A stretch of DNA of 58,388 nt from Elusimicrobiota bacterium (GCA_026388155.1 JAPLKI010000017.1:1-58388), one strand, 5' to 3'; positions 1-58,388 are shown, counted from the first letter of the stretch. Made by a program: numbers and translations. The notes: generated by a model from the letters alone, not told the origin.

Positions 1-147
1 GGCCTCGGGTTTTGAAATCGAGAGATATTCGTTCAAGCCCTCGTATTCCGGTTTGCCGTAATCGGCGGGTTTAAGCGCCATGGTCTGCAGATAGGAGCCG
101 GTGGCGCCGTCAAAAATAATTATTTTTTCTTTAAGCAGGTTTTTCAT
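1..147 (-). CDS. MetH-like methionine synthase / homocysteine S-methyltransferase, N-terminal fragment
   Basis: Only the first 49 codons are inside the window; the frame is open to base 1. The start is the ATG at 145-147. After a short basic N-terminus comes IIIFDGATGSYLQ, which corresponds to the first strand and loop of the homocysteine S-methyltransferase barrel (DGAMGTxLQ in MetH and related enzymes). The following stretch with GLNEYLSISKPE fits the next conserved element (N-D-x-L-x-x-T-x-P in the family). The substitution of Met by Thr in the glycine loop is mild. Whether this is full cobalamin-dependent MetH, a split BhmT-like subunit, or another S-methyltransferase cannot be decided from 49 residues. 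Confidence 0.6.
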   Translation of the reverse strand, partial: MKNLLKEKIIIFDGATGSYLQTMALKPADYGKPEYEGLNEYLSISKPEA

Positions 148-165
148 AAGACTCCGGTAACACAC

Positions 166-248
166 AAGTAGCCAGAAGTCAGAATTCAGGAGTCAGAAGT
201 AAGAAATCGCAGCCCATTCTGAATTCTGACTTCTGGATTCTGTCTACC
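166..248. repeat. Intergenic quasi-palindromic heptamer repeat (CAGAAGT type)
   Basis: The left half is a run of degenerate direct units (CAGAAGT, CAGAATT, CAGGAGT, CAGAAGT). The right half carries the same units in inverted orientation (ATTCTGA, ACTTCTG), so the element can fold as one long imperfect hairpin. It is flanked by GTAG and CTAC. It fills the gap between the MetH-like gene and tatD. Confidence 0.8.
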
Positions 249-1070
249 TTAGTAGTCACAAATTCTGAATATCTCCATGGCATTTGCTGTGGTGACATCG
301 GCGGCCCGTGATGGCGTTACGCCCAGATACGCGGCGACAGCGCCGGCAATTTCCGGTATATACGAAGGATCGTTCCTTTTGCCGCGGGCGCTCTGCGGCG
401 GCAGATACGGACAATCGGTTTCAAAAACTATGTTTTCAAGGCCCGTTTTTTTAACTATCGCCCGCAGCTCGTCATTTTTTTTGTAGGTGAAAGTGCCGTT
501 CACTCCGAGCGCAAGCCCCATATCGAGCGCCGCCCGCGCGTCTTCCCAGCCGCCGGAAAAACAGTGCAGTATGCCGCGAAATTTCCTGCCTTTGGGCGCA
601 TAATTCCATTTGTTTTTAAGCAGGGCGGCCAGATCGGCGTAAGCATTGTCTTTTTTAGCGTCCTTGCCGCTGCGTGCGTGGAACACCGCAACAAGGCCCA
701 GCCTGTTCGACAGGCTTATCATCGCCTCAAACAGAAGGTTCTGCTGTTCTTTTTTCGCGGCGTCCCAGTAATAATCCAGGCCTATCTCCCCCAGGCCTTT
801 TGAAACGCTTTTTTTAAGGTATCGCTCAAGCGTCGCCAGGTTTTCCGGGCAAAGCTCTTCACAATAACCCGGGTGTATGCCGAAACAGGCGTAAATTTTG
901 CCCGCATATTTGGAGCATAAAACAGAGGCAGGTTCCCATTCTTTAGCCCCGCAGGCTATTTCCACCAGCTTTGAAACGCCGCTTTTAAAGCTTTTTTCAA
1001 TAACGGCATCGCGGTCCCCGTTAAAAGCCTCGTCGTTCAAATGGCAGTGTGTCTCAATAAAATCCATCAC
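249..1070 (-). CDS. tatD: TatD family metal-dependent hydrolase/DNase
   Basis: A 273-residue protein, the usual TatD length. The amidohydrolase TIM-barrel metal motifs are present in order: ETHCHLND near the N-terminus (HxH), GEIGLDYYWD (catalytic Glu around residue 94), a mid-protein HAR, LHCFSGG, and FETDCPYLPP near the C-terminus. Family members are 3'-5' exonucleases or general metal-dependent phosphoesterases acting in DNA repair and quality control. The protein starts MMDFIE, so either of two adjacent ATGs may be used. It lies downstream of prfB on the same strand with a 63-bp gap. The product family is certain; the exact substrate is not. Confidence 0.93.
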   Translation of the reverse strand: MMDFIETHCHLNDEAFNGDRDAVIEKSFKSGVSKLVEIACGAKEWEPASVLCSKYAGKIYACFGIHPGYCEELCPENLATLERYLKKSVSKGLGEIGLDYYWDAAKKEQQNLLFEAMISLSNRLGLVAVFHARSGKDAKKDNAYADLAALLKNKWNYAPKGRKFRGILHCFSGGWEDARAALDMGLALGVNGTFTYKKNDELRAIVKKTGLENIVFETDCPYLPPQSARGKRNDPSYIPEIAGAVAAYLGVTPSRAADVTTANAMEIFRICDY

Positions 1071-1133
1071 TACATTTAATCATTTCAGCGGCCGCCGAAG
1101 GAACAGTGTTATAGAAAAAGGACCCGGGGAAAT

Positions 1134-2246
1134 TTAGCTCTTTCTGCCGGCGGCTGACCAGGAGAGGTAGGACTGCATGAACGGGTCCAGGTCACCGTCC
1201 ATAACGTTCTGTATCTGGGAAGTTTCGTGATCGGTGCGCAGATCTTTCACCATCTGATATGGCATGAACACATAAGAGCGTATCTGGTGGCCCCAGCCTA
1301 TGTCGCCCTTGGCGTCGTAGTGGCGCTCCATCTCGGAGCGTTTCTTGTCCATTTCAACTTCGTAAAGCTTGGCCTTCAGCATCTTCATGGCCGTTTCGCG
1401 GTTCTGGTGCTGGCTGCGCTCTATCTGGCACTGCACGACTATGCCCGACGGTATATGCGTAATGCGCACCGCCGTTTCAACCTTGTTCACGTTCTGGCCG
1501 CCCGCCCCGCCGGAGCGGTAGGTGTCGGTATGCAGGTCTTTTTCATCTATCTTTATTTCTATTTCCTCTTCGATGTCGGCCAGCACGTCCACCGAGGCGA
1601 ACGAGGTGTGGCGGCGCTTATTGGCGTCAAAAGGCGAGATGCGCACCAGGCGATGCACGCCAATTTCGCTCCTGAGGTAGCCGTAGGCGTACTTGCCGTT
1701 TATAAACGCGGTAACGCTTTTTATGCCGGCTTCCTCGCCCTGCAGTATATCCGTGATAGCGAAAGGAAAGCCTTTTCTCTGCGCCCAGCGCGTGTACATC
1801 CGCAACAGCATCTGCGCCCAGTCGCAGGCCTCGGTGCCGCCGGCGCCCGAGTGTATGCTTATAATAGCACCCGCTTTGTCGTGAGGGCCCGAGAGTTTCA
1901 GTTCAAAATCAAAAGCGCTCAGTTTTTGCTCGGCCGCAGCGAGCGCCTCCATTATGAACGGCAGCTCGCTCACACCGCCGCTTTCTCTGGCAAGCTCCAG
2001 GTGCGCCCGGCAATCTCCCAGCTCGCGTCCCAGTTTATCCACCAGTTCAACGCCCTTTTTTAAATCGTTTAGCTCCTTCAGGTGCGACTGGGCTTTCTCC
2101 GTCTTATCCCAGAAGCCGGCTTCAAGGGAACCGGCCTCTTTCTCTTTAAGCTCCGTTTTTTTGGTTTCCAGGCCGAAAAGCGCGGACGAAGCCGAGAGCG
2201 CCGTCTCAAGCTGTTCCAGTTTATTTTCCGCGTCTTTAAATTCCAG
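1134..2246 (-). CDS. prfB: Peptide chain release factor 2 (RF2), start codon unusual
   Basis: RF2 recognises UAA/UGA and triggers peptide release. The GGQ loop is clear ([17 protein letters not shown]), followed by the domain-3 tail. Reading upstream of the first ordinary start (GTG at 2042), the same frame stays open with typical RF2 N-terminal sequence, including LFGLETK and [11 protein letters not shown], which match the family's SLDLESK and PEFWNDQQKAQ elements. The true protein is therefore about 370 residues, close to the 365 of E. coli RF2. No ATG, GTG or TTG exists in this frame upstream; CTG at 2246 after GGGGAACA is the best candidate. An ATG at 2260 lies in another frame. The classical CTTTGA programmed frameshift site is absent. 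The gene body is certain, the start is not. Confidence 0.88.
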
Positions 2247-2290
2247 TGTTCCCCGGCCATAAGAGTATTTTACAATAGTTAGGAACCGCG

Positions 2291-2366
2291 GAAGGAGCCA
2301 GAAGTCAGGATTCAGTAGTCAGAATGCCAAATTCTGGATTCTGACTTCTGAATTCTATCTACTTAG
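2291..2366. repeat. Intergenic quasi-palindromic heptamer repeat (CAGAAGT type)
   Basis: Second copy of the architecture seen at 166-248. The left arm contains CAGAAGTCAGGATTCAGTAGT and the right arm ATTCTGACTTCTGAATTCT, ending in CTAC. It lies between the divergent prfB and DAHP synthase genes and directly abuts the problematic prfB 5' end. Confidence 0.8.
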
Positions 2367-2418
2367 CAACTCCATAGTTTTAGTACCCCCTCCCCCCATA
2401 ATTTAATAGAATTATGAA

Positions 2419-3513
2419 ATGCGCAGCGAACTGCAAAGAAAAAGGTACAATATAGATGTTATAGACGAAAAAATTTGCCGCCTGCTGGCCAGACGTTTTG
2501 TAGTGGTGCTTTCGCTGAAAGACCTTAAAAAAACAATAATTGACCGCGCCCGCGAAAAAGTGGTGCTGGCTAACGCGCAAAAAAACTCCGGCATAGTGGT
2601 AAGCGGACTGAAAACGGAAAAAATGGCCGACGCGGTGGCGCTGATAGAAAACCTGCCGGATGTAAGCAGGGTGGAGCTTAGCATGGATGAACTCTGCCCG
2701 CTGGCGACGCGGCTAAAAGGCCGCCAGCTGCCTGAGCAGCCGCTTGATTTTGTAAAAAACCCGTTTATTTTCATAGCCGGGCCATGCGCCGTTGAAAACG
2801 AAAAAATTTACCTGGCCTCGGCTCTCGCGCTTAAAAAAGCGGGGGCGCACGCGCTCAGGGCCGCTCTTTTCAAGCCGCGTTCTTTGCCCTACGCTTTTCA
2901 GGGAATAGGCTTTTCGGGCCTTCCAATACTTGCGAAAGCCAAAAAACTTACCGGCCTGCCGCTGGTGACGGAAGCCACCGACACCCGCCAGGTCGAGCAG
3001 CTTTCCGCCGCCGTGGACGTTCTGCAGATAGGCGCGCGCAATATGCGCAATTATGAACTGCTCAAAGAAATAGGCCGCAGCGGAAAGCCCGCCCTCCTAA
3101 AACGCGCGATGCGCGCCAGCCTGAGGGAATGGCTGATGTCGGCGGAATACCTGCTTAAATTCGGCTGCAAAACCCTGATACTCTGCGAAAGAGGCGACAC
3201 GACTTTTTCCAGCGACAAGGCCGGCCTTGACCTGGAACTGCTGCGCCAGGCCAAAGCCGCCTCAGGCCTGCCGGTGCTAGCCGACCCGAGTCACTCTTCA
3301 AAAGACCGGATCTTGGCGGAGCGCTTCGCGCTTGAAGCCGCCGGGGCCGGCGCCGACGGTCTTTTAATAGAGGCCAGCGTCTCCCCCGAAACCGCCCTGG
3401 TGGACGGCAAGCAGACCATCAGCCTGCCCGTTTTCAGCGCGCTGGTAAAGAAAATAACGAAAATACATAACGACTCAAGTAGACAGAAGCCAGAATTCAG
3501 GAGCCAGAATTAA
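2419..3513 (+). CDS. aroF: Bifunctional chorismate mutase / 3-deoxy-7-phosphoheptulonate (DAHP) synthase
   Basis: This enzyme makes the first committed metabolite of the shikimate pathway from phosphoenolpyruvate and erythrose 4-phosphate. Residues 1-90 form an AroQ-type chorismate mutase helix bundle (IDVIDEKICRLLARR). From about residue 115 a KDO8P-like DAHP synthase barrel follows, with FIAGPCAVE, RAALFKPRS, LQIGARNMRN, LKRAM, LCERGDTTF and DPSHSS. The fused mutase usually serves as a feedback sensor for chorismate or prephenate, as well as making prephenate. No good ribosome site precedes ATG 2419. The last twelve residues (from SSRQKPEF) are encoded by the adjacent repeat element, so the natural C-terminus was extended by it. 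It opens the aro cluster. Confidence 0.93.
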   Translation: MRSELQRKRYNIDVIDEKICRLLARRFVVVLSLKDLKKTIIDRAREKVVLANAQKNSGIVVSGLKTEKMADAVALIENLPDVSRVELSMDELCPLATRLKGRQLPEQPLDFVKNPFIFIAGPCAVENEKIYLASALALKKAGAHALRAALFKPRSLPYAFQGIGFSGLPILAKAKKLTGLPLVTEATDTRQVEQLSAAVDVLQIGARNMRNYELLKEIGRSGKPALLKRAMRASLREWLMSAEYLLKFGCKTLILCERGDTTFSSDKAGLDLELLRQAKAASGLPVLADPSHSSKDRILAERFALEAAGAGADGLLIEASVSPETALVDGKQTISLPVFSALVKKITKIHNDSSRQKPEFRSQN

Positions 3514-3580
3514 GATTCCAAAGAAGAGAACTGTTCCACAATTCTGAATTCTGACTACTGACTCCTGTCTACTTAAGTAG
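3477..3580. repeat. Intergenic quasi-palindromic heptamer repeat overlapping the aroF 3' end
   Basis: Same type as 166-248: AGTAGACAGAAGCCAGAATT on the left and its inverted counterpart with CTGACTACTGACTCCTGTCTACT on the right, separated by about 35 bp. The left arm is translated as the C-terminus of the DAHP synthase, and the aroF stop codon (3511-3513) lies inside it. Confidence 0.8.
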
Positions 3581-3597
3581 TACTCAAAACACTCCAA

Positions 3598-4440
3598 ATG
3601 CTTAAAACCGGCCTGATAGGCTATCCGCTTAAAAACTCCCTCTCGCCTGAAATTTTTAAAATATTCTCGGACCTTACCGGCATCAGGATCACCTATACCC
3701 TCAAAGAAACACACGAAAAAGACCTGGCGGCCGCTTTAAAGCGGCTGCGTTCCGCCGGCTGGACAGGGGTAAATGTAACCCTGCCTTTGAAAGAAGCCGT
3801 AACCGGTTTTTTAACCGCTTCAGACCAGGCGGTTTTCAGCGTGAAAGCCGCCAACACGCTGAAATTTCACAAGAACGGAATTGTGGGGATCAACACCGAC
3901 GCGCGGGCGCTCGCCGACGCTTTCCGCGAAAAAAAAATTAAGGTAAAAGGCAAAACCGCCGTTGTGTGGGGCGCCGGCGGAGCGGCAAAAGCCGCCCTCT
4001 GGTTTCTGGCGGAGAATAAAGCGGCGGAAATAAGCCTGCATAACCGCGACACTGAAAAAGCGCGCGCCCTTGCTGTTATCTTTTCCGGGCTTTTTCCGAA
4101 GATCAAATTTAAGGTCCGCAGCTTCCGTGAAAGGTCCGAAAAAACCGATATTTTTATAAACGCCACACCGGTAGGGATGTACGAGCCCGGACGGCTGAAC
4201 GCCGCTTTTAACCGGAAGTCCGCTTATTGTGACCTGGCTTACCTGGGCGGCGAAACCGGGTTCCTCCGTTCGGCGCGCGAAGCAGGAGCCAAAACGCTAA
4301 TAGACGGCAAGGAAATACTGGTTTATCAGGCCGCGCGCTCGCTTGAATTCTGGACTGATAAACATATCGCGGAAATTGTAGAATTGAAAAGGGAAACGAT
4401 AAGAAAATTAAAAATTCAAGATTCCGGATTCAAGATTTAA
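3598..4440 (+). CDS. aroE: Shikimate dehydrogenase
   Basis: Converts 3-dehydroshikimate to shikimate with NADPH. The 280-residue length is standard. The N-terminal substrate domain has GYPLKNSLSP and NVTLPLKEAV (catalytic Lys in TLPLK), then AANTL and GINTDA. The nucleotide domain has the WGAGGAAKAALW glycine-rich loop and HNRDTEKA. The C-terminus has the usual GKEILVYQAARS. The last residues, KIQDSGFKI, are encoded by the beginning of a second type of repeat, so the tail is probably not ancestral. It lies between aroF and aroC in the pathway cluster. Confidence 0.96.
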   Translation: MLKTGLIGYPLKNSLSPEIFKIFSDLTGIRITYTLKETHEKDLAAALKRLRSAGWTGVNVTLPLKEAVTGFLTASDQAVFSVKAANTLKFHKNGIVGINTDARALADAFREKKIKVKGKTAVVWGAGGAAKAALWFLAENKAAEISLHNRDTEKARALAVIFSGLFPKIKFKVRSFRERSEKTDIFINATPVGMYEPGRLNAAFNRKSAYCDLAYLGGETGFLRSAREAGAKTLIDGKEILVYQAARSLEFWTDKHIAEIVELKRETIRKLKIQDSGFKI

Positions 4441-4471
4441 GATTCAGGTTGGCTATTCGCTATTCGCTGCT
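4411..4471. repeat. Degenerate heptamer repeat (GATTCAA/GCTATTC type) overlapping the aroE 3' end
   Basis: Seven-base units AAGATTC, CGGATTC, AAGATTT, AAGATTC are followed by GCTATTC GCTATTC units. The first part is translated as the aroE C-terminus. The same AAGATTC words recur at 7985-8080. Confidence 0.7.
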
Positions 4472-4488
4472 TTAACAGGAGCCTCTAA

Positions 4489-5514
4489 ATGTTGAGATAC
4501 CTTACCGCGGGAGAGTCGCACGGAAAATATCTGGCCGGTATTCTGGAAGGATTTCCGGCCGGCGTGCGGGTTACAAAGCAATATATAGCCGCTCAATTGA
4601 AACGCAGGCGCCAGGCGCCGGGCAGAAGCGCGCGTCAGGCGGTTGAAACCGACTCCTTTGAAATAATTTCCGGCATCACCGGGAATGTAACCACCGGCGC
4701 GCCCATAACCGCGCTGATAAAAAATATCAAGGTCCTGGGCGAATTGCCTTTTTCAAGCGTTCCAAGGCCGGGGCACGCCGATCTGGCGGGAATGCTTAAA
4801 TACGACACTTTAAACGCCGCCCTTATACGCGAACGCGCCAGCGCCCGCGAAACCGCGGCCCGGGTGGCTTTGGGCTCTTTCGCCCTGCGTCTTAATGAAC
4901 TTCTGGGTATTTACATAAACTCAAGGGTTGTGGCTTTAGGCGGAATGAATGCAATTACAGCTGAAAGCGCCGCGGAGGAAATCAAACAGGCGCGCGCTGC
5001 GGGCGACACTCTGGGAGGAGTTTTTGAGATAACGGCCGAGAATCTGCCGGCGGGCCTTGGCAATTTTAACCAGTGGGACGCGAAGCTAAGCGCGCATCTG
5101 GCCGCGGCTCTTATGAGCATAAACGGTGTTAAGGGCTTTGAGCTGGGCGGCGGTTTTGCGCTTGCGGCTATAAGCGGGCGCGAAGCCGCCAAAAACCCCG
5201 AACTTTCAGGCGGGCTGGACGGCGGAGTGACGAATGGCCGGGTTCTGGTAATGCGCTGCGCGGTAAAACCCGTGCCGGGGCTGGCGGCTGGGGCGCCTTC
5301 AATGGACCTGAAAACTTTTAAAAATACCCGCGCCGTTTCAAAAACCTCCGACACCACGGCTGTATTCGCCGCGGCTGTTATAGCGGAGCACGCGGCCGCG
5401 CTGGCGCTCGCCGGTGCCTTGCTCGAGAAATTCGGCGGCGACACTTTTGAGGAAATAAAACAGCGGGTGGACCTATGGCGGACAAAAACCGGAAAAATAC
5501 TCAGACATCTGTAA
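4489..5514 (+). CDS. aroC: Chorismate synthase
   Basis: Last step to chorismate: trans-elimination of phosphate from EPSP, requiring reduced FMN. The protein has 341 residues and starts at ATG 4489 after ACAGGAGCC. Signature stretches are TAGESHGKYLAGILEGFPAG at the N-terminus, RPGHADLAGMLKY, RASARETAARVALG, GFELGGGF and KTSDTTAVFAAAVIAEHAAA near the C-terminus. Its 3' end overlaps aroK by 40 bp, which suggests translational coupling. Confidence 0.97.
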   Translation: MLRYLTAGESHGKYLAGILEGFPAGVRVTKQYIAAQLKRRRQAPGRSARQAVETDSFEIISGITGNVTTGAPITALIKNIKVLGELPFSSVPRPGHADLAGMLKYDTLNAALIRERASARETAARVALGSFALRLNELLGIYINSRVVALGGMNAITAESAAEEIKQARAAGDTLGGVFEITAENLPAGLGNFNQWDAKLSAHLAAALMSINGVKGFELGGGFALAAISGREAAKNPELSGGLDGGVTNGRVLVMRCAVKPVPGLAAGAPSMDLKTFKNTRAVSKTSDTTAVFAAAVIAEHAAALALAGALLEKFGGDTFEEIKQRVDLWRTKTGKILRHL

Positions 5515-6041
5515 ACATTTATCTTACCGGCTTCATGTGCGCCGGCAAAACTTCTACCGGCAAAGCCCTGGCGCGGCTGCTTAAACGCAAATTCGCGGAT
5601 TCGGACCGGCTGGTTGAAAAACAAGCCGGAATTAAAATAGCTGAACTGGTGGATACTAAGGGGCTGAGAGCGTTCAGAAAACTTGAAGCCGGGGCCGTGC
5701 GCGCACTGGCCGGAAAACGCGGGCTCGCGGCGGCTTTGGGCGGCGGAATTTACCCCTCGCGCAGATGGGCGGGGTTACTAAAAAGTACCGGCGTGACGGT
5801 TTACCTGCACTGTGCCTGGCCGGAGCTTGAAAAAAGGCTTAAGATCGCGCGGGACCTGAGGCCGCGGCTTAGCGGCCATTGGGAGCAGGCGCGCAAGCGC
5901 GCCAATAAACTTTACTCAAAAAGGCTGCCGTTCTACCGGCTGGCAGATCTGGAAATAAACGCCGGCAGGCTCACCCCGGCCCAAACGGCGGCTCTTATAG
6001 CCCGGAAGCTGAATATTAGAAAGCTGCGCCTGCTTTTATAA
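5475..6041 (+). CDS. aroK: Shikimate kinase
   Basis: Phosphorylates shikimate with ATP. The P-loop is GFMCAGKTSTGK, followed by FADSDRLVE (substrate-binding Asp), FRKLEAGAVRAL (shikimate-binding Arg) and the glycine motif AALGGGIY. The lid region has DLRPRLSGHW, and the adenine-binding region is near KRLPFYRLADLEI. The length of 188 is slightly above typical because of about 13 extra N-terminal residues, encoded where the gene overlaps aroC. An internal start nearer the SVNIYLTG strand cannot be excluded. Confidence 0.93.
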   Translation: MADKNRKNTQTSVNIYLTGFMCAGKTSTGKALARLLKRKFADSDRLVEKQAGIKIAELVDTKGLRAFRKLEAGAVRALAGKRGLAAALGGGIYPSRRWAGLLKSTGVTVYLHCAWPELEKRLKIARDLRPRLSGHWEQARKRANKLYSKRLPFYRLADLEINAGRLTPAQTAALIARKLNIRKLRLLL

Positions 6042-6079
6042 AGTTAGAGGGCAGGCCGGGAAATTGATATTATAGGGTT

Positions 6080-6412
6080 ATGAAAATAATTGTCCATTTG
6101 ATTTTAAGCACGGTGGCGGTTTTTGTCACCGCCAAAATTCTGCCGGGCGTAACGCTGGACGGCTTTGTAACCGCGCTGGTGGTGGCGGTGGTTTTGGGCG
6201 CGGTAAATACTGTGCTGCGGCCTATACTTATAATCCTTACCCTGCCTATAAACATACTGACACTGGGGCTGTTCACTTTCGTTATCATCGGCGGGATGGT
6301 GCAGCTGGTCAGCTGGCTGGTGCCGGGCTTCCACGTGGCGAACTTCTGGTGGGCGCTGGTGTTTGCCCTGGTATTGTGGATAATCAATGCCTTTCTTTCC
6401 AGACTTAAATAG
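6080..6412 (+). CDS. Phage holin family 4 / YvlD-like small membrane protein
   Basis: A 110-residue, very hydrophobic protein with four predicted membrane segments: about residues 3-22, 27-50, 53-78 and 86-106. The conserved family feature, a short loop with NTVLRPILIILTLPIN between segments two and three, is present. Such proteins (Pfam Phage_holin_4_2 type, YvlD) are mostly chromosomal membrane proteins of unknown role rather than lysis proteins. It lies 38 bp after aroK and breaks the run of shikimate genes, with nothing to tie it to the pathway. Confidence 0.85.
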   Translation: MKIIVHLILSTVAVFVTAKILPGVTLDGFVTALVVAVVLGAVNTVLRPILIILTLPINILTLGLFTFVIIGGMVQLVSWLVPGFHVANFWWALVFALVLWIINAFLSRLK

Positions 6413-6496
6413 TGATGCTGGTTCAAGTCTTCATGATTGAAAAGTCGGAAACCCAAGGATTAAAAATAAATATTTGAATTATAAAGCGGGAGGCTT

Positions 6497-6829
6497 ATGA
6501 TAAAAGAGACATTGTCGAAGGTAGAGGCGGCTATAGCCAAGATCCAGGCGGTCGATGGGAAGGAGAAGGCCAGGCTGGTCTCCCTTCTTAATCAGCTTAA
6601 GGCCGAGCTCGCGGCGCTGCCCGAGTCCAGGATGGATGACGCGCGCAGCGTGGCCCATTTTACCGAAACCGCCGCCCACGAAGTTACCAGGGTAAACAGG
6701 AGCGCGGAACTTAAAGATCTTTCCATCTCCGGCATGGGGCTTTCTGTAAAAAGCTTTGAAGTCTCCCACCCGCGGCTGGTGGAGATAACCAACGAACTCT
6801 GCATGATGCTGGCCCGCATGGGGATATGA
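6497..6829 (+). CDS. Small helical protein, DUF4404-like
   Basis: A 110-residue protein with a strong ribosome site (GGGAGG, 5 bp before ATG). The first half is an amphipathic helix rich in Lys/Glu/Leu (VEAAIAKIQAVDGKEKARL followed by LLNQLKAELAALP). The second half ends in a conserved-looking SHPRLVEITNELCMMLARMGI helix. This resembles DUF4404 proteins, in which a helical hairpin precedes a P-x-L-x-x-x-x-x-x-L-x-x-L-x-x-M/I-G-I tail. It has no signal peptide or membrane segment. The function is unknown. It sits 40 bp upstream of aroB. Confidence 0.65.
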   Translation: MIKETLSKVEAAIAKIQAVDGKEKARLVSLLNQLKAELAALPESRMDDARSVAHFTETAAHEVTRVNRSAELKDLSISGMGLSVKSFEVSHPRLVEITNELCMMLARMGI

Positions 6830-6868
6830 TCAGGGCGTAACGGAACACAGCCGCACACACGGCAGACT

Positions 6869-7984
6869 ATGGAAGAAAGAATAAAAACTGAAATACTCGC
6901 TTTGAATATCAAAGATGAAAAAACCGTCAAAACGGTTTTTGCGCGGGGGATCGAAGATCTGCCGGGTATTTTCAGCGGGCTTTTTGACGAAGCGGACAGG
7001 GTCTGCGTGGTAACGGAGGCGCTTGCCGGGGAAAAAATCAAAAAAAATCTGGAACGCCTGCTTGGCCCGGGGCGCGAACAATTTTTTTATTACGGCCTCG
7101 CCGCCAGGGACGGAGGAAAAACGATAGCCGAGCTTGAAAAGTTGTGCCTTTTCCTGCTCCAGAACAATTTTTCGCGCAAATCGCTTATAATAGCGGTCGG
7201 GGGCGGCTCGGTTACGGACCTGGCCGGGTTTGCCGCCTCGATTTACATGAGGGGAATAAACTGGGTAAGCGTTCCCACCACTTTTCTGGGCCAGATAGAC
7301 GCGGGCCTTGGCGGTAAAACCGCCGTTAATTTCGGCGGCGTAAAAAACGTACTCGGCTCTTTTCATCAGCCGGGCCTGACCGTCTGCGACACCGCATTTC
7401 TGGATTCCCTGCCGCGGAAGGAATTGCTCTCCGGCGCCGGGGAACTCTTAAAATACGCCTTTATAGGCGAGCCCCCACTGCGCGAAACCGTGCTCACGAA
7501 CCTGGATGCCGCCCTCAAAGGCGACCGGCGCGCCCTTTTTAAATGCGTCAAAGCCTGCGCCGAATTCAAGATGTTCGTTGTTTCAAAGGACGAAAAGGAC
7601 GAAGACGGCCGGCGCGAGATATTGAATTTCGGCCACACGGCCGCGCACGCTTTTGAAGCGCTTTCAAAAGGCGAACTGCCCCACGGGGAAGCCGTGGCGC
7701 ACGGCCTGCGTTTTGCGCTGATAGTTTCAAAAGAAACAGGCCTGCTGCCGGAAAAAGAATTTAATAAATTAAACTCCCTGATAAGCGGGATCGGCCTTCC
7801 CCACCCGTGCAGGGCGTGCGGAAATTTTCAACAATTCCTCGCGCTTGTTTCAAAAGACAAAAAAGCGCGCGGGCTGGCCAACCGTTTTCTGCTGATAAAA
7901 GCCCCCGGCCTTATAGAAGCGGTGGAAAACATAAAGCCGGTCATATTGAAGATCGCCTTGGAAAGAACACTAAGGCTAAAATGA
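6869..7984 (+). CDS. aroB: 3-dehydroquinate synthase
   Basis: Cyclises DAHP to 3-dehydroquinate using NAD+ and a divalent metal. NAD- and metal-binding motifs are clear: AVGGGSVTDLAGFAASIYMRG, VPTTFLGQIDAGLGGKTAVN, KNVLGSFHQP, GAGELLKYAFIGE and the metal-ligand stretch NFGHTAAHAFE with HGEAVAHG. The protein has 371 residues, normal for AroB. The ATG at 6869 has no evident Shine-Dalgarno sequence. The stop codon lies immediately before a degenerate heptamer repeat. Confidence 0.96.
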   Translation: MEERIKTEILALNIKDEKTVKTVFARGIEDLPGIFSGLFDEADRVCVVTEALAGEKIKKNLERLLGPGREQFFYYGLAARDGGKTIAELEKLCLFLLQNNFSRKSLIIAVGGGSVTDLAGFAASIYMRGINWVSVPTTFLGQIDAGLGGKTAVNFGGVKNVLGSFHQPGLTVCDTAFLDSLPRKELLSGAGELLKYAFIGEPPLRETVLTNLDAALKGDRRALFKCVKACAEFKMFVVSKDEKDEDGRREILNFGHTAAHAFEALSKGELPHGEAVAHGLRFALIVSKETGLLPEKEFNKLNSLISGIGLPHPCRACGNFQQFLALVSKDKKARGLANRFLLIKAPGLIEAVENIKPVILKIALERTLRLK

Positions 7985-8080
7985 TTTAAGATTCAAGATT
8001 CCGGATTCAAGATTGGGGGCTGGAGGGGTAAATTTTAAATTTTGAATCTTAAATCTGGAATCTTGAAGCCGGAATCTTAA
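7985..8080. repeat. Quasi-palindromic heptamer repeat (AAGATTC type)
   Basis: The left arm is TTTAAGATTCAAGATTCCGG plus a further ATTCAAGATT. The right arm has TTTTGAATCTTAAATCTGG and AATCTTGAAGCCGGAATCTT in inverted sense. It fills the aroB-aroQ gap and shares its words with 4411-4450. Confidence 0.8.
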
Positions 8081-8096
8081 ACTGGAGCTGATTTTT

Positions 8097-8549
8097 ATGA
8101 ACATACTGGTCATACACGGCCCGAATTTACATTTGCTTGGAAAGCGTGAACCCGGAGTTTACGGGAAAACCACGCTCAAAACCCTGAACGCGCTGATAAA
8201 AAAACACGCCACCGCGCGCGGGGCTAAAGTCCGCTGTTTCCAAAGCAACTGCGAAGGCGCCATTATCGACCTGCTGACGGCTAACGCCGCCTGGGCCGAT
8301 ATGCTGGTGATAAACCCGGCCGCTTACACCCATTACAGCTACGCCATCCGCGACGCGATAAAGGCCCTGGCCTTGAGCGCGGTAGAGGTTCATTTGAGCG
8401 ACATTTCAAAGCGCGAGCCGTTCCGTAAAATATCTGTTATAAAACCCGTCTGCATTAAGCAGCTAACCGGTTTTGGTTCCGGTTCCTATCTCAAAGCCAT
8501 AGACTTCTGCCTGGCCTCGGCGGGGAAAAATGGAAAAAAACCCGGATAA
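8097..8549 (+). CDS. aroQ: Type II 3-dehydroquinate dehydratase
   Basis: Dehydrates 3-dehydroquinate to 3-dehydroshikimate. At 150 residues it is the small dodecameric type II enzyme. Key elements: HGPNLHLLGKREPGVYG (catalytic Tyr and Arg of the lid loop), FQSNCEGAIID, NPAAYTHYSYAIRDA (catalytic His region) and EVHLSDISKREPFRK. It starts at ATG 8097 after CTGGAGCTG and overlaps aroA by 20 bp. Confidence 0.96.
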   Translation: MNILVIHGPNLHLLGKREPGVYGKTTLKTLNALIKKHATARGAKVRCFQSNCEGAIIDLLTANAAWADMLVINPAAYTHYSYAIRDAIKALALSAVEVHLSDISKREPFRKISVIKPVCIKQLTGFGSGSYLKAIDFCLASAGKNGKKPG

Positions 8550-9786
8550 AACCTATACCCCTCCGCCTGATAAATCCATAACCATACGCGCGCTGCTTTT
8601 AGGCGCGATAGCGGAAGGCCGCGTTAACATTAAAAACCCGCTATTGTGTGAAGACACCTCCGCGACCCTAAGCTGCCTCAAAACTCTCGGGGTAAAGTTC
8701 CATATTTCAAAAAAACAGATAACTGTGGAAGGCCGCGGCCTTAAGGGCCTCACCCCCCCGATGCGCCCGCTTAACGCCGGAGAGTCCGGCGCCACAATGC
8801 GGCTTATGGCAGGCCTGCTGGCCGGGCAGGGTTTCGATTCGGTAATTACCGGACGCGACTCGCTTTTAAAAAGGCCGATGGCGCGCGTAACGGAGCCGCT
8901 TTCGGCCATGGGGGCCGGAATAAGTTCCCGCGGCGGCCGGCCGCCGCTAAAAATAACAGGCTCTCCTCTTGCCGGGACCCGCCTTATACTTTCCGCGCCA
9001 AGCGCGCAGGTAAAATCGGCGGCGTTGATCGCGGGACTTTACGCCGCGGGCCGCACCTCGGTGACGGAACGCTTTAAAACCCGCGACCACACGGAAAGGC
9101 TGCTTAAGCACTTTGGCGCCAAAATAAAAGTGATCGGCCTTAAAACGATTTTAAAGCCGGGGCCTCTTAAAGCCGGCCGCATCAAGATCCCCGGCGACAT
9201 TTCCTCGGCCGCGCCTTTCCTGGCGGCGGCCTGCCTGCTGAAAGGGTCAAAACATATAATCAAGGACACCGGCCTCAATCCCGGACGGCTGGGTTTTATA
9301 CAGGCGCTCAGCGCCATGGGGGCCAATATAGGTTTGACCGTTAAAACCTCAAACCCCGAGCCGGCGGGGGACATATTCATCTGGGGCTCCGCACTGAAAG
9401 GAATCCGCATAAAACCAGCGCGGATACCGGCCATGATAGACGAAATACCGCTGCTGGCGCTGGTGGCAACCCAGGCCGAAGGAACCACGGTATTGCCGGG
9501 ACTGGGCGAACTTAGATTTAAGGAATCCGACAGAGTGCAAAGTACCCTGGCCCTTTTAAAGGCATTCGGGCTTAAAGCCGAGATAAAAAAAGACGCCCTT
9601 ACTATCAGGGGACCGCAGAAGATTATTGGCGGAAAACCGGTCGACACCTTCAATGACCACCGCATAGCTATGGCGGCGGCGGTCGGAAGCCTGCTGGCTG
9701 AAAAACCCGTAAAGATCAAGAACGCCGGCTGCGTAAAAAAATCATATCCGGCTTTTTTTTCCGATTTTAAAAAAGTTTTTTTATAA
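8530..9786 (+). CDS. aroA: 3-phosphoshikimate 1-carboxyvinyltransferase (EPSP synthase)
   Basis: Transfers enolpyruvate from PEP to shikimate 3-phosphate. The 418-residue two-domain protein has PPPDKSITIRALLLGA (phosphate and PEP binding), NAGESGATMRLMAGLLAGQ (PEP loop), SAQVKSAALIAGLYA, GDISSAAPFLAA, MIDEIPLLALVA (catalytic Asp region), LRFKESDR and TFNDHRIAMAAAVG. The Ala of the NAGTA-type loop reads Ser-Gly here (NAGESGAT). This completes all seven shikimate steps in one cluster. Confidence 0.96.
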   Translation: MEKNPDKTYTPPPDKSITIRALLLGAIAEGRVNIKNPLLCEDTSATLSCLKTLGVKFHISKKQITVEGRGLKGLTPPMRPLNAGESGATMRLMAGLLAGQGFDSVITGRDSLLKRPMARVTEPLSAMGAGISSRGGRPPLKITGSPLAGTRLILSAPSAQVKSAALIAGLYAAGRTSVTERFKTRDHTERLLKHFGAKIKVIGLKTILKPGPLKAGRIKIPGDISSAAPFLAAACLLKGSKHIIKDTGLNPGRLGFIQALSAMGANIGLTVKTSNPEPAGDIFIWGSALKGIRIKPARIPAMIDEIPLLALVATQAEGTTVLPGLGELRFKESDRVQSTLALLKAFGLKAEIKKDALTIRGPQKIIGGKPVDTFNDHRIAMAAAVGSLLAEKPVKIKNAGCVKKSYPAFFSDFKKVFL

Positions 9787-9880
9787 CCCAAAAAATTCGC
9801 CTTTAACTGATTTTTTCAGGTTAATGCTGTGCCTGCGTTTTCAGGTTTTCTGTCAGGTTATCTTTGCGGAACCGTTCAAA

Positions 9881-10291
9881 TCAGCATTCATCCACATATC
9901 CCTGGTTCAGTTCAACTATATTCCCCTCCGGATCGGCTACCCAGCACACTTTCATACCCGGTATCAAACCGCCCATGTCCACAGGGCCCTTGGTTATTTT
10001 TACGGCGTTCCCCAATTCTTTCAGCTTCGCGTCAAGGTCAGCGACCAGAAAACAGATATGCTTCCAGCCCGGATAGTCGGGGCCCGCCCCTTTTGCCGGA
10101 GGAACGGGAGATTTTTCAGCCGCCTTGAAAAGCTCAAGATAAAAATTGCCCGATTTTATCATCACCACCTGGCCGGGGCCCGGCGCGTAAACCCGCGCCC
10201 TTTTGAACCCGAAATAGCGGGTGTAAAACTTTTCGACGCGTTCCGGGTCCGCGCAGGTAAGCCCGATGTGGGAAAACGCGGCTTTTTCCAT
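9881..10291 (-). CDS. VOC (glyoxalase/bleomycin-resistance fold) family protein
   Basis: The ATG at 10291 is chosen because GGAGGA lies six bases upstream; a GTG seven codons earlier is also in frame. The product has 136 residues and two beta-alpha-beta-beta-beta modules. Metal-ligand positions typical of metal-dependent VOC enzymes are all present: His in FSHIGLTC, Glu in FYLELF, His in GWKHICFLV and Glu in GNIVELNQ. This argues for a lyase, isomerase or dioxygenase rather than a pure binding protein, but the substrate is unknown. It follows the K+-channel-like gene with a 17-bp gap. Confidence 0.85.
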   Translation of the reverse strand: MEKAAFSHIGLTCADPERVEKFYTRYFGFKRARVYAPGPGQVVMIKSGNFYLELFKAAEKSPVPPAKGAGPDYPGWKHICFLVADLDAKLKELGNAVKITKGPVDMGGLIPGMKVCWVADPEGNIVELNQGYVDEC

Positions 10292-10308
10292 ATTAGTTCC
10301 TCCGGCCT

Positions 10309-10989
10309 TCACTCATCCTCGCCGGACCTCGCAGTGAAATAATTAACGAAGAGCAGGATAAAAAGCACGAAAATGGCCAGTTGCGCTATGACCAGGAACT
10401 GCCCGAAAGCGGTTACAGGGTAAAGATCTCCGTACCCCAGAGTGGCACCCGTCACGAAACTGTAATAGACCGCCGAAAGAGGAGACAAGGCCTTATTTAA
10501 CGCTTCGTATTTCATATGGAACACGGAAAAGTCCAGAGTAACTTCGAAATAGTTCAAAAGAATCAGGATCATGGAGCGGTTGAACGTCAGGAGCGCGGAA
10601 TAGACGTCGGAAAGAAAAATAAGGCCCAGGACGCTGAAAACAGTTTCAGTGAGAAAGTAAACGACGAGGATAAGCGCGGGCTTACTGATGTATAAGCCCG
10701 TAGTAAGCAGCAGAACGGGGAAAAACAACTTGAAAAGCGCGTAACACTCCATCGACAATTTCCGCGCCGTGGTTGTGCGCCCCGCCAATGTCCGGATCAG
10801 GAGTGTGGGATAGAAGAACTGCACCAGACACAAAAACAGCCGGAACACGCGCTCCAGACCGCACGAAGGAGTTTTCTCGTCGTTCCACAGCTGTTTTATA
10901 TCGAGGAGCTGCTGCTGGTAAGTCCCATAGGCCGACGCATGGAAAACCGTTTTAGGGCCGACGAATATTTTCTTGAAGGTTTCGAGCAT
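10309..10989 (-). CDS. Two-pore-helix potassium channel family membrane protein
   Basis: A 226-residue membrane protein. The C-terminal third has the channel core: a pore helix, the selectivity filter TLGYGDLYP, and a final membrane helix (LAIFVLFILLFVNYF). Upstream are two or three hydrophobic segments (residues about 45-70, 85-125 and 135-150) that do not form a recognisable voltage sensor. The family conducts K+ across the inner membrane. It has no RCK or cyclic-nucleotide domain. It lies just after the terminator of the SUMF1/barrel operon. Confidence 0.82.
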   Translation of the reverse strand: MLETFKKIFVGPKTVFHASAYGTYQQQLLDIKQLWNDEKTPSCGLERVFRLFLCLVQFFYPTLLIRTLAGRTTTARKLSMECYALFKLFFPVLLLTTGLYISKPALILVVYFLTETVFSVLGLIFLSDVYSALLTFNRSMILILLNYFEVTLDFSVFHMKYEALNKALSPLSAVYYSFVTGATLGYGDLYPVTAFGQFLVIAQLAIFVLFILLFVNYFTARSGEDE

Positions 10990-11006
10990 GTTCTGGTTTT
11001 ATAAAT

Positions 11007-11038
11007 CCCCCGGAGAGGATCCGCACCCTCTCCGGGGG
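11007..11038 (-). terminator. Strong GC-rich hairpin after the SUMF1/barrel operon
   Basis: A perfect 12-bp stem (CCCCCGGAGAGG with CCTCTCCGGGGG) and an 8-nt loop, 24 bp downstream of the stop of the SUMF1 gene at 11062. The run after the hairpin (ATTTATAA on the minus strand) is only moderately U-rich. It separates the operon from the channel gene. Confidence 0.75.
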
Positions 11039-11061
11039 AATGACCGTATAGACCACGTTCT

Positions 11062-12615
11062 TCAGAACCCGATCCGGATACTGCCGTTTTCGCGGCGGCC
11101 GACATGGCCGTCGGCTCCGGCCTGCCGCCGTGCCATACAGAGATAGATGCAGCCCGGGCTGACCCACACACCTCCGCGCGCGCCTATGCCCTGGGCGTCC
11201 CTGGCGGGCCACGTGGGAACATTGGCATAGCCGTCGGCATCCAGCTCTCCGTCGCCGTAGACCCGCGTGAACGCGCGGCCTTTGGGATGGCCCAGGGTCA
11301 CAAAAACGTCCCAGGCGTTGCCCGACAGTTCCATGGCCCCGTAAAACCCGGCGCCGTCGTTCTCACGCTGCGGCACGCCTTCGTGCCGCGTCCGGGCGAA
11401 CAGCCCGGCGCTGACCGCGCCCACAAAGCCCTCATGCTTCAGTTTGGTCTGCTTGCCGCGGTGCATAGGCCCGATGCCCCCGTCGTAGCAGGCGTTGACT
11501 ACGCCCGTCGCAGGCAGCTTAGTTTCCTCGCCGCCGCCGTCCACTCCCGCAAACCCCTCCACGCGGCCGATGCGGGTGGTCCCCCAGGCGTATTCGTAGG
11601 GGATCGGCGCGGCCGTGCCGCGGCAGGTCTTCTCGTATTCCATCTCGGTCAGGGGGCGAAGGCCGGCCCAGGCGGCATAAGCGGCCTGATCGGCCCATTC
11701 TATGAAGTTAACCGTGCGGGCTGGCGCGCTGGTGATGAAGATCACAGGCTTGTCCGTCCCGTTCCCTGACGCCGGGCAGACGATTTCGTTCCTGAGACGT
11801 TCCTGCGGGGTGTTGGTCATCACATAAACGTTCGCCACGGCGTCGCCGCTGATGTCGGAGGCTACGCGGGCCTGCTGCTGTTTGCGGGTCAGCAGGTTCA
11901 GGAATTCAATGTAATGCCGGCTGTCCATCCCGTATTTCATTATCCAGAAGGCGTTGTAGCCTTTGGGGAACTCCGCCGGGATGGTGAACGGAACTTCGTC
12001 CCGGCTGTTCTTTCCCACCTGGGGCGGATAGCCTATGCCGGAATAGAGGCAGCCCTCCTTGGCATCCACCAGGATGGCGTCTTCGGACTTCACATAGTAG
12101 GCGCCCGCATTATAGAAAGTGTAGAAACAATTGACCGGACCGTCCGGCCCGTCGGGGTCCCCGAGGTAGAAGGGAGCCTTGGGAACGTGCACCATCTCCA
12201 GGCCCGCCACGTGCACCTGGAAGTTCTCAAGGTCTTTCGTCGACAGGCCGGCCGCGGCCAGGTCCCAGGCCAGGGTGACCTTTTCAGCAATGGCGTCCCC
12301 TTGTCCCCGGGTACGGAAGATAAAAAAACCTTTCTTCGCGGGCGGGACCCAAAGCCCCATCTCCGCGCTTGTCCCGCCGGAGCCTTTTGAAAAGCCCTCC
12401 GGGGACTGGTCGGTGTAATTGAACTCGGCCTTGCTGGCCGATTTAAGCGTAACATGCTTCCAGGGACCGCTGCCTGCGCGGTATTTTGCGAACAGCCAAA
12501 CCCCGTCGCAGTTCACGTCGTTCTTCCATGCTCCGGGCCAGGAAACGTCGCAAACGATCTTCCCGTCCCCCTTCTGCAAGGAAACATTTTTAATTTCCAG
12601 CCATTTGAGTTTCAT
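11062..12615 (-). CDS. SUMF1/formylglycine-generating-enzyme-like protein with N-terminal beta domain (paralog 1)
   Basis: A 517-residue protein started by GGGAGG five bases before ATG 12615. It has no signal peptide. Residues 1-150 form a beta-rich module (VSWPGAWKNDVNCDGVWLFA) common ahead of SUMF1 domains. From about 155 (EMVHVPKAPFYLGD) to the end is a C-type-lectin-like SUMF1 domain: LRPLTEMEYEKTCRG, GNAWDVFVTLG, ARGGVWVS and a terminal IRIGF. The paired cysteines of copper-dependent formylglycine enzymes are not clearly aligned (only GCIYLC), so enzyme activity is doubtful and a ligand-binding role is plausible. It is the last gene of a six-gene operon and about 45-50% similar by eye to the SUMF1 protein at 14161. 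Confidence 0.8.
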   Translation of the reverse strand: MKLKWLEIKNVSLQKGDGKIVCDVSWPGAWKNDVNCDGVWLFAKYRAGSGPWKHVTLKSASKAEFNYTDQSPEGFSKGSGGTSAEMGLWVPPAKKGFFIFRTRGQGDAIAEKVTLAWDLAAAGLSTKDLENFQVHVAGLEMVHVPKAPFYLGDPDGPDGPVNCFYTFYNAGAYYVKSEDAILVDAKEGCLYSGIGYPPQVGKNSRDEVPFTIPAEFPKGYNAFWIMKYGMDSRHYIEFLNLLTRKQQQARVASDISGDAVANVYVMTNTPQERLRNEIVCPASGNGTDKPVIFITSAPARTVNFIEWADQAAYAAWAGLRPLTEMEYEKTCRGTAAPIPYEYAWGTTRIGRVEGFAGVDGGGEETKLPATGVVNACYDGGIGPMHRGKQTKLKHEGFVGAVSAGLFARTRHEGVPQRENDGAGFYGAMELSGNAWDVFVTLGHPKGRAFTRVYGDGELDADGYANVPTWPARDAQGIGARGGVWVSPGCIYLCMARRQAGADGHVGRRENGSIRIGF

Positions 12616-12644
12616 TCAGACCTCCCTAGTTTATTATTGAACTG

Positions 12645-14138
12645 TCAGAAATTGTAACCCAGATCGAAGTGAATACTCTGCAACTTTGTCTTAAACTCTT
12701 CACTGTCTCCGTTGTAAGGGGGTTTTGTATGCCCCGACTTGGTGACATCATAGACGAGTTCGCCGAAGACATGCCGCGAGAGTCTGGACCCTATGCCGAG
12801 CGCCGTGTAAAGCCCGTTCTTGATATCCGCCGCCGAAACCCCGGCCATGACCGCCTCGTTGTTGTATTTATTATATTTGAACTTGTTGTAGGAATAGCCG
12901 ATCCGTCCGACGAGATACGGCTCCAGATCGGAGTCGGGTTTGAAGCAGTAACGCAGCGCCGCATACGGCACCGTATTCGTAAAATCCTCAATGCGGATCT
13001 GAGTGTACCCGCCGGTCGCGGTGGTCTGCACTTTCTCATACGTATGTTTTAAGTTATGCATGACGCCGATGCCCACATCGAAGCGCCGGAATACGGGATG
13101 CAGATATTCCAGCGACACCGAGCCCGACAGGTCTTCCACCGGACGGCTGACTACATTCTGAACGGAACGGGCCACCTGGCCGTACTGGTTAATAACGGTC
13201 GCGTTAATATGCGTCAATTGGGACGTCATGGGAAGATTTTTGTTCAACCCGATCTTCAGGTTGAATCCGTTGCGCCAATTTCTTTCCCGTTCGCCGCCGC
13301 CGGCCGCGCTATCGGAATTCTCCAAGGGCCCGAAGCTGTAGCCCAGATTGAACTGCACCCGGCTGTAATTAAGCTGATGCGTTTCAATGACCTGGAACGA
13401 CTCGTTTACGGTAGCAGCCTGCGGGACGTTGTAATACGTGTAGCTGGTCGGATAGAAAGCCCTGAACCGCATACTGGTGTAGCTGTACAGGGCCTGGATG
13501 AAATATCGGTCCTTGAACCGGAGGCCCATTCCTATACCATAATACGGGCTGGCCGCCAGGTCCCTGACGTCTGAAGTGCGGGTAACGTTGTCCCCGGCCG
13601 CTTCGACGGGAGGCCCGGTCAGCGGCATGGGTCCTTCCTCATACAGGGTCATCGAATAGGAACCCATCCGGTTGAAAGAATATCCCCAGCGCCCGAATAT
13701 AAAAGGCTTGGCGGAGGAGGCGGTTTTAAAATGATAGCCTAATGTGAAGTAGACGGGTATGTTCGAGAGGTCTTTGTAGACTTCTTCCTGCGCCGAAATG
13801 CGCCGCTTCAGCATGTTATTGCCGTAAATACGCTGGAGCGTGCCCGGGGAATTATATTCGACGCCCGGGCCCAGCACAAATCCGCCCCCCGCCGGCCAAA
13901 GGTATTCTGCGCCCAGGGAATAGCCGAGGTGCTTTACAGGGTCAAAGTCCTGTGTTTGAATGGACCCTTCATTCCCCTCCCGGTTGTGAACGCCGTCTAT
14001 ACGGCTGTCGGACTCCGCGACGTGGGTCAGTCCGCCGGTAATACTAAGTCCCTCTAGCAAAGACCTGTTCTCGCCGGCAGACACGGCTCCGCTGACGGAC
14101 AGTAAAGCCGCCGCGGCGAATAATATTTTGTTTTTCAT
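12645..14138 (-). CDS. Tandem outer-membrane beta-barrel protein
   Basis: A 497-residue protein with a clear signal peptide (KILFAAAALLSVSGAVSA, cleavage near residue 22) and GGGAGGAG before the ATG. It contains two successive barrel-like halves. The first ends in VQFNLGYSF (about residue 275); then a linker, GGGERERNWRNG; then a second half ending in IHFDLGYNF at the C-terminus. Both halves have alternating aromatic/polar strands such as PYYGIGMGLRFKDRYFIQAL and PYAALRYCF. The terminal Phe is the usual Bam recognition residue. The duplicated barrel is unusual, as most 8-stranded OmpA/OprF-like barrels are single. It sits between the two SUMF1 genes. Confidence 0.75.
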   Translation of the reverse strand: MKNKILFAAAALLSVSGAVSAGENRSLLEGLSITGGLTHVAESDSRIDGVHNREGNEGSIQTQDFDPVKHLGYSLGAEYLWPAGGGFVLGPGVEYNSPGTLQRIYGNNMLKRRISAQEEVYKDLSNIPVYFTLGYHFKTASSAKPFIFGRWGYSFNRMGSYSMTLYEEGPMPLTGPPVEAAGDNVTRTSDVRDLAASPYYGIGMGLRFKDRYFIQALYSYTSMRFRAFYPTSYTYYNVPQAATVNESFQVIETHQLNYSRVQFNLGYSFGPLENSDSAAGGGERERNWRNGFNLKIGLNKNLPMTSQLTHINATVINQYGQVARSVQNVVSRPVEDLSGSVSLEYLHPVFRRFDVGIGVMHNLKHTYEKVQTTATGGYTQIRIEDFTNTVPYAALRYCFKPDSDLEPYLVGRIGYSYNKFKYNKYNNEAVMAGVSAADIKNGLYTALGIGSRLSRHVFGELVYDVTKSGHTKPPYNGDSEEFKTKLQSIHFDLGYNF

Positions 14139-14160
14139 AAGTGCTCCTCCCTGAAAGGCA

Positions 14161-15693
14161 TCAGAACCCCAGCCGGCAGCCGCTCTTAGTGCCGCGGACC
14201 GGCCTTGGGAAATTAGCCACCTCGCGGATGGCCAGCGTAAGGTATCTGGGGTCGCTTTCCCACGTCGCGCCGCGCATGCCCGCGCCCGTGGCAGTGCGGT
14301 CCGGCCAGCTTTTTACGTCGGCATAGCCGTCCGCGTCCAGCGAGCCGTCCCCGTGCTCTCCTGTGTAAAGCCGTCCCTTGGGATTTCCGACGGTAACGAT
14401 GGGCTCCCAAAGATTGCCGGACATTTCCATGATGCCGTAGAACGTGGCGCCGTCGTTCTCACGCGAGGGTACGCCCGCGTGCCGCGTCCGGGAAAAAAGG
14501 CCGTTGCTCACCGGCCCTTCGAATCCCGGATTTTTGGGTTCCTTCCATTCCGCCTTGTGGTACGGAGCGATGCCGCCCTCATAGGCGCAGTTGACAACGC
14601 CCGTCACCGGAATTTTGGTTTCCGCGCCGCTGCCGTCGGCGCCGGCGAAGGCGTCCACGCGCCCGATCCTGGTGCTGCCCCAGGCGTACTCTCCGGCGAC
14701 CGGCTGGGCCGTTCCCCGGCAGGCTTTTTCAAATTCCAGTTCCGTGATCGGCCGCAAAGCCGCCCAGGCGCCGTAGGCCGCGACGTCCACCCAGGAAAGA
14801 CAATTGCACGCCCGCTCCGGCGCGGACGTATAAAATTTCACCGGCACGTCGGTCCCGTTGCCGGTGCGCGGGCACACTATGGGCTGTCTTTGCGTTTCGG
14901 CTTTTGTGCCGGACATTACGTAATAATTTTCTATCCGGTCGCCGCTGATATCCGAAGTCACGCGGGCCTGCTGCTGCCGGCGGGTCAGAGTGTTGAGAAA
15001 ATCCGCGTAGTTGCGCGTGTTCAGCCCGTATTTCATGCACCAGAAAGACTTGAACCCCTTTGGGAACGCCCCGGGGATAACGAAGGGGGTTTCGTCCCGG
15101 CTGCTCTCTGGCCTCGGCGGAACCCTGTTGCAATAGAGGCAGCCTTCCCGCGCGTCCATGGTTATCTCATTTTCGGAAGCGACGAGATAGGCTCCATTAT
15201 CCGGATAGGTGTAAAAGCAGTTGTCGGGGCCTTTGGGGCCCTGCGGATCGCCCAGGTAAAATTTTCCCTCCGGCACATGGACCATTTCAAGGCCGAAGAG
15301 ACGGATCTCCGTTTCCTTTAAATCACTTTCTTTCACCCCGTCTTTCCGGTAATCCCAGGCGAAAACCGCGTTTTCCAGGCGGACGGGACCCCGGCCCCGC
15401 GTCCGGAAAACAAAAAAACCTTTTTTGGATCCAGGCACCCAAAGCCCCGCCTCCGCCGCTGAGCCCGCGGAAAACCCCGCCGGGGACCGGTCCGTGCCGT
15501 CGAACTCTACGGCGCTGGCCGCGCCAAGTGTCACATGGCGCCAGTTGCCGTCCTTAACGCGGAACTTCGCGAAGGCCCACACGCCGTCGCAATTGACGTC
15601 GTTTTTCCAAACGCCTTCCCAGGAAAGGCCGAAACGGATGTCCGCCGCACCGCCGGCGTTCGCAGCTCCCAATACCGCCCGATCAATTTTCAT
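14161..15693 (-). CDS. SUMF1/formylglycine-generating-enzyme-like protein with N-terminal beta domain (paralog 2)
   Basis: ATG 15693 is chosen because GGGGGGA lies four bases upstream; the frame extends four codons further to a TTG. The 510-residue product has no signal peptide and the same layout as the 11062 gene: a beta module with GVWKNDVNCDGVWAFAKF, then LEMVHVPEGKFYLGD, RKQQQ-like RRQQQARVTSDISGD, LRPITELEFEKACRGTA, EMSGNLWEPIVTVG, MRGATWES and a terminal CRLGF. The C-terminal lectin loop region differs strongly from paralog 1, while the scaffold around it is conserved. Catalytic Cys of true FGE are absent. It is likely a binding or structural protein. Confidence 0.8.
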   Translation of the reverse strand: MKIDRAVLGAANAGGAADIRFGLSWEGVWKNDVNCDGVWAFAKFRVKDGNWRHVTLGAASAVEFDGTDRSPAGFSAGSAAEAGLWVPGSKKGFFVFRTRGRGPVRLENAVFAWDYRKDGVKESDLKETEIRLFGLEMVHVPEGKFYLGDPQGPKGPDNCFYTYPDNGAYLVASENEITMDAREGCLYCNRVPPRPESSRDETPFVIPGAFPKGFKSFWCMKYGLNTRNYADFLNTLTRRQQQARVTSDISGDRIENYYVMSGTKAETQRQPIVCPRTGNGTDVPVKFYTSAPERACNCLSWVDVAAYGAWAALRPITELEFEKACRGTAQPVAGEYAWGSTRIGRVDAFAGADGSGAETKIPVTGVVNCAYEGGIAPYHKAEWKEPKNPGFEGPVSNGLFSRTRHAGVPSRENDGATFYGIMEMSGNLWEPIVTVGNPKGRLYTGEHGDGSLDADGYADVKSWPDRTATGAGMRGATWESDPRYLTLAIREVANFPRPVRGTKSGCRLGF

Positions 15694-15705
15694 TGGTCCC
15701 CCCAA

Positions 15706-16848
15706 TCAGATCACGACTACAACCACGAAGTAGGTGCATACGCGGTCCTTGGAATAATGAATATTTGTGTTAGGGTCTTTATAAGACGCCCCGAGGTAGC
15801 GCACAAAAGGAAATACTATCGTCAGATTTTCATGCATCTTGAAGCTGTATTTCAGGTCCACTACCGGGTAGCGATAGAAAACATTGCGCGCGGCGTTCCT
15901 GTCAAGATAGGTGGAGTACTTCATATCCAGCATCAACTGGCCCTTTCCCAGTCCAAAGGCAGGAACAAAGCGAAGGAACATTGTCCGGTTGTCCTGCGCG
16001 TTCGGGTCCGCAGAGCCCCGCGGATAGCCGGTATCGCAGGAGCTGAAGCCCGTTCCCAGCGAGATATTGAACCTCGGCGAATAAACATAAGAACTGGTGA
16101 AACCATAGGTCGCCCGGGGCGGCAGCCCGCTCACTGAATAGCGCAAGGCCGCCAGAGGCGTGAACTGGAAAGCTCCCCTTGAAACAGGAAAAGAGACTAT
16201 AGTGTCCACCTGGTCGTTGTCGGGAACGACAACATCCGGCACTCCCGTCTGGCTGACGACTTTCCTCCCGGTCCCGTTCTGGAATTTTGAAACGGTAACA
16301 CCGCCTTTTATCTTTGTCGCGCCGGAATGAACAGGGAACTGTACGTTCACCCCTTCAATGTTGCCCATGGTCGCCTTCCAGAATGAGCTCCAGGAGGTTT
16401 GTTGGGGAGTAAAATGCGCCTGCAGGGGTTCCATGTTGCGGTCTACGGGCAGAAGCCCCACGTTGAACTTCAAAGAGGGATGCGAGGGGGCGTTGAAACT
16501 GGCATAAGCATGCTGAAAAGCCACCACCTCGGAACCGGAGGAGCCGGTGCCCTCCACCATGAGCGCGTTCCACTTGGCGGCGGACATGTTGCTGAGGCGG
16601 GCGGAAAAGGAAAGGTCGTCGTTGATCTTCGCGTCGGCGTCCAGCCAGTACATGTTAAAAACGACGTTCTTTCGCAGTGTCGTTTTTTTCATGACGCCGG
16701 TGGTTTTATTGTTGCGGACTTCGGCGCTGCTGTCGTAATCCCACAGGAACAGGCCCCCGCCGCCCCATTTGATATCCGCGGACCGGGCTTCGCATCGGAA
16801 TACCATTATGACCAATCCCGCCGCAATTAAAATTTTGAGTCTGGCCAT
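15706..16848 (-). CDS. Porin-like outer-membrane protein
   Basis: A 380-residue protein with an N-terminal signal sequence (LKILIAAGLVIMVF, cleavage near the ARSAD). The rest alternates short beta strands and turns, e.g. LRKNVVFNMYWLDADAKIND, LSFSARLSNMSAAKW, PSLKFNVGLLPVDRN, GQLMLDMKYSTYLD and HENLTIVFPFVRYLG. This resembles phosphate-selective or alginate-type porins, though I cannot name a family. It ends with TYFVVVVVI rather than a Phe. One base separates its start from the stop of the MFS gene upstream, so the two are probably coupled. It could be the outer-membrane partner of the MFS transporter. Confidence 0.65.
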   Translation of the reverse strand: MARLKILIAAGLVIMVFRCEARSADIKWGGGGLFLWDYDSSAEVRNNKTTGVMKKTTLRKNVVFNMYWLDADAKINDDLSFSARLSNMSAAKWNALMVEGTGSSGSEVVAFQHAYASFNAPSHPSLKFNVGLLPVDRNMEPLQAHFTPQQTSWSSFWKATMGNIEGVNVQFPVHSGATKIKGGVTVSKFQNGTGRKVVSQTGVPDVVVPDNDQVDTIVSFPVSRGAFQFTPLAALRYSVSGLPPRATYGFTSSYVYSPRFNISLGTGFSSCDTGYPRGSADPNAQDNRTMFLRFVPAFGLGKGQLMLDMKYSTYLDRNAARNVFYRYPVVDLKYSFKMHENLTIVFPFVRYLGASYKDPNTNIHYSKDRVCTYFVVVVVI

Positions 16849-16849
16849 T

Positions 16850-18262
16850 CTACGCTTTCCCCCCGTTCACGGCGGGTCCCGCAGCTACGGCAGGGCCGCC
16901 TTTCGGCTTCGACATAAAAAGACCGACGATCGCGGCCGCAAAAAGTCCGGCGGCCACCGTCATGAACGTCGTCACGCCGGGGTCCCGCCCGGGAAAGAGC
17001 GCCGTCACCTTCAGGGCGAGCGGCGAAAGGAATTGCCCGAGGAAAATACCGCCGCCGACAACGGCCATCCCCAGTGCCCGCGATTGCGGCTCCACCGTTT
17101 TCTGGACCGTGAGAAATAGCGCCGGCACCAGCACGCCCGAGCTGAAACCGATCAGGGGGACGCTTGCAAAAACCATCCACAGCGACGTGGACCGTCCCAG
17201 AATATAAAAACCGAGTCCCATCAGTGCGATGCAAAAGGGATAGGCTAACCTTCCCATCCGCCGGGACAATAACGGCAGCAGCAGGCCCGACAGAACTCCG
17301 CCCAGCGTCATGACCGAGAGCGCATAGCCGGCGATGGCCGGGCGGCCCAGCCTTTCCGCGAGGATGACCAGGCGTTTGTCTTCCTTCTGCACCAGGTATT
17401 CCCGGGCGGCGTCGCGGATCTTCCATTTTTTCCCGGGTTCCTCTGCCGATAACAAGACGGGCTCCTTAAGAGTTATTCCGCTGTCCCGGAACGCCGCCAG
17501 GGTAATATCCGAAACTGTCCCGGTTTCCAAATGCTGGCGGAGGTCTTCCGCGTTCTTGAACAGCGGCTTTTGGGAGTAAAAGAGGGTCCTTTGGCTTTCT
17601 ATGAAGAGCGCCAGGTTGGTGGGCAGGGCGTAGAACGCGATCATCATCAGAAGGCCGTACAGGGAACAGCGGAACACCGAGCCGTTCAAACGCGCCGGAC
17701 CGGCTGACGCCTGCGCCCGGGGTTCCGGAAGCCACAGGAAGGTCATGACCATAGTGACCAGGGACAGCGCGTACACCCCGAACGACAGGCGCCAGCTTAT
17801 GCAGGCCAGCCAGCCGGAAACGGATAAAAAGGCCACGCCACCGATATTGTTGACCGCTCCCGAAAGCCCCATCATTTTGGTGCGGGCCTCCCCCTCGAAG
17901 AAATCGGCGATCAGCGTGGTGGAAAGGGGCATGATCAAACCGATGCCTATGCCCAGAATGGCGCGTATGACCAGCAATTGCGGAATGGTCCGGGCGAACC
18001 CGCCGCCGACGCCGGCCACGCAATAAATAGCCAGTCCCCAGAAAAGGATGGACTTTTTACTTACGCGGATAGCCAGCCAGCCGGACAAAAGGGCGAACGG
18101 GGTGATCAGCAGGGAAGGCATGGTAAGTATCAGCTTGATCAGCGTTTTGTCCGCGCCCGGGAACGCCTGCGCTATCTTGGCAAGTGCCGGGGAAATGGCG
18201 GCCGAGGCCATGATGGTAAGAAGGGAAACGGACAAAATGCTGAGGGTCAATCGGCGGTTCAT
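16850..18262 (-). CDS. MFS transporter with a large central insertion
   Basis: A 470-residue major facilitator protein. The first six helices and motif A-like loop (GWLAIRVSKKSILFWG) are recognisable, with RAILGIGIGLIMPLS (motif B region) and GLSGAVNNIGG (motif C region). Between helices six/seven and the C-terminal bundle is an approximately 85-residue hydrophilic stretch (from ESQRTLFYSQ to LAERLGRP), far longer than usual, with DLRQHLETGTVSDITLAAF. The family exports or imports small solutes; the substrate is unknown. The start overlaps the Lcl_C gene by ATGA, and the 3' end is one base from the porin gene. Confidence 0.85.
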   Translation of the reverse strand: MNRRLTLSILSVSLLTIMASAAISPALAKIAQAFPGADKTLIKLILTMPSLLITPFALLSGWLAIRVSKKSILFWGLAIYCVAGVGGGFARTIPQLLVIRAILGIGIGLIMPLSTTLIADFFEGEARTKMMGLSGAVNNIGGVAFLSVSGWLACISWRLSFGVYALSLVTMVMTFLWLPEPRAQASAGPARLNGSVFRCSLYGLLMMIAFYALPTNLALFIESQRTLFYSQKPLFKNAEDLRQHLETGTVSDITLAAFRDSGITLKEPVLLSAEEPGKKWKIRDAAREYLVQKEDKRLVILAERLGRPAIAGYALSVMTLGGVLSGLLLPLLSRRMGRLAYPFCIALMGLGFYILGRSTSLWMVFASVPLIGFSSGVLVPALFLTVQKTVEPQSRALGMAVVGGGIFLGQFLSPLALKVTALFPGRDPGVTTFMTVAAGLFAAAIVGLFMSKPKGGPAVAAGPAVNGGKA

Positions 18263-20271
18263 ATTTGTTTTTTTACGCTGCGGACGGGGCGGAAAGGGTA
18301 GCGGCCGGCCTTCCTGTCCGCGTAATAGCCGTCATACCCGAACTGAAAATTAACGCCCCAGCCGAACGTCCCCCCGTAGACGGAAGAAGACTGGTAGAAC
18401 CCGAGCGGGCTCGTCTTAACGCCGGGGAAAAGATCCTTGTGGAACCACGCGCCGTCCTTATAGGCGGGGTTGATAAGGGTGGCTATCTCCTTCATGTTCG
18501 GCAGCCGCCAGTCGGCGTGCCCCGCGAGTGAAAGCGTTTCGCAGTATTTCAGGGCCTCTTCCACCGTCAGTTCAGGGGACTCGTCCTTTTTCCACATAAA
18601 CCCGGTGTTGAAGTCCGTCACAGTGCCGTCCCCGTTATCCTTCAAAGCGAACCGCGAGGTATCTCCGAAAGCCCTGCAATATCCCCCGCGGACGGCCCGC
18701 GCGCGGTAGCTGTTGACCTTGGGATAGCTGATGGCGCAGCCATACCCGAAATAGATCCCCCAGTTCAACTTGGGATCGAACCCGTTGGTATCTTTGGCCC
18801 AATAGAATTCCGCCGCGCAGTCCGGGAAGAACCCGCCGTTCACCGCGGGAGAGGCGCCGCCATAATCCACTATACTACGCAGCTCTTCGCGGTTGGGCAG
18901 GCGCCAGTCGTAAAAACCGCCGTAACCCTTACGGTTCATTTCGGCGATAAATTTTTCATCGGCATCCACCCGGCTGTAGCGGTCGTCCTTGTAATTAAAA
19001 TCTCCCGGGACCGTCGATTTCGCTTCCCACACAAGCCCCGTGTTCTCGTCGCGCACCATCCGCAGCCCGTCCTCCCACCGCGCTTCTCCGGGCAGCGGCC
19101 TTTCACCTTCGCCAAGCTTGCAAAACGACATGGGCGCGGTAACGAAGCTGCCGTCCTGGCCGTAGAACCGGGACCCCTTTGAGCCGGCGGGGATGGAATT
19201 CCCGTCATCGTCGAAGAATGAGCGCTGGCCCGTTTCCGGGAACCTGAATTCCGGGCTTTTCAAGCGGGCCGGGGCCGCGCTGCGCACCGCGCGGAACAGC
19301 AGCGGGGCGTTCTTGCCGGCGTAATAACCGTCGTAGCCGAAACAGAAATTAGTCACCCAGACGTAATAATTTTCATGCGGCGTTGAAGAAAAATAATGCA
19401 GCAGGGGCGGCTTGAGCCCGGCCGCGGGAAAAACATTCTTATAATACCACCAGCCGTCCGCGTAGTCGAGGTTCAGGATGGTGTTGAGCTCCTTGATATT
19501 GGGAAGCCGCCAGTCGGTGTGCCCGGCCAGGGTCATGGTCTGGCATTTCTTCATGGCGGCGTACCAGCCCATGCGCTCGTTCTCGCCTTTCTGCCACATG
19601 AGCCCCGTGAGAGGGTCGGTTACAGTTCCGTCGCCGTTGTCCTTGAACCGTGAGGCATCCGCCGGGCCGAAAGCCCCTGAGGCGCCGCCCCTTACCGCCC
19701 GCACGTGGCGGGCCATCTTTTTGCCGTGGACGATGGCGCTTCCGAGGCCGAAAACGATCCCCCAGGCAAGCGTGGGATGCATTTTGTATTCCGCATTCGT
19801 CCAATAAAAGTCCGACCTGCAATAGGGGAAATATACGGGGTCGACGGCGGGCCCGGAACGGCCGTAATCCACTATGGACCTTAACTCATCCTTGAAAGGA
19901 ACCCGCCAATCGTCAAAGCCGCCGTATTTCTGGCGGTTAAGTTTTGCCGCGTATACGTCCCGGGCTTCCTGCCAGGTGTAACGGTCGTCGGCGTAGTTCA
20001 CGTCTCCCGCCCGGGGGGATTTGACTTCCCACACAAGCCCGGTATTATTATCCTTAACCATCCGCAGACCGTCTTCCCACGAAGCGCCCGCGGCGATTTC
20101 CTCTCCCTGCGCCCCGAGTTTTGAGAATGACAGGGGGTTCGCCTGAAAGCAGCCGTTCTGGCCGTAGAACGGCTCTCCGGGCCGGGGGATCTCTATCTCC
20201 CGGGACGCATCGTCGAAACACCGGAGCACTCCCGTGTCCGGCAGCCTGAAATCTGAAGCGCCTTTCGTCAT
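18259..20271 (-). CDS. Protein with four Lcl_C/DUF1566 C-type-lectin-like domains
   Basis: 670 residues, no signal peptide, started by GGAGGA before ATG 20271. It consists of two tandem halves (about residues 1-335 and 336-670), each with two DUF1566 units in the order A-B-A'-B'. A units have WEDGLRMVKDNNTGLVWE, DWRVPFKDELRSIVDYG and a terminal RAVRGG. B units have KDNGDGTVTDPLTGLMWQ, AGHTDWRLPNIKELNTI, FGYDGYYAGK and FRAVRS. In Legionella Lcl this domain binds polysaccharides. DUF1566 proteins also occur among DGR-diversified targets. It is the first gene of the operon running to 11062 and overlaps the MFS gene by four bases. Confidence 0.85.
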   Translation of the reverse strand: MTKGASDFRLPDTGVLRCFDDASREIEIPRPGEPFYGQNGCFQANPLSFSKLGAQGEEIAAGASWEDGLRMVKDNNTGLVWEVKSPRAGDVNYADDRYTWQEARDVYAAKLNRQKYGGFDDWRVPFKDELRSIVDYGRSGPAVDPVYFPYCRSDFYWTNAEYKMHPTLAWGIVFGLGSAIVHGKKMARHVRAVRGGASGAFGPADASRFKDNGDGTVTDPLTGLMWQKGENERMGWYAAMKKCQTMTLAGHTDWRLPNIKELNTILNLDYADGWWYYKNVFPAAGLKPPLLHYFSSTPHENYYVWVTNFCFGYDGYYAGKNAPLLFRAVRSAAPARLKSPEFRFPETGQRSFFDDDGNSIPAGSKGSRFYGQDGSFVTAPMSFCKLGEGERPLPGEARWEDGLRMVRDENTGLVWEAKSTVPGDFNYKDDRYSRVDADEKFIAEMNRKGYGGFYDWRLPNREELRSIVDYGGASPAVNGGFFPDCAAEFYWAKDTNGFDPKLNWGIYFGYGCAISYPKVNSYRARAVRGGYCRAFGDTSRFALKDNGDGTVTDFNTGFMWKKDESPELTVEEALKYCETLSLAGHADWRLPNMKEIATLINPAYKDGAWFHKDLFPGVKTSPLGFYQSSSVYGGTFGWGVNFQFGYDGYYADRKAGRYPFRPVRSVKKQI

Positions 20272-20350
20272 AACATCCTCCGCAAATTAATCCGAATTCC
20301 TCAGTCGAAGAATTCCCCCTCGCAGTGCTCGGGGACCGCTTCGCGGTGGA

Positions 20351-20400
20351 TACAATGCGTGCGCAGGTGCCGCATCAAGCACTGTGTGCATCAAGCGGCC
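20351..20400 (-). repeat. Dispersed palindromic repeat, copy A
   Basis: On the minus strand it reads GGCCGCTTGATGCACA, then GCGGCACCTGCGCACGCATTG. It matches the plus-strand copies at 48415, 48498 and 57850. It lies in the 247-bp gap between the TPP-enzyme gene and the Lcl_C gene. The rest of that gap holds a GAATTTCC/GGAAATTC inverted repeat. Confidence 0.75.
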
Positions 20401-20518
20401 GCCCTCGTGAATTTCCTCGCATAGCGCTGGAAATTCACGACCCGCTTCTGCGGGGAATCCTGCATTTTTTTATCCGCCGATTTTCCAATAAAAACCGGCT
20501 TTAACTGCAGGATTCGGG

Positions 20519-22171
20519 TTAAACTTTGGCGAGACTGAACGGCGGAAACACGTCCGGATCGACGGCCACGTCGATCAGCGCAGGCCGGTTCGACGCCAGA
20601 GCCTTTTGAAAAACGCCGTCGAATTCTTCCAGTTTTTCCACCCGGTACCCGTCCGCCCCGCAGGCCTGCGCGTATTTCACATAGTCCGGATTTTTGAACT
20701 GCATGAACGCCTCTTCGCCAAAAAGGTTCAGCAGGAACTTCCTGATCACGTTGAACTCCCCGTTTTTAAAAATGATCCAGATGACGGGGATGTCGTTCTG
20801 CACCGCCGTCAGCAGCTCGAACCCGGCCATTAGATAGGCCCCGTCGCCGCAGCCGCAGACTACGGTCTTGTCGGGATTGGCGCACTTCACTCCGATAGCG
20901 CCGTTCACGTGGCTGGCCATGGGCCCGAAACTGCCGGGGTTCTGGTAACGCTGGTTTTTAGTCAGATGCAGATAGCAGTTCAGCCAAAGCATGTGGGACC
21001 CGGCGTCGCCCATAACAATGGCGTTTTCGGGCAGATTTTTCGAGAGGGCCTGCACGAGCCGGCCGGGATGAATTGCCTTCCCGTCTGAGGGAAGCGCCTT
21101 GTCCCAATATTTATCCTTTTCGACCGCTGCGGGCTCCACCGATTTCACTTTCAATGATAAGGCGTCCTGCAAGGCGACGATGGCCGGCCTGACGTCGCTG
21201 ACCAGGGCATGGTCCGCCGGGTAGACTTTGCCGATTTCATGGGGATCTATATTGATATGCATGAGCGTCTTGCCGTTCATGAGGTCTTTTTTAAAAGAAT
21301 AGGTCGCGTTTTCGGCGAAAGAGTTCCCCACGGCCAGAATTAACTTGGCCTGCTCAAAATATTTCTTCGCGCCGGGATCCCCCGAAGTGCCGAGCACGCC
21401 CAGAGAAAGAGCGTGGTCCTCCGGCACAATGCCTTTGGCGTCCATGGTCGTTACGAACGGTATCTGGAACGTTTCAAGGAAATGAAGAATTTCTTTCTCG
21501 GCGTGGCTCCGGATGCAGCCGTAACCTATCCAGGCCATCACCGGCTCTTTTTTGGCCATGGCCTGCGCCAGGTCTTCAGCCATTTTCCGGATCTTTTCCG
21601 GATCGGGCCGCACCGGCTTGATGTTCAGGCGGATAGGCCTGAAATTGGGCACGGGAGCGATGGTGATGTCCTTGGGCACGTGGATATGCACCGGGCCGGG
21701 ACGTCCGTCATAGGCGAGGTTGATGGCTTCTTCAAGTATATCGCAGGTGTCTTCCGCTTTTTCGATGATAAAAGATTTTTTGGTGGTGAGGGAGAACATT
21801 TTGTGGGAATCCGGTGTTCTGCTTAAACCCGACGACTCGTTCAAGGCCCCCTTGCCTTTGATGCCCGCCGACACGTAGCCGGTGATGCCCAGAACGGGTA
21901 AGGAATCCGAATAAGCCACCGCCATGCCGGAGAACAGGTTGAACGCCCCGGGCCCGCCGGTGGAGAAGCATACGCCGAGTTTGTCGGAGAACATGGCGTA
22001 GCCGCACGCCATGAACGAAGCCGCCTGCTCGTTCCGGATGATGACGGTCTTGATCTTGCCGGATTTTTTCAAGGCCAGAAGCATACTGCCGTTGACCTGC
22101 CCCGAACCGCCGTACACATGGTCCACCCCGATGGATTCCAGAGTTTTTACAATAGCTTCGTTGACATCCAT
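20519..22171 (-). CDS. Thiamine-pyrophosphate-dependent acetolactate-synthase-family enzyme
   Basis: A 550-residue, three-domain TPP enzyme. The PYR domain has RNEQAASFMACGYA with the catalytic Glu (about residue 48). The middle domain has GYGCIRSHAEKE and LILAVGNSFAE. The PP domain has GDGAYLMAG followed after about 20 residues by FKNGEFN, the diphosphate/Mg motif. It has no FAD-specific or CoA-specific feature that would settle the substrate, so it could be a 2-oxo-acid decarboxylase, carboligase or acetyltransferase. It starts with GGAGGA before ATG. It is the last gene of a group with a tautomerase, two DJ-1-like proteins and a cupin. A role in reactive carbonyl or 2-oxo-acid metabolism is my inference. 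Confidence 0.85.
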   Translation of the reverse strand: MDVNEAIVKTLESIGVDHVYGGSGQVNGSMLLALKKSGKIKTVIIRNEQAASFMACGYAMFSDKLGVCFSTGGPGAFNLFSGMAVAYSDSLPVLGITGYVSAGIKGKGALNESSGLSRTPDSHKMFSLTTKKSFIIEKAEDTCDILEEAINLAYDGRPGPVHIHVPKDITIAPVPNFRPIRLNIKPVRPDPEKIRKMAEDLAQAMAKKEPVMAWIGYGCIRSHAEKEILHFLETFQIPFVTTMDAKGIVPEDHALSLGVLGTSGDPGAKKYFEQAKLILAVGNSFAENATYSFKKDLMNGKTLMHINIDPHEIGKVYPADHALVSDVRPAIVALQDALSLKVKSVEPAAVEKDKYWDKALPSDGKAIHPGRLVQALSKNLPENAIVMGDAGSHMLWLNCYLHLTKNQRYQNPGSFGPMASHVNGAIGVKCANPDKTVVCGCGDGAYLMAGFELLTAVQNDIPVIWIIFKNGEFNVIRKFLLNLFGEEAFMQFKNPDYVKYAQACGADGYRVEKLEEFDGVFQKALASNRPALIDVAVDPDVFPPFSLAKV

Positions 22172-22266
22172 GATAGGTCCTCCGTTTACGGCAATTGTAC
22201 AGACGGCTTGGCCGGTTCTATGGCGTAAAAGTATGAATGTGCGACCGTGTTATGACTTACTCCGGG

Positions 22267-22491
22267 TCAGTCTTTTTTCTGGTTAAATTTGCCTATGGCC
22301 GCCTTGGGCGGTCTTTTGGAAAAAAGCACCCCGTCGGCGGCCGCGCAATCAAGCGCATAGCCGTCGAAGAAAATATATATTCTGTCCTTGGGCACTTTGG
22401 TTATTTCAGAAAAGATAGCGCCGAACTTGTCGGCCACGATCTCTTTTTGTTCGTCTGTCAATTCCAGGCTCTGGACGGTGATAGCCGGCAT
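22267..22491 (-). CDS. 4-oxalocrotonate tautomerase family protein
   Basis: The start is taken at ATG 22491 so that Pro follows the initiator (MPAITVQSLELTDEQKEIV). The N-terminal Pro is the catalytic base of this family, which ketonises enols and can hydrate or dehalogenate. 74 residues. The C-terminal part (DRIYIFFDGYALDCAAADG, then VLFSKRPP) is longer than that of the canonical 62-residue enzyme but typical of the wider tautomerase group. It lies 80 bp downstream of the DJ-1-like gene and 95 bp before the TPP gene. Confidence 0.87.
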   Translation of the reverse strand: MPAITVQSLELTDEQKEIVADKFGAIFSEITKVPKDRIYIFFDGYALDCAAADGVLFSKRPPKAAIGKFNQKKD

Positions 22492-22571
22492 TTTATACCC
22501 CTTTTCTCCGCGGCGCTGCGCGCGGTACGCCTTTGCTGCGGCGTACCGCGCGCGGCTGTCGCTAAGCGATT

Positions 22572-23360
22572 CTACTTCGCCGCCAGAACTCCCGCCAGAA
22601 CTTCGACGATCTTTTCTCCGTAGGCGATCGAGGATTCCACGGAAGTCCCTGTGACAAAGGGCCAGTCGAAGGCCACTTCCGGGTTTGCCCGGTTGGCGCT
22701 TTCCCTGGAGATGCACTGCCCTTTCGGGCCCACCGCGTCGCGCACGATGTGCTCTATAGGCCAAAGGAAGCCGGGGGTATGCACGTCGGTCCCTTTGTTG
22801 TCGGGGGTGACGCCGTAGAGATCGTAGGTAAAATCGAAATCCGGGCCGTAGAAATCCCAGGCGGCGGGATGGGCCGTGATCTTTTTACCGTATATGATGC
22901 TCTTTGTTTTGTCCTTCGGGTCGCGGCAGAAGGCCAGCGTGGTCACCGCGTAGCAGAGGGCGCCTATAAGCTTGTTGGATTTGTAAGCGTCCAGGATAAG
23001 CTTGTGCACGTTGTAGTTGTTGCACATGTCGATCATGGCGCCCAGGCCGCCCGTCAGTACGATGGCGTCATAGTCCTTCATGTTCGCGTCCTTGAACTTG
23101 ATGGAGTGCGCCCATTCGTCCCCATCCGTCAGCTCTTTGATGCGTTTGCAGACTTCCGGCGGGTTGGTCTTGGCGTTGATGATCGGATCCACAAAATCCG
23201 GATTCATGCTGACCGCTAAGGGAAGGGGCTTTTTGCCCAGGGGCGTGGCCAAGGTCACCTGATGCCCCGCTTTCTTAATGATGTCCCAGGGCGCCTGCAA
23301 TTCCTCGCCCCATGTGCCGTAGTTCGTGGCTAGTATAAGCACTTTTTTACTGTTGCTCAT
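22572..23360 (-). CDS. DJ-1/PfpI (Hsp31-like) family protein
   Basis: A 262-residue class-I-amidotransferase-fold protein. The nucleophile elbow is GALCYAVTTLAF (Cys about residue 139). A Glu-containing N-terminal loop (YGTWGEELQAPWDIIKKAG) and TGGLGAMIDMCNN are also family features. Members act as glutathione-independent glyoxalases, deglycases or chaperones. The length and the VLILATNYG start resemble Hsp31-type proteins. It is preceded by GGAG near ATG 23360 and flanked by the cupin and the tautomerase. Confidence 0.82.
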   Translation of the reverse strand: MSNSKKVLILATNYGTWGEELQAPWDIIKKAGHQVTLATPLGKKPLPLAVSMNPDFVDPIINAKTNPPEVCKRIKELTDGDEWAHSIKFKDANMKDYDAIVLTGGLGAMIDMCNNYNVHKLILDAYKSNKLIGALCYAVTTLAFCRDPKDKTKSIIYGKKITAHPAAWDFYGPDFDFTYDLYGVTPDNKGTDVHTPGFLWPIEHIVRDAVGPKGQCISRESANRANPEVAFDWPFVTGTSVESSIAYGEKIVEVLAGVLAAK

Positions 23361-23402
23361 GATTTTTTCTCCTTATTATTCTTAATATGACCGAAATCTG
23401 TT

Positions 23403-23732
23403 CTATTTCCTCCAGGGCATGTCTATTTTAATGGGATTAAAAATGTCGATCGCTTCCGTTTCCCCGATGGCGGTAAAAGAGTGCGGCACGCCGGAGGGCA
23501 GGAAATAGGCGTCTCCCGCTTCCAGCACGGTGGTTTCATTTCCGACGAGCATATTGAAACCGCCTTTGATCACGTATCCGAACTGTTCCTCCGGATGCTG
23601 GTGAAGCGTGACCACGCTCTTATCCGCCATATTCCAGTGCAGCACATTCATCCTGTCTCCGTGGCCGAGTTCCTGGACGATCACGCCTTTTCCCAGGTCC
23701 TTCTTCGCTATTTTCTTATGGTAGCAGAACAT
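23403..23732 (-). CDS. Single-domain cupin protein
   Basis: A 109-residue double-stranded beta-helix. Cupin motif 1 is HQHPEEQFGYVIKGG (two His and a Glu as metal ligands). Motif 2 is GDAYFLPSGVPHSF with the fourth ligand His. Such small cupins are metal-dependent isomerases, dioxygenases or sugar/organic-acid binding proteins. Position 42 bp upstream of a DJ-1 gene and 24 bp downstream of another suggests co-transcription. Confidence 0.87.
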   Translation of the reverse strand: MFCYHKKIAKKDLGKGVIVQELGHGDRMNVLHWNMADKSVVTLHQHPEEQFGYVIKGGFNMLVGNETTVLEAGDAYFLPSGVPHSFTAIGETEAIDIFNPIKIDMPWRK

Positions 23733-23756
23733 AGTTTCATCCTCCCGCGCGGCGCG

Positions 23757-24329
23757 TTATCCGCCCCGCTTGGCAATTTCCCCGATAATAGTTCTGGCAA
23801 AGGGCGCGAACAGCCCTCCCGTCCGGGCCGTCACCAGGTCGCCGTCCACCACTATGTCCTGGTCCACATACTGGGCGCCGGTGTTGCGGACGCTGCCTAT
23901 GACGTTGTTGTGGCAGGTGACCTTGCGTCCCCGTATCGCGTCCGGAATAGGGTCGAAGATCCATAACGCATGGCAGATCAGCCCTTTTAAAATATTTTTC
24001 TCCGCCATGGCCCGCCGCATGAACTGAACGGCGGGGGCCAGATCGCCCGGTTTCTCGGCGTAACGCAGCATGTCCGCCACCATGCCCGCGGGCACGATGA
24101 TAGCCGAATAAGCGCGGAGGGCCGCGTCGTCCATTGTTTCGAAGCTCTTGTCTACCGTCATCTGCATTCCGAGTTCCAGCCCCTTGAACGTCAGGCGCGG
24201 CTGGCCCCAAAGACGCGTCAGGAACTCCGTTTCGATCCCCTCCTCCCTGAACCGGTGGGAATAATAGACTATTTCCTGGTCGATGAACCTGTTCTCAAGC
24301 AAAATCCCTATTTTTTTCGCGGGCAGCAT
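23757..24329 (-). CDS. DJ-1/PfpI family protein
   Basis: ATG 24329 is preferred: GGAGATGC precedes it, and the family's first strand (AKKIGILLENRFIDQE) starts immediately after it. 190 residues. The nucleophile elbow is GLICHALWIF (Cys about residue 121), and the last strand region DGDLVTARTGG matches PfpI-type enzymes. It heads the DJ-1, cupin, DJ-1, tautomerase, TPP-enzyme group and lies 17 bp after the kinase gene upstream, so it may share a transcript with the signalling genes. Confidence 0.82.
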   Translation of the reverse strand: MLPAKKIGILLENRFIDQEIVYYSHRFREEGIETEFLTRLWGQPRLTFKGLELGMQMTVDKSFETMDDAALRAYSAIIVPAGMVADMLRYAEKPGDLAPAVQFMRRAMAEKNILKGLICHALWIFDPIPDAIRGRKVTCHNNVIGSVRNTGAQYVDQDIVVDGDLVTARTGGLFAPFARTIIGEIAKRGG

Positions 24330-24346
24330 AAAAGCATCTCCGTATG

Positions 24347-24751
24347 TTATTTGTTTTTTATCAGGGTCAAAACGTTGCATCCGCCGTCTCTGCGGTATTT
24401 CACGTCGCTCATTAGCTTGCGTATCATAAAAATGCCCAGCCCGCCGATCTTCCGCTGTTCCATGGGCAGCGTTGTGTCGGGCGCCGGCAGCGACAGCGGG
24501 TCGAACGGTATGCCGGAATCTTTTATCTCTATCCTTATAGCCCCGCCCCCGGCCGTATCGCAGCTTACCTCCACCGTTCCCTCCGCGCCGGGATAGGCGT
24601 AGTTGATCACGTTTATCAGCGCTTCTTCGGAAGCAAGCCGTATCTGGCCGACGGCTTCCTTGTTAAAGCCCTGTTTTTCCGCGAAACCGGCGGTAAAACC
24701 CGTCATCTTTTCCAGATTTGCCAATATCGCGGGCGCTTCTATTTTTACCAT
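24347..24751 (-). CDS. Anti-sigma regulatory factor, RsbW/SpoIIAB-type serine kinase
   Basis: A 134-residue GHKL ATPase domain. N box: SEEALINVINYAYPG. G1 box: IKDSGIPFDP. G2 box: GGLGIFMIRKLMSDV. It lacks a histidine-phosphorylation domain, as expected for partner-switching kinases that phosphorylate STAS antagonists or bind sigma factors. A STAS gene lies directly upstream (24809) and a second at 27296; two SpoIIE-type phosphatases follow at 30484 and 32294. No sigma factor gene is in the window. Confidence 0.88.
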   Translation of the reverse strand: MVKIEAPAILANLEKMTGFTAGFAEKQGFNKEAVGQIRLASEEALINVINYAYPGAEGTVEVSCDTAGGGAIRIEIKDSGIPFDPLSLPAPDTTLPMEQRKIGGLGIFMIRKLMSDVKYRRDGGCNVLTLIKNK

Positions 24752-24767
24752 AAATAAGGGACTCCTT

Positions 24768-24800
24768 CCCTAATCCCTATACGCTATACGCTCGCCTCTC
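24768..24800. repeat. Short heptamer repeat (CTATACG type)
   Basis: CCTATACG CTATACG CTCGCC units in the gap between the STAS gene and the kinase gene. It is a short version of the degenerate heptamer arrays seen elsewhere in the window. Confidence 0.5.
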
Positions 24801-24808
24801 ATGTGGTG

Positions 24809-25129
24809 CTATTCATTAAAGACCGGCTGTATAGCCATAAAATTATCAAGCCCGCTCATTTTGATGACATTGACCACCGCCTCCTGCCCGCCGATAAAAT
24901 ACACCTTTGAGTCAACGCCTATCTTCTGCTTCGCGAAGATAATGACCCGGAGGCCCGCGCTTGAAATGTATTCCAGGTCGCCCGCGAAAAACACCAGTTT
25001 CGCTATTTTCTGCCCGATCAGTTTCTTCAGCTCTTCCTGCAAACCGGGGGCGCTTGTGGCGTCCAGCCTGCCGGAAAGCACGATCTTTGCACATCCGTCC
25101 GCGCATGTTACTGAAATATTTTCCGCCAT
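24809..25129 (-). CDS. STAS-domain anti-sigma factor antagonist
   Basis: A 106-residue single STAS domain. The phosphorylatable serine motif is LEYISSAGLRVI (SpoIIAA/RsbV type), preceded by VLSGRLDATSAPGLQ, the typical N-terminal strand and loop. It is the probable substrate of the kinase encoded immediately downstream. The GlgX gene ends 47 bp upstream. Confidence 0.9.
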   Translation of the reverse strand: MAENISVTCADGCAKIVLSGRLDATSAPGLQEELKKLIGQKIAKLVFFAGDLEYISSAGLRVIIFAKQKIGVDSKVYFIGGQEAVVNVIKMSGLDNFMAIQPVFNE

Positions 25130-25176
25130 TGTTTTCCTCCTGCTCCGTCTGTTGCCGCCGGGTCCCTTATCTTACG

Positions 25177-27291
25177 TTATTTTCCCAAGAGAACCACTAC
25201 CGAACGAGGACCGACAAGGAACTCGGACTGATTTTCGATTTTTTTCTCCCGCCCTGTTTCCGCGACATCTTCCGGCGACGGCATATCCGTGTTTACCGCA
25301 ACGTGCCAGCGCATTCCCTGCGGCAGTTGGGGCAGCCCGAAACCGCGCATCTCCCAATGCATGTTCATCGCGACATATATGAAAGTGTCGCACACGGCGC
25401 CGACTTTCACGCTTTCGCCGTTCAGCAGGAACGCGAGTACCCGGCTTTCAGGGGCCCAGTCGCAGCTCCAGGCCTTTGTTCCGTGCCAGGAGATGTCCGG
25501 GTAGCCGTTGTTTAAGTTGTTGTTCGTAAAATGGTGGCAGGAACGCAGCGCCGGATGCGCGTTTCTGAACGCTATCATCTTTTTACAGTAGTTGAATAGC
25601 CCGGCGTTGTCCTTCAGCAGCCCCCAGTCCAGCCACGATATCCCGTTGTCCTGGCAGTAGGCGTTATTATTGCCGCCCTGCACATTGCCCATCTCGTCGC
25701 CGGAAAGGATCATGGGAGTCCCCCGGCTGACCAGCAGCATGGCCAGAGCGTTCTTTATCTGCTTCACGCGCAGGCTGTTGACCCCGGGGTCCGTTGACGG
25801 GCCTTCCCAGCCGCAGTTCCAGCTGTAGTTGTCGTTGGACCCGTCCGAATTGTTCTCGCCGTTGGCCTCATTATGCTTCCCGTCATAAGAAACCATGTCC
25901 ATCAGTGTAAATCCGTCATGCGCGGTTATGAAATTGATAGAGGCGCGCGTTCCCCTGTTCTGCCACTGATAAAGGTCGGGAGAGCCCTGCAGGCGCTGCG
26001 ACATGGCGCCGGCAAGGCCCGGTTCGCCTTTCAGGAATTTGCGCGCGTCGTCGCGGAATTTGCCGTTCCATTCGGCCCATCGCCCCCATGAAGGGAACGA
26101 ACCCACCTGGTAAAGGCCGCCCGCGTCCCAGGCCTCGGCTATCAGTTTGCATTTGCCGAGTATCGGGTCGAAAGCGAGCGTTTCCAGAAGCGGCGGGCTG
26201 TGCATGGGAGCGCCGTTCTGATCGCGCCCCAGTATGGAGGCGAGGTCGAACCTGAAACCGTCCACATGGTAGTCGGTGGCCCAGTAGCGCAGGCAGTCCA
26301 GTATCATATTGCGCACTATCGGGTTGTTGCAGTTGAGGGTATTGCCGCAGCCGCTGAAATTATAGTAATAGCCGTCGGGCGTCAGGATGTAATATGTTTT
26401 GTTGTCAATGCCCCGGTACGAGATGTAAGGGCCGCGTTCGTTGCCCTCCGCGGTGTGATTGAAAACCACGTCCAGTATAACCTCAAGGCCGTTCTTGTGA
26501 AGGTCCTTGATAAGGGTTTTCAGCTCATCCGCCTGCATACCGAACTTTCCCGTGGCGGCGAAACCGGACTTGGGCGCGAAAAAACCGACGTTGCTGTAGC
26601 CCCAATAGTTCATCAGCCGCTCGCCCGTGGCTTTTGACACGCGCGAATTCTCGAACTCGTCGAACTCGTGTATCGGCATCAGCTCCACGCAATTTACTCC
26701 GAGCTCTTTGAGGTACGGTATTTTTTCCCGTATTCCCGCGAACGTCCCGGGATGTTTTACGCCGGAAGACGGATGCCTGGTAAAACCGCGCACGTGCATT
26801 TCGTAGATAATAAGGTCTTCTATGGGAGTTTCAAGGGGATGATCGTTCTCCCAGTCAAAATCGTCCAGAAGCACGCGGGCGCGGTGCGGGTAGATGTCGC
26901 TCCAGTCCGGGTCCACGCCCCAGACGTCCCTGCCGCCTATGGTTTTCGCGTACGGGTCCATCAGGATCTTTGTCTTGTCAAAGCGGTGCCCCTCATTGGG
27001 CGCGAACGGGCCGTCCATGCGAAAGCCGTACTCGATATCCTCGTAATCCAGATCGAACACGACCATGGTGAATACATTGCCTATCCTGAACTCGTCGGGG
27101 AACGGGATGGAGGCAAAGGGCCGGGCCCCGTGTTTTTTGAAAAGGACCAGCTCGCAGGAGCGGGCTTGGCTGGAATAGACGGAAAAATTCACCCCTCCGG
27201 GCACTATCGTCGCCCCGAAAGGCAGCGGTTTGCCTACCCGCACTTCGAAGCCATTAACGGTGTGTGTCGGATGTGTATCGATGCGCAGCAT
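25177..27291 (-). CDS. glgX: Glycogen debranching enzyme, GlgX-type GH13
   Basis: ATG 27291 lies four bases after the stop of the upstream STAS gene and gives 704 residues. An N-terminal CBM48 module (PLPFGATIVPGGVNFSVYS) is followed by the GH13 barrel: DVVFNHTAEG (region II), GFRFDLASILG (nucleophile Asp), LIAEAWDAGG (acid Glu) and ITAHDGFTLMDMVSY (transition-state Asp). These are GlgX/isoamylase signatures; the enzyme removes alpha-1,6 branches from limit dextrins. It is sandwiched between two STAS genes, suggesting it belongs to the partner-switching regulon. Confidence 0.93.
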   Translation of the reverse strand: MLRIDTHPTHTVNGFEVRVGKPLPFGATIVPGGVNFSVYSSQARSCELVLFKKHGARPFASIPFPDEFRIGNVFTMVVFDLDYEDIEYGFRMDGPFAPNEGHRFDKTKILMDPYAKTIGGRDVWGVDPDWSDIYPHRARVLLDDFDWENDHPLETPIEDLIIYEMHVRGFTRHPSSGVKHPGTFAGIREKIPYLKELGVNCVELMPIHEFDEFENSRVSKATGERLMNYWGYSNVGFFAPKSGFAATGKFGMQADELKTLIKDLHKNGLEVILDVVFNHTAEGNERGPYISYRGIDNKTYYILTPDGYYYNFSGCGNTLNCNNPIVRNMILDCLRYWATDYHVDGFRFDLASILGRDQNGAPMHSPPLLETLAFDPILGKCKLIAEAWDAGGLYQVGSFPSWGRWAEWNGKFRDDARKFLKGEPGLAGAMSQRLQGSPDLYQWQNRGTRASINFITAHDGFTLMDMVSYDGKHNEANGENNSDGSNDNYSWNCGWEGPSTDPGVNSLRVKQIKNALAMLLVSRGTPMILSGDEMGNVQGGNNNAYCQDNGISWLDWGLLKDNAGLFNYCKKMIAFRNAHPALRSCHHFTNNNLNNGYPDISWHGTKAWSCDWAPESRVLAFLLNGESVKVGAVCDTFIYVAMNMHWEMRGFGLPQLPQGMRWHVAVNTDMPSPEDVAETGREKKIENQSEFLVGPRSVVVLLGK

Positions 27292-27295
27292 ATGT

Positions 27296-27640
27296 TTAAC
27301 GGTGTACGTTCTTGACCGAGGCCACAGCTTCCGCCACCGTATCAAAGATGGAGAAAAAACTGCTGAAGCCGGTCATATCCATTACGTCTTTTATCTCGGC
27401 GGAGAGCCCCGCGAAGGCCCAGCACCCGTTTTTGGCGGGCAGCTGTTTCGCTATCATCAGCAGCACCCGCAGCCCCGCGCTGGATATATATACGCACTTT
27501 TCAAAGTCGAGCACCAGACAGCAGCCGGAAGCGATGTTAGGCAGGATCTGTTCCTGCGCCTGCGGGGCCGTAGCGCCGTCAAGGCTCCCGGAAATGCTGA
27601 TTACGTTGACTTCATCGTGTATCGCGGTCTTTATTTCCAT
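27296..27640 (-). CDS. STAS-domain anti-sigma factor antagonist (second copy)
   Basis: A 114-residue STAS domain with ISISGSLDGATAPQAQ at the start and the phospho-acceptor motif CVYISSAGLRVLL. It resembles the 24809 STAS protein but is clearly diverged in the C-terminal helix (MTGFSSFFSIFDTVAEA). It lies 17 bp downstream of the AGE-like gene and four bases before glgX. Confidence 0.9.
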   Translation of the reverse strand: MEIKTAIHDEVNVISISGSLDGATAPQAQEQILPNIASGCCLVLDFEKCVYISSAGLRVLLMIAKQLPAKNGCWAFAGLSAEIKDVMDMTGFSSFFSIFDTVAEAVASVKNVHR

Positions 27641-27657
27641 ATTTTTGATATCCTCGC

Positions 27658-29475
27658 TCAGGCCGCAGGCTCGAGCCGCACTTTTATCTTGGGCCGGGAC
27701 GTAAGGTTAGGCAGCTCCACGATCAGTTTCTCGGCGTCGAACTTGGTCCACGGATTGCCGTCTATCCAGACAGCCGAGATGCGCACGCTGCCCTGCGGCA
27801 GGATGTCGGGCTGGACCCGCAGCACATCATTGCCAAACCCGCCGACCATAGGTTTGAAATACAGATCAAGCGGCTGTTTGGTGTTGAGAAAGTTAGTATA
27901 CACCTGCGAAAGATAACAAAGCTCTATGGAATGATAGCCGCTCATCGAATGGCTGCCTTTAAGACGCTCATTTCCCATCAGGTAGGGCAGGCCGTTATTT
28001 AAGACGTTGAAGTACACGGAGCCGTCGTCATGGTCAAGATAGAACGAATTATAGAACGAGGCCGATTCCCTGCCGTATTTGAGATATTCCTTGTCTTTCA
28101 GCACTCCGTACAATATCTGATACGCAAGAATCCCCTGTTCCTGCTGCCACCAGGCTTTCCGGTCGTGCCAGGAAAAGCGATGGGCTTCTTCCCCCTGTTT
28201 GAGGGTGCGTTCCATGACGTCGTACCAGCCGCCGCGCTGCTTATCCATGCCGACCTTCGGCATCACCTCGGCTATCTTTTTTGCCAGCTCAACGTAGCGG
28301 TTGTCCGGTTTCAGGCTGTTAATGCGCATCAGGTTCCAGGCTATCTTCAGATTATGGCCTATTACCGCCTGGTTCTGCTGCCACCGCCAGGTCAGGTCGT
28401 GGCTCCAGTCCTCAAAAAAGCGCTCATTGACGAACGGGCTGTTCTCATAATCCGGAAAATGATTTACGATGCAGTCCGCGGTATAAGCCAGAAAATCTTT
28501 GTATTTCGGGTCGCCGGTGGCAAGGTAGAGGTTGATAAGGTACGCGGGCGCGTGGTCGCCGACCGAGTTCCAGTTCTTGCGGGCCTTGTTGAGGCCAAGA
28601 CTGTCGCTGCGGGGGTCAAGAGTAATGGGGTCAAGGTGCGAGAAATACCCCTCTCCCTTTTTGTCTATAAAAAAACGGTCGAACAGGTCGATCGTCATCT
28701 TAATATCCTTCATGATGGAAGGATCGCCGTTTATCCGGTATGTCTGCGTGGGGCCCGCAAGCGCGTAGATCTGCTCGTACATGGGGATGGCGTCCCAGTC
28801 GTCGCCGAACTCAGAGGCGAATATCTTATGCTCCTGCTCGCCTTTCACGTCGATGCCGTGGTACCAGTAGACGATGTTTTCGTCATAATCGTAGAACCGC
28901 ATGTGGTCGCGCAGGTATTGTGTGCCTTTTTCCGCGGCCTCAAGGAACCGGTCCTCTCCGGTCAGGAGGAAAGTGGAGGCGAAACCGTACACCAGGCGCG
29001 AGATGGTGTCCGTTTCCTGGCGGAAATCGCCTTTACGGTTGCCGCCGAGGCTCAGGAACGTGCGGTAATTGCGGTAATCTATCTCTTTGCCCAGGAACTG
29101 CGCCCTGATAAAAAAATCCGCTATGCTGCGCGCCTGTTTTATCCACCAGTCCGGCTCTTCGAACCTGAACTTTCCGAGCTTGCGCCCGGGGAAATCCAGC
29201 GTCTTAGCTTCGAAAACGTGGCTCCCTTTTTCCGGATAGAAAACCCCGTAGGCGAACATGTACTGCCCCGGAACCAGCAGTTCCGCAAGCTGCCCTGTGC
29301 AGTCGAAATACGGCTCTTCCAGGTTGCGTAGCCCGCGGGCGAAAGTGTTATTGGTCAGTTTTACCTGGAACTCGCGGCCGTCCGTGGTTTTCAGCCCGAA
29401 AATTTTTTTATCTTTGTCAAAATTGGTCACATAACCGGCGATAAGGTCCGAAAACTCGAATTGCATAAGCTCCAT
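27658..29475 (-). CDS. AGE-like (alpha/alpha)6-barrel protein
   Basis: ATG 29475 is chosen because AAGGAGG lies five bases upstream. 605 residues: a small N-terminal beta domain (about 1-100, with GYVTNFDKDKKIFGLKT), a long alpha-helical body (about 110-500) with repeated helix-loop patterns such as GFASTFLLTGEDRFLEAA, AYLINLYLATGDPKYKDFL and GVLKDKEYLKYG, and a C-terminal beta portion. The helical toroid is that of N-acylglucosamine 2-epimerases, cellobiose epimerases and related uronyl hydrolases. Which sugar it acts on cannot be read from sequence. Its position before a STAS protein and GlgX points to carbohydrate storage or turnover. Confidence 0.65.
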   Translation of the reverse strand: MELMQFEFSDLIAGYVTNFDKDKKIFGLKTTDGREFQVKLTNNTFARGLRNLEEPYFDCTGQLAELLVPGQYMFAYGVFYPEKGSHVFEAKTLDFPGRKLGKFRFEEPDWWIKQARSIADFFIRAQFLGKEIDYRNYRTFLSLGGNRKGDFRQETDTISRLVYGFASTFLLTGEDRFLEAAEKGTQYLRDHMRFYDYDENIVYWYHGIDVKGEQEHKIFASEFGDDWDAIPMYEQIYALAGPTQTYRINGDPSIMKDIKMTIDLFDRFFIDKKGEGYFSHLDPITLDPRSDSLGLNKARKNWNSVGDHAPAYLINLYLATGDPKYKDFLAYTADCIVNHFPDYENSPFVNERFFEDWSHDLTWRWQQNQAVIGHNLKIAWNLMRINSLKPDNRYVELAKKIAEVMPKVGMDKQRGGWYDVMERTLKQGEEAHRFSWHDRKAWWQQEQGILAYQILYGVLKDKEYLKYGRESASFYNSFYLDHDDGSVYFNVLNNGLPYLMGNERLKGSHSMSGYHSIELCYLSQVYTNFLNTKQPLDLYFKPMVGGFGNDVLRVQPDILPQGSVRISAVWIDGNPWTKFDAEKLIVELPNLTSRPKIKVRLEPAA

Positions 29476-29759
29476 AGATTCCTCCTTAATCCGTTTTACC
29501 CGGAACGGCACGTTAATTTATAGCAGAATTGTCAGGTATACGGCAAGTTATTATTTTAAGCCCTTGAAAAAGAAACAATTCCGGCCCGGCCGCGATGTTT
29601 TTCGCTTTTCTACCCCATGCCGTATTTGCTTAAATAGAAACCGGGGACTTTAAAATTGAAGCACGGGAACTTAAAGATCCACGCGAAAGCATCCTGCCGG
29701 GCCGATCTTCATCCGCGAAGGTTTCAGAAAGGCCGGAGCTTTCAGAAGGACGGACTGAT

Positions 29760-30482
29760 ATGAATTCGCTGATCAATCTTGGACTTTCATTACCTGAGCC
29801 ACGCATGAAACACATTATTTCCATACTGCTGCTTTTTTTCGTTTTCCCGCTCATCCCGCTTTCCCATGCCGCGGCCGCGCAGAAAAAAGAACTCAGGGCC
29901 GGCGCCGGGAAAAGTTCCCCGGCCGAGAGCCTGGCCAGAAACGCGATAAGCATTGAAGACATGACGGAAACGGACAAGCGGATACTGGCATTGGCGAAAG
30001 CGGCCGCCGGCGAATGCGCCAGGGCTCTTGAAAACGCGGTTAAATCAGGCCAAAAAAACGAAGAAGAGATCTTCAGCACGCTTTATTTTCCCCTGCTGCC
30101 CGTTACATCTCCCCCGGCCTTTTCAACATTTTACGACGATTATACGGACAAGGTCATAACCCCGATAGAGGATTCGTATCTGGCCAAAGACAAGGCAATA
30201 CTTGCCGTTGTGCTGTTGGACATAAACGGATATCTTCCTTCTCATAATTCAAAATATTCGCGTCCCCTGACCGGCAACCCGGAAATTGACTTGAAAAACC
30301 ACAGGACAAAACGCATTTTCAACGATGTAACCGGCTACCAAGCCGCCATAAATACCCGGGAGTTCCTTTTACAGATCTACCGCAGGGACACAGGGGAAAT
30401 CACCGCCGACATTTCGGTCCCCGTTTTCGTGCTGAACCGCCACTGGGGAGCTTTGAGGATCCTATACGGGAGAGGAGAGTAA
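29760..30482 (+). CDS. Secreted stand-alone sensor domain protein
   Basis: 240 residues. ATG 29760 has AAGGACGG upstream; an internal ATG at 29805 would place the signal peptide (KHIISILLLFFVFPLIPLSH) at the very N-terminus. The mature part contains LLDINGYLPSHNSKYSRPLTG, RTKRIFNDVTGY, LLQIYRRDTGEI and LNRHWGALR. These closely parallel the extracytoplasmic sensor of the SpoIIE protein encoded two bases downstream (DINGYVPAHNSIYNRPLTG and so on). It has no effector domain or second membrane segment. It is probably a periplasmic partner or decoy of that sensor. Confidence 0.75.
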   Translation: MNSLINLGLSLPEPRMKHIISILLLFFVFPLIPLSHAAAAQKKELRAGAGKSSPAESLARNAISIEDMTETDKRILALAKAAAGECARALENAVKSGQKNEEEIFSTLYFPLLPVTSPPAFSTFYDDYTDKVITPIEDSYLAKDKAILAVVLLDINGYLPSHNSKYSRPLTGNPEIDLKNHRTKRIFNDVTGYQAAINTREFLLQIYRRDTGEITADISVPVFVLNRHWGALRILYGRGE

Positions 30483-30483
30483 A

Positions 30484-32202
30484 ATGTTCAGGAAACTTTC
30501 CACAAAAATATCCCTGGCCCTGATCGCCATAATGTCGCTCCTGATGGCGCTATTTACCGTTGGCCTTATCAGAAACCGCACGAAGGAAATGGACCGGCTT
30601 ATACTGGAAAAGGGGATCACGGCGGCCACCGTAGGAGCCAGATTTACCGGCAACACGCTGGACAATATGATCGACAACGGAATTTTTTCAATAAACGAGG
30701 TTTTTGACCGGGAACTGGTCCCTATTAAGCTTCCTTCCGCTATAACCCGGAAGTACCTCGCCGCCGGCATTGAGCCGAAAAGCCTTTCCTCCGTGCAGAA
30801 ATACCACTATGCAACCGGAATGGACTCCTATCTGGACAATCTGGTTTTGCCGGTAGAAGACGAATTCCTCAGGGATCCGCAGTTCACTTATGCGGTCATG
30901 GTCGACATAAACGGCTATGTTCCCGCTCATAACTCGATCTACAACAGGCCGCTGACGGGGGATTTCGCCTTCGATCTTCTGCACAACAGGACCAAGCGTA
31001 TTTTCAACGACGAAGTGGGAATAAAAAGCGCCTCCCATGCGGAGAACAATTATTTTCTCCAGATATACAAGAGGGATACCGGCGAACTTATGTGGGATGT
31101 TACCTTCCCGGTTTTAGTGAAAGGCCGGCATTGGGGAGCTTTCCGGGTCGGCTTTTCCATGGAAAAGGCTGAAAAGGCGACTGCAAGCCTGCGCAACAAG
31201 CTCATCCTGATAATGGGCTTTCTGCTCCTGATCATGGTGATAGTGATCGACAGGGTTACGGCCGCCATGATGAAGCCGCTCCTGGCCCTTCACGACGGGG
31301 TGGAGAAAGTGGCGAAAGGCGACCTCTCATTCCACCAGGCGGAAGCCTCAGGCGACGAAGTCGGGGACCTGGCGAGAGCTTTCAACAAGATGACGGACGA
31401 CCTGAAAGTGTACATCAAAAACCTCCAGGAAACGACCGCCGCCAAAGAAAGGATAGAAAGCGAGCTTTCAATAGCGAAGGGGATACAGGCCGGCATGCTC
31501 CCGCGCCTTTTCCCCCCGTTCCCGGAAAGAAAAGAATTCGACCTGCATGCCTCAATGGAACCAGCCAAGGAAGTGGGCGGGGATTTTTTTGATTTTTTCT
31601 TCGTCACGGAAAACAAGCTCTGCATCATCATCGCGGACGTATCGGGCAAGGGCGTGCCCGCCGCGCTGTACATGGTGATAACCAAGACCCTGCTTAAAAC
31701 CGAAGGCCTCAGGGGCCTCCCCCCGTGCAAGATCCTGGCCGCCGTCAACGCCATCCTTTTCCCCGACAACGACGCCTGCATGTTCGCCACGGTATTCTGC
31801 GCCGTTCTGGATACGGAAACCGGCGAAATGGAATTCGCGAACGCCGGGCACAACCCGCCGCTGCTCTGCGCGGGCCCCGGCCGGTTTGAATTCCTCACAA
31901 TGGAAAGCGGGATGGTCCTCGGGGTGGCTGAAAGTTTCCCGTACAATTCCGGCAAAATCCGGCTGTCGGAGGGAGACACCATGTTTTTATATACGGACGG
32001 CGTGACCGAGGCGATGAACCCTGAAAACGCGCTGTTCTCCGAGAAAAAACTGCAGGCGGTCCTTAACACGCTTAAAAACGAAAGCGCGGAGAACATACTG
32101 CGCAGGATACGGGTGGAAATAGCGGCCTTTGCCGCCGGCACCCCCCAGTCCGACGACATCACAATGATAGTCCTTAAATACCGCGGCCCTAAAAAGTCCT
32201 GA
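30484..32202 (+). CDS. Membrane SpoIIE/RsbU-type PP2C phosphatase with HAMP and extracytoplasmic sensor
   Basis: 572 residues. First membrane helix about 8-30, sensor about 31-235 (NRTKRIFNDEVGI, YKRDTGELMWDV), second helix about 240-262 (IMGFLLLIMVIVIDR), HAMP about 263-315 (GDEVGDLARAFNKMTDDL), a short coiled coil, then a PPM/SpoIIE phosphatase with VGGDFFDFF, IADVSGKGVPAALYM, NAGHNPPLL, LYTDGVTEAMNPE and SDDITMIVL. It should dephosphorylate STAS antagonists in response to an external cue. The STAS proteins at 24809 and 27296 are likely substrates. A strong hairpin follows the stop. Confidence 0.93.
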   Translation: MFRKLSTKISLALIAIMSLLMALFTVGLIRNRTKEMDRLILEKGITAATVGARFTGNTLDNMIDNGIFSINEVFDRELVPIKLPSAITRKYLAAGIEPKSLSSVQKYHYATGMDSYLDNLVLPVEDEFLRDPQFTYAVMVDINGYVPAHNSIYNRPLTGDFAFDLLHNRTKRIFNDEVGIKSASHAENNYFLQIYKRDTGELMWDVTFPVLVKGRHWGAFRVGFSMEKAEKATASLRNKLILIMGFLLLIMVIVIDRVTAAMMKPLLALHDGVEKVAKGDLSFHQAEASGDEVGDLARAFNKMTDDLKVYIKNLQETTAAKERIESELSIAKGIQAGMLPRLFPPFPERKEFDLHASMEPAKEVGGDFFDFFFVTENKLCIIIADVSGKGVPAALYMVITKTLLKTEGLRGLPPCKILAAVNAILFPDNDACMFATVFCAVLDTETGEMEFANAGHNPPLLCAGPGRFEFLTMESGMVLGVAESFPYNSGKIRLSEGDTMFLYTDGVTEAMNPENALFSEKKLQAVLNTLKNESAENILRRIRVEIAAFAAGTPQSDDITMIVLKYRGPKKS

Positions 32203-32210
32203 ACGGAAAA

Positions 32211-32243
32211 CCCGCGCCGCGATTTAACAAACCGCGGCGCGGG
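32211..32243. terminator. Bidirectional hairpin between convergent phosphatase genes
   Basis: CCCGCGCCGCG and CGCGGCGCGGG form an 11-bp perfect stem with an 11-nt loop. It starts nine bases after the stop of the plus-strand phosphatase and lies 50 bp from the stop of the minus-strand one. No long T-run follows on either side. Confidence 0.65.
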
Positions 32244-32293
32244 CGTTTGAAAGCCGCCCGGATCCCCGCCATTCTTTAATTTTGATTTTTATT

Positions 32294-33451
32294 TCAAGCC
32301 CCGCCCCTGAATTTAAGGGCCAGCATGGTTATATCGTCCGATTGGGGCTCATTGCCGGCATAAAGCTTGATCTCGGCGCGCAGAGCGTTAATAAGAGCCG
32401 TAACATCCCTGTCCTGCAGCCCCGTCAGAACCTGTTGAAGCCGTTTTTCCGAAAATAGCTGTTTTTGCGGGTTCATCGCCTCGGTCACGCCGTCGGTATA
32501 CATGAACAGCGTGTCGCCCGGGTCAAGCCGCGTCTTTTGAACGGTGAATTGCGAGTCCGGCATGGGGCCCAGCACAAAGCCGTGGTCCATCTTGAGAAAC
32601 TCATTTGGAAGGCTTTTGCGGCAGAGTACCGGCGGGTTATGCCCGGCGTTCGCGAATTCCACTTCGCCGGTTTCCGTATCCAGGACGCCGCAGAAAATAG
32701 TGGCGAACATGGCTGAATCATTGTCGAGAGCGATGATCTTATTGACCTTGCACAGCACTTCATGCGGCGCCAGGTGCTGCAGCGCTTCGTTCTTCATCAG
32801 GGTTTTAGTGATCATCATGAACAGGGCCGCCGGCACCCCTTTGCCGGAAACGTCGCCTATAAGGAAAAAGAGCTTGTTCTCCGCGGTCAGGAAAAAATCA
32901 AAAAAATCCCCGCCCACTTCTTTCGCCGGCACCATCACGGCGAAAAGCTCGAACTCCTTCTTATGAGGGAACGGCGGGAAGATGTGCGGCAGCATGCTCG
33001 ACTGTATCTCACGCGCGATATTCAGCTCGCTCTCAATGCGCTCTTTGGCGGCGGTCGTTTCTTTGAGGTCGCTGATATATTTTTTCAGCGATGTTTTCAT
33101 GTAACGGAACGCCGCCGCCAGCTGCCCCACTTCATCCTCGGAGGTTACCGCCGGCAGTTCCGCGTCCAGGTTCCCGGCGCCGATAGCTTTCGCCGCATGC
33201 GCCATACCGTGCAAAGGTCCGGTGATGGAACGCGCAATAATGAAAATAACTAAGACCAGCAGCGCCATGCCGGCAAACCCGACAGCGGCCACAACATGGT
33301 TCAGCCGCGTTATGTCTTCCATAAACTCGTCTTCGGGAAATATCACGCCCAGCGACCAGCCGGTGGACGGCACAGGTTCAAAGCACATCCAGCTTGCTTT
33401 ATGCCTCGCAAGCGACGTAAACCGCACAAAGCCGGATTCGCCGCGTATCAT
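32294..33451 (-). CDS. SpoIIE-type PP2C phosphatase with HAMP; C-terminal part of a split sensor phosphatase
   Basis: 385 residues beginning in the middle of what looks like a dCache sensor (IRGESGFVRFTSLARHKASW, then STGWSLGVIFPEDEF). A membrane helix (VGFAGMALLVLVIFII), HAMP (EDEVGQLAAAFRYMK) and SpoIIE phosphatase (VGGDFFDFF, IGDVSGKGVPAALFM, YTDGVTEAMNP, SDDITMLAL) follow. The first part of the sensor is encoded by the next gene upstream, overlapping by ATGA. Either the gene has suffered a frameshift plus small deletion, or the halves are made as two coupled polypeptides. The phosphatase domain has all metal-binding aspartates and looks functional. Confidence 0.85.
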   Translation of the reverse strand: MIRGESGFVRFTSLARHKASWMCFEPVPSTGWSLGVIFPEDEFMEDITRLNHVVAAVGFAGMALLVLVIFIIARSITGPLHGMAHAAKAIGAGNLDAELPAVTSEDEVGQLAAAFRYMKTSLKKYISDLKETTAAKERIESELNIAREIQSSMLPHIFPPFPHKKEFELFAVMVPAKEVGGDFFDFFLTAENKLFFLIGDVSGKGVPAALFMMITKTLMKNEALQHLAPHEVLCKVNKIIALDNDSAMFATIFCGVLDTETGEVEFANAGHNPPVLCRKSLPNEFLKMDHGFVLGPMPDSQFTVQKTRLDPGDTLFMYTDGVTEAMNPQKQLFSEKRLQQVLTGLQDRDVTALINALRAEIKLYAGNEPQSDDITMLALKFRGGA

Positions 33452-34161
33452 CTTCCTGCCTGTTTCCCGGAGATGAGGTCTTTCACGGGATGGGTTATGA
33501 TAGTGCCGTTCCGGGAAATAAGGAAAGCGTCACCGGTCTTCAGCACCTTTATGGACGAGACCACTTTCTCCAGCCATGCCAGGGAAATGTCCGCGGTAAC
33601 TATGCCTTTAATTTGTCTTTTCCCCGCGGACCGCCCGTAGAACGGCGCGGAATAGGTAACCTCAAGTATTTTCGCCTTGGCGTCGATGTAAGGCTCGCTC
33701 CATACGGAAGCCTCCAGTTCCATGGGCACCTGGTAGACGTCTTCAAGGAAGTAATTGGGGTAGTCGGAGTATTGCAGTTTCCCGTCCGACTCATAATAAT
33801 ACGGGGCATAGTAGCGCAGGTCTTTTTGAAAAGCGTAGGGGGCGAATATTACCGCTCCTCCTACGATCTCCCTGCTCTCTGTCACCTCAGTGCGGAGCAT
33901 GGTAAGCATCCGCTGCCGGTCAATGGTCCCGCTTTCCAGGAAACGGGCCAGGCCATTGGGGATCTTCTGCACTGAAAGCGCGACGGCGTCTATTTTGTTA
34001 ACGGTCCGCAGCGTGAGGTTCCGCGCATTCTCTTCCACGCTTTTCAATATCATCTTTCTGGAAAACCGGTAATTGACCGTGAAGATCACCAGCAGTATCA
34101 GCGAGCAGCTTCCCGAAAGGAAGAGAATAAGCTTGAAGGCCAGGCTTTTGTATTTTATCAT
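33448..34161 (-). CDS. Membrane-anchored dCache sensor, N-terminal part of a split phosphatase
   Basis: 237 residues: an N-terminal membrane helix (LILFLSGSCSLILLVIFTV), then an extracytoplasmic domain with GGAVIFAPYAF, YAPYYYESDGKLQYSDY, WSEPYIDA, VTYSAPFY, GIVTADISLAWLEKVV and a terminal FLISRNGTIITHPVKDL. This is the order of a double-Cache sensor whose last strands are missing and are found at the start of the overlapping downstream gene. No second membrane helix or effector is present, so alone it would be a truncated receptor. Its start overlaps the binding-protein gene by four bases. Confidence 0.8.
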   Translation of the reverse strand: MIKYKSLAFKLILFLSGSCSLILLVIFTVNYRFSRKMILKSVEENARNLTLRTVNKIDAVALSVQKIPNGLARFLESGTIDRQRMLTMLRTEVTESREIVGGAVIFAPYAFQKDLRYYAPYYYESDGKLQYSDYPNYFLEDVYQVPMELEASVWSEPYIDAKAKILEVTYSAPFYGRSAGKRQIKGIVTADISLAWLEKVVSSIKVLKTGDAFLISRNGTIITHPVKDLISGKQAGR

Positions 34162-35135
34162 CGGGGCAGCACCGGCTTATAAAATGAGGTAAAATCGGGA
34201 ATAGCCTTAATGACGCCGATTTTCAGCATCTCGGAGGCTACACGGTTATAATCGTCCTTTTTAAGGACCCCCGCGGCCCCTCCCTTTTCGACAGGCGCCA
34301 TCAGTTCTTTTATTCTTTCCAGCATCCATTTCTGATGGGCCCTGTTCGCGGGCAGGCCCGCGTCCTTCATGTATTTCAGGGTAATATCCAGCGCCTCTTC
34401 TTCATGGGCGAACGCGTAATTCCACCCTTCCAAAGAAGCCTCCACGAATGCCCGGCACATTGCGGGAGAGCGTTTATACAGGCTTTCCCCGGCATAAATG
34501 CCGTCCTCCGGGAAATTCAAGCCATACTGTTCGTAATGGAACAGAATGAGCTCTTCCGGGTTAAGGCCGGAATTAAGGATGGTATGGTATTCGTTGTACA
34601 CCATGGCGGAGACCGCGTCGACCCCGCCGCGCAGGAACAGGTTGGGGGTGTAAGCCTGCAGAACACTCGTCGCCTTGATCTTGTATTTTGAAAGAAAGGC
34701 TTTAGGCTGGATACTGAGGTCTCCTTCCCAATAGCTTATCTTCCTGCCGTTCAGGTCCCCGGGGTTGGTGATGCCGCTCGACTTTCTCGCCACAAGGATG
34801 AGCGCCGAACGCTGCGTTGACTGGAACAGGTTGACTACGGGAAGGCCGTTAGCGCGCTCCCTGACCCCGGCTGAAAGCCAAAGGAGGGCGAAATCGGTTT
34901 TGCCGCTTTTCAGCATCGGGCCGGGAGGAACATTCGGCCCGCTGGGGAGGATATTTACGTCAAGCCCGTGAGCTTTGTAAATACCCTTGTCATGAGCGAC
35001 ATAATACCCCGCGAACTGGGCCTGCGGGCTCCACAACGGAACAAAAGACGCCTTTTTAAGCGCCCCTTCCCCCCTGCAAACGCCGGCAGAGAGAATGAGC
35101 ACGGCTCCGGCCAGGAAAATGAACTTTTTTATCAT
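34158..35135 (-). CDS. NMT1/THI5-like periplasmic substrate-binding protein
   Basis: 325 residues with a signal peptide (KKFIFLAGAVLILSAGVCRG). The mature protein has the SsuA/THI5-like fold signatures: WSPQAQFAGYYVAHDKGIYK, GLDVNILPSGPN, KTDFALLWLSAGVRERANG, NLFQSTQRSALILVARK and LNGRKISYWEG. Such proteins deliver pyrimidine precursors, sulfonates or nitrate to ABC importers. No ABC permease or ATPase is next to it; instead it overlaps the sensor-phosphatase genes. It may therefore be a ligand-binding input for signalling rather than a transporter part. Confidence 0.85.
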   Translation of the reverse strand: MIKKFIFLAGAVLILSAGVCRGEGALKKASFVPLWSPQAQFAGYYVAHDKGIYKAHGLDVNILPSGPNVPPGPMLKSGKTDFALLWLSAGVRERANGLPVVNLFQSTQRSALILVARKSSGITNPGDLNGRKISYWEGDLSIQPKAFLSKYKIKATSVLQAYTPNLFLRGGVDAVSAMVYNEYHTILNSGLNPEELILFHYEQYGLNFPEDGIYAGESLYKRSPAMCRAFVEASLEGWNYAFAHEEEALDITLKYMKDAGLPANRAHQKWMLERIKELMAPVEKGGAAGVLKKDDYNRVASEMLKIGVIKAIPDFTSFYKPVLPR

Positions 35136-35248
35136 TGTCGCACTTTAGAATTTATGCCGCGTAAACATTGTCTTGGATCGAAATTAAAATGTCATATTTT
35201 TTACAAAACAATAGAACGGATGTCAACTGGCCTTTATACAACTGGTGA

Positions 35249-35755
35249 TTATTTTAAAGCTTCCGCCAGCGCCCTGCCGTAAGCGCGCGCCGGAACAGGG
35301 CCGGACGCGGTTATAAGTTTCCCGTCAATTTCAACTTCGGCGCCGGTATACTCTGCCCCGGCTTTTTCAAGTTCTCCGGACCCGTCGGGCCAGACAGTGG
35401 CTTTTTTATTTTTTAAGAGCCCGGCGTGGGCCAGCACTACGGGCGAAATGCAGATGGCCCCTATAAGCTTGCCGAGCCCTTCGGCTTTTTTAAAAACAGC
35501 CTGAACCTTCGGGTTGTCCAGATGCTCAAGCGCGCCCGGCCCCCCCACCAAAGTAAGGGCGTCGTAGTCGGCGGGGTTTATTTCGTCAATTACCTTGTCC
35601 ACCTGCGCGACGGCGCTGAACTTGCCCTTCGCCTGCCCCTTTGCGGTTGAAACCGTGTCCACTTCTACTCCGGCGGCTTCAAGTATTTTTTTGGGCTCAA
35701 TGTATTCCTCGTCCCGAAAACCCTGAAAAGCTATGAACATGGCGACTTTTTTCAT
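35249..35755 (-). CDS. DJ-1/PfpI family protein (third copy)
   Basis: 168 residues, the compact PfpI/YhbO size. FIAFQGFRDEEYIEPKKIL carries the N-terminal Glu, LVGGPGALEHLDN the glycine loop, and GAICISPVVLAHAGLL the nucleophile Cys (about residue 103). Members are glyoxalases/deglycases or cysteine peptidase-like proteins. It stands alone between the binding-protein operon and the ABC-F gene. Confidence 0.88.
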   Translation of the reverse strand: MKKVAMFIAFQGFRDEEYIEPKKILEAAGVEVDTVSTAKGQAKGKFSAVAQVDKVIDEINPADYDALTLVGGPGALEHLDNPKVQAVFKKAEGLGKLIGAICISPVVLAHAGLLKNKKATVWPDGSGELEKAGAEYTGAEVEIDGKLITASGPVPARAYGRALAEALK

Positions 35756-35827
35756 TTTCCCTCCGCAAATATTCTATAAAATCCTGCTGCCTTTTCTGCT
35801 CATTCTAAAAATTTAAAACAAATCCCC

Positions 35828-37627
35828 TTATCGTCCTTTTTGCAGTTCGGACCAGCGGGCAAAGAGGGTTTCCACTTTGTGCAGGGCGGCGTCCAGTTTC
35901 GCGTGGCGTTTGGCAAGTTCCTCCGCGTCGGTGGCTATGGCGGCGTCTTCAAGGGACAGACGGGCCTTTGCAGCCCTATCCTCAGCGGTCTGTATTTCGG
36001 CTTCCAGTTTCCGGAGGGAGTTCTTATGCTCCCGTGTCTCTTTGGCGGAAGGGCCCTGCTGGGGTTCGCCGACAGCGGGCGCGTGCGGCAGCTCTTCCTG
36101 CTGCTGCGCCATCCAGCTCTCCCATTGGGAGAGGTCGGCAAAAAAGCGGGCGTTTCCCCGGCCATCCAGCGCCAGCAGGCGGCTGCTTACCCGCTCAAGC
36201 AGGTAGCGGTCGTGCGTGACCAGCACCAGGGCGCCCGGAAATTCCTGCATGCTGCTTTCAAGCACCTCCAGTGATTGTAAATCCAGGTCGTTTGTGGGCT
36301 CGTCCAGCAACAGCACATCGGCGGGCCGCAGCATGAACCCGGCTATAAGAACGCGGGCCTGCTCGCCGCCGGACAGCAGCCGCAGCGGCATGTCCAGCTG
36401 CTCCTGGCGGAAAAGGAAGCGCGAGGCCCAGCCGCGCACATGGATGTTGGCGCCTTTATAACAGACATGCTCGCCGTTGCCGCACAAGGCCCGCTTGAGC
36501 GTGAGGTCCAGGTCCAGGCGGGCGCGGTGTTGGTCAAAGGTGGCCACGCGCAGACCTTCGGCCTGTTTCAGCGTGCCAGTGTCCGGGGCAAGTTCGCCGG
36601 CCAGTATTTTAAGCAGGGTCGTTTTGCCGCTGCCATTGCCGCCCAGCAGGCCCAGCTTGTCGCTGGGGGTGAGCGTCAGGTCCAGCGGGCCGAACAACTT
36701 GCGGCCGCCCAGGCTTTTTTCAACCTTCACGGCGCTTATAAGGCGGTTGGCCTGGCGGTCCCCGGACGTAAAGTCTATATCGGCGGCGCGGCCCTGCGCG
36801 TTGTGGTATTCCAGTTCTGAAAGTTCATTTATCAGTTCCCCCGCCCGGTCTATGCGGGCCTTCTGCTTTGTCGCGCGAGCTCTGGGGCCTTTGCGCAGCC
36901 AGGCTATTTCCCCCCGCACGATATTGCGCACCGAGTCTTCGCGCGAAGCCTGCGTATCAAAGTAGGCCTCTCGGTTTTCAAGGAACTGGCTGTAGTTGCC
37001 GACGCTGCTGAAATGCCCATCCGGGTAGCGCTTGTTCAGCTCTATCACGCGGTTGGTGACGCGCTCCAGAAAACGGCGGTCATGAGTGACCACGAGAAAA
37101 GGAAATTTGAGTTCCGAAATAAACCTCTCCAGCCAGAGCACGCCTTCTATGTCAAGATGGTTGGTAGGCTCGTCCAGCAGCAGCAGGTCCGGCCCGCGCG
37201 CTACCTGCGCAAGTATGGCCAGGCGCTTGCGCCAGCCGCCTGAAAGCGCGTTTACCTGCCGCGCGGGGTCCGTGAAGCCGGCGGCCGCAAGAGCGGCCGA
37301 GGCGCGCATGTCTATTTCATAGTCCTGCAGACCGAGGCCTTGCAGCGCCTTTACGACCTCGCCACGGACGTTCCAGTCCTGCGGGGCCGCTTCGAAGCGG
37401 TCCTGCTGGGCCAGATAACCCAGCCGCAGGCCGCGCCGGGCTGTAACCTCGCCGGAGTCGGGCGTTTCGTTCCCGGCCAGTATTTTCAGCAGCGTGGATT
37501 TGCCGGCCCCGTTGGGGCCTATGAGCCCGGTACGCTCGCCCTCGGAAAGACCGAAGGACAGCCCCTCGAACAACGGGCGCACCCCGAAACTTTTGGAAAG
37601 ATTTTGACAACTTAGCAGTATGGCCAT
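35828..37627 (-). CDS. uup: ABC-F family ATPase, Uup type
   Basis: ATG 37627 is chosen; it lies seven bases after the stop of the flavoprotein gene. About 599 residues with two ABC domains: GPNGAGKSTLLKILAG and LSGGWRKRLAILAQ with LLLLDEPTNHLDIE in the first; GGNGSGKTTLLKILAGE, LSGGEQARVLIAGF and LLLDEPTNDLDLQ in the second. A linker with PRARATKQKARIDR and a C-terminal coiled coil (ENSLRKLEAEI-like to the end) identify the Uup subgroup. These proteins have no membrane part and act on ribosomes or DNA intermediates. Confidence 0.92.
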   Translation of the reverse strand: MAILLSCQNLSKSFGVRPLFEGLSFGLSEGERTGLIGPNGAGKSTLLKILAGNETPDSGEVTARRGLRLGYLAQQDRFEAAPQDWNVRGEVVKALQGLGLQDYEIDMRASAALAAAGFTDPARQVNALSGGWRKRLAILAQVARGPDLLLLDEPTNHLDIEGVLWLERFISELKFPFLVVTHDRRFLERVTNRVIELNKRYPDGHFSSVGNYSQFLENREAYFDTQASREDSVRNIVRGEIAWLRKGPRARATKQKARIDRAGELINELSELEYHNAQGRAADIDFTSGDRQANRLISAVKVEKSLGGRKLFGPLDLTLTPSDKLGLLGGNGSGKTTLLKILAGELAPDTGTLKQAEGLRVATFDQHRARLDLDLTLKRALCGNGEHVCYKGANIHVRGWASRFLFRQEQLDMPLRLLSGGEQARVLIAGFMLRPADVLLLDEPTNDLDLQSLEVLESSMQEFPGALVLVTHDRYLLERVSSRLLALDGRGNARFFADLSQWESWMAQQQEELPHAPAVGEPQQGPSAKETREHKNSLRKLEAEIQTAEDRAAKARLSLEDAAIATDAEELAKRHAKLDAALHKVETLFARWSELQKGR

Positions 37628-37634
37628 GGCAGCG

Positions 37635-39242
37635 TCAGACCGCACATTCGGTTTTTGCCGCGCCCGCGCCCCGCAGCGCGGCTTCCACGGCTTTTATGGC
37701 GTCGGAGGCGGAACTGGTTATCCCGCCGCTATACCCCGACCCTTCGCCGATGGGGTAGAGGTTCCGTATATTTACCGATTCAAAATTTTTCCCGCGCCTG
37801 ATCCGCACAGGCGAGGAGGTTCTTGTTTCCGGACCCATAAGTATGGCGTCGTCGCCCACGAATAACGGGCACTCCGTTTTCCATTGGTTAAAAGCGGAAC
37901 GAAGCGTTTCGCTTATAAAAGCCGGGAAGACGCGGTTCAGGTCCGCGCTGCTAACCCCCATCTTGTAGGAATTACTGTTTAACGCGGCGGACGGCGTCCC
38001 GCTTAAGAAATCCCTGAGGTTCTGCGCCGGCGCCTTCCAGTTACCCCCGCCCGCGCTGAAAGCTTTGCGCTCTATATCTTTCTGGAACTCAACTCCGGCC
38101 ATTGGGTTGTTTGATCCGTAATCAGCGGTGGTGCAGGTTACCGCGATGGCGGAGTTTGAGAATGCGGAGTCCCTGGCCGAGTAGCTCATGCCGTTGAGCG
38201 CGAGCCCGCCCTCTTCCGAGGACGCGTTTATAACCTCGCCGCCGGGGCACATGCAGAAGGTGTACGCGCCGCGGCCGGTTTTGCGGTTCGTACAGTTAAA
38301 GGAATAGGTGGCGGCGCCTATGCCGGGAAAATCCCTATACTTGCTGCCGTATCTGATAAGGTTGATGGTCTTGGCCGGGTGCTCGACCCTCACTCCCACC
38401 GAGATGGGCTTGGGTTCAAGGCTGACGCCTTTTTTGTGCAGCAGTTCAAAGGTGTCACGCGCAGAATTGCCTATAGCCAGGTAGACGCTTGAGCAAAGGC
38501 GCTCCGTCGAACCATTAATTATCACGCCGGAAACTTTGCCTCCGGAGATAAGTATATCCGTCATTTTTGAGCCGTAATATATTTCGCCGCCCGCCTGAAG
38601 GATATAATTCCTGATATTGGCCGTTATTTTGCGCAGCACATCGGTGCCCAGGTGCGGCTTGCTGACATACCCCGTTTCCGGCGGCGCGCCGAATTTAATA
38701 AAAGTGTCCAGCACCTTGCTTGCGTGCGCGGAATTGTTAAGCCTTGAAAACAGTTTTCCGTCGGAATAGGCGCCGGCGCCGCCTTCCCCGAACTGAATGT
38801 TGGACTCCGGGGCCAGCGTCCGTTCGCTGATAAATCTTTGCACGTCCGCGTGGCGTTCTTCCAGTTTTTTGCCCCGTTCAAAGACGAGGGGTTTAAGCCC
38901 GTACTCGATAAGCTCAAGCGCGGCGAACATCCCGGCCGGGCCGAAACCGATTATTACAGGCCGCCGGCCCGCCGGCGCGGGCTTAGGCCGCGCAGCCGGT
39001 TTTCCGGCGTACAGAGGGAAATTGTCTTTGTTCTCGTAACCGGCGGGGACGCTTATAACCAGCGATAATTCGTAGTAGAACTGCCGCCTGTCGCCGGAAA
39101 CCAGCGTTTTGGAAAGTATCCGGACGACCTTGAGCTCATGCCCGGAGACCTTAAGCCTGCGCGCGGCGGATGTTAAGTATTCTCCGGGCCCGTCGATCTC
39201 AACGGGAACAAGCAAACCGCCTATGATAAGCTCCAAAGCCAT
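37635..39242 (-). CDS. COG2509-type FAD-dependent dehydrogenase
   Basis: 535 residues. The FAD motif PVIIGFGPAGMFAALELIEYG follows an approximately 90-residue N-terminal domain unique to this group (starting MALELIIGGLLVPVEIDG). Further signatures are FERGKKLEERHADV, IQFGEGGAGAYSDGKLFSR, GYVSKPHLGTD, YTFCMCPGGEVINASSE and YPIGEGSGYSGGITSSASD. The family is widespread and biochemically uncharacterised. The gene runs straight into uup. Confidence 0.88.
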   Translation of the reverse strand: MALELIIGGLLVPVEIDGPGEYLTSAARRLKVSGHELKVVRILSKTLVSGDRRQFYYELSLVISVPAGYENKDNFPLYAGKPAARPKPAPAGRRPVIIGFGPAGMFAALELIEYGLKPLVFERGKKLEERHADVQRFISERTLAPESNIQFGEGGAGAYSDGKLFSRLNNSAHASKVLDTFIKFGAPPETGYVSKPHLGTDVLRKITANIRNYILQAGGEIYYGSKMTDILISGGKVSGVIINGSTERLCSSVYLAIGNSARDTFELLHKKGVSLEPKPISVGVRVEHPAKTINLIRYGSKYRDFPGIGAATYSFNCTNRKTGRGAYTFCMCPGGEVINASSEEGGLALNGMSYSARDSAFSNSAIAVTCTTADYGSNNPMAGVEFQKDIERKAFSAGGGNWKAPAQNLRDFLSGTPSAALNSNSYKMGVSSADLNRVFPAFISETLRSAFNQWKTECPLFVGDDAILMGPETRTSSPVRIRRGKNFESVNIRNLYPIGEGSGYSGGITSSASDAIKAVEAALRGAGAAKTECAV

Positions 39243-39317
39243 AGTAGATAATACGATATACAGGCAGGTCTTTTACTGTTTTTCACCGGCAGTGCAGACG
39301 CGTTTTTGTTTTTGACC

Positions 39318-41117
39318 TTACTTCTGCAGCCAGGGCAGAAGCGCCTGGGAACTGGCGCGGGCTTCCATATAGTCAGGCTTAAGTTCCAGGGCTTTATCGT
39401 AATGGGCCCTGGCTTTCCGGAAAAGTTCACGGGCCTCGTCTTTTTGCCCCCAGACATATACGACTTCGCCCTTTTGCTTGCAGGCCAGCGCCAGATTATA
39501 GTGAAGCTTCGCGGCCTCGGGCTCCTGCAGGAGAGCCGTCTCAAAGGCTGAGATGGCCCCGTCGTAACGTCGCTCTTTGGCGAAAATGATGCCGATGTTC
39601 ACCAGAGCGTCCAAATCTCCCGGGTCGCGTTTAGCGGCCTCCTGGAACGCAAATTCTGCCGATTTCAGGTTTCCCGATCCCATGTAGGCCAGTCCCAGAA
39701 CGTTATAGGGAAGGGGGAACTTGTCGGTGGTCGGAGACAACCTGAGGGCCTGCAGGACCAGGTCCCGCGCTTCCTGAAATTTCTTGCGCTCCACCAGCGC
39801 CTGGGAGGCATTGACCATGGCCCGGATGGAATCGGGGGAAGTTTCCGCGGTCCTAAGAAAAAGGGTATTGTCGTCCTTCCAATCCCGGTTGCGCACGAAG
39901 CTGCGGCCGGCGTAAAAACAGAGGATCAGGGCGGCAAGAGCTATCAAGGGGCGCCGGCCAAGCTTCGAGAGGGCCATGGCCACAAGCAGGCAGAAACCTA
40001 TAGACGGGAGATACACGAGCCTTTCACCCATGATGGTGCCGATGGGGAAGGGAATGTTAGAGACCAGCGTGAAAGTCAGCAGGAAGAATCCGGCGGAAAA
40101 CAGGACTTCCCGGCGTTTTTGGGACCATTTCCAGATAAGGCCGCAGGCAGCGGCGAGTACCGCGGCCGCGAAAATATTCCGGAAAGCAAAAACCCCGAGG
40201 AGCGGGATGGCGTTAGGGGAGTAGTCGGCCGAAAGCGTCCAGGGCAGAAGGCAAAGCAGCAGGTAGCGCCACAGTATATAAAGGGCGTTCGAGAATCTTT
40301 CCGGAAACGGCATGGCGGCCAGGGGGTTGTCGAGGGCCAGCGCGGATTTCCCGGCAAGGACAGCGGCATCGCCGTGGCAAAAGGGAACGCTCAGGCGGGG
40401 CACAAATGCCCCGATAGCCATCTCACGGTAAATAATATACCCGGCCGCGATAGCCGCGAGCAGTATGCAGTCGCGCCAAATGCGCCGCCAGTCGGGGCGG
40501 CCCGGAAACTTGACCCAGGCTATCAGAGGAACCAGCAAAATGAAAGGAACGGCGCTTTCCTTGGAGAGCAGGCCGAGACCGAAGAAAACCATGGCCCGGA
40601 AGCGCCAGCCGCGCCCATAGGCCAGGCAGGCGAGCAGCACGAAGAACGTGGCCAAAAGATCGGCCCGGCCCACAATGGAATTGAGAACCTCGGTATGGAT
40701 GGGATGGAGGGCGAAAAGAAGTCCGGCGACCATGGGGACGGGTCCGGCGAGTCCCAGAAACTCGGCCAGATGGACCGTCAGGACGCAGTTGGCGGTGTGT
40801 ATAAGCAGGTTGAAGGCGCGAAAGTCCGCGGGATTGGATCCTTTCAGCTTCCAATTGAGGGCGAAACTCGTGGAGGTCAGCGGCCTCCAGACTATATCAT
40901 CCTTGTCCGGAAACCATGAGGAATGCCGCGTCCATATTCCCTTGAAATCCGCCCGGGTCACCATCTTATTTTCCACGATGACCCGGCGGTCGTCAAAGAC
41001 GAATGCGTTGGGCAGAGAGTTCGCGAACGCGGCGGCCACCGCGGCCGCAAGTACCGCGGCTTCGAGCCAGCGTTTGAGCGTCGCGCTTTCTGGATTATTC
41101 CGGCTGATCTGCGGCAT
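39318..41117 (-). CDS. TMTC-like membrane protein with C-terminal TPR repeats
   Basis: 599 residues. The N-terminal two thirds carry about ten membrane helices, with the DUF1736/TMTC features NSLPNAFVFDDRRVIVEN, WRPLTSTSFALNWKLKG, HPIHTEVLNSIVGRADLLA and FPIGTIMGERLVYLPSIG. These resemble GT-C-fold O-mannosyltransferases of the TMTC type. The last 190 residues hold about four TPR units (GDLDALVNIGIIFAKERRYDGAI, KLHYNLALACKQKGEV). In bacteria these are presumed protein or lipid glycosyltransferases using polyprenyl-phosphate sugars. It is the last gene before the accessory region. Confidence 0.82.
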   Translation of the reverse strand: MPQISRNNPESATLKRWLEAAVLAAAVAAAFANSLPNAFVFDDRRVIVENKMVTRADFKGIWTRHSSWFPDKDDIVWRPLTSTSFALNWKLKGSNPADFRAFNLLIHTANCVLTVHLAEFLGLAGPVPMVAGLLFALHPIHTEVLNSIVGRADLLATFFVLLACLAYGRGWRFRAMVFFGLGLLSKESAVPFILLVPLIAWVKFPGRPDWRRIWRDCILLAAIAAGYIIYREMAIGAFVPRLSVPFCHGDAAVLAGKSALALDNPLAAMPFPERFSNALYILWRYLLLCLLPWTLSADYSPNAIPLLGVFAFRNIFAAAVLAAACGLIWKWSQKRREVLFSAGFFLLTFTLVSNIPFPIGTIMGERLVYLPSIGFCLLVAMALSKLGRRPLIALAALILCFYAGRSFVRNRDWKDDNTLFLRTAETSPDSIRAMVNASQALVERKKFQEARDLVLQALRLSPTTDKFPLPYNVLGLAYMGSGNLKSAEFAFQEAAKRDPGDLDALVNIGIIFAKERRYDGAISAFETALLQEPEAAKLHYNLALACKQKGEVVYVWGQKDEARELFRKARAHYDKALELKPDYMEARASSQALLPWLQK

Positions 41118-41209
41118 GAAGGCTATTATACTTTTTCATTCAGGCAACATTGTACTCCGCTGCCTCGAATTAAAGCCCATATAAATATTGTAAAATTAGC
41201 AATACAAAC

Positions 41210-41249
41210 GCCGACGTAGCTCAGCGGTAGAGCAACCGCCTTGTAAGCG
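41210..41249 (+). pseudogene. 5' half of a tRNA-Thr(TGT) gene
   Basis: The sequence gives a normal acceptor 5' strand (GCCGACG), a D-arm (TAGCTCAGCGGTAGAGCA) and the 5' anticodon stem and loop CTTGTAA (anticodon TGT at 41242-41244). After three bases of the 3' anticodon stem it diverges. There is no matching variable loop, T-arm or CGTCGGC acceptor strand downstream. Breaks at the anticodon stem-loop are typical crossover points of tyrosine integrases, so this is probably an attachment-site scar. Confidence 0.65.
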
Positions 41250-41607
41250 AAACTCGTATTATGATGGCGTTTGACAGTTTCGGTTCCCCGTCGTAAATTC
41301 CAAACCCCACTTTGACCGTGTATGCCAGTTTATGATGGGCCGGGTTTCCCGAGTTGCACCAAAAATTGCACCACTTTTGAAGAGATGTGCCTCATGGTGT
41401 GGGCACATTGCTTTTTACAATTCGAGATAACTTACTTTGAAAAGCCGATAATGAATACCCGCAAAAATTCTTCCTAATCCCTATCAATAAGAGTTCCTCC
41501 CGGCGCTCACAGTTGCCCCGGAGCCCTCCTTCACTTCTGTTTCGCCTCATTCGTCTTCCCCTGTTTATTACTCTCCAAGGATTTTGGGTACTCGCCTTTA
41601 CCACTTC

Positions 41608-41635
41608 TTGACAAATGTATCATTTGTGATACAAT
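41608..41635 (+). promoter_or_regulatory. Promoter with palindromic operator for the MazF-type operon
   Basis: The -35 is TTGACA (41608-41613) and the -10 is TACAAT (41630-41635), with a 16-bp spacer. Within the spacer and overlapping the -10 is a perfect inverted repeat, TGTATCA-TTTG-TGATACA (41616-41633). AGGAGG follows just before ATG 41652. Binding there would block RNA polymerase, so the XRE protein of the operon is the likely autorepressor. Confidence 0.85.
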
Positions 41636-41651
41636 ATAACAGGAGGATACC

Positions 41652-41930
41652 ATGAAAACTATTTCTGCCAATCACGATCTTCTGGGTATTGTCGCAATCG
41701 GGAGCATTATCGGCAATCTGGTTCAGGCCAATGAAATGACCACCGTCAAAATAGAGCGTAATAAACTGATCGCCATGTATCACAAACTGGTGGAGCATTA
41801 TAAAATGCTCTATCGTGAGTATGAGGCCTTTCGGCAGGTTAATGAGCATCTTCGTGTGGAGGTTGTCGCACTGCGCGCCGAAAATAGCAATCTGCTCGGT
41901 AAGATTGCGGCAAAGGAGCCAGCCAAATGA
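41652..41930 (+). CDS. Small coiled-coil protein, first gene of a toxin-antitoxin operon
   Basis: 92 residues, strong Shine-Dalgarno sequence (AGGAGG). Residues about 30-88 form a continuous heptad-rich helix (KLVEHYKMLYREYEAF, HLRVEVVALRAENSNLLGKI). The N-terminal 25 residues are mildly hydrophobic (LLGIVAIGSIIGNLVQ). It overlaps the XRE gene by ATGA. I do not recognise a family. It may be an oligomerisation partner or regulator of the antitoxin, making this a three-component module. Confidence 0.7.
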   Translation: MKTISANHDLLGIVAIGSIIGNLVQANEMTTVKIERNKLIAMYHKLVEHYKMLYREYEAFRQVNEHLRVEVVALRAENSNLLGKIAAKEPAK

Positions 41931-42421
41931 CCGTGCCGATCACTCAGCTATCAACGGGCGAAAGACGCTTGTTCGATAATTCCAAACGAATTATCGGGGT
42001 ACTCAACCAAGCATTCAACCCGCAGATTCTTCAAGGTTTGAAGCAGATTATTACCTTTCCTGCCGCTGGCGTGATCAACCGCAGGGGCAGAATTTATATT
42101 CAAACCAAAGCAAGTAAAGGCGGCGCTCTGGCCTGGTCCATAGGCCAAAAGATTCGGACCGCGCGTGAGAGAAAGAATTTGACCCAAGAAGACTTGGCAA
42201 AGCTGACTGGGATTGCTCGGGCAAATATCGCCCGTTTTGAAACCGGTCGCCACGCGCCCAAGATAGCAACTGTCCAGCGCGTGGCCCGATCACTTGATTT
42301 AAAAACAACAGATCTATTAAAAATGCCGGGGCACGAAAAAACAAGGGAAGATTCAGATTGGATCAACGCTGACATGGACGAGTGGTCCAAATCGCTTGAG
42401 AGGGAGGACCGCAAGTCATGA
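41927..42421 (+). CDS. XRE-family antitoxin/regulator with N-terminal extension
   Basis: 164 residues. A Cro/cI helix-turn-helix lies at about 74-130: IGQKIRTARERKNLTQEDLA, then GIARANIARFETGRHAPKIA. The first 65 residues (TGERRLFDNSKRIIGVLNQA) are of unknown type. The acidic, Trp-containing tail DWINADMDEWSKSLERED resembles the toxin-binding tails of MazE/PemI-like antitoxins. Overlaps of four bases with both neighbours indicate one translationally coupled operon. Confidence 0.85.
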   Translation: MTVPITQLSTGERRLFDNSKRIIGVLNQAFNPQILQGLKQIITFPAAGVINRRGRIYIQTKASKGGALAWSIGQKIRTARERKNLTQEDLAKLTGIARANIARFETGRHAPKIATVQRVARSLDLKTTDLLKMPGHEKTREDSDWINADMDEWSKSLEREDRKS

Positions 42422-42777
42422 GCAAGGTTCTTACCGGTGAAGTTTACAACGCAAACCTTGAACCCGTCCGTGGATCTGAGCAGGGCAAAACACGGCCAAT
42501 TGTCGTCTTTCAGAATCCGGACCTGGCACGGTTCACCTCCACGGCACTTTGTATCCCTTTAACATCCAATATTAAACGCCTCGGCCTGCCCGGCACATGT
42601 CTTATTAGACAGGGAGACGGGGGGCTTTCGCGGGACAGCGTGGCTCTGGCCTTTCAGATGCGGGCGCTTGACGCCGCCCGCCTCGGTCCGCACATAGGGA
42701 AGCTATCTTCGTCAACAGTGGAAGCCTTGACCGATGCTGTCCTTAACGCACTGGGAATCAGCGTAGAGCAACCGTAA
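42418..42777 (+). CDS. MazF/PemK-type endoribonuclease toxin
   Basis: 119 residues with the PemK/MazF fold: TGEVYNANLEPVRGSEQGKT at the N-terminus, RPIVVFQNP, a central CIPLTSNI (the conserved Thr-Ser pair) and DSVALAFQMRALDAARL. The GSEQGK-x-RP loop contains the conserved Arg used in RNA cleavage. It is third in the operon, directly behind the XRE antitoxin. Family activity is sequence-specific mRNA cleavage in the cytoplasm. Confidence 0.9.
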   Translation: MSKVLTGEVYNANLEPVRGSEQGKTRPIVVFQNPDLARFTSTALCIPLTSNIKRLGLPGTCLIRQGDGGLSRDSVALAFQMRALDAARLGPHIGKLSSSTVEALTDAVLNALGISVEQP

Positions 42778-42836
42778 CCCGCACCCGTTCTTCTTCTACA
42801 GATAACTTGTCTCTTTACCAGTCCAAATTTTCTTCC

Positions 42837-43043
42837 TTAACTTTCGAGGTCGCTCTCCAACTGCGCCATGGCACTGCCGGCATTGGTAAAGCCTTGCGCC
42901 GCCATCATACCCTTTATATTTTCTTCCAGCGCCGCCTTATTAGCGCTTGCAAGGCGGTAGATTTCCGGGAGAACAGATTTTTTCACCGTCTTTCCCAGAA
43001 CAACTATTTCCTCGCTTATGACAGCTCCGTTTTTGTTTTTCAT
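42837..43043 (-). CDS. Small protein of unknown function
   Basis: 68 residues from ATG 43043, which is preceded by AGGGGGTCTT. The sequence (KNGAVISEEIVVLGKTVKKS, then IYRLASANKAALEENIKGMM) suggests a short strand followed by helices, with no membrane segment. It lies downstream of, and on the same strand as, the AbiE-type pair and could be a third member of that operon, 71 bp after the toxin gene. Confidence 0.5.
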   Translation of the reverse strand: MKNKNGAVISEEIVVLGKTVKKSVLPEIYRLASANKAALEENIKGMMAAQGFTNAGSAMAQLESDLES

Positions 43044-43114
43044 AAGACCCCCTTTCAAGACACTTTTCCATCACCAATAATTCACGGCAGGTTATGACAT
43101 CCCACCATGCCAAA

Positions 43115-43999
43115 TTACAAATCTGGCAACAGGGCGGCAAGGTCCTCTATAAACGGTTCCAGGTATTTGTCGTAAAGGTCCCGTTCCCGCTTATAGGCTT
43201 CGTTCTCTCTAAGGCGCAGCAGGCCTAAAGCGGTCCGGGCGGAAAAATCAGTTTTACGGATTTCGGCGGCTTTATTTATGTAAGGGCGGGCGGCGCGGGC
43301 GGCCAAATGCTCTTTGGCGTCCGTCCAGTCTACTTCGCTCATTCTGACTACTGTCGCGAAAATATCCCAGGCGTGATAGCGCCCTAAATCTCTTGCCTCA
43401 TCGTTTTTCCTGTCATTAAATGCGTGGAACTTAAGGATCAGGAAATTGAAAGCCGACGGGATAAAGAGGATTTTGTTTTTCAGAGTGAGCGAAGGTTCAA
43501 GGCGTCCGGGGTCTATGAACAGCTTTCCGAATTCTATTCCCTCTGATTCATCCGTTAAGTAGGCATGAATACCCGCCGCGCCCTTGGGTTTGATCCGCAG
43601 CCCATGAACGGACACCAGGGACAGATCTTCATCGCGCGGCGGGGCGGCAAGAAGGTCTATTTTAATTGTTCGTTCCTGACCATAAAGCATGATTTTCTTC
43701 GCAAATTGGAAGTTTTTGGCTTCCGGCAAAACATTGTAGCCCAAATGGCCAATCACCCGCCTGAGACTTTCAATTTTTCCGGCGTCGATGATAAGCCGGG
43801 AAGACAGAAATATATCCAGGTCCGCGGTTGAGCGCGCCGGGAGGTCGAAAGGGTAACGCGGATTGCGGACGCTCAGGAATTTCTGGCGCAGATAGAGGCA
43901 CATGCCGCCGCCAAGGATGATTGGAATGTTTTCCGTGTCCAGTTCCCTGGCCAGTTCAGCCAGATGGTAGACCAGCGGATCGTTATCACCAGCGGTCAT
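43115..43999 (-). CDS. AbiEii-type nucleotidyltransferase (toxin candidate)
   Basis: 294 residues with the polymerase-beta-type nucleotidyltransferase core: IILGGGMCLYLRQ (GG motif), ARSTADLDIFLSS (the metal-binding D-x-D), then KIDLLAAPP with the third carboxylate. The C-terminal half is helical, with KFHAFNDRKNDEARDLGRYH, a stretch common in AbiEii/DUF1814 proteins. It overlaps the gene upstream by ATGA, which fits the AbiEi-AbiEii arrangement of type IV toxin-antitoxin/abortive-infection systems. Confidence 0.8.
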   Translation of the reverse strand: MTAGDNDPLVYHLAELARELDTENIPIILGGGMCLYLRQKFLSVRNPRYPFDLPARSTADLDIFLSSRLIIDAGKIESLRRVIGHLGYNVLPEAKNFQFAKKIMLYGQERTIKIDLLAAPPRDEDLSLVSVHGLRIKPKGAAGIHAYLTDESEGIEFGKLFIDPGRLEPSLTLKNKILFIPSAFNFLILKFHAFNDRKNDEARDLGRYHAWDIFATVVRMSEVDWTDAKEHLAARAARPYINKAAEIRKTDFSARTALGLLRLRENEAYKRERDLYDKYLEPFIEDLAALLPDL

Positions 44000-45063
44000 T
44001 TTGACCTCCCTAATATAACCTCGCGCACCCCGGCCGCAATTTCACGTTCTCTTTTGTCCAGCCTGGAAAGTTCCAGCCAGCATTGCACCGGCGAGGCCCA
44101 GCGCAAGCCGTTGTTTTCCCTGGTGTCGAAATAAGGGAACTCGGCATCAGTCTTTTGCGCCAACACATTATAAAACCGGTCATCCTGGTATTTCAACAGG
44201 GAAGCGTCATCCGTGACGTATAGTTTTAACACCGAGGCGTCGGCCATGACGGCGTAACGCCGCGCAGAGCTCTCCCCTGAGATAACCCACCGGCCTCCCT
44301 TTAAAGCGCCGGCCAGTTCATCCGTCATCTTTAAATCGGTTTGGCCGGTTATCCCCGGGATCTTCAACTTTACCGAACCCAAAATTCTCGGCGGACGGTA
44401 ATTTTCACCGAGTTTTTGCAAGAGCTTCTCCGGCTGAAGCAGGGATATCCCGTCAGCCCCCTTCTCGATAATCAATTCTTCCTCAAGACCTTTGAGGACT
44501 TTGGATACTGCGGACATGGAAAGGCCACCACCAAGATTATTTATACCGGAAAAAACCTCATTAACAGATTGGAATCGGCGGGCGGCAGCGAGAAAGAGTC
44601 TTCCCACCAGTGAACTACTGCCGGCAAAAATGTTTTTAATCGGCTGGGATTCGGGGAAGCTGTTTTTCCGGTCCAAACGCATGGCTATCATATCCGGGAC
44701 CTGTATAAGATAGTTGCCGTTCAAATCAATACCGTTTACCTTCTCACTGTTAAGCAATTCCACAATACTGGGGGACAGATACGGGACAATGAGCAAAAAG
44801 TTTGAACCGGCGGAAACAGCCATTTTTTTGATGCGCCAGAGGGTTTCCTCTATTATCTTTGGGGCAGTCCTGTTTTTGATTTCCGCAAAGAAAACAACAT
44901 TGCGGTTTTGCAAGCCTAAAGTTACTCTGACATCCGGCCTATAGCCCAAGCCGACCACTGGCTGCTCCTCTATCGAAACGATCTGAAGAGGGGCATAGAG
45001 ACTTTTTTGGCTTTCAATCCTGGCTAAAATTTCTTTTCCAGTGAGTAGGGGCGAAAATGTCAT
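43996..45063 (-). CDS. AbiEi-type antitoxin/transcription regulator with nuclease-like N-terminal domain
   Basis: 355 residues. The N-terminal 110 have GYRPDVRVTLG followed by VVFFAEIKNR, the D-(x)n-ExK pattern of the PD-(D/E)XK fold. The centre (about 165-225) has LGGGLSMSAVSKVLKGLEEE and a following wing, resembling a winged helix. The C-terminal region has GRWVISGESSARRYAVMADA, similar to AbiEi antitoxins. The promoter has two TCCTATATAGGA palindromes, likely its own operators. It is co-translated with the nucleotidyltransferase. Confidence 0.72.
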   Translation of the reverse strand: MTFSPLLTGKEILARIESQKSLYAPLQIVSIEEQPVVGLGYRPDVRVTLGLQNRNVVFFAEIKNRTAPKIIEETLWRIKKMAVSAGSNFLLIVPYLSPSIVELLNSEKVNGIDLNGNYLIQVPDMIAMRLDRKNSFPESQPIKNIFAGSSSLVGRLFLAAARRFQSVNEVFSGINNLGGGLSMSAVSKVLKGLEEELIIEKGADGISLLQPEKLLQKLGENYRPPRILGSVKLKIPGITGQTDLKMTDELAGALKGGRWVISGESSARRYAVMADASVLKLYVTDDASLLKYQDDRFYNVLAQKTDAEFPYFDTRENNGLRWASPVQCWLELSRLDKREREIAAGVREVILGRSK

Positions 45064-45070
45064 AATTATC

Positions 45071-45149
45071 TCCTATATAGGAATATAGCACAAAATAGGA
45101 AATATTTCAAGGTCTTTTTCTTATTTATACCGTTTTCCTATATAGGAAA
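45071..45149 (-). promoter_or_regulatory. Autoregulatory promoter/operators of the AbiE-type operon
   Basis: On the minus strand: -35 TTGAAA (45105-45110), a 17-bp spacer, -10 TATATT (45082-45087). Palindrome TCCTATATAGGA occurs at 45071-45082, covering the Shine-Dalgarno AGGAG, and as TTTCCTATATAGGAAA at 45134-45149, upstream of the -35. A half site, TTTCCTA, lies in the spacer. The downstream site could control both transcription and translation. Confidence 0.82.
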
Positions 45150-45182
45150 CAACCCTTGCGGCGGCACCATACGCTTAGTTTA

Positions 45183-45437
45183 TCATAAATCCTTCATATA
45201 TTCGACCAAATCAGTCCTGGGGGTATAATCAATGGTTTTTATAGCGTCGTTCTGCCGGCTGTCGATATCGCGCACCCGGCCGGGCGCGACGCCGGTTTCA
45301 TGGAAAAGCAGGAATTCCCGGTTTTTTAAACGGCCATAATCTTCGGGCGCAAAAGCATGGTGCTGTTTTTCAACCTCGGATGTCGTGCTTGAGGAACTCT
45401 TATCCCCGGTTGAAACGGATTTCTGTTTCTCATCATA
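45183..45437 (-). pseudogene. C-terminal remnant of an unidentified gene
   Basis: An 84-codon open frame with no start codon, closed by TGA at 45183. The translated text has normal protein composition: EKQHHAFAPEDYGRLKNREF, LLFHETGVAPGRVRDIDSRQ and a terminal DLVEYMKDL. I do not recognise it confidently; the style recalls C-termini of conjugative coupling proteins, which would fit a mobile-element remnant. It fills most of the 400-bp gap between the AbiE-type operon and the reverse transcriptase. Confidence 0.5.
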
Positions 45438-45467
45438 TCACATCTTTTTCGAGGGCGGTCCCTGGAA

Positions 45468-46520
45468 TTAAAAAATTTCCAGCTCCAGTAAATCCCGGGT
45501 AAGTTTATTCGCGTCGGCGTGCGAAGTGTAGGCGCAAAAACTCATTACGGACTGCTTTATATCCCGCACATGAATTCGTCCGCGTTTAAAAAGCTCGCGC
45601 AGTTTCCGGTTCCGGGACCGGAAGCGGAAAATATTGCGCCGCCTGACCCGCACACGCTCCGGAAACACTGTATACCCCACCCAGTCAATTCCGCATTTCA
45701 CAGGGGAAACCGTCCGTTTTTCCGGGTGAACGCGCAATCTCAATTTTTCAGCCAAGAACGCCTCAATTCGGGAAAGGACAAACCATAACTCTTTTTTATC
45801 CGGTCCGAAAAACAGAAAATCGTCCATATAGCGCAGGTATGGCTTCCAACGCAGTTCCTGTTTGACAAAATAATCCAGCTCAGTCAGATAGATATTGGAA
45901 AACAACTGCGAAGTAAGGTTACCTATTGGAATGCCGGTAGGCCGCTGAAGCGCGAACAGGTCGTCATTTGGGAAATAACTCCTGAAACGCTTGTCTTCGG
46001 AGGAACCAAGTATCTCGGCGATTAAGGCCAGCACCCGTTTATCGGCTATCCGGCGGCCCAGCGTATTAAGCATAATAGCGTGGTCCACGCTATAAAAAAA
46101 CTTGGAAATATCCGCCTTAAGAACATAACCGGTTGAAAAACGGCGCGCAAGCGCGCTGCACCGCGCCAGAGCCGCAAAAGTTCCCTTGCCTTTGCGGCAG
46201 GCAAAGCTGTCTGGGATGAAACGGGCTTCAAATATCGGCTCAATAATGTTGCAAAGCGCATGATGTACCACCCTGTCACAAAAGCGAGCCGCCTTTACCT
46301 GGCGGCGCTTCGGGTCCCTGACCTCAAATTCTCTGTAAGGCCCGTGACGATATGTTCCGTCCAGCAGTTCCGCCTGAAGTTTAAAAATTTCCCGCTCTCT
46401 GTTATAGGCGAATCCGGCGCAGTCCAGACGCAGGCTTTTCCCCTTGGCCGCCTTGCGGAAGGCCTCATACATATTTTCAAAGGAACACACTTGCTCATAA
46501 AGTAATTTATAGGTTTTCAT
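45468..46520 (-). CDS. DGR-type reverse transcriptase
   Basis: 350 residues, with GGGAG six bases before ATG 46520. RT motifs in order: RFCDRVVHHALCNIIEPIFE, FIPDSFACRKGKGTFAAL, VLKADISKFFYSVDH (first catalytic Asp, about 137), GIPIGNLTSQLFSNIYL (about 197-212), YLRYMDDFLFF (catalytic YMDD, 231-234) and HPEKRTVSPVKCGIDWVGY. Motif 4 reads IGNLTSQ, the [ILV]GxxxSQ form diagnostic of diversity-generating retroelement RTs, not the QGxxxSP of group II introns. There is no maturase or endonuclease domain. It copies the TR RNA with adenine-specific errors. Confidence 0.93.
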   Translation of the reverse strand: MKTYKLLYEQVCSFENMYEAFRKAAKGKSLRLDCAGFAYNREREIFKLQAELLDGTYRHGPYREFEVRDPKRRQVKAARFCDRVVHHALCNIIEPIFEARFIPDSFACRKGKGTFAALARCSALARRFSTGYVLKADISKFFYSVDHAIMLNTLGRRIADKRVLALIAEILGSSEDKRFRSYFPNDDLFALQRPTGIPIGNLTSQLFSNIYLTELDYFVKQELRWKPYLRYMDDFLFFGPDKKELWFVLSRIEAFLAEKLRLRVHPEKRTVSPVKCGIDWVGYTVFPERVRVRRRNIFRFRSRNRKLRELFKRGRIHVRDIKQSVMSFCAYTSHADANKLTRDLLELEIF

Positions 46521-46582
46521 CCTCCACTCCCATGGGCCTTTTGGCCCTTACGCGGTCAACTGAAATCTTGTAAAATAATCGC

Positions 46583-46828
46583 ATGGCAGAACTTAGTTGG
46601 GACTGACTTGCCACAAAAGACGATATAAACCGGATATTGGACGCGCTAAACAAGCTGGCCGTTATAATAAAGGATGATCGCAATGCATTCGCCTGGGAAC
46701 TCAAAGAATGGAAGAAAAGAATTGGAGGGAAAAAGTTATGGCGGATAATCAATGGGAAAACCAGCCAGCCACAAAAGGCGACTTGCAAGCTGTTAAAGGC
46801 GACTTGCAGGCCGTTAAAACCGAACTGA
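46583..46828 (+). pseudogene. Small coiled-coil gene with an in-frame TGA
   Basis: From ATG 46583 the frame reads MAELSWD, then TGA (46604-46606), then continues with LATKDDINRILDALNKLAVI and a helical, charged segment (FAWELKEWKKRI). The part after the stop resembles the ATKGDLQAVK start of the neighbouring coiled-coil protein. It is therefore probably a decayed related gene. TGA ends many other genes here, so readthrough is unlikely. The 3' end overlaps the start of the next gene. Confidence 0.55.
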
Positions 46829-47118
46829 AAACTAATATGGACCTTTTGGACCAGAAAGTGAATACGCTGGACCAGAAAGTAAACACACTGGGTGTTGAAC
46901 TGGCTAAAACGCATTTGCATATAGACCGGGCAGAAAACAATATGATGACAGCGCTCAGAGGTTTCAAAAGCGAAATCCTGTCCGCGATAGACAAATTCGC
47001 GGGCGAAGCCAGGAATTATAGAAGAAGGGATCTGGAACGCGGCCATATGCTGATGGAGCAACACGATAAGCTGCAAAACCACGAAAGCCGTATTACCCTG
47101 CTGGAAACCCCAAAATAA
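46738..47118 (+). CDS. Coiled-coil protein encoded inside the DGR, opposite strand
   Basis: ATG 46738 is chosen because GGAGGG lies eight bases upstream. 126 residues. The N-terminal half contains internal repeats: KGDLQAVKGDLQAVK, and DQKVNTLDQKVNTLG at exact seven-residue period, giving a parallel coiled coil. The C-terminal half is helical and basic (GEARNYRRRDLERGHMLMEQ). It has no signal peptide or membrane segment. It sits between RT and TR on the strand opposite to all DGR genes. Function unknown; it could be a cargo gene or an accessory. Confidence 0.7.
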   Translation: MADNQWENQPATKGDLQAVKGDLQAVKTELKTNMDLLDQKVNTLDQKVNTLGVELAKTHLHIDRAENNMMTALRGFKSEILSAIDKFAGEARNYRRRDLERGHMLMEQHDKLQNHESRITLLETPK

Positions 47119-47288
47119 TAATCCAAATCGCCCGGTTCGGCCGTTCGTCCGCCTGAGGCGGACTACCAGGCCTCCCCGGGGCGCTTCGTTTTTCTCATCT
47201 CCCCAAACTTGGGGAGGTGAAAGGAGCAGGTCTGCCGTAGGGAGGGTTGCGCGGAACGCGCCTCCGTAAAGACGCGTCATCTGGCACA

Positions 47289-47317
47289 AGCGCTCGCGAT
47301 AAAACAATACGAGCGCT
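47289..47317 (-). terminator. Hairpin just downstream of the TR
   Basis: AGCGCTCG and CGAGCGCT form an 8-bp stem with a 13-nt loop, 11 bp beyond the last TR codon on the minus strand. It may define the 3' end of the TR RNA or act in its structure. A classical U-run is missing. Confidence 0.5.
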
Positions 47318-47327
47318 CCCCTCTGCC

Positions 47328-47435
47328 GCAGCGGAACCCGATGTTGTCGTTCGAGTTGGACGGGGCGTTGTTCGCGTTGAAGGCGAACACCCCGTCGTTC
47401 GCGCCGTTGTTCCAGTTGCCACCCCGGATCACCGC
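47328..47435 (-). repeat. DGR template repeat (TR)
   Basis: Read on the minus strand, the core translates as VIRGGNWNNGANDG, VFAFNANNAPSN and SNDNIGFRC. This is the standard C-type-lectin variable-loop pattern of DGR templates. Ten codons are AAC (plus two GAC), the codon that adenine mutagenesis turns into up to 15 residues without creating stops. The frame has no start codon and an upstream TAA, so it is a template, not a gene. It sits between avd and RT, a canonical position. The exact ends cannot be set without a VR. Confidence 0.9.
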
Positions 47436-47664
47436 TTTCTTTCGGACCTGCCCCTCTGTCGCACCCCGCGCCGCACTGCACAGCGCGCGGGGCGGATTAA
47501 CCGCCGGGCTTTATAAGGTGGCGCCCGGTGCTCCACAAGGAGGGCTCTGCCCTCCGTTAACTCGTCGCTTGCTTCCTGCGCTTCGCTTGGTCGCTGCGCT
47601 GAACCTCCCGAAGCAGAAATCTCCTAAACAACAAGGAAAACTAATTCTCCATACTCTCTTACTT

Positions 47665-48018
47665 TTATTTCAGCAGCACAGCGCCGCCAAAACGTTTATT
47701 CCAGCCGCCCAGCAGGCGGCCAGCCTCGTCGACCATTTTTGAACCATATTCATACTGCTTGATGGCGATATATCTCATTTCAAAGGACAGGCGCAGCCAG
47801 ATCCGCAGTTTTTCAAGGGCCAGAACGGCTTTTTTTAATGGCTCGGTTTTATCAACGCTTTCATTGGCCTCGATAACCGCCTCAAGAAAGTCCAGCGCCG
47901 CATTCTCCGTTTTCTGCGCCAGCACAAACTTCTCCGATTTCGGGAATTTGGCCGTCACCAGATGAATCCATTTTAAAAGCTCATACGCTTTTTGGAAAAC
48001 TATCAGGTCTTTGAGCAT
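47665..48018 (-). CDS. avd: DGR accessory variability determinant Avd
   Basis: 117 residues, all-helical, with the Avd/four-helix-bundle pattern: LIVFQKAYELLKWIHLVTAK, FPKSEKFVLAQKTENAALDF, ESVDKTEPLKKAVLALEKL, and RIWLRLSFEMRYIAIKQYEY followed by GSKMVDEAGRLLGGW. Avd forms a basic pentameric barrel that binds RT and the TR RNA and is required for mutagenic homing in characterised DGRs. It overlaps the MutS-like gene by 16 bases and lies about 230 bp upstream of TR. Confidence 0.9.
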   Translation of the reverse strand: MLKDLIVFQKAYELLKWIHLVTAKFPKSEKFVLAQKTENAALDFLEAVIEANESVDKTEPLKKAVLALEKLRIWLRLSFEMRYIAIKQYEYGSKMVDEAGRLLGGWNKRFGGAVLLK

Positions 48019-48320
48019 TTTATTATTTCCGAAACTTCCCTTTTAACTCCGCCGCCATCCAGCTTTATCTGGCTGCAAACCGCGACTGAAAAGCCCGCTC
48101 TCACAAGTTTGCCTATATACTTATCCAGCCCGCTTTTGGGAAAACCGCAAAAATACAGCGGCGCGTCGGCGTTTCCTTCAACACGCAGTTTAAGGCCCAG
48201 CGCGTCACTTACTTTTTTAGCGTCTTCAAACATTATCCTGTAGAAAATCCCGGCCTGAAAAAGCAAGATCTCGTCCGCGTGTTTTTCCTTGGTTGTTTTA
48301 TATTCTTCGCTAATGCTCAT
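48003..48320 (-). CDS. Stand-alone MutS domain-I-like protein (Msl), DGR accessory
   Basis: 105 residues that match only the N-terminal mismatch-recognition domain of MutS: EILLFQAGIFYRIMFEDAKK, LYFCGFPKSGLDKYIGKLVR, AGFSVAVCSQI and KREVSEII. No lever, clamp or ATPase domains follow. The mismatch-wedging F-x-E motif of MutS (GDFYELF) reads GIFYRIM, so Phe is kept and Glu is Arg. MutS-like accessory genes have been reported in DGR surveys. Here it is the first gene of the msl-avd-TR-RT series. Confidence 0.85.
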   Translation of the reverse strand: MSISEEYKTTKEKHADEILLFQAGIFYRIMFEDAKKVSDALGLKLRVEGNADAPLYFCGFPKSGLDKYIGKLVRAGFSVAVCSQIKLDGGGVKREVSEIIKCSKT

Positions 48321-48338
48321 AAAAATACCGCCTTTTTA

Positions 48339-48367
48339 CCCTCACACCAACCCGGTTGGTGTGAGGG
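48339..48367. promoter_or_regulatory. Perfect hairpin in the leader of the DGR operon
   Basis: CCCTCACACCAAC-CCG-G arms give at least a 12-bp perfect stem with a 3-5-nt loop, 19 bp before the msl start codon on the minus strand. It could be a terminator of upstream transcription or a leader structure; I cannot decide. Confidence 0.55.
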
Positions 48368-48414
48368 CGGGTTTGCATCGAAATATACGCTCGCCAGTAC
48401 AACGCGCGCCCGCT

Positions 48415-48463
48415 GGCCGCTTGATGCACATCGTGCGTGTTGCGGCACCTACGCAAGTATTGA
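48415..48463 (+). repeat. Dispersed palindromic repeat, copy B
   Basis: GGCCGCTTGATGCACAT at the left, GCGGCACCTACGCAAGTATTGA at the right. It matches copy A (20351, opposite strand) over its whole length. Confidence 0.75.
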
Positions 48464-48497
48464 AATAGCGGGCGGAAGTTTGTGGGTGAATTTTGTC

Positions 48498-48595
48498 GGC
48501 CGTCTGATGGGCATAGTCCCGCCCTTTTGGGCTGAACATTATAACCCAAAAAAGCGGGGCATAACCCCCGATACGGCATCTGCGCAAGCATTGAC
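48498..48595 (+). repeat. Dispersed palindromic repeat, copy C with internal hairpin
   Basis: GGCCGTCTGATGGGCATAG at the left and ACGGCATCTGCGCAAGCATT at the right frame a roughly 50-bp palindrome built from TCCCGCCC, TTTTGGG, CCCAAAA and GCGGGG. The outer parts match copy D at 57850; the palindrome is unique to this copy. Confidence 0.75.
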
Positions 48596-48624
48596 AAAAG
48601 CCTGAAAAAATGCCAAAAAAATCT

Positions 48625-48714
<90 letters not shown>

Positions 48715-48770
48715 ATGAATTTTTAACGATAAGTTGTCCATATATTAACATGCACAGAAAGCACGAAAAC

Positions 48771-49715
48771 CTACTTATTCGCCAGCATTATGTCAACGCG
48801 CTGCTGTGAGAAAGTGTCCGCAAAACCCTCGCAGGAAATTATATTTTCCGCCGCCATTAACCCGGTTTTAAGATATTTCCTTATCAACTCCGCCTGCAAG
48901 TCCGCCAGCTCCTTTGTTTGCGCGTACACACTCACTTTCATCGGCAGGCCGTAATAGCGCCTTTTGACAAGGTCGGTCGCGGCGTCCAGCATGGCTTCCC
49001 CGTCCGGTGTTTCTATGTTTTTAAGCGCTTTGTCAGACCCGAAAACCACAGCCGAATCCAGGCCGATGCCGGTACCGCCTTCCTTCTGAAAAACCATAGC
49101 GGTGTACTTTATACGCTCGCCTATCGCCGTTTTGGATGAACCATCCCCGTCCACGAACACATATACGGGAGCGTAGCTGTGCCCGGCCTTCAGCCAGTCA
49201 TGCCGGTCGTTTTCACCGCTCCAGTTTATAGTTTCAGGCGGAAAGCCCGCGCCGCCGTACTTTTGAAAGATTTTACCCTCCTCGTCGGTTACGGACAGCG
49301 TCCATTGTATTTCTTTAGAGGTGCGGCCGCTGTCTGCGCGGCCGAACAACTCTTTGAATTTTTTCCCGGGATAAAACGTGATAACCGGCATATCGCCGAA
49401 CCCCGTGCGCCAGGGCTTTATAACGCGGAAACTGGAAATTGTTTCAGGATAGTTTCTGGAATAGCCGGCAAAATCGCCGGACTCAAAAAGAAACAGTTCC
49501 GTATCCGGCTCCAGTGATTTTTCAATACTTTCAAGTTCATCGGTTTTAATTTCAAGCGGCGGTTTTTTTGTGCGCATTTCCGAGTCGGTTTCGGATTTTA
49601 TGACCACTTCCCGGGGAATTGAATCATAAGCCGCAGTGGAGGCGTTTACTTCCGCGCCCGCGGCCAGCGGCGGGGCCGCCAGGATAAGGATAAATACACC
49701 GGTAAATTTCAACAT
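48771..49715 (-). CDS. Secreted OmpA-C-like protein at the end of the TonB/ExbBD operon
   Basis: 314 residues with a signal peptide (LKFTGVFILILAAPPLAAGA). A central beta-rich region (VITFYPGKKFKELFG, IQWTLSVTDEEGKIFQ, HSYAPVYVFVDGDGS) is followed by a C-terminal part, VSVYAQTKELADLQAELIRK, with ISCEGFADTF and QQRVDIMLANK. This has the layout of an OmpA peptidoglycan-binding domain with weak conservation. It is the last gene after tonB (39-bp gap) and is likely periplasmic. The name is tentative. Confidence 0.6.
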   Translation of the reverse strand: MLKFTGVFILILAAPPLAAGAEVNASTAAYDSIPREVVIKSETDSEMRTKKPPLEIKTDELESIEKSLEPDTELFLFESGDFAGYSRNYPETISSFRVIKPWRTGFGDMPVITFYPGKKFKELFGRADSGRTSKEIQWTLSVTDEEGKIFQKYGGAGFPPETINWSGENDRHDWLKAGHSYAPVYVFVDGDGSSKTAIGERIKYTAMVFQKEGGTGIGLDSAVVFGSDKALKNIETPDGEAMLDAATDLVKRRYYGLPMKVSVYAQTKELADLQAELIRKYLKTGLMAAENIISCEGFADTFSQQRVDIMLANK

Positions 49716-49754
49716 AAATAAGACTCCTTTATTTAGGGCTCGTGGTCACAAGCC

Positions 49755-50840
49755 CTAATTCACGAATCTGAAAGTTATAACTCCCCACTGGTTTGACGCC
49801 GGGCCGTCCAACGGCTCAAATGCCCATTGTTTTATGGCTTCAACGGCCAGCCTGTCCAGGGCGCCGTAGCCGGAACTGCTCTCCACCGTTACGGTATCAA
49901 GTACGCGGCCTAAGTTGTCAACATAAAATTTAAGCGCCACAACGGCTTCAAGCAGGCCGCGCTCACGCGCCCAGGCGGGGAAGGGCGGAGCGTAATACCT
50001 GAGTATTTTACGCTTTGAAAGCGGACCGGTAATTTTAATTTTCTTTTTTCCCTCATCCGCCGTTTTCAGCCCCCCCGCCCTGTCCAACAGGGCGGAAGCC
50101 GAAATGACAGGCTGAGCGCGGCGGGGGTTTATGGCCGCCTCTTTGGCCTGCCTGGCCTCCGGCAGGCGCTCAGGCGCGGCGGGAATTGCCCGCGCGGCCT
50201 CATGGGGCGCGATTATTGAACCGGCTCTGCCTGAGAGAGCCTGCGGAGCGGCCGCGGCGGACGCGGCCCGCCTGATGGCGATGTCAAGTTCCGCCATGTC
50301 GCGAGGCCGTACCGCCTCGCGCGATTCGTCGTCAAATTTAAGATTTTCAGGCAGTTTAGGCGCTTTTTTCAGCCCCACCTCTTCCAGCTCAATTTTTGGA
50401 GCGAGCGCCGCCTGTCCGCGTTCCGGCGCCATGACAAGCGCGGCGTCCTTAATAGCGGAAGCGGCCCGCCTGGAACCAGCCATGTCCAGCTTTTCTTCCA
50501 CTTTCAGCTTGCCCTCCCGTTCCGAAAGTTTTTGCGGAAGCTCAAAAATCCTGCGGCGGCTTTCCGGCGTTTTTATATCCAGGGCGGGCATTTCCGGCGC
50601 GGCCGGCCGGGTAATTTGCGGCAGGGCGAGTTTGAGGAATTTAAAAATTTTGTTCCGCGCCGGGCCCGCCTGCGCGCGGGCGGCTTTTTCCTGCATTATA
50701 AGGTCGACATTGCCGATTACTATCTTCCTGGTTTCAGGGCGCAAAAGGATGAATTTCAGGCACAAAAAAAACAGAAGCCCGTGGAAAGCCACGGAGCCGG
50801 CCAGGGAAAACCAGACCAATTTATCAGACTGCGGGTGCAT
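49755..50840 (-). CDS. TonB family energy transducer
   Basis: 361 residues. An N-terminal membrane anchor (LVWFSLAGSVAFHGLLFFLC) is followed by about 240 residues rich in Pro, Ala, Lys and Glu, then a TonB C-terminal domain: YYAPPFPAWARERGLLEAVV, ALKFYVDNLGRVLDTVTVES and ALDRLAVEAIKQWAFEPLDG. It transmits inner-membrane proton-motive force, harvested by ExbB/ExbD, to outer-membrane receptors. It lies after two ExbD genes and an ExbB gene. Confidence 0.9.
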   Translation of the reverse strand: MHPQSDKLVWFSLAGSVAFHGLLFFLCLKFILLRPETRKIVIGNVDLIMQEKAARAQAGPARNKIFKFLKLALPQITRPAAPEMPALDIKTPESRRRIFELPQKLSEREGKLKVEEKLDMAGSRRAASAIKDAALVMAPERGQAALAPKIELEEVGLKKAPKLPENLKFDDESREAVRPRDMAELDIAIRRAASAAAAPQALSGRAGSIIAPHEAARAIPAAPERLPEARQAKEAAINPRRAQPVISASALLDRAGGLKTADEGKKKIKITGPLSKRKILRYYAPPFPAWARERGLLEAVVALKFYVDNLGRVLDTVTVESSSGYGALDRLAVEAIKQWAFEPLDGPASNQWGVITFRFVN

Positions 50841-50851
50841 AATTTATTTTA

Positions 50852-50946
50852 CTGCTTGGCGGCTAGGCGGCGAGGCAGCTTGGCAGCCATAAGATCTGTA
50901 AACCTTAAAAAACTGTCCAGCTTTCCAGCTGCCTCGCCGCCCGGCC
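50852..50946. repeat. Quasi-palindromic octamer repeat (GGCGGCTA type)
   Basis: Eight-base units GGCGGCTA, GGCGGCGA, GGCAGCTT, GGCAGCCA on the left and the inverse (CTGTCCAGCTTTCCAGCTGC, CTCGCCGCC) on the right, around a central ATCTGTAAACCTTAAAAA. It fills the exbD-tonB gap. Confidence 0.8.
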
Positions 50947-50975
50947 GATTTTTAAATCCTCATTAACGGAATTCA

Positions 50976-51395
50976 CTATTTACCCTTCTTCAGCTGCTCG
51001 GTGGCGATGGTAATGTTTACGGCGCCGGCGGCTTTGGCTTTAGCCATCACATCGGTAAGAATGCCGAAGCCGGCATTCTTATCGGCCTTTATAACCACAA
51101 CCTTAAGGTCGCTGGCGCCAAGCGCCTTATCGATCCCCTTAAAAAGCTCTTCTTTCGTTTTAAAAACCACTTCATTTACGGAATACTTTTCACCGTCGGA
51201 GATGGAAATTATTATTTTCTCCTTTTCCTCCCCTTCCTGCGTGCGGGCGGCGGGCAAATTAACCTTGAACGCCGGTTCGGAGAGAAGCGGAGCCGTAACC
51301 ATAAAAATAATAACCAGCACCAGGCAGACATCCACCAGGGGAGTGATATTGATGCCGCTCGTTATCTCAGTGTTGTCATCAGTTTTGAAAGACAT
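50976..51395 (-). CDS. ExbD/TolR family protein (second)
   Basis: 139 residues. A single membrane helix carries the proton-path Asp: TPLVDVCLVLVIIFMVTAPLL. The periplasmic part (VNLPAARTQEGEEKEKIIIS, then LKVVVIKADKNAGFGILTDV) is typical. The ending, AAGAVNITIATEQLKKGK, matches ExbD/TolR. It forms the stator with ExbB. Confidence 0.92.
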   Translation of the reverse strand: MSFKTDDNTEITSGINITPLVDVCLVLVIIFMVTAPLLSEPAFKVNLPAARTQEGEEKEKIIISISDGEKYSVNEVVFKTKEELFKGIDKALGASDLKVVVIKADKNAGFGILTDVMAKAKAAGAVNITIATEQLKKGK

Positions 51396-51404
51396 ATATC
51401 CTTG

Positions 51405-51490
51405 CCAGGCCGCTAGGCGGCTGGGCAGCTGGGCGGCTTTTTAAGGTTTGCAGACCTTCTGGCTGCCTAGCCGTCCAGCTGTCCAGCGGG
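51405..51490. repeat. Quasi-palindromic octamer repeat (GGCGGCTA type)
   Basis: Units GGCCGCTA, GGCGGCTG, GGCAGCTG, GGCGGCTT, then a centre with TTAAGGTTTGCAGACC and inverted GGCTGCCTAGCCGTCCAGCT. Same family and core as 50852-50946. Confidence 0.8.
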
Positions 51491-51500
51491 CGCAGCGCCC

Positions 51501-51929
51501 TCAGTTCCTCATCAGCGCCATTTTGACGGCTCCAGCCTGTCTGGCCTCGTCGAGAAGCCCGACCACTTCCCCGACCTTATTGGCTTCGTCGGCTTTAACG
51601 ATAACAAACTTGTCTTTGCTGGCGGACAGGGCGTTTAAAATCACTCCGCCGAAGTGCTCGGCGTCGGTTTGCGCGCCGTTAACGCTCAAAACGCCATCTT
51701 TTGTAAGTTTAACCTGCACGCTGTCGGAAAGCGACACCTTGCCTATCAGGGCTATCCGGGCGCCGGCTTTTTTTGACTGCAGAACCCTGATGCCCGCCTG
51801 CATGGCGAAAGGAGCGACGGCCATAAAAATAATGACCAGCACCAGACAGACATCCACCATAGGCGTAAGGTTGATTTCGGTTATGGGGCCGTCGGAATTA
51901 TTTGAAGATATGGACATGTTTTCTGCCAT
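51501..51929 (-). CDS. ExbD/TolR family protein (first)
   Basis: 142 residues with TEINLTPMVDVCLVLVIIFM as the membrane helix including the conserved Asp, then a periplasmic domain (VSLSDSVQVKLTKDGVLSVN, FVIVKADEANKVGEVVGLLD). Two in-frame ATGs (51929, 51917) are possible starts; the repeat upstream runs up to the first. The two ExbD proteins are clearly different, suggesting a heteromeric stator. Confidence 0.92.
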   Translation of the reverse strand: MAENMSISSNNSDGPITEINLTPMVDVCLVLVIIFMAVAPFAMQAGIRVLQSKKAGARIALIGKVSLSDSVQVKLTKDGVLSVNGAQTDAEHFGGVILNALSASKDKFVIVKADEANKVGEVVGLLDEARQAGAVKMALMRN

Positions 51930-52003
51930 ATGCCATACGCTTTAGGCTATAGGCTTTAAGGACTTCCTTAGAGCTTATGGCTTACGGCTTATGGCTTAAA
52001 GCT
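51930..52003. repeat. Heptamer repeat (CTTATGG type)
   Basis: CTTATGG CTTACGG CTTATGG CTTAAAG on one side and inverted TACGCTTTAGGCTATAGGCTTTA on the other, between exbB and the first exbD. Confidence 0.75.
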
Positions 52004-52004
52004 T

Positions 52005-52622
52005 TCACTGGTTCCCTATCATTATCACCAGGCGCGTGGAAAAAATTTCAAGCTCGCTCGCCACCACTTTAAGCCTGCGGGTGAAATAATTGTAAACGAT
52101 AACGGCAGGTATAGCCACCGCAAGGCCCGCCGCCGTGGCAACCAGGGCCTCGGCTATGCCGCGCGCCACAACCGTGGGGCCTCCAACACCCGAAAGCGCC
52201 AAATCCTGAAAAGCTTTTATGATGCCGACCACCGTGCCGAAAAGCCCGATAAACGGGGCGATATTGCCCATGGTGCCCAGCACTCCGAGGTTCTTTTCAA
52301 GCTCCAGGCGCTCCTCCTGGCGTTTTGTGGCCAGCAGTTCCTCAAGTTCTTTTTTGCGCATTGCCCTGTTCAACAGGGCATAATGCACGATTCTGGCCTG
52401 GGGCGAATCAATTCTGGAGGTGTATTCAAGGGCCTTGTCCACATTGCCCTTTTCAAGTATACCGTTGACATGCGCCATTAAATCCTCGGCTTTTTTCGGG
52501 CGCGACTTGCGGAAAACCCACCAGCGCTCAAAAGCGAAGGTAAAAGACAAAAGCGAGCAAAAAAACAAAATTACCAGCGTAAAGCTGCCCTTAAAAACCT
52601 CCAGAAAATTAATATGCGCCAT
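52005..52622 (-). CDS. ExbB/TolQ/MotA-type proton channel protein
   Basis: 205 residues, three membrane segments: [20 protein letters not shown] near the N-terminus, [20 protein letters not shown] in the middle and [20 protein letters not shown] near the C-terminus. A cytoplasmic helical stretch ([20 protein letters not shown]) lies between the first and second. The central GLFGTVVGI motif and the Thr/Ala-rich third helix are diagnostic. Confidence 0.93.
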
Positions 52623-52629
52623 ATGGTTC

Positions 52630-52720
52630 TCCTTTTACTTACCCGAATCCTTGAAGGATTCGCCCGAAGGGCGAAAGTTGCGGTCAACTGCAACTTTCGG
52701 GCTTAGGCTGTTTTATCCTG
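52630..52720. repeat. Nested inverted repeats between the TPR gene and exbB
   Basis: CGAATCCTTGAAGGATTCG, GCCCGAAGGGC and CGAAAGTTGC...GCAACTTTCG hairpins in a row. They could act as an attenuator or terminator in the operon. Confidence 0.6.
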
Positions 52721-52761
52721 CCTTTTACCTTTTACCGGTTATTGGTTACTTTCCCTTTGGA

Positions 52762-55700
52762 CTATTGTCCGGCCTCTGTGGACGAAGACTTGGCCACGGC
52801 CGGGCGCTTCTTTGCGGCCTTTACCGGTTTTACAGTCTTTTTCTTTTTTTTAACCGCCGGAGAAGCGGTCTGGACCGGCGCCGCTTCTTCTCCGGCCTTT
52901 GGCGTTGTCTCATCCGCGCCGGCCCCCGCTGCGGGCGCCGTGGTTGTAACTGTCAGAGGGGAACCGGCGCCTTCCGCCGGATTTGTCACGGACGACACGA
53001 CATCGTCGGCGTCGGAAGCCTGGGGGATGGCGCTCATTTTAAGCAGGGACCGCGCTTTTTCGGCCGCCGCTTTGGCCGTTTCCGGGTCGGCGGAGTTTTT
53101 GGATATATCGTCATAAACTCTGGCCGCCTCCGGGTAATTTTTTTCAGCCTCGTAAATTTCGCCGATTTTTATCAGGCCCTGCAGCCGCCATGGGCTTGAG
53201 TAGGGTTTTTGCAAAACCAGCCTGCCCCAGTAGTCCAGCGCCTCCTCCGGCTGTTTATTGTCGCTGTAAAGCTCGCCCATGCGGTAAAGCGCTTCCAGTG
53301 AATCCTCCCTGCCGGACGCCTGCCCGTAAATCTCCGTAAGAGTCTTCACGGCGGCGGAAACATCCCCCCTGTCTTTTTGCAGCTTGAAAATTTCCCACAA
53401 GGCGCTTAAAGCGTCGCCGGAGCTGCCCGCAAGATTGTAATATCTGCGGTAAGTTTCCTCCGCCGGGCCGCTTAAGCCGGTGTTTTTGTAGCACAGCGCA
53501 AGGTTAAAAAGCGCGGGTTGTGTATATTCGCTCGCGGGGTAAAGCTCGGCGAGCTTCGCGTACGCCTTTGAAGCCGGCTCGTAATTTTTAAGGTTGTAAT
53601 ACGCGCTGCCAAGCCGGAAAAGCGCCACCGGATGCTCTTTAGCGTCCGGGTAATTCACGGCAAAACGCTCAAAAACCTCCGCCGCGTTTTGCATGTCTCC
53701 GGTCTGAAAATACGCCTCGCCAAGATAAAACTGGGCGTCTTTTATTGAAGGATGGTCGACATAATCCACGCTGAATTTTTTAAGGTTTTCGGCGGAGAGC
53801 GCGTAATCCTTCTTTTCAAAAAGCCGCCTGCCGAGCCTGAACAGCGCCTCCCCCGAAGTCCGGTCTTTGGGCTCGCGCGCGGCCAGAGCGCCAAGCTCGG
53901 CCTTAAAATCAAGCCCGGCCGTCCGGTCAAAAGCGGCTTCCATCAGGTCAAAAGCATCCGCCGCCTCGGGAACGTCCGGCCATAGCGTGACCACGGTTTT
54001 TAACTGTTCCACCGCTTTCGCGTCTTCTTTCCGGTTGTAGTCAATTTGGGCCAGGCGCAGGTAGGCGAGCGCCAGCTGCTTGTTTTTCGGATATCTGGCG
54101 ATAATCCCGTTATAGGCCGTCACGGCTTCGGCATATTTCTGCGCCCTGAACCAGGTATCGGCGCTTTGCAGCTCCGCGGTCTCGGTTTCAGGCGTCCCCG
54201 GATATTTTCTGGCAAGCTTGTCCCAGGTTTCAACGGCCTGGGTGTAATAATGCAGGCGGTAAAGCGCAAGGCCGGCCTTATAAAGCGCGGCGGGAGCGTA
54301 TTTGCTTGAGGCGTTATCGGAGGCGAAAGCGTCGTAAAGGCCGAAGGCTTTTTTAAAATCCTTGGCATTGAAATAGCTGTCGGCGACCGACAGCGCGTCC
54401 GTGCCGGAGAGCGCCCCGGCATCCGGGAAAGCGGCTCTGGCGGTTTTGAGTTTTTCCCTGGCTTTGGCCGCGCCCGAGCTGTCGCCGGACAGCGCATAGC
54501 ACCACACCAGGCCTTCCTGGGCGTAAAGCAAAGACACCTTGTCGGGGGAAAGCCGGGCCGCTGTGTTATAAATATTCTTCGCGTCGTCAAAAAGGTTCCG
54601 CGCCAGATAGGCCTCGGCGACATACAGCAGGCTCAGCGCCCGCCATTTGGACCCGGCAGGCGGAGGGTTTTTAAAAATAGACTGCACCTGGTAAGAGGTC
54701 AGGATACTGTTGTAATCGCCCCTGGCGTATTCCGTGCGGAGGATCATAAACAGCGCCTGCTCGGCGACCTCGCTTGAAGGCGCAAGGTCAACCGCGCTCT
54801 GGAAATTCCCCAGCGCCTCCTGCGGTTTTTTCAGCGCCAGGTTTGCGGCGCCCATCAGGTAATAAGCGTTTTTAGCGAGCGCATGCGCGGGATAAAGGCC
54901 GATAAAATTCCCCAGGGTCTGCAGGGCCCCCTGATAATCGCCCAGTAGGTACCGGCACCACGCGAGTTTATAAAAACTTGCAGGCGCCGCCGAAGAGGTG
55001 GGGTAGCCGGCGGTAATTTTTGCGTAAGCGGATAGGGCGTCGCCGGTCTGTTTGTTTGCGAGATAAGATTCGCCGATAAAATACCACGAGTAGGGCGCGA
55101 AATAATTAAACGGGCTTTTGTCTGTAACAGCCCGGAAATTCAGCCGGGCGTTCAGGTAATCTTTCCTGTTAAGCTGCGAAACGCCTATGCGGAAGACCGC
55201 CGCCGTTTTCAGCTTTGAGCCGGGATAGTTTTTAATGAAGTCCTGGTACTTGCTTATCGCGCCGTCAAAATCCCGCGCATAAAAAAAAGACTCGCATATA
55301 AGGAACTCCGCCTCCTCTATGGAATCAAATCCGGGGTAATTCTTGAGAAGTTTCCCGAAAACAGACGCCGCCATATCGGTTCTGCCCTCGTAAAGATAGG
55401 CCTTCCCCAGGAAAAACCGCGCCTGGGGAGTGTCAAGCCGTGAAAAAAGCTTCTGGCTGGCCGGGTAATTTTTCCGGCTCAGCTCTATTATGCCGCCGGC
55501 AAACACCAAAGCCGGGTCGGAAGCGTAGGCCAGATAGATCTCGCCAAAGTGAAAAAATATGTTTTGCGCGTTCCGGCGGCGGTTCAGGGCGATATTTGAG
55601 TAAACCTGTCCAAGCAGGCTTTCCGGCGCTATATAGCTTTTGGGGTAGTCGCTTTCCACTTTGGAAAATTCTTTAACGGCCTGTTCCCAGTCGCCCATGT

Positions 55701-56151
55701 TGTAATATGCCTCGCCTGCGCGATACAGGGCCGAAGCTTCAAGGCCGCTGCCGGAGTACCTGCCGGCCACCGAACCGTATATTTCCGCGGCTGAGTTGAA
55801 TTCGGCCATGGAACCCGGCTTTGCGCCGGCCGGCCCGGCGGCGGGACCCCTTTTTGAAATTTTTTCCTGGTGAAGCAGCTCCAGCGCTTTGGACATGTGC
55901 GCTTCCCCTGTCATAAACAGGGCGTCCGCTGCCCTTTGGCTTTTCGGGTATTTTTTTATGAATTGCCGGAATGCCTCTATTACGGCCGCGCGGTCGGCGG
56001 AAGTCTGGTAAAGCGCGGAAATGGCCTGGAAAGCCGACTCATCCGCGCTAAGCTGCGGCGCCGCAAGCTGGGCGCGCGCCGGAAGGGCCGTTGCGGCAAG
56101 CAGAGCGGCCAGCAACACCGCTTTTCTGGAATTATATGGCATTTTTTTCAT
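52762..56151 (-). CDS. Large periplasmic TPR protein of the Tol/Ton operon
   Basis: 1129 residues with a signal peptide (KAVLLAALLAATALPARAQ). It consists almost entirely of tetratricopeptide repeats, about 25-30, with classic units such as ASALYRAGEAYYNMGDWEQA, FLICESFFYARDFDGAISKY and LGEAYFQTGDMQNAAEVFER, each followed by a YP-rich turn as in YbgF/CpoB and BamD. A Lys/Ala/Pro-rich tail (KKKKKTVKPVKAAKKRPA) ends it. It is the first gene of the operon leading to ExbB, two ExbD, TonB and the OmpA-like protein. It probably scaffolds envelope complexes. Confidence 0.88.
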   Translation of the reverse strand: MKKMPYNSRKAVLLAALLAATALPARAQLAAPQLSADESAFQAISALYQTSADRAAVIEAFRQFIKKYPKSQRAADALFMTGEAHMSKALELLHQEKISKRGPAAGPAGAKPGSMAEFNSAAEIYGSVAGRYSGSGLEASALYRAGEAYYNMGDWEQAVKEFSKVESDYPKSYIAPESLLGQVYSNIALNRRRNAQNIFFHFGEIYLAYASDPALVFAGGIIELSRKNYPASQKLFSRLDTPQARFFLGKAYLYEGRTDMAASVFGKLLKNYPGFDSIEEAEFLICESFFYARDFDGAISKYQDFIKNYPGSKLKTAAVFRIGVSQLNRKDYLNARLNFRAVTDKSPFNYFAPYSWYFIGESYLANKQTGDALSAYAKITAGYPTSSAAPASFYKLAWCRYLLGDYQGALQTLGNFIGLYPAHALAKNAYYLMGAANLALKKPQEALGNFQSAVDLAPSSEVAEQALFMILRTEYARGDYNSILTSYQVQSIFKNPPPAGSKWRALSLLYVAEAYLARNLFDDAKNIYNTAARLSPDKVSLLYAQEGLVWCYALSGDSSGAAKAREKLKTARAAFPDAGALSGTDALSVADSYFNAKDFKKAFGLYDAFASDNASSKYAPAALYKAGLALYRLHYYTQAVETWDKLARKYPGTPETETAELQSADTWFRAQKYAEAVTAYNGIIARYPKNKQLALAYLRLAQIDYNRKEDAKAVEQLKTVVTLWPDVPEAADAFDLMEAAFDRTAGLDFKAELGALAAREPKDRTSGEALFRLGRRLFEKKDYALSAENLKKFSVDYVDHPSIKDAQFYLGEAYFQTGDMQNAAEVFERFAVNYPDAKEHPVALFRLGSAYYNLKNYEPASKAYAKLAELYPASEYTQPALFNLALCYKNTGLSGPAEETYRRYYNLAGSSGDALSALWEIFKLQKDRGDVSAAVKTLTEIYGQASGREDSLEALYRMGELYSDNKQPEEALDYWGRLVLQKPYSSPWRLQGLIKIGEIYEAEKNYPEAARVYDDISKNSADPETAKAAAEKARSLLKMSAIPQASDADDVVSSVTNPAEGAGSPLTVTTTAPAAGAGADETTPKAGEEAAPVQTASPAVKKKKKTVKPVKAAKKRPAVAKSSSTEAGQ

Positions 56152-56254
56152 ATTTTATCAAAACCGGCTGCTTCGTCCAGCTCTTTTGCCCCTGGCTTAG
56201 TTTAACCGCCTAAACTTTGGCATACGGCGCCAGTTGCTGAAGCAAAAGGGCTGG

Positions 56255-56275
56255 GCTTCGCGCATCACGATGATT
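56255..56275 (+). repeat. 21-bp segment shared with 57820-57840
   Basis: CTTCGCGCATCACGATGATT, preceded by G in both copies, occurs identically at the two sites. At 57820 it borders copy D of the dispersed repeat. Here it lies in the 146-bp gap before the ATPase gene 3' end. Confidence 0.8.
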
Positions 56276-56297
56276 AGAAAAGGCTCCTGCCGCCTTT

Positions 56298-57434
56298 TTA
56301 AGCAAAATACTTCTTTTTAATCCATTCGCTAAACCAGATGTCCGAGAACACCGCAACGCCGTCCTCCTTCTCAAGCAGACCTTTAGCCGTCAAAAGAGCC
56401 TCTGATTTCTGCACAGAGGACGCCGACCCCAGGCGGTAGGAACTGATAAACCCCATTGAGAACAAGTCGGTTCCACCGGATACGGCCATAGCCTGCAGCA
56501 GTTTCCGCTGTGAAAGCGCCAGCGAATCCCACATTGAAAGAAACATCGGAGACAGCCCCTGCGTAATCCGGCCGACAGCTTCGGCGACTGCGGAGCGCGG
56601 CACGTTTTTTATGTCCGCGCAGCCGCTCCATATTTCGTGGCATAAATGCAGCGTATAATACGGAACCACCCGCGAAACTCTTATTATCTCGTCCGTGGTC
56701 CCGGCGTCTATGGTCTTGCCCGAAGCCCCGAACTTGCCGGAAATGAAAGAGGCAAGCTCGCCCGGGGGGATTTTGCCCAGGAAAATAATTTTCCCCATTT
56801 TATAAAAAGGCTTGTTTTTATTTAACACCATGTCGGACATTATATGCTGCTTTGAACCGGCAAATAAGTAGCCCACATCCTTCTGGCGCTGGAAAACGGC
56901 TCTCATCGCCTTTTCAAGCGCTTCCCCTCCCACATTCCTTATTTCCTGGAATTCGTCAAAAAACACCGCGAATTTCTTCCTTTTCCTCTCCGCTGTTTTT
57001 TGCGGGATCTCCAGAAGATCCCTGATAAGCAGGGAAAGCTCCGGTTTCTTCGGGGCCGCCTCTATCCCCACCGATATTTCCCCTTCGGCGCTTATAGTGA
57101 CGCTCGGCCGCAGCGAAGGGATAACTTCCCTGATAAAACCGATAATGTTTTCGGTTTTTGTTTCCGCCGCCCTCGCGACAGCCCTGGCGTAATGCGCCGC
57201 GAACTGCTCCACAGTGGAAACGTCATACATATCCATATAAGCGGTTATAACGCCGCGTTCTTTAAGCGCGGCCAGCGTGTTGAACGCCAGCGAAGTTTTC
57301 CCATACCGCCTTGGAGAAATAAGAAACACCCTCGCCCCGCTGTAAAGCTCATCCACAAGCTCTTTAAGCTCCGTTGTCCTGTCGGTGAAATCCGCGCCTG
57401 TAGCGACTTGTCCGTAATAAAAAGGGTTAAGCAT
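56298..57434 (-). CDS. Archaeal-type AAA ATPase (ATPase_2/DUF234-like family)
   Basis: 378 residues. Walker A is LISPRRYGKTSLAFNTL and Walker B is KFAVFFDEFQEIR. The N-terminal NPFYYGQVATGADFTDRTTE is the typical entry of this group. An arginine- and His-containing sensor region (FLGKIPPGELASFISGKFG) and a C-terminal winged-helix-like domain (LSQRKLLQAMAVSGGTDL, ALLTAKGLLEKEDGVAVF) follow. Members are found singly in mobile or accessory DNA, and their role is unknown. The upstream region has interlocking ATACC/GGTAT inverted repeats near 57465-57490. Confidence 0.85.
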   Translation of the reverse strand: MLNPFYYGQVATGADFTDRTTELKELVDELYSGARVFLISPRRYGKTSLAFNTLAALKERGVITAYMDMYDVSTVEQFAAHYARAVARAAETKTENIIGFIREVIPSLRPSVTISAEGEISVGIEAAPKKPELSLLIRDLLEIPQKTAERKRKKFAVFFDEFQEIRNVGGEALEKAMRAVFQRQKDVGYLFAGSKQHIMSDMVLNKNKPFYKMGKIIFLGKIPPGELASFISGKFGASGKTIDAGTTDEIIRVSRVVPYYTLHLCHEIWSGCADIKNVPRSAVAEAVGRITQGLSPMFLSMWDSLALSQRKLLQAMAVSGGTDLFSMGFISSYRLGSASSVQKSEALLTAKGLLEKEDGVAVFSDIWFSEWIKKKYFA

Positions 57435-57664
57435 ACCGCAGCCTCCGTGCCCCGAATCAATTTATACCTTATGGTATTATACCAAAAAGTATAACCGAAA
57501 TAATTACTGCGCCATGGCATCCCGGCAATTTCGTAAGCCGGCGTATCAGACTCTTGTTGCCTTTTCCGCACCCATGCCGGCAGATTGCTCCAAAAGAGCG
57601 GGGCTAAACGACAGGGCTAAACGAACTATTGACTTCCGGTATTTTCCGTTGTATACTTGACATT

Positions 57665-57838
57665 ATGACGGTAAAAGAGAAAAAACGAATCGAAAACCTG
57701 CTGAAAGCGCGGCTAAAAGACAAAATTGCCATGAACAAAGCGTCCATGGGTATTGACGCCTTGCGCGCAAAATTTGGCCGCCCTTCCGCCGGGTTTGACT
57801 CATTGCGCCTTCTTAGACAGCTTCGCGCATCACGATGA
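57665..57838 (+). CDS. Antitoxin-like small protein upstream of a broken PIN toxin
   Basis: 57 residues from ATG 57665 (an upstream ATG at 57629 is in frame but adds an unrelated segment). The sequence VKEKKRIENLLKARLKDKIA followed by DALRAKFGRPSAG is helical and basic, like short VapB-type antitoxins. Its last codons fall in the 21-bp segment shared with 56255, so the C-terminus is probably altered. Confidence 0.55.
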   Translation: MTVKEKKRIENLLKARLKDKIAMNKASMGIDALRAKFGRPSAGFDSLRLLRQLRASR

Positions 57839-57849
57839 TTCACATTCTT

Positions 57850-57897
57850 GGCCGTCTGATGAGCATAGCTCCTGATACGGCACTGCCATAGGCTTGA
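57850..57897 (+). repeat. Dispersed palindromic repeat, copy D
   Basis: GGCCGTCTGATGAGCATAG followed by TGATACGGCACTGCCATAGG and CTTGAC. It is a short version of copy C without the internal palindrome, located exactly between the antitoxin-like frame and the PIN-domain frame. Confidence 0.7.
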
Positions 57898-58284
57898 CGC
57901 TCCGTTGCCCTCAAATGGTTTGCCGATGAACAAGGCAGCGCGCGAGCCCTTGAGTACAGGGACATGCTTCTGGAAGGAAAGATTGTGCTGGCTTCCCCCG
58001 ACTTGATGCTCTATGAAGTGGCTAATGTGCTGCATCTTAAAAAAGAGTTTACCGAAACCGCCGTAAAAGAAGCCTTGCGTTCCCTTCTGGATATCGGAGT
58101 GGAGATTTTTACTCCGACGGAAGAAATTCTGGATAAAGCCGTTCATTTCACTTTCCATACGAATCACTCTTTTTACGACTGTCTGTATATCGCTCTTGCA
58201 GCCAATCTTGGCGGACGCCTGCTTACAGCCGATGAAGCCTTGCATAAAAAAGCCCGCCTTTTCGTACCCACAACCCTGCTTTAA
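57898..58284 (+). pseudogene. VapC-like PIN-domain toxin lacking its start
   Basis: The frame is open from 57898 without a start codon until ATG 57964. It reads SVALKWFADEQGSARALEYR, then LASPDLMLYEVANVLHL (conserved Glu), HTNHSFYDCLYIALAANLGG (conserved Asp) and LLTADEALHKKA. VapC proteins begin with an xxDASVAxKW strand; the bases GACGCTCCGTT just upstream would give D-A-S-V if one T were restored. A one-base deletion and the adjoining repeat therefore removed the first catalytic Asp from the frame. The PIN nuclease is presumably inactive. Confidence 0.75.
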
Positions 58285-58293
58285 ACTTAATAT

Positions 58294-58312
58294 AAGGTAG
58301 ACGCTACCTTTT
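58294..58312 (+). terminator. Rho-independent-like terminator after the PIN remnant
   Basis: AAGGTAG-ACG-CTACCTT, a 7-bp perfect stem and 3-nt loop followed by TT, nine bases after the stop. A second hairpin, GCCCGCC-TTC-GGCGGGC, follows at 58357-58373. Confidence 0.65.
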
Positions 58313-58388
58313 CATAAGGTTTTTACCGCCTTTAAAAACGCGGATTTTTCTTTACGGCCCGCCTTCGGCGGGCAACTACCGGAAACTG

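Follow-up and report, generated by a model that had tools for sequence, protein, structure and literature searches.

A diversity-generating retroelement cassette without a visible target in an Elusimicrobiota genome

The diversity-generating retroelement (DGR) of Bordetella phage BPP-1 is arranged as mtd-avd-TR-brt, with a spacer between the template repeat (TR) and the reverse transcriptase (RT) gene that is the equivalent of the structured RNA described below. The BPP-1 system has been reconstructed in laboratory E. coli with a reporter VR (PMC12875486). Targets remote from the machinery are known in DGRs. HRDC and MSL, the latter corresponding to PF01624, are given as known DGR accessory proteins in PMC10053308, which cites Wu et al. 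2018. Degenerate DGR loci with MITE-like repeats have been described in Thiohalocapsa PB-PSB1 (PMC10907252).

The locus analysed here lies in a stretch of 58,388 nucleotides from an Elusimicrobiota bacterium (GCA_026388155.1, JAPLKI010000017.1), called the window, which is one entire contig of a 3.36-Mb MAG (25 contigs, 96.9% complete). Along the minus strand, msl (48320-48003), avd (48018-47665), the TR (about 47435-47322) and the only RT gene found by a search of this genome (46520-45468) follow each other leftward, and a coiled-coil gene runs rightward between the TR and RT. On sequence grounds, RT, Avd and TR are identified as DGR machinery and Msl as an accessory. The initial annotation had called the locus a complete DGR, msl-avd-TR-RT; the machinery is borne out, but not the completeness, since the window holds neither VR nor target and searches of the 96.9%-complete assembly found none. 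The dispersed repeat, the structured RNA and the exact place of the coiled-coil gene described below go beyond that annotation. What makes this real but ordinary DGR machinery interesting is that the target is absent, that the RNA is well supported and that the antisense gene recurs. The features are as follows.

45468-46520, minus strand: DGR RT, 350 aa, motif 4 IGNLTSQ, active site YMDD, intact over its full length
46538-46576, plus strand: promoter-like element CTTTNGGNCCTTACG-N16-TGTARAAT, common to other genes of the coiled-coil family
46738-47118, plus strand: coiled-coil gene (ORF 46708-47118; likely ATG at 46738 behind GGAGGG)
47130-47340, minus strand: structured 3' part of the template RNA, intact by fold, covariation and model R1
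about 47322-47435, minus strand: TR, A-rich at AAC codons, aligned to the TRs of loci L031 and L034
47457-47652, minus strand: hairpin-rich, MITE-like dispersed repeat of about 200 bp, inserted between avd and TR
47665-48018, minus strand: avd, accessory variability determinant, 117 aa (NF033474, Pfam bAvd, PHROG 3206)
48003-48320, minus strand: msl, stand-alone MutS domain I, 105 aa (PF01624, MutS_I, 5.7e-21)
48591-48741, minus strand: non-coding stretch with an (AGGC)22 array, homologous to the post-target stretch of loci L034 and L136
48771-49715, minus strand: last gene of an exbBD-tonB operon, at the place of the DGR target in relatives, marking the native flank

The motif 4 and active site first read in the RT are both present, and IGNLTSQ has the G-x-x-x-SQ form of the DGR clade. 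Matched against profiles, the RT reaches 1.2e-117 with PHROG 1423. An origin of the RT in a group II intron, a retron or a defence system would find some favour in its match to the group II model TIGR04416, but this match is weak (140.7 bits; cut-off 300), and by far the best solved structure is 8ub7 (“Reverse transcriptase”, 8e-57), the Bordetella BPP-1 DGR RT, followed by the group II RT 6ar1 at 1.7e-25. A tree of 35 RTs places that of the window inside a clade of six Elusimicrobiota sequences (support 100/100) and not with group II introns or retrons, and this clade includes members with clean adenine-specific TR/VR pairs. Those pairs in relatives, together with the Avd, TR and RNA of the window, also speak against a non-DGR RT, a reading already contradicted and of next to no probability. 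Relatives of the RT are 66-86% identical to it, and its dN/dS is 0.11 (against L031).

The helical protein that had been thought Avd-like is Avd: it scores 107 bits against NF033474 (5.5e-31), above the curated NCBI cut-off of 80, and 5e-23 against Pfam bAvd, and it matches PHROG 3206, “Avd protein of DGR”. It is 90% identical to the Avd of L031, with a dN/dS of 0.20-0.22. The MutS-domain-I protein at the head of the cassette was likewise read correctly. Its gene overlaps avd by 16 bp, and both its position and the overlap are the same in L034 and L138; the protein aligns to MutS and has no other MutS domains, and its dN/dS is 0.12. The combination with Msl had been considered unusual, which does not hold, as the literature already counts Msl (PF01624) among the DGR accessories (PMC10053308, with reference to Wu et al. 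2018). Within the F-x-E motif with which MutS reads mismatches, the window Msl (GIFYRIM) keeps the Phe but not the Glu, and in the five Msl copies found (GIFYRIM, GIFFRIM, GTFYKIM, GIFHYLL) the Phe is kept in all and the Glu in none. Because the Glu is lost, what is known of MutS predicts a protein that binds nucleic acid with little mismatch preference. Searches for Msl relatives in viral contigs found none. Upstream of msl, a “hairpin leader” had been proposed. The perfect palindrome at 48339-48367 is real, but we rejected it as a part of the DGR system, since it is missing in L034, where msl occupies the same place.

An AAC-rich template had also been noted between avd and RT. For the adenine-rich TR found there, near the RT, the reading in the frame of a C-type-lectin VR is VIRGGNWNNGANDGVFAFNANNAPSNSNDNIGFRCGR. 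Aligned over 117 nt, the TRs of L031 and L034 differ from it at 3 A positions and at 8-10 others, a likeness far above chance. A scan that demanded mismatches at adenines only returned a TR/VR pair in most of the loci collected with the window RT, including the Elusimicrobiota loci L031 (mismatches at 19 of 29 adenines and 5 elsewhere, over 117 nt) and L034 (18 of 26 adenines and 2 elsewhere, over 117 nt).

The RNA 3' of the TR is supported by both fold and covariation. Its 53 consensus pairs in 6 relatives are paired in 296 of 308 cells, with compensatory changes in 22 pairs, on an alignment that was built without structure; slid-partner controls gave 44-54% paired and 2-7 compensatory. With the covariance model R1, which represents the 3' half of this type of RNA, the window scores 113.8 bits, and its fold has a z-score of -3.9. 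By analogy, this RNA would bind RT-Avd. Rfam gave no match, and a sub-threshold PreQ1 hit was discarded as chance. Besides, R1 matched weakly directly behind the TRs of other DGRs, and R2, a model retrained on these matches, found 14 loci outside its training set. The R2 match lies about 70-125 nt 3' of the TR on the same strand in all of those loci whose TR the scan had located (11 of 11); L089 has a TR-like sequence upstream, and L102 and L057 have none and may be matched by chance. The loci come from Elusimicrobiota, Thermodesulfobacteriota, Saganbacteria, Myxococcota, Chloroflexota, Bacteroidota and other phyla. In an alignment of 27 sequences fitted to the model, 13 of which also trained it, 87% of cells pair, against 60% when shuffled and 37-44% when slid. 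An R2-like structure was seen in L150, L148, L040, L152, L155, L033, L061, L151, L147, L141, L149, L049, L090 and L035, and it occurs in DGRs of both gene orders, with the TR before or after the RT.

It turned out that the window holds no VR, and the 3.36-Mb genome (96.9% complete) gave none by DNA search with E up to 10, by two A-to-N patterns allowing up to 3 other mismatches, or by protein search; a C-type-lectin family search was negative as well, except for one gene on contig C14. The DNA method can find VRs, because blastn with the window TR recovers those of L031 (6e-19) and L034 (9e-17). Absence of any adenine-specific pair from the complete genome had been named at the outset as grounds against a DGR; such a pair is indeed absent from this assembly, itself not quite complete. 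DNA matches to the TR flank at no fewer than 20 places in the genome were rejected as VRs, being copies of the dispersed repeat. The gene on C14 (53583-55301; L153:7584-9302) encodes 573 aa; its protein has NVGIGT-type repeats and ends in a C-type-lectin domain that resembles those of DGR targets. It was rejected as the VR of the window TR, with 33 of 88 non-A positions differing; perhaps it is an old target, and it is the sole related, if distant, target-like gene in the assembled part of the genome.

The cassette either has parted from its target or has a target that was not assembled. A fully working DGR could have its target elsewhere in the chromosome, in the missing few per cent, with diverse VR reads breaking the assembly. 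The machinery genes and RNA are intact and constrained and completeness stands at 96.9%, which agree with such an arrangement; but the VR adjoins the cassette in all relatives of the clade where it is visible (L031, L034 and L136), and no truncated target stands at a contig end among the C-type-lectin family matches. We hold this a serious possibility, at somewhat less than even chances.

The upstream junction bears on the same question. In the relatives, the target with its VR lies upstream of msl/avd (target, msl, avd, TR, RT in L034, with the RT broken by a deletion; target, msl, coiled-coil gene, avd, TR, RT in L136, with msl interrupted; target, coiled-coil gene, avd, TR, RT in L031), and the window has the last gene of the operon (exbB-exbD-exbD-tonB) there instead. 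From 48772 to 56085 the window shows 75-85% nucleotide identity to G122, a genome of the same genus, and the likeness ends at the stop codon of the last operon gene; G122 has no DGR after the operon, and the window RT is absent from both same-genus genomes. The non-coding stretch at 48591-48741 matches L034 (blastn, 74% over 74 bp) and also L136, and on this homology appears to be a remnant of the lost target neighbourhood. It contains an (AGGC)22.5 array of 90 bp (48625-48714), near the junction, which could be a misassembly point. If the assembly were chimaeric, the operon would have been joined to the DGR at this tetranucleotide array, and the true upstream gene would be a target with VR. 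The array does occupy the position that corresponds to the post-target repeat in L034 and L136, but past it (up to about 48745) the likeness to the post-target stretch of L136 continues, so the operon was not joined at the array; moreover, the target would then be elsewhere in the assembly, where no VR was found. A chimaera is improbable.

Two insertions divide the cassette, the dispersed repeat between avd and TR and the antisense coiled-coil gene before RT, and both lie outside the TR, the RNA fold and the reading frames. The repeat shares 93% identity over 197 bp with one copy (contig C16) and 75-87% with many more, and is absent from the avd/TR position in L031 and L034. At least 15 further copies (loci L002-L015) occur in the genome, some as closely spaced pairs. 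With two insertions and no VR in the assembled genome, the DGR might be inactive and decaying, its target lost, the avd-TR and TR-RT junctions broken and the whole drifting. Decay is seen in relatives (the RT deletion of L034, the interrupted msl of L136 and an RT remnant in G127), and the degenerate PB-PSB1 loci with MITE-like repeats (PMC10907252) offer a parallel. Against it, RT, Avd, Msl and RNA are without frameshift, stop or broken helix, and the insertions spare all of these parts. The chances of decay come close to even.

Taken together, the locus is very probably a genuine DGR machinery cassette separated from its target, a statement made on a MAG of 25 contigs and 96.9% completeness, in which a hypervariable VR is what assemblers drop. 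Purifying selection on RT, Avd and Msl, along with an intact RNA that covaries strongly, means that the cassette was at work in the recent past; a low dN/dS is a record of past function and not of present function. On the model of BPP-1, msl-avd-TR-RT would be transcribed leftward, the folded RNA behind the TR would bind RT-Avd and prime cDNA synthesis into the TR, adenines would be misread during this synthesis, and the cDNA would replace the VR, which lies at the 3' end of a target gene of C-type-lectin (FGE-sulfatase-like) type. The probable role of Msl is that of an accessory that binds nucleic acid. The target may have been lost or left behind as the cassette came behind the exbBD-tonB operon, so that the cassette would now either be an orphan or act in trans on a target outside the assembly.

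The coiled-coil gene noted on the opposite strand is confirmed, and it recurs beside DGRs of the phylum. It sits exactly between the 3' RNA of the TR and the RT start codon, antisense to RT; in L031, where RNA end and RT start directly adjoin, this position is empty. Homologues stand beside DGR RTs in G114 (two loci), G144, G197, G232 and G150. With a profile built from five members, we found the family in 55 of 341 Elusimicrobiota genomes, with no genome holding more than 13 copies, which means that it is not confined to DGRs. Within 5 kb of DGR RT loci of the phylum it occurs at 7 of 26 (0.18 expected), a count to be read with the facts that the five profile rows come from DGR neighbours and that several of the seven loci were known beforehand; at these seven loci, all 8 genes are antisense to RT, at differing positions. 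The 7 of 26 pattern would also arise if genes had inserted into shared variable islands. The gene also occurs next to target-like genes that have no RT close by (G136) and next to a target accompanied by an RT remnant (G127), and no relatives were found in viral contigs. For the promoter-like element, there is one match in the window and none in 100 shuffles; four distinct coiled-coil loci match it exactly, and others have looser matches upstream. A second short coiled-coil-like frame (ATKDDINRILDALNK, 46584-46740, plus strand) with an in-frame TGA directly precedes the intact gene and is probably a broken copy. In the DGR locus L195 (G150:C180), a single RT, Avd and a coiled-coil gene are accompanied by three successive target-like genes.

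In L137 (1130-1704), a ParE-type toxin and an addiction-module antitoxin lie antisense in the gap between TR RNA and RT start. As this pair occupies the gap that holds the coiled-coil gene in the window, the gap evidently tolerates insertion with RNA and RT frame unharmed. The coiled-coil gene is likelier a passenger than a partner. That, with its own conserved promoter-like element, it represents a new DGR-associated family of Elusimicrobiota, either a DGR-homing passenger or a regulating accessory acting, e.g., through antisense transcription over the template RNA, is a tentative and rather doubtful proposal.

A few kb beyond the DGR, genes for an HTH protein and a PemK/MazF-type toxin form a pair at 41927-42777 (plus strand), so that this segment may be a variable island. 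Two overlapping genes without Pfam match follow at 43115-45063 (minus strand), with repeated CCTATATAGGAAA sites upstream; by eye, they resemble a two-gene AbiE-type system. Elsewhere in the window, an ATPase gene (AAA_14; 56298-57434, minus strand) is closely similar to L034:4976-6186, which lies directly downstream of the RT of L034.

Machinery without a target provides a natural test of whether a DGR acts in trans on remote genes, and of how cassettes and targets part and rejoin in evolution; a distant target-like gene that lacks machinery is present in this genome too. The RNA covariance model is a handle for finding TRs without a visible VR, where DGR detection is usually weakest, and the antisense gene that recurs offers a fresh clue to further members of DGR loci in Elusimicrobiota.

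In comparison with known systems, the cassette shares with the BPP-1 DGR the order avd-TR-RT, the DGR RT and Avd families, a structured RNA between TR and RT, and a TR for a C-type-lectin VR with a GC-rich 3' end. Unlike BPP-1, it is chromosomal, belongs to Elusimicrobiota, contains msl, and has neither target nor VR beside it, but does have the repeat of about 200 bp between avd and TR and the antisense coiled-coil gene between RNA and RT. The closest relatives are the Elusimicrobiota loci L034 (X2_MetaBAT.4) and L031 (bin N2.88), with 66-90% identity in RT, Avd and Msl and the same TR type and RNA. L034 shares the order msl-avd-TR-RT and L031 the antisense coiled-coil gene, but both have a target with VR directly upstream, and the RT of L034 is broken and L031 lacks msl. 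The DGRs with Msl of Wu et al. 2018, as they are presented in PMC10053308, also have a stand-alone MutS domain I gene beside the RT; in the window, msl and avd are found together and overlapping. Like the loci of Thiohalocapsa PB-PSB1 (PMC10907252), the cassette misses a key part and has MITE-like repeats inside, but there the machinery was lost beside the targets, while here the target was lost beside the machinery.
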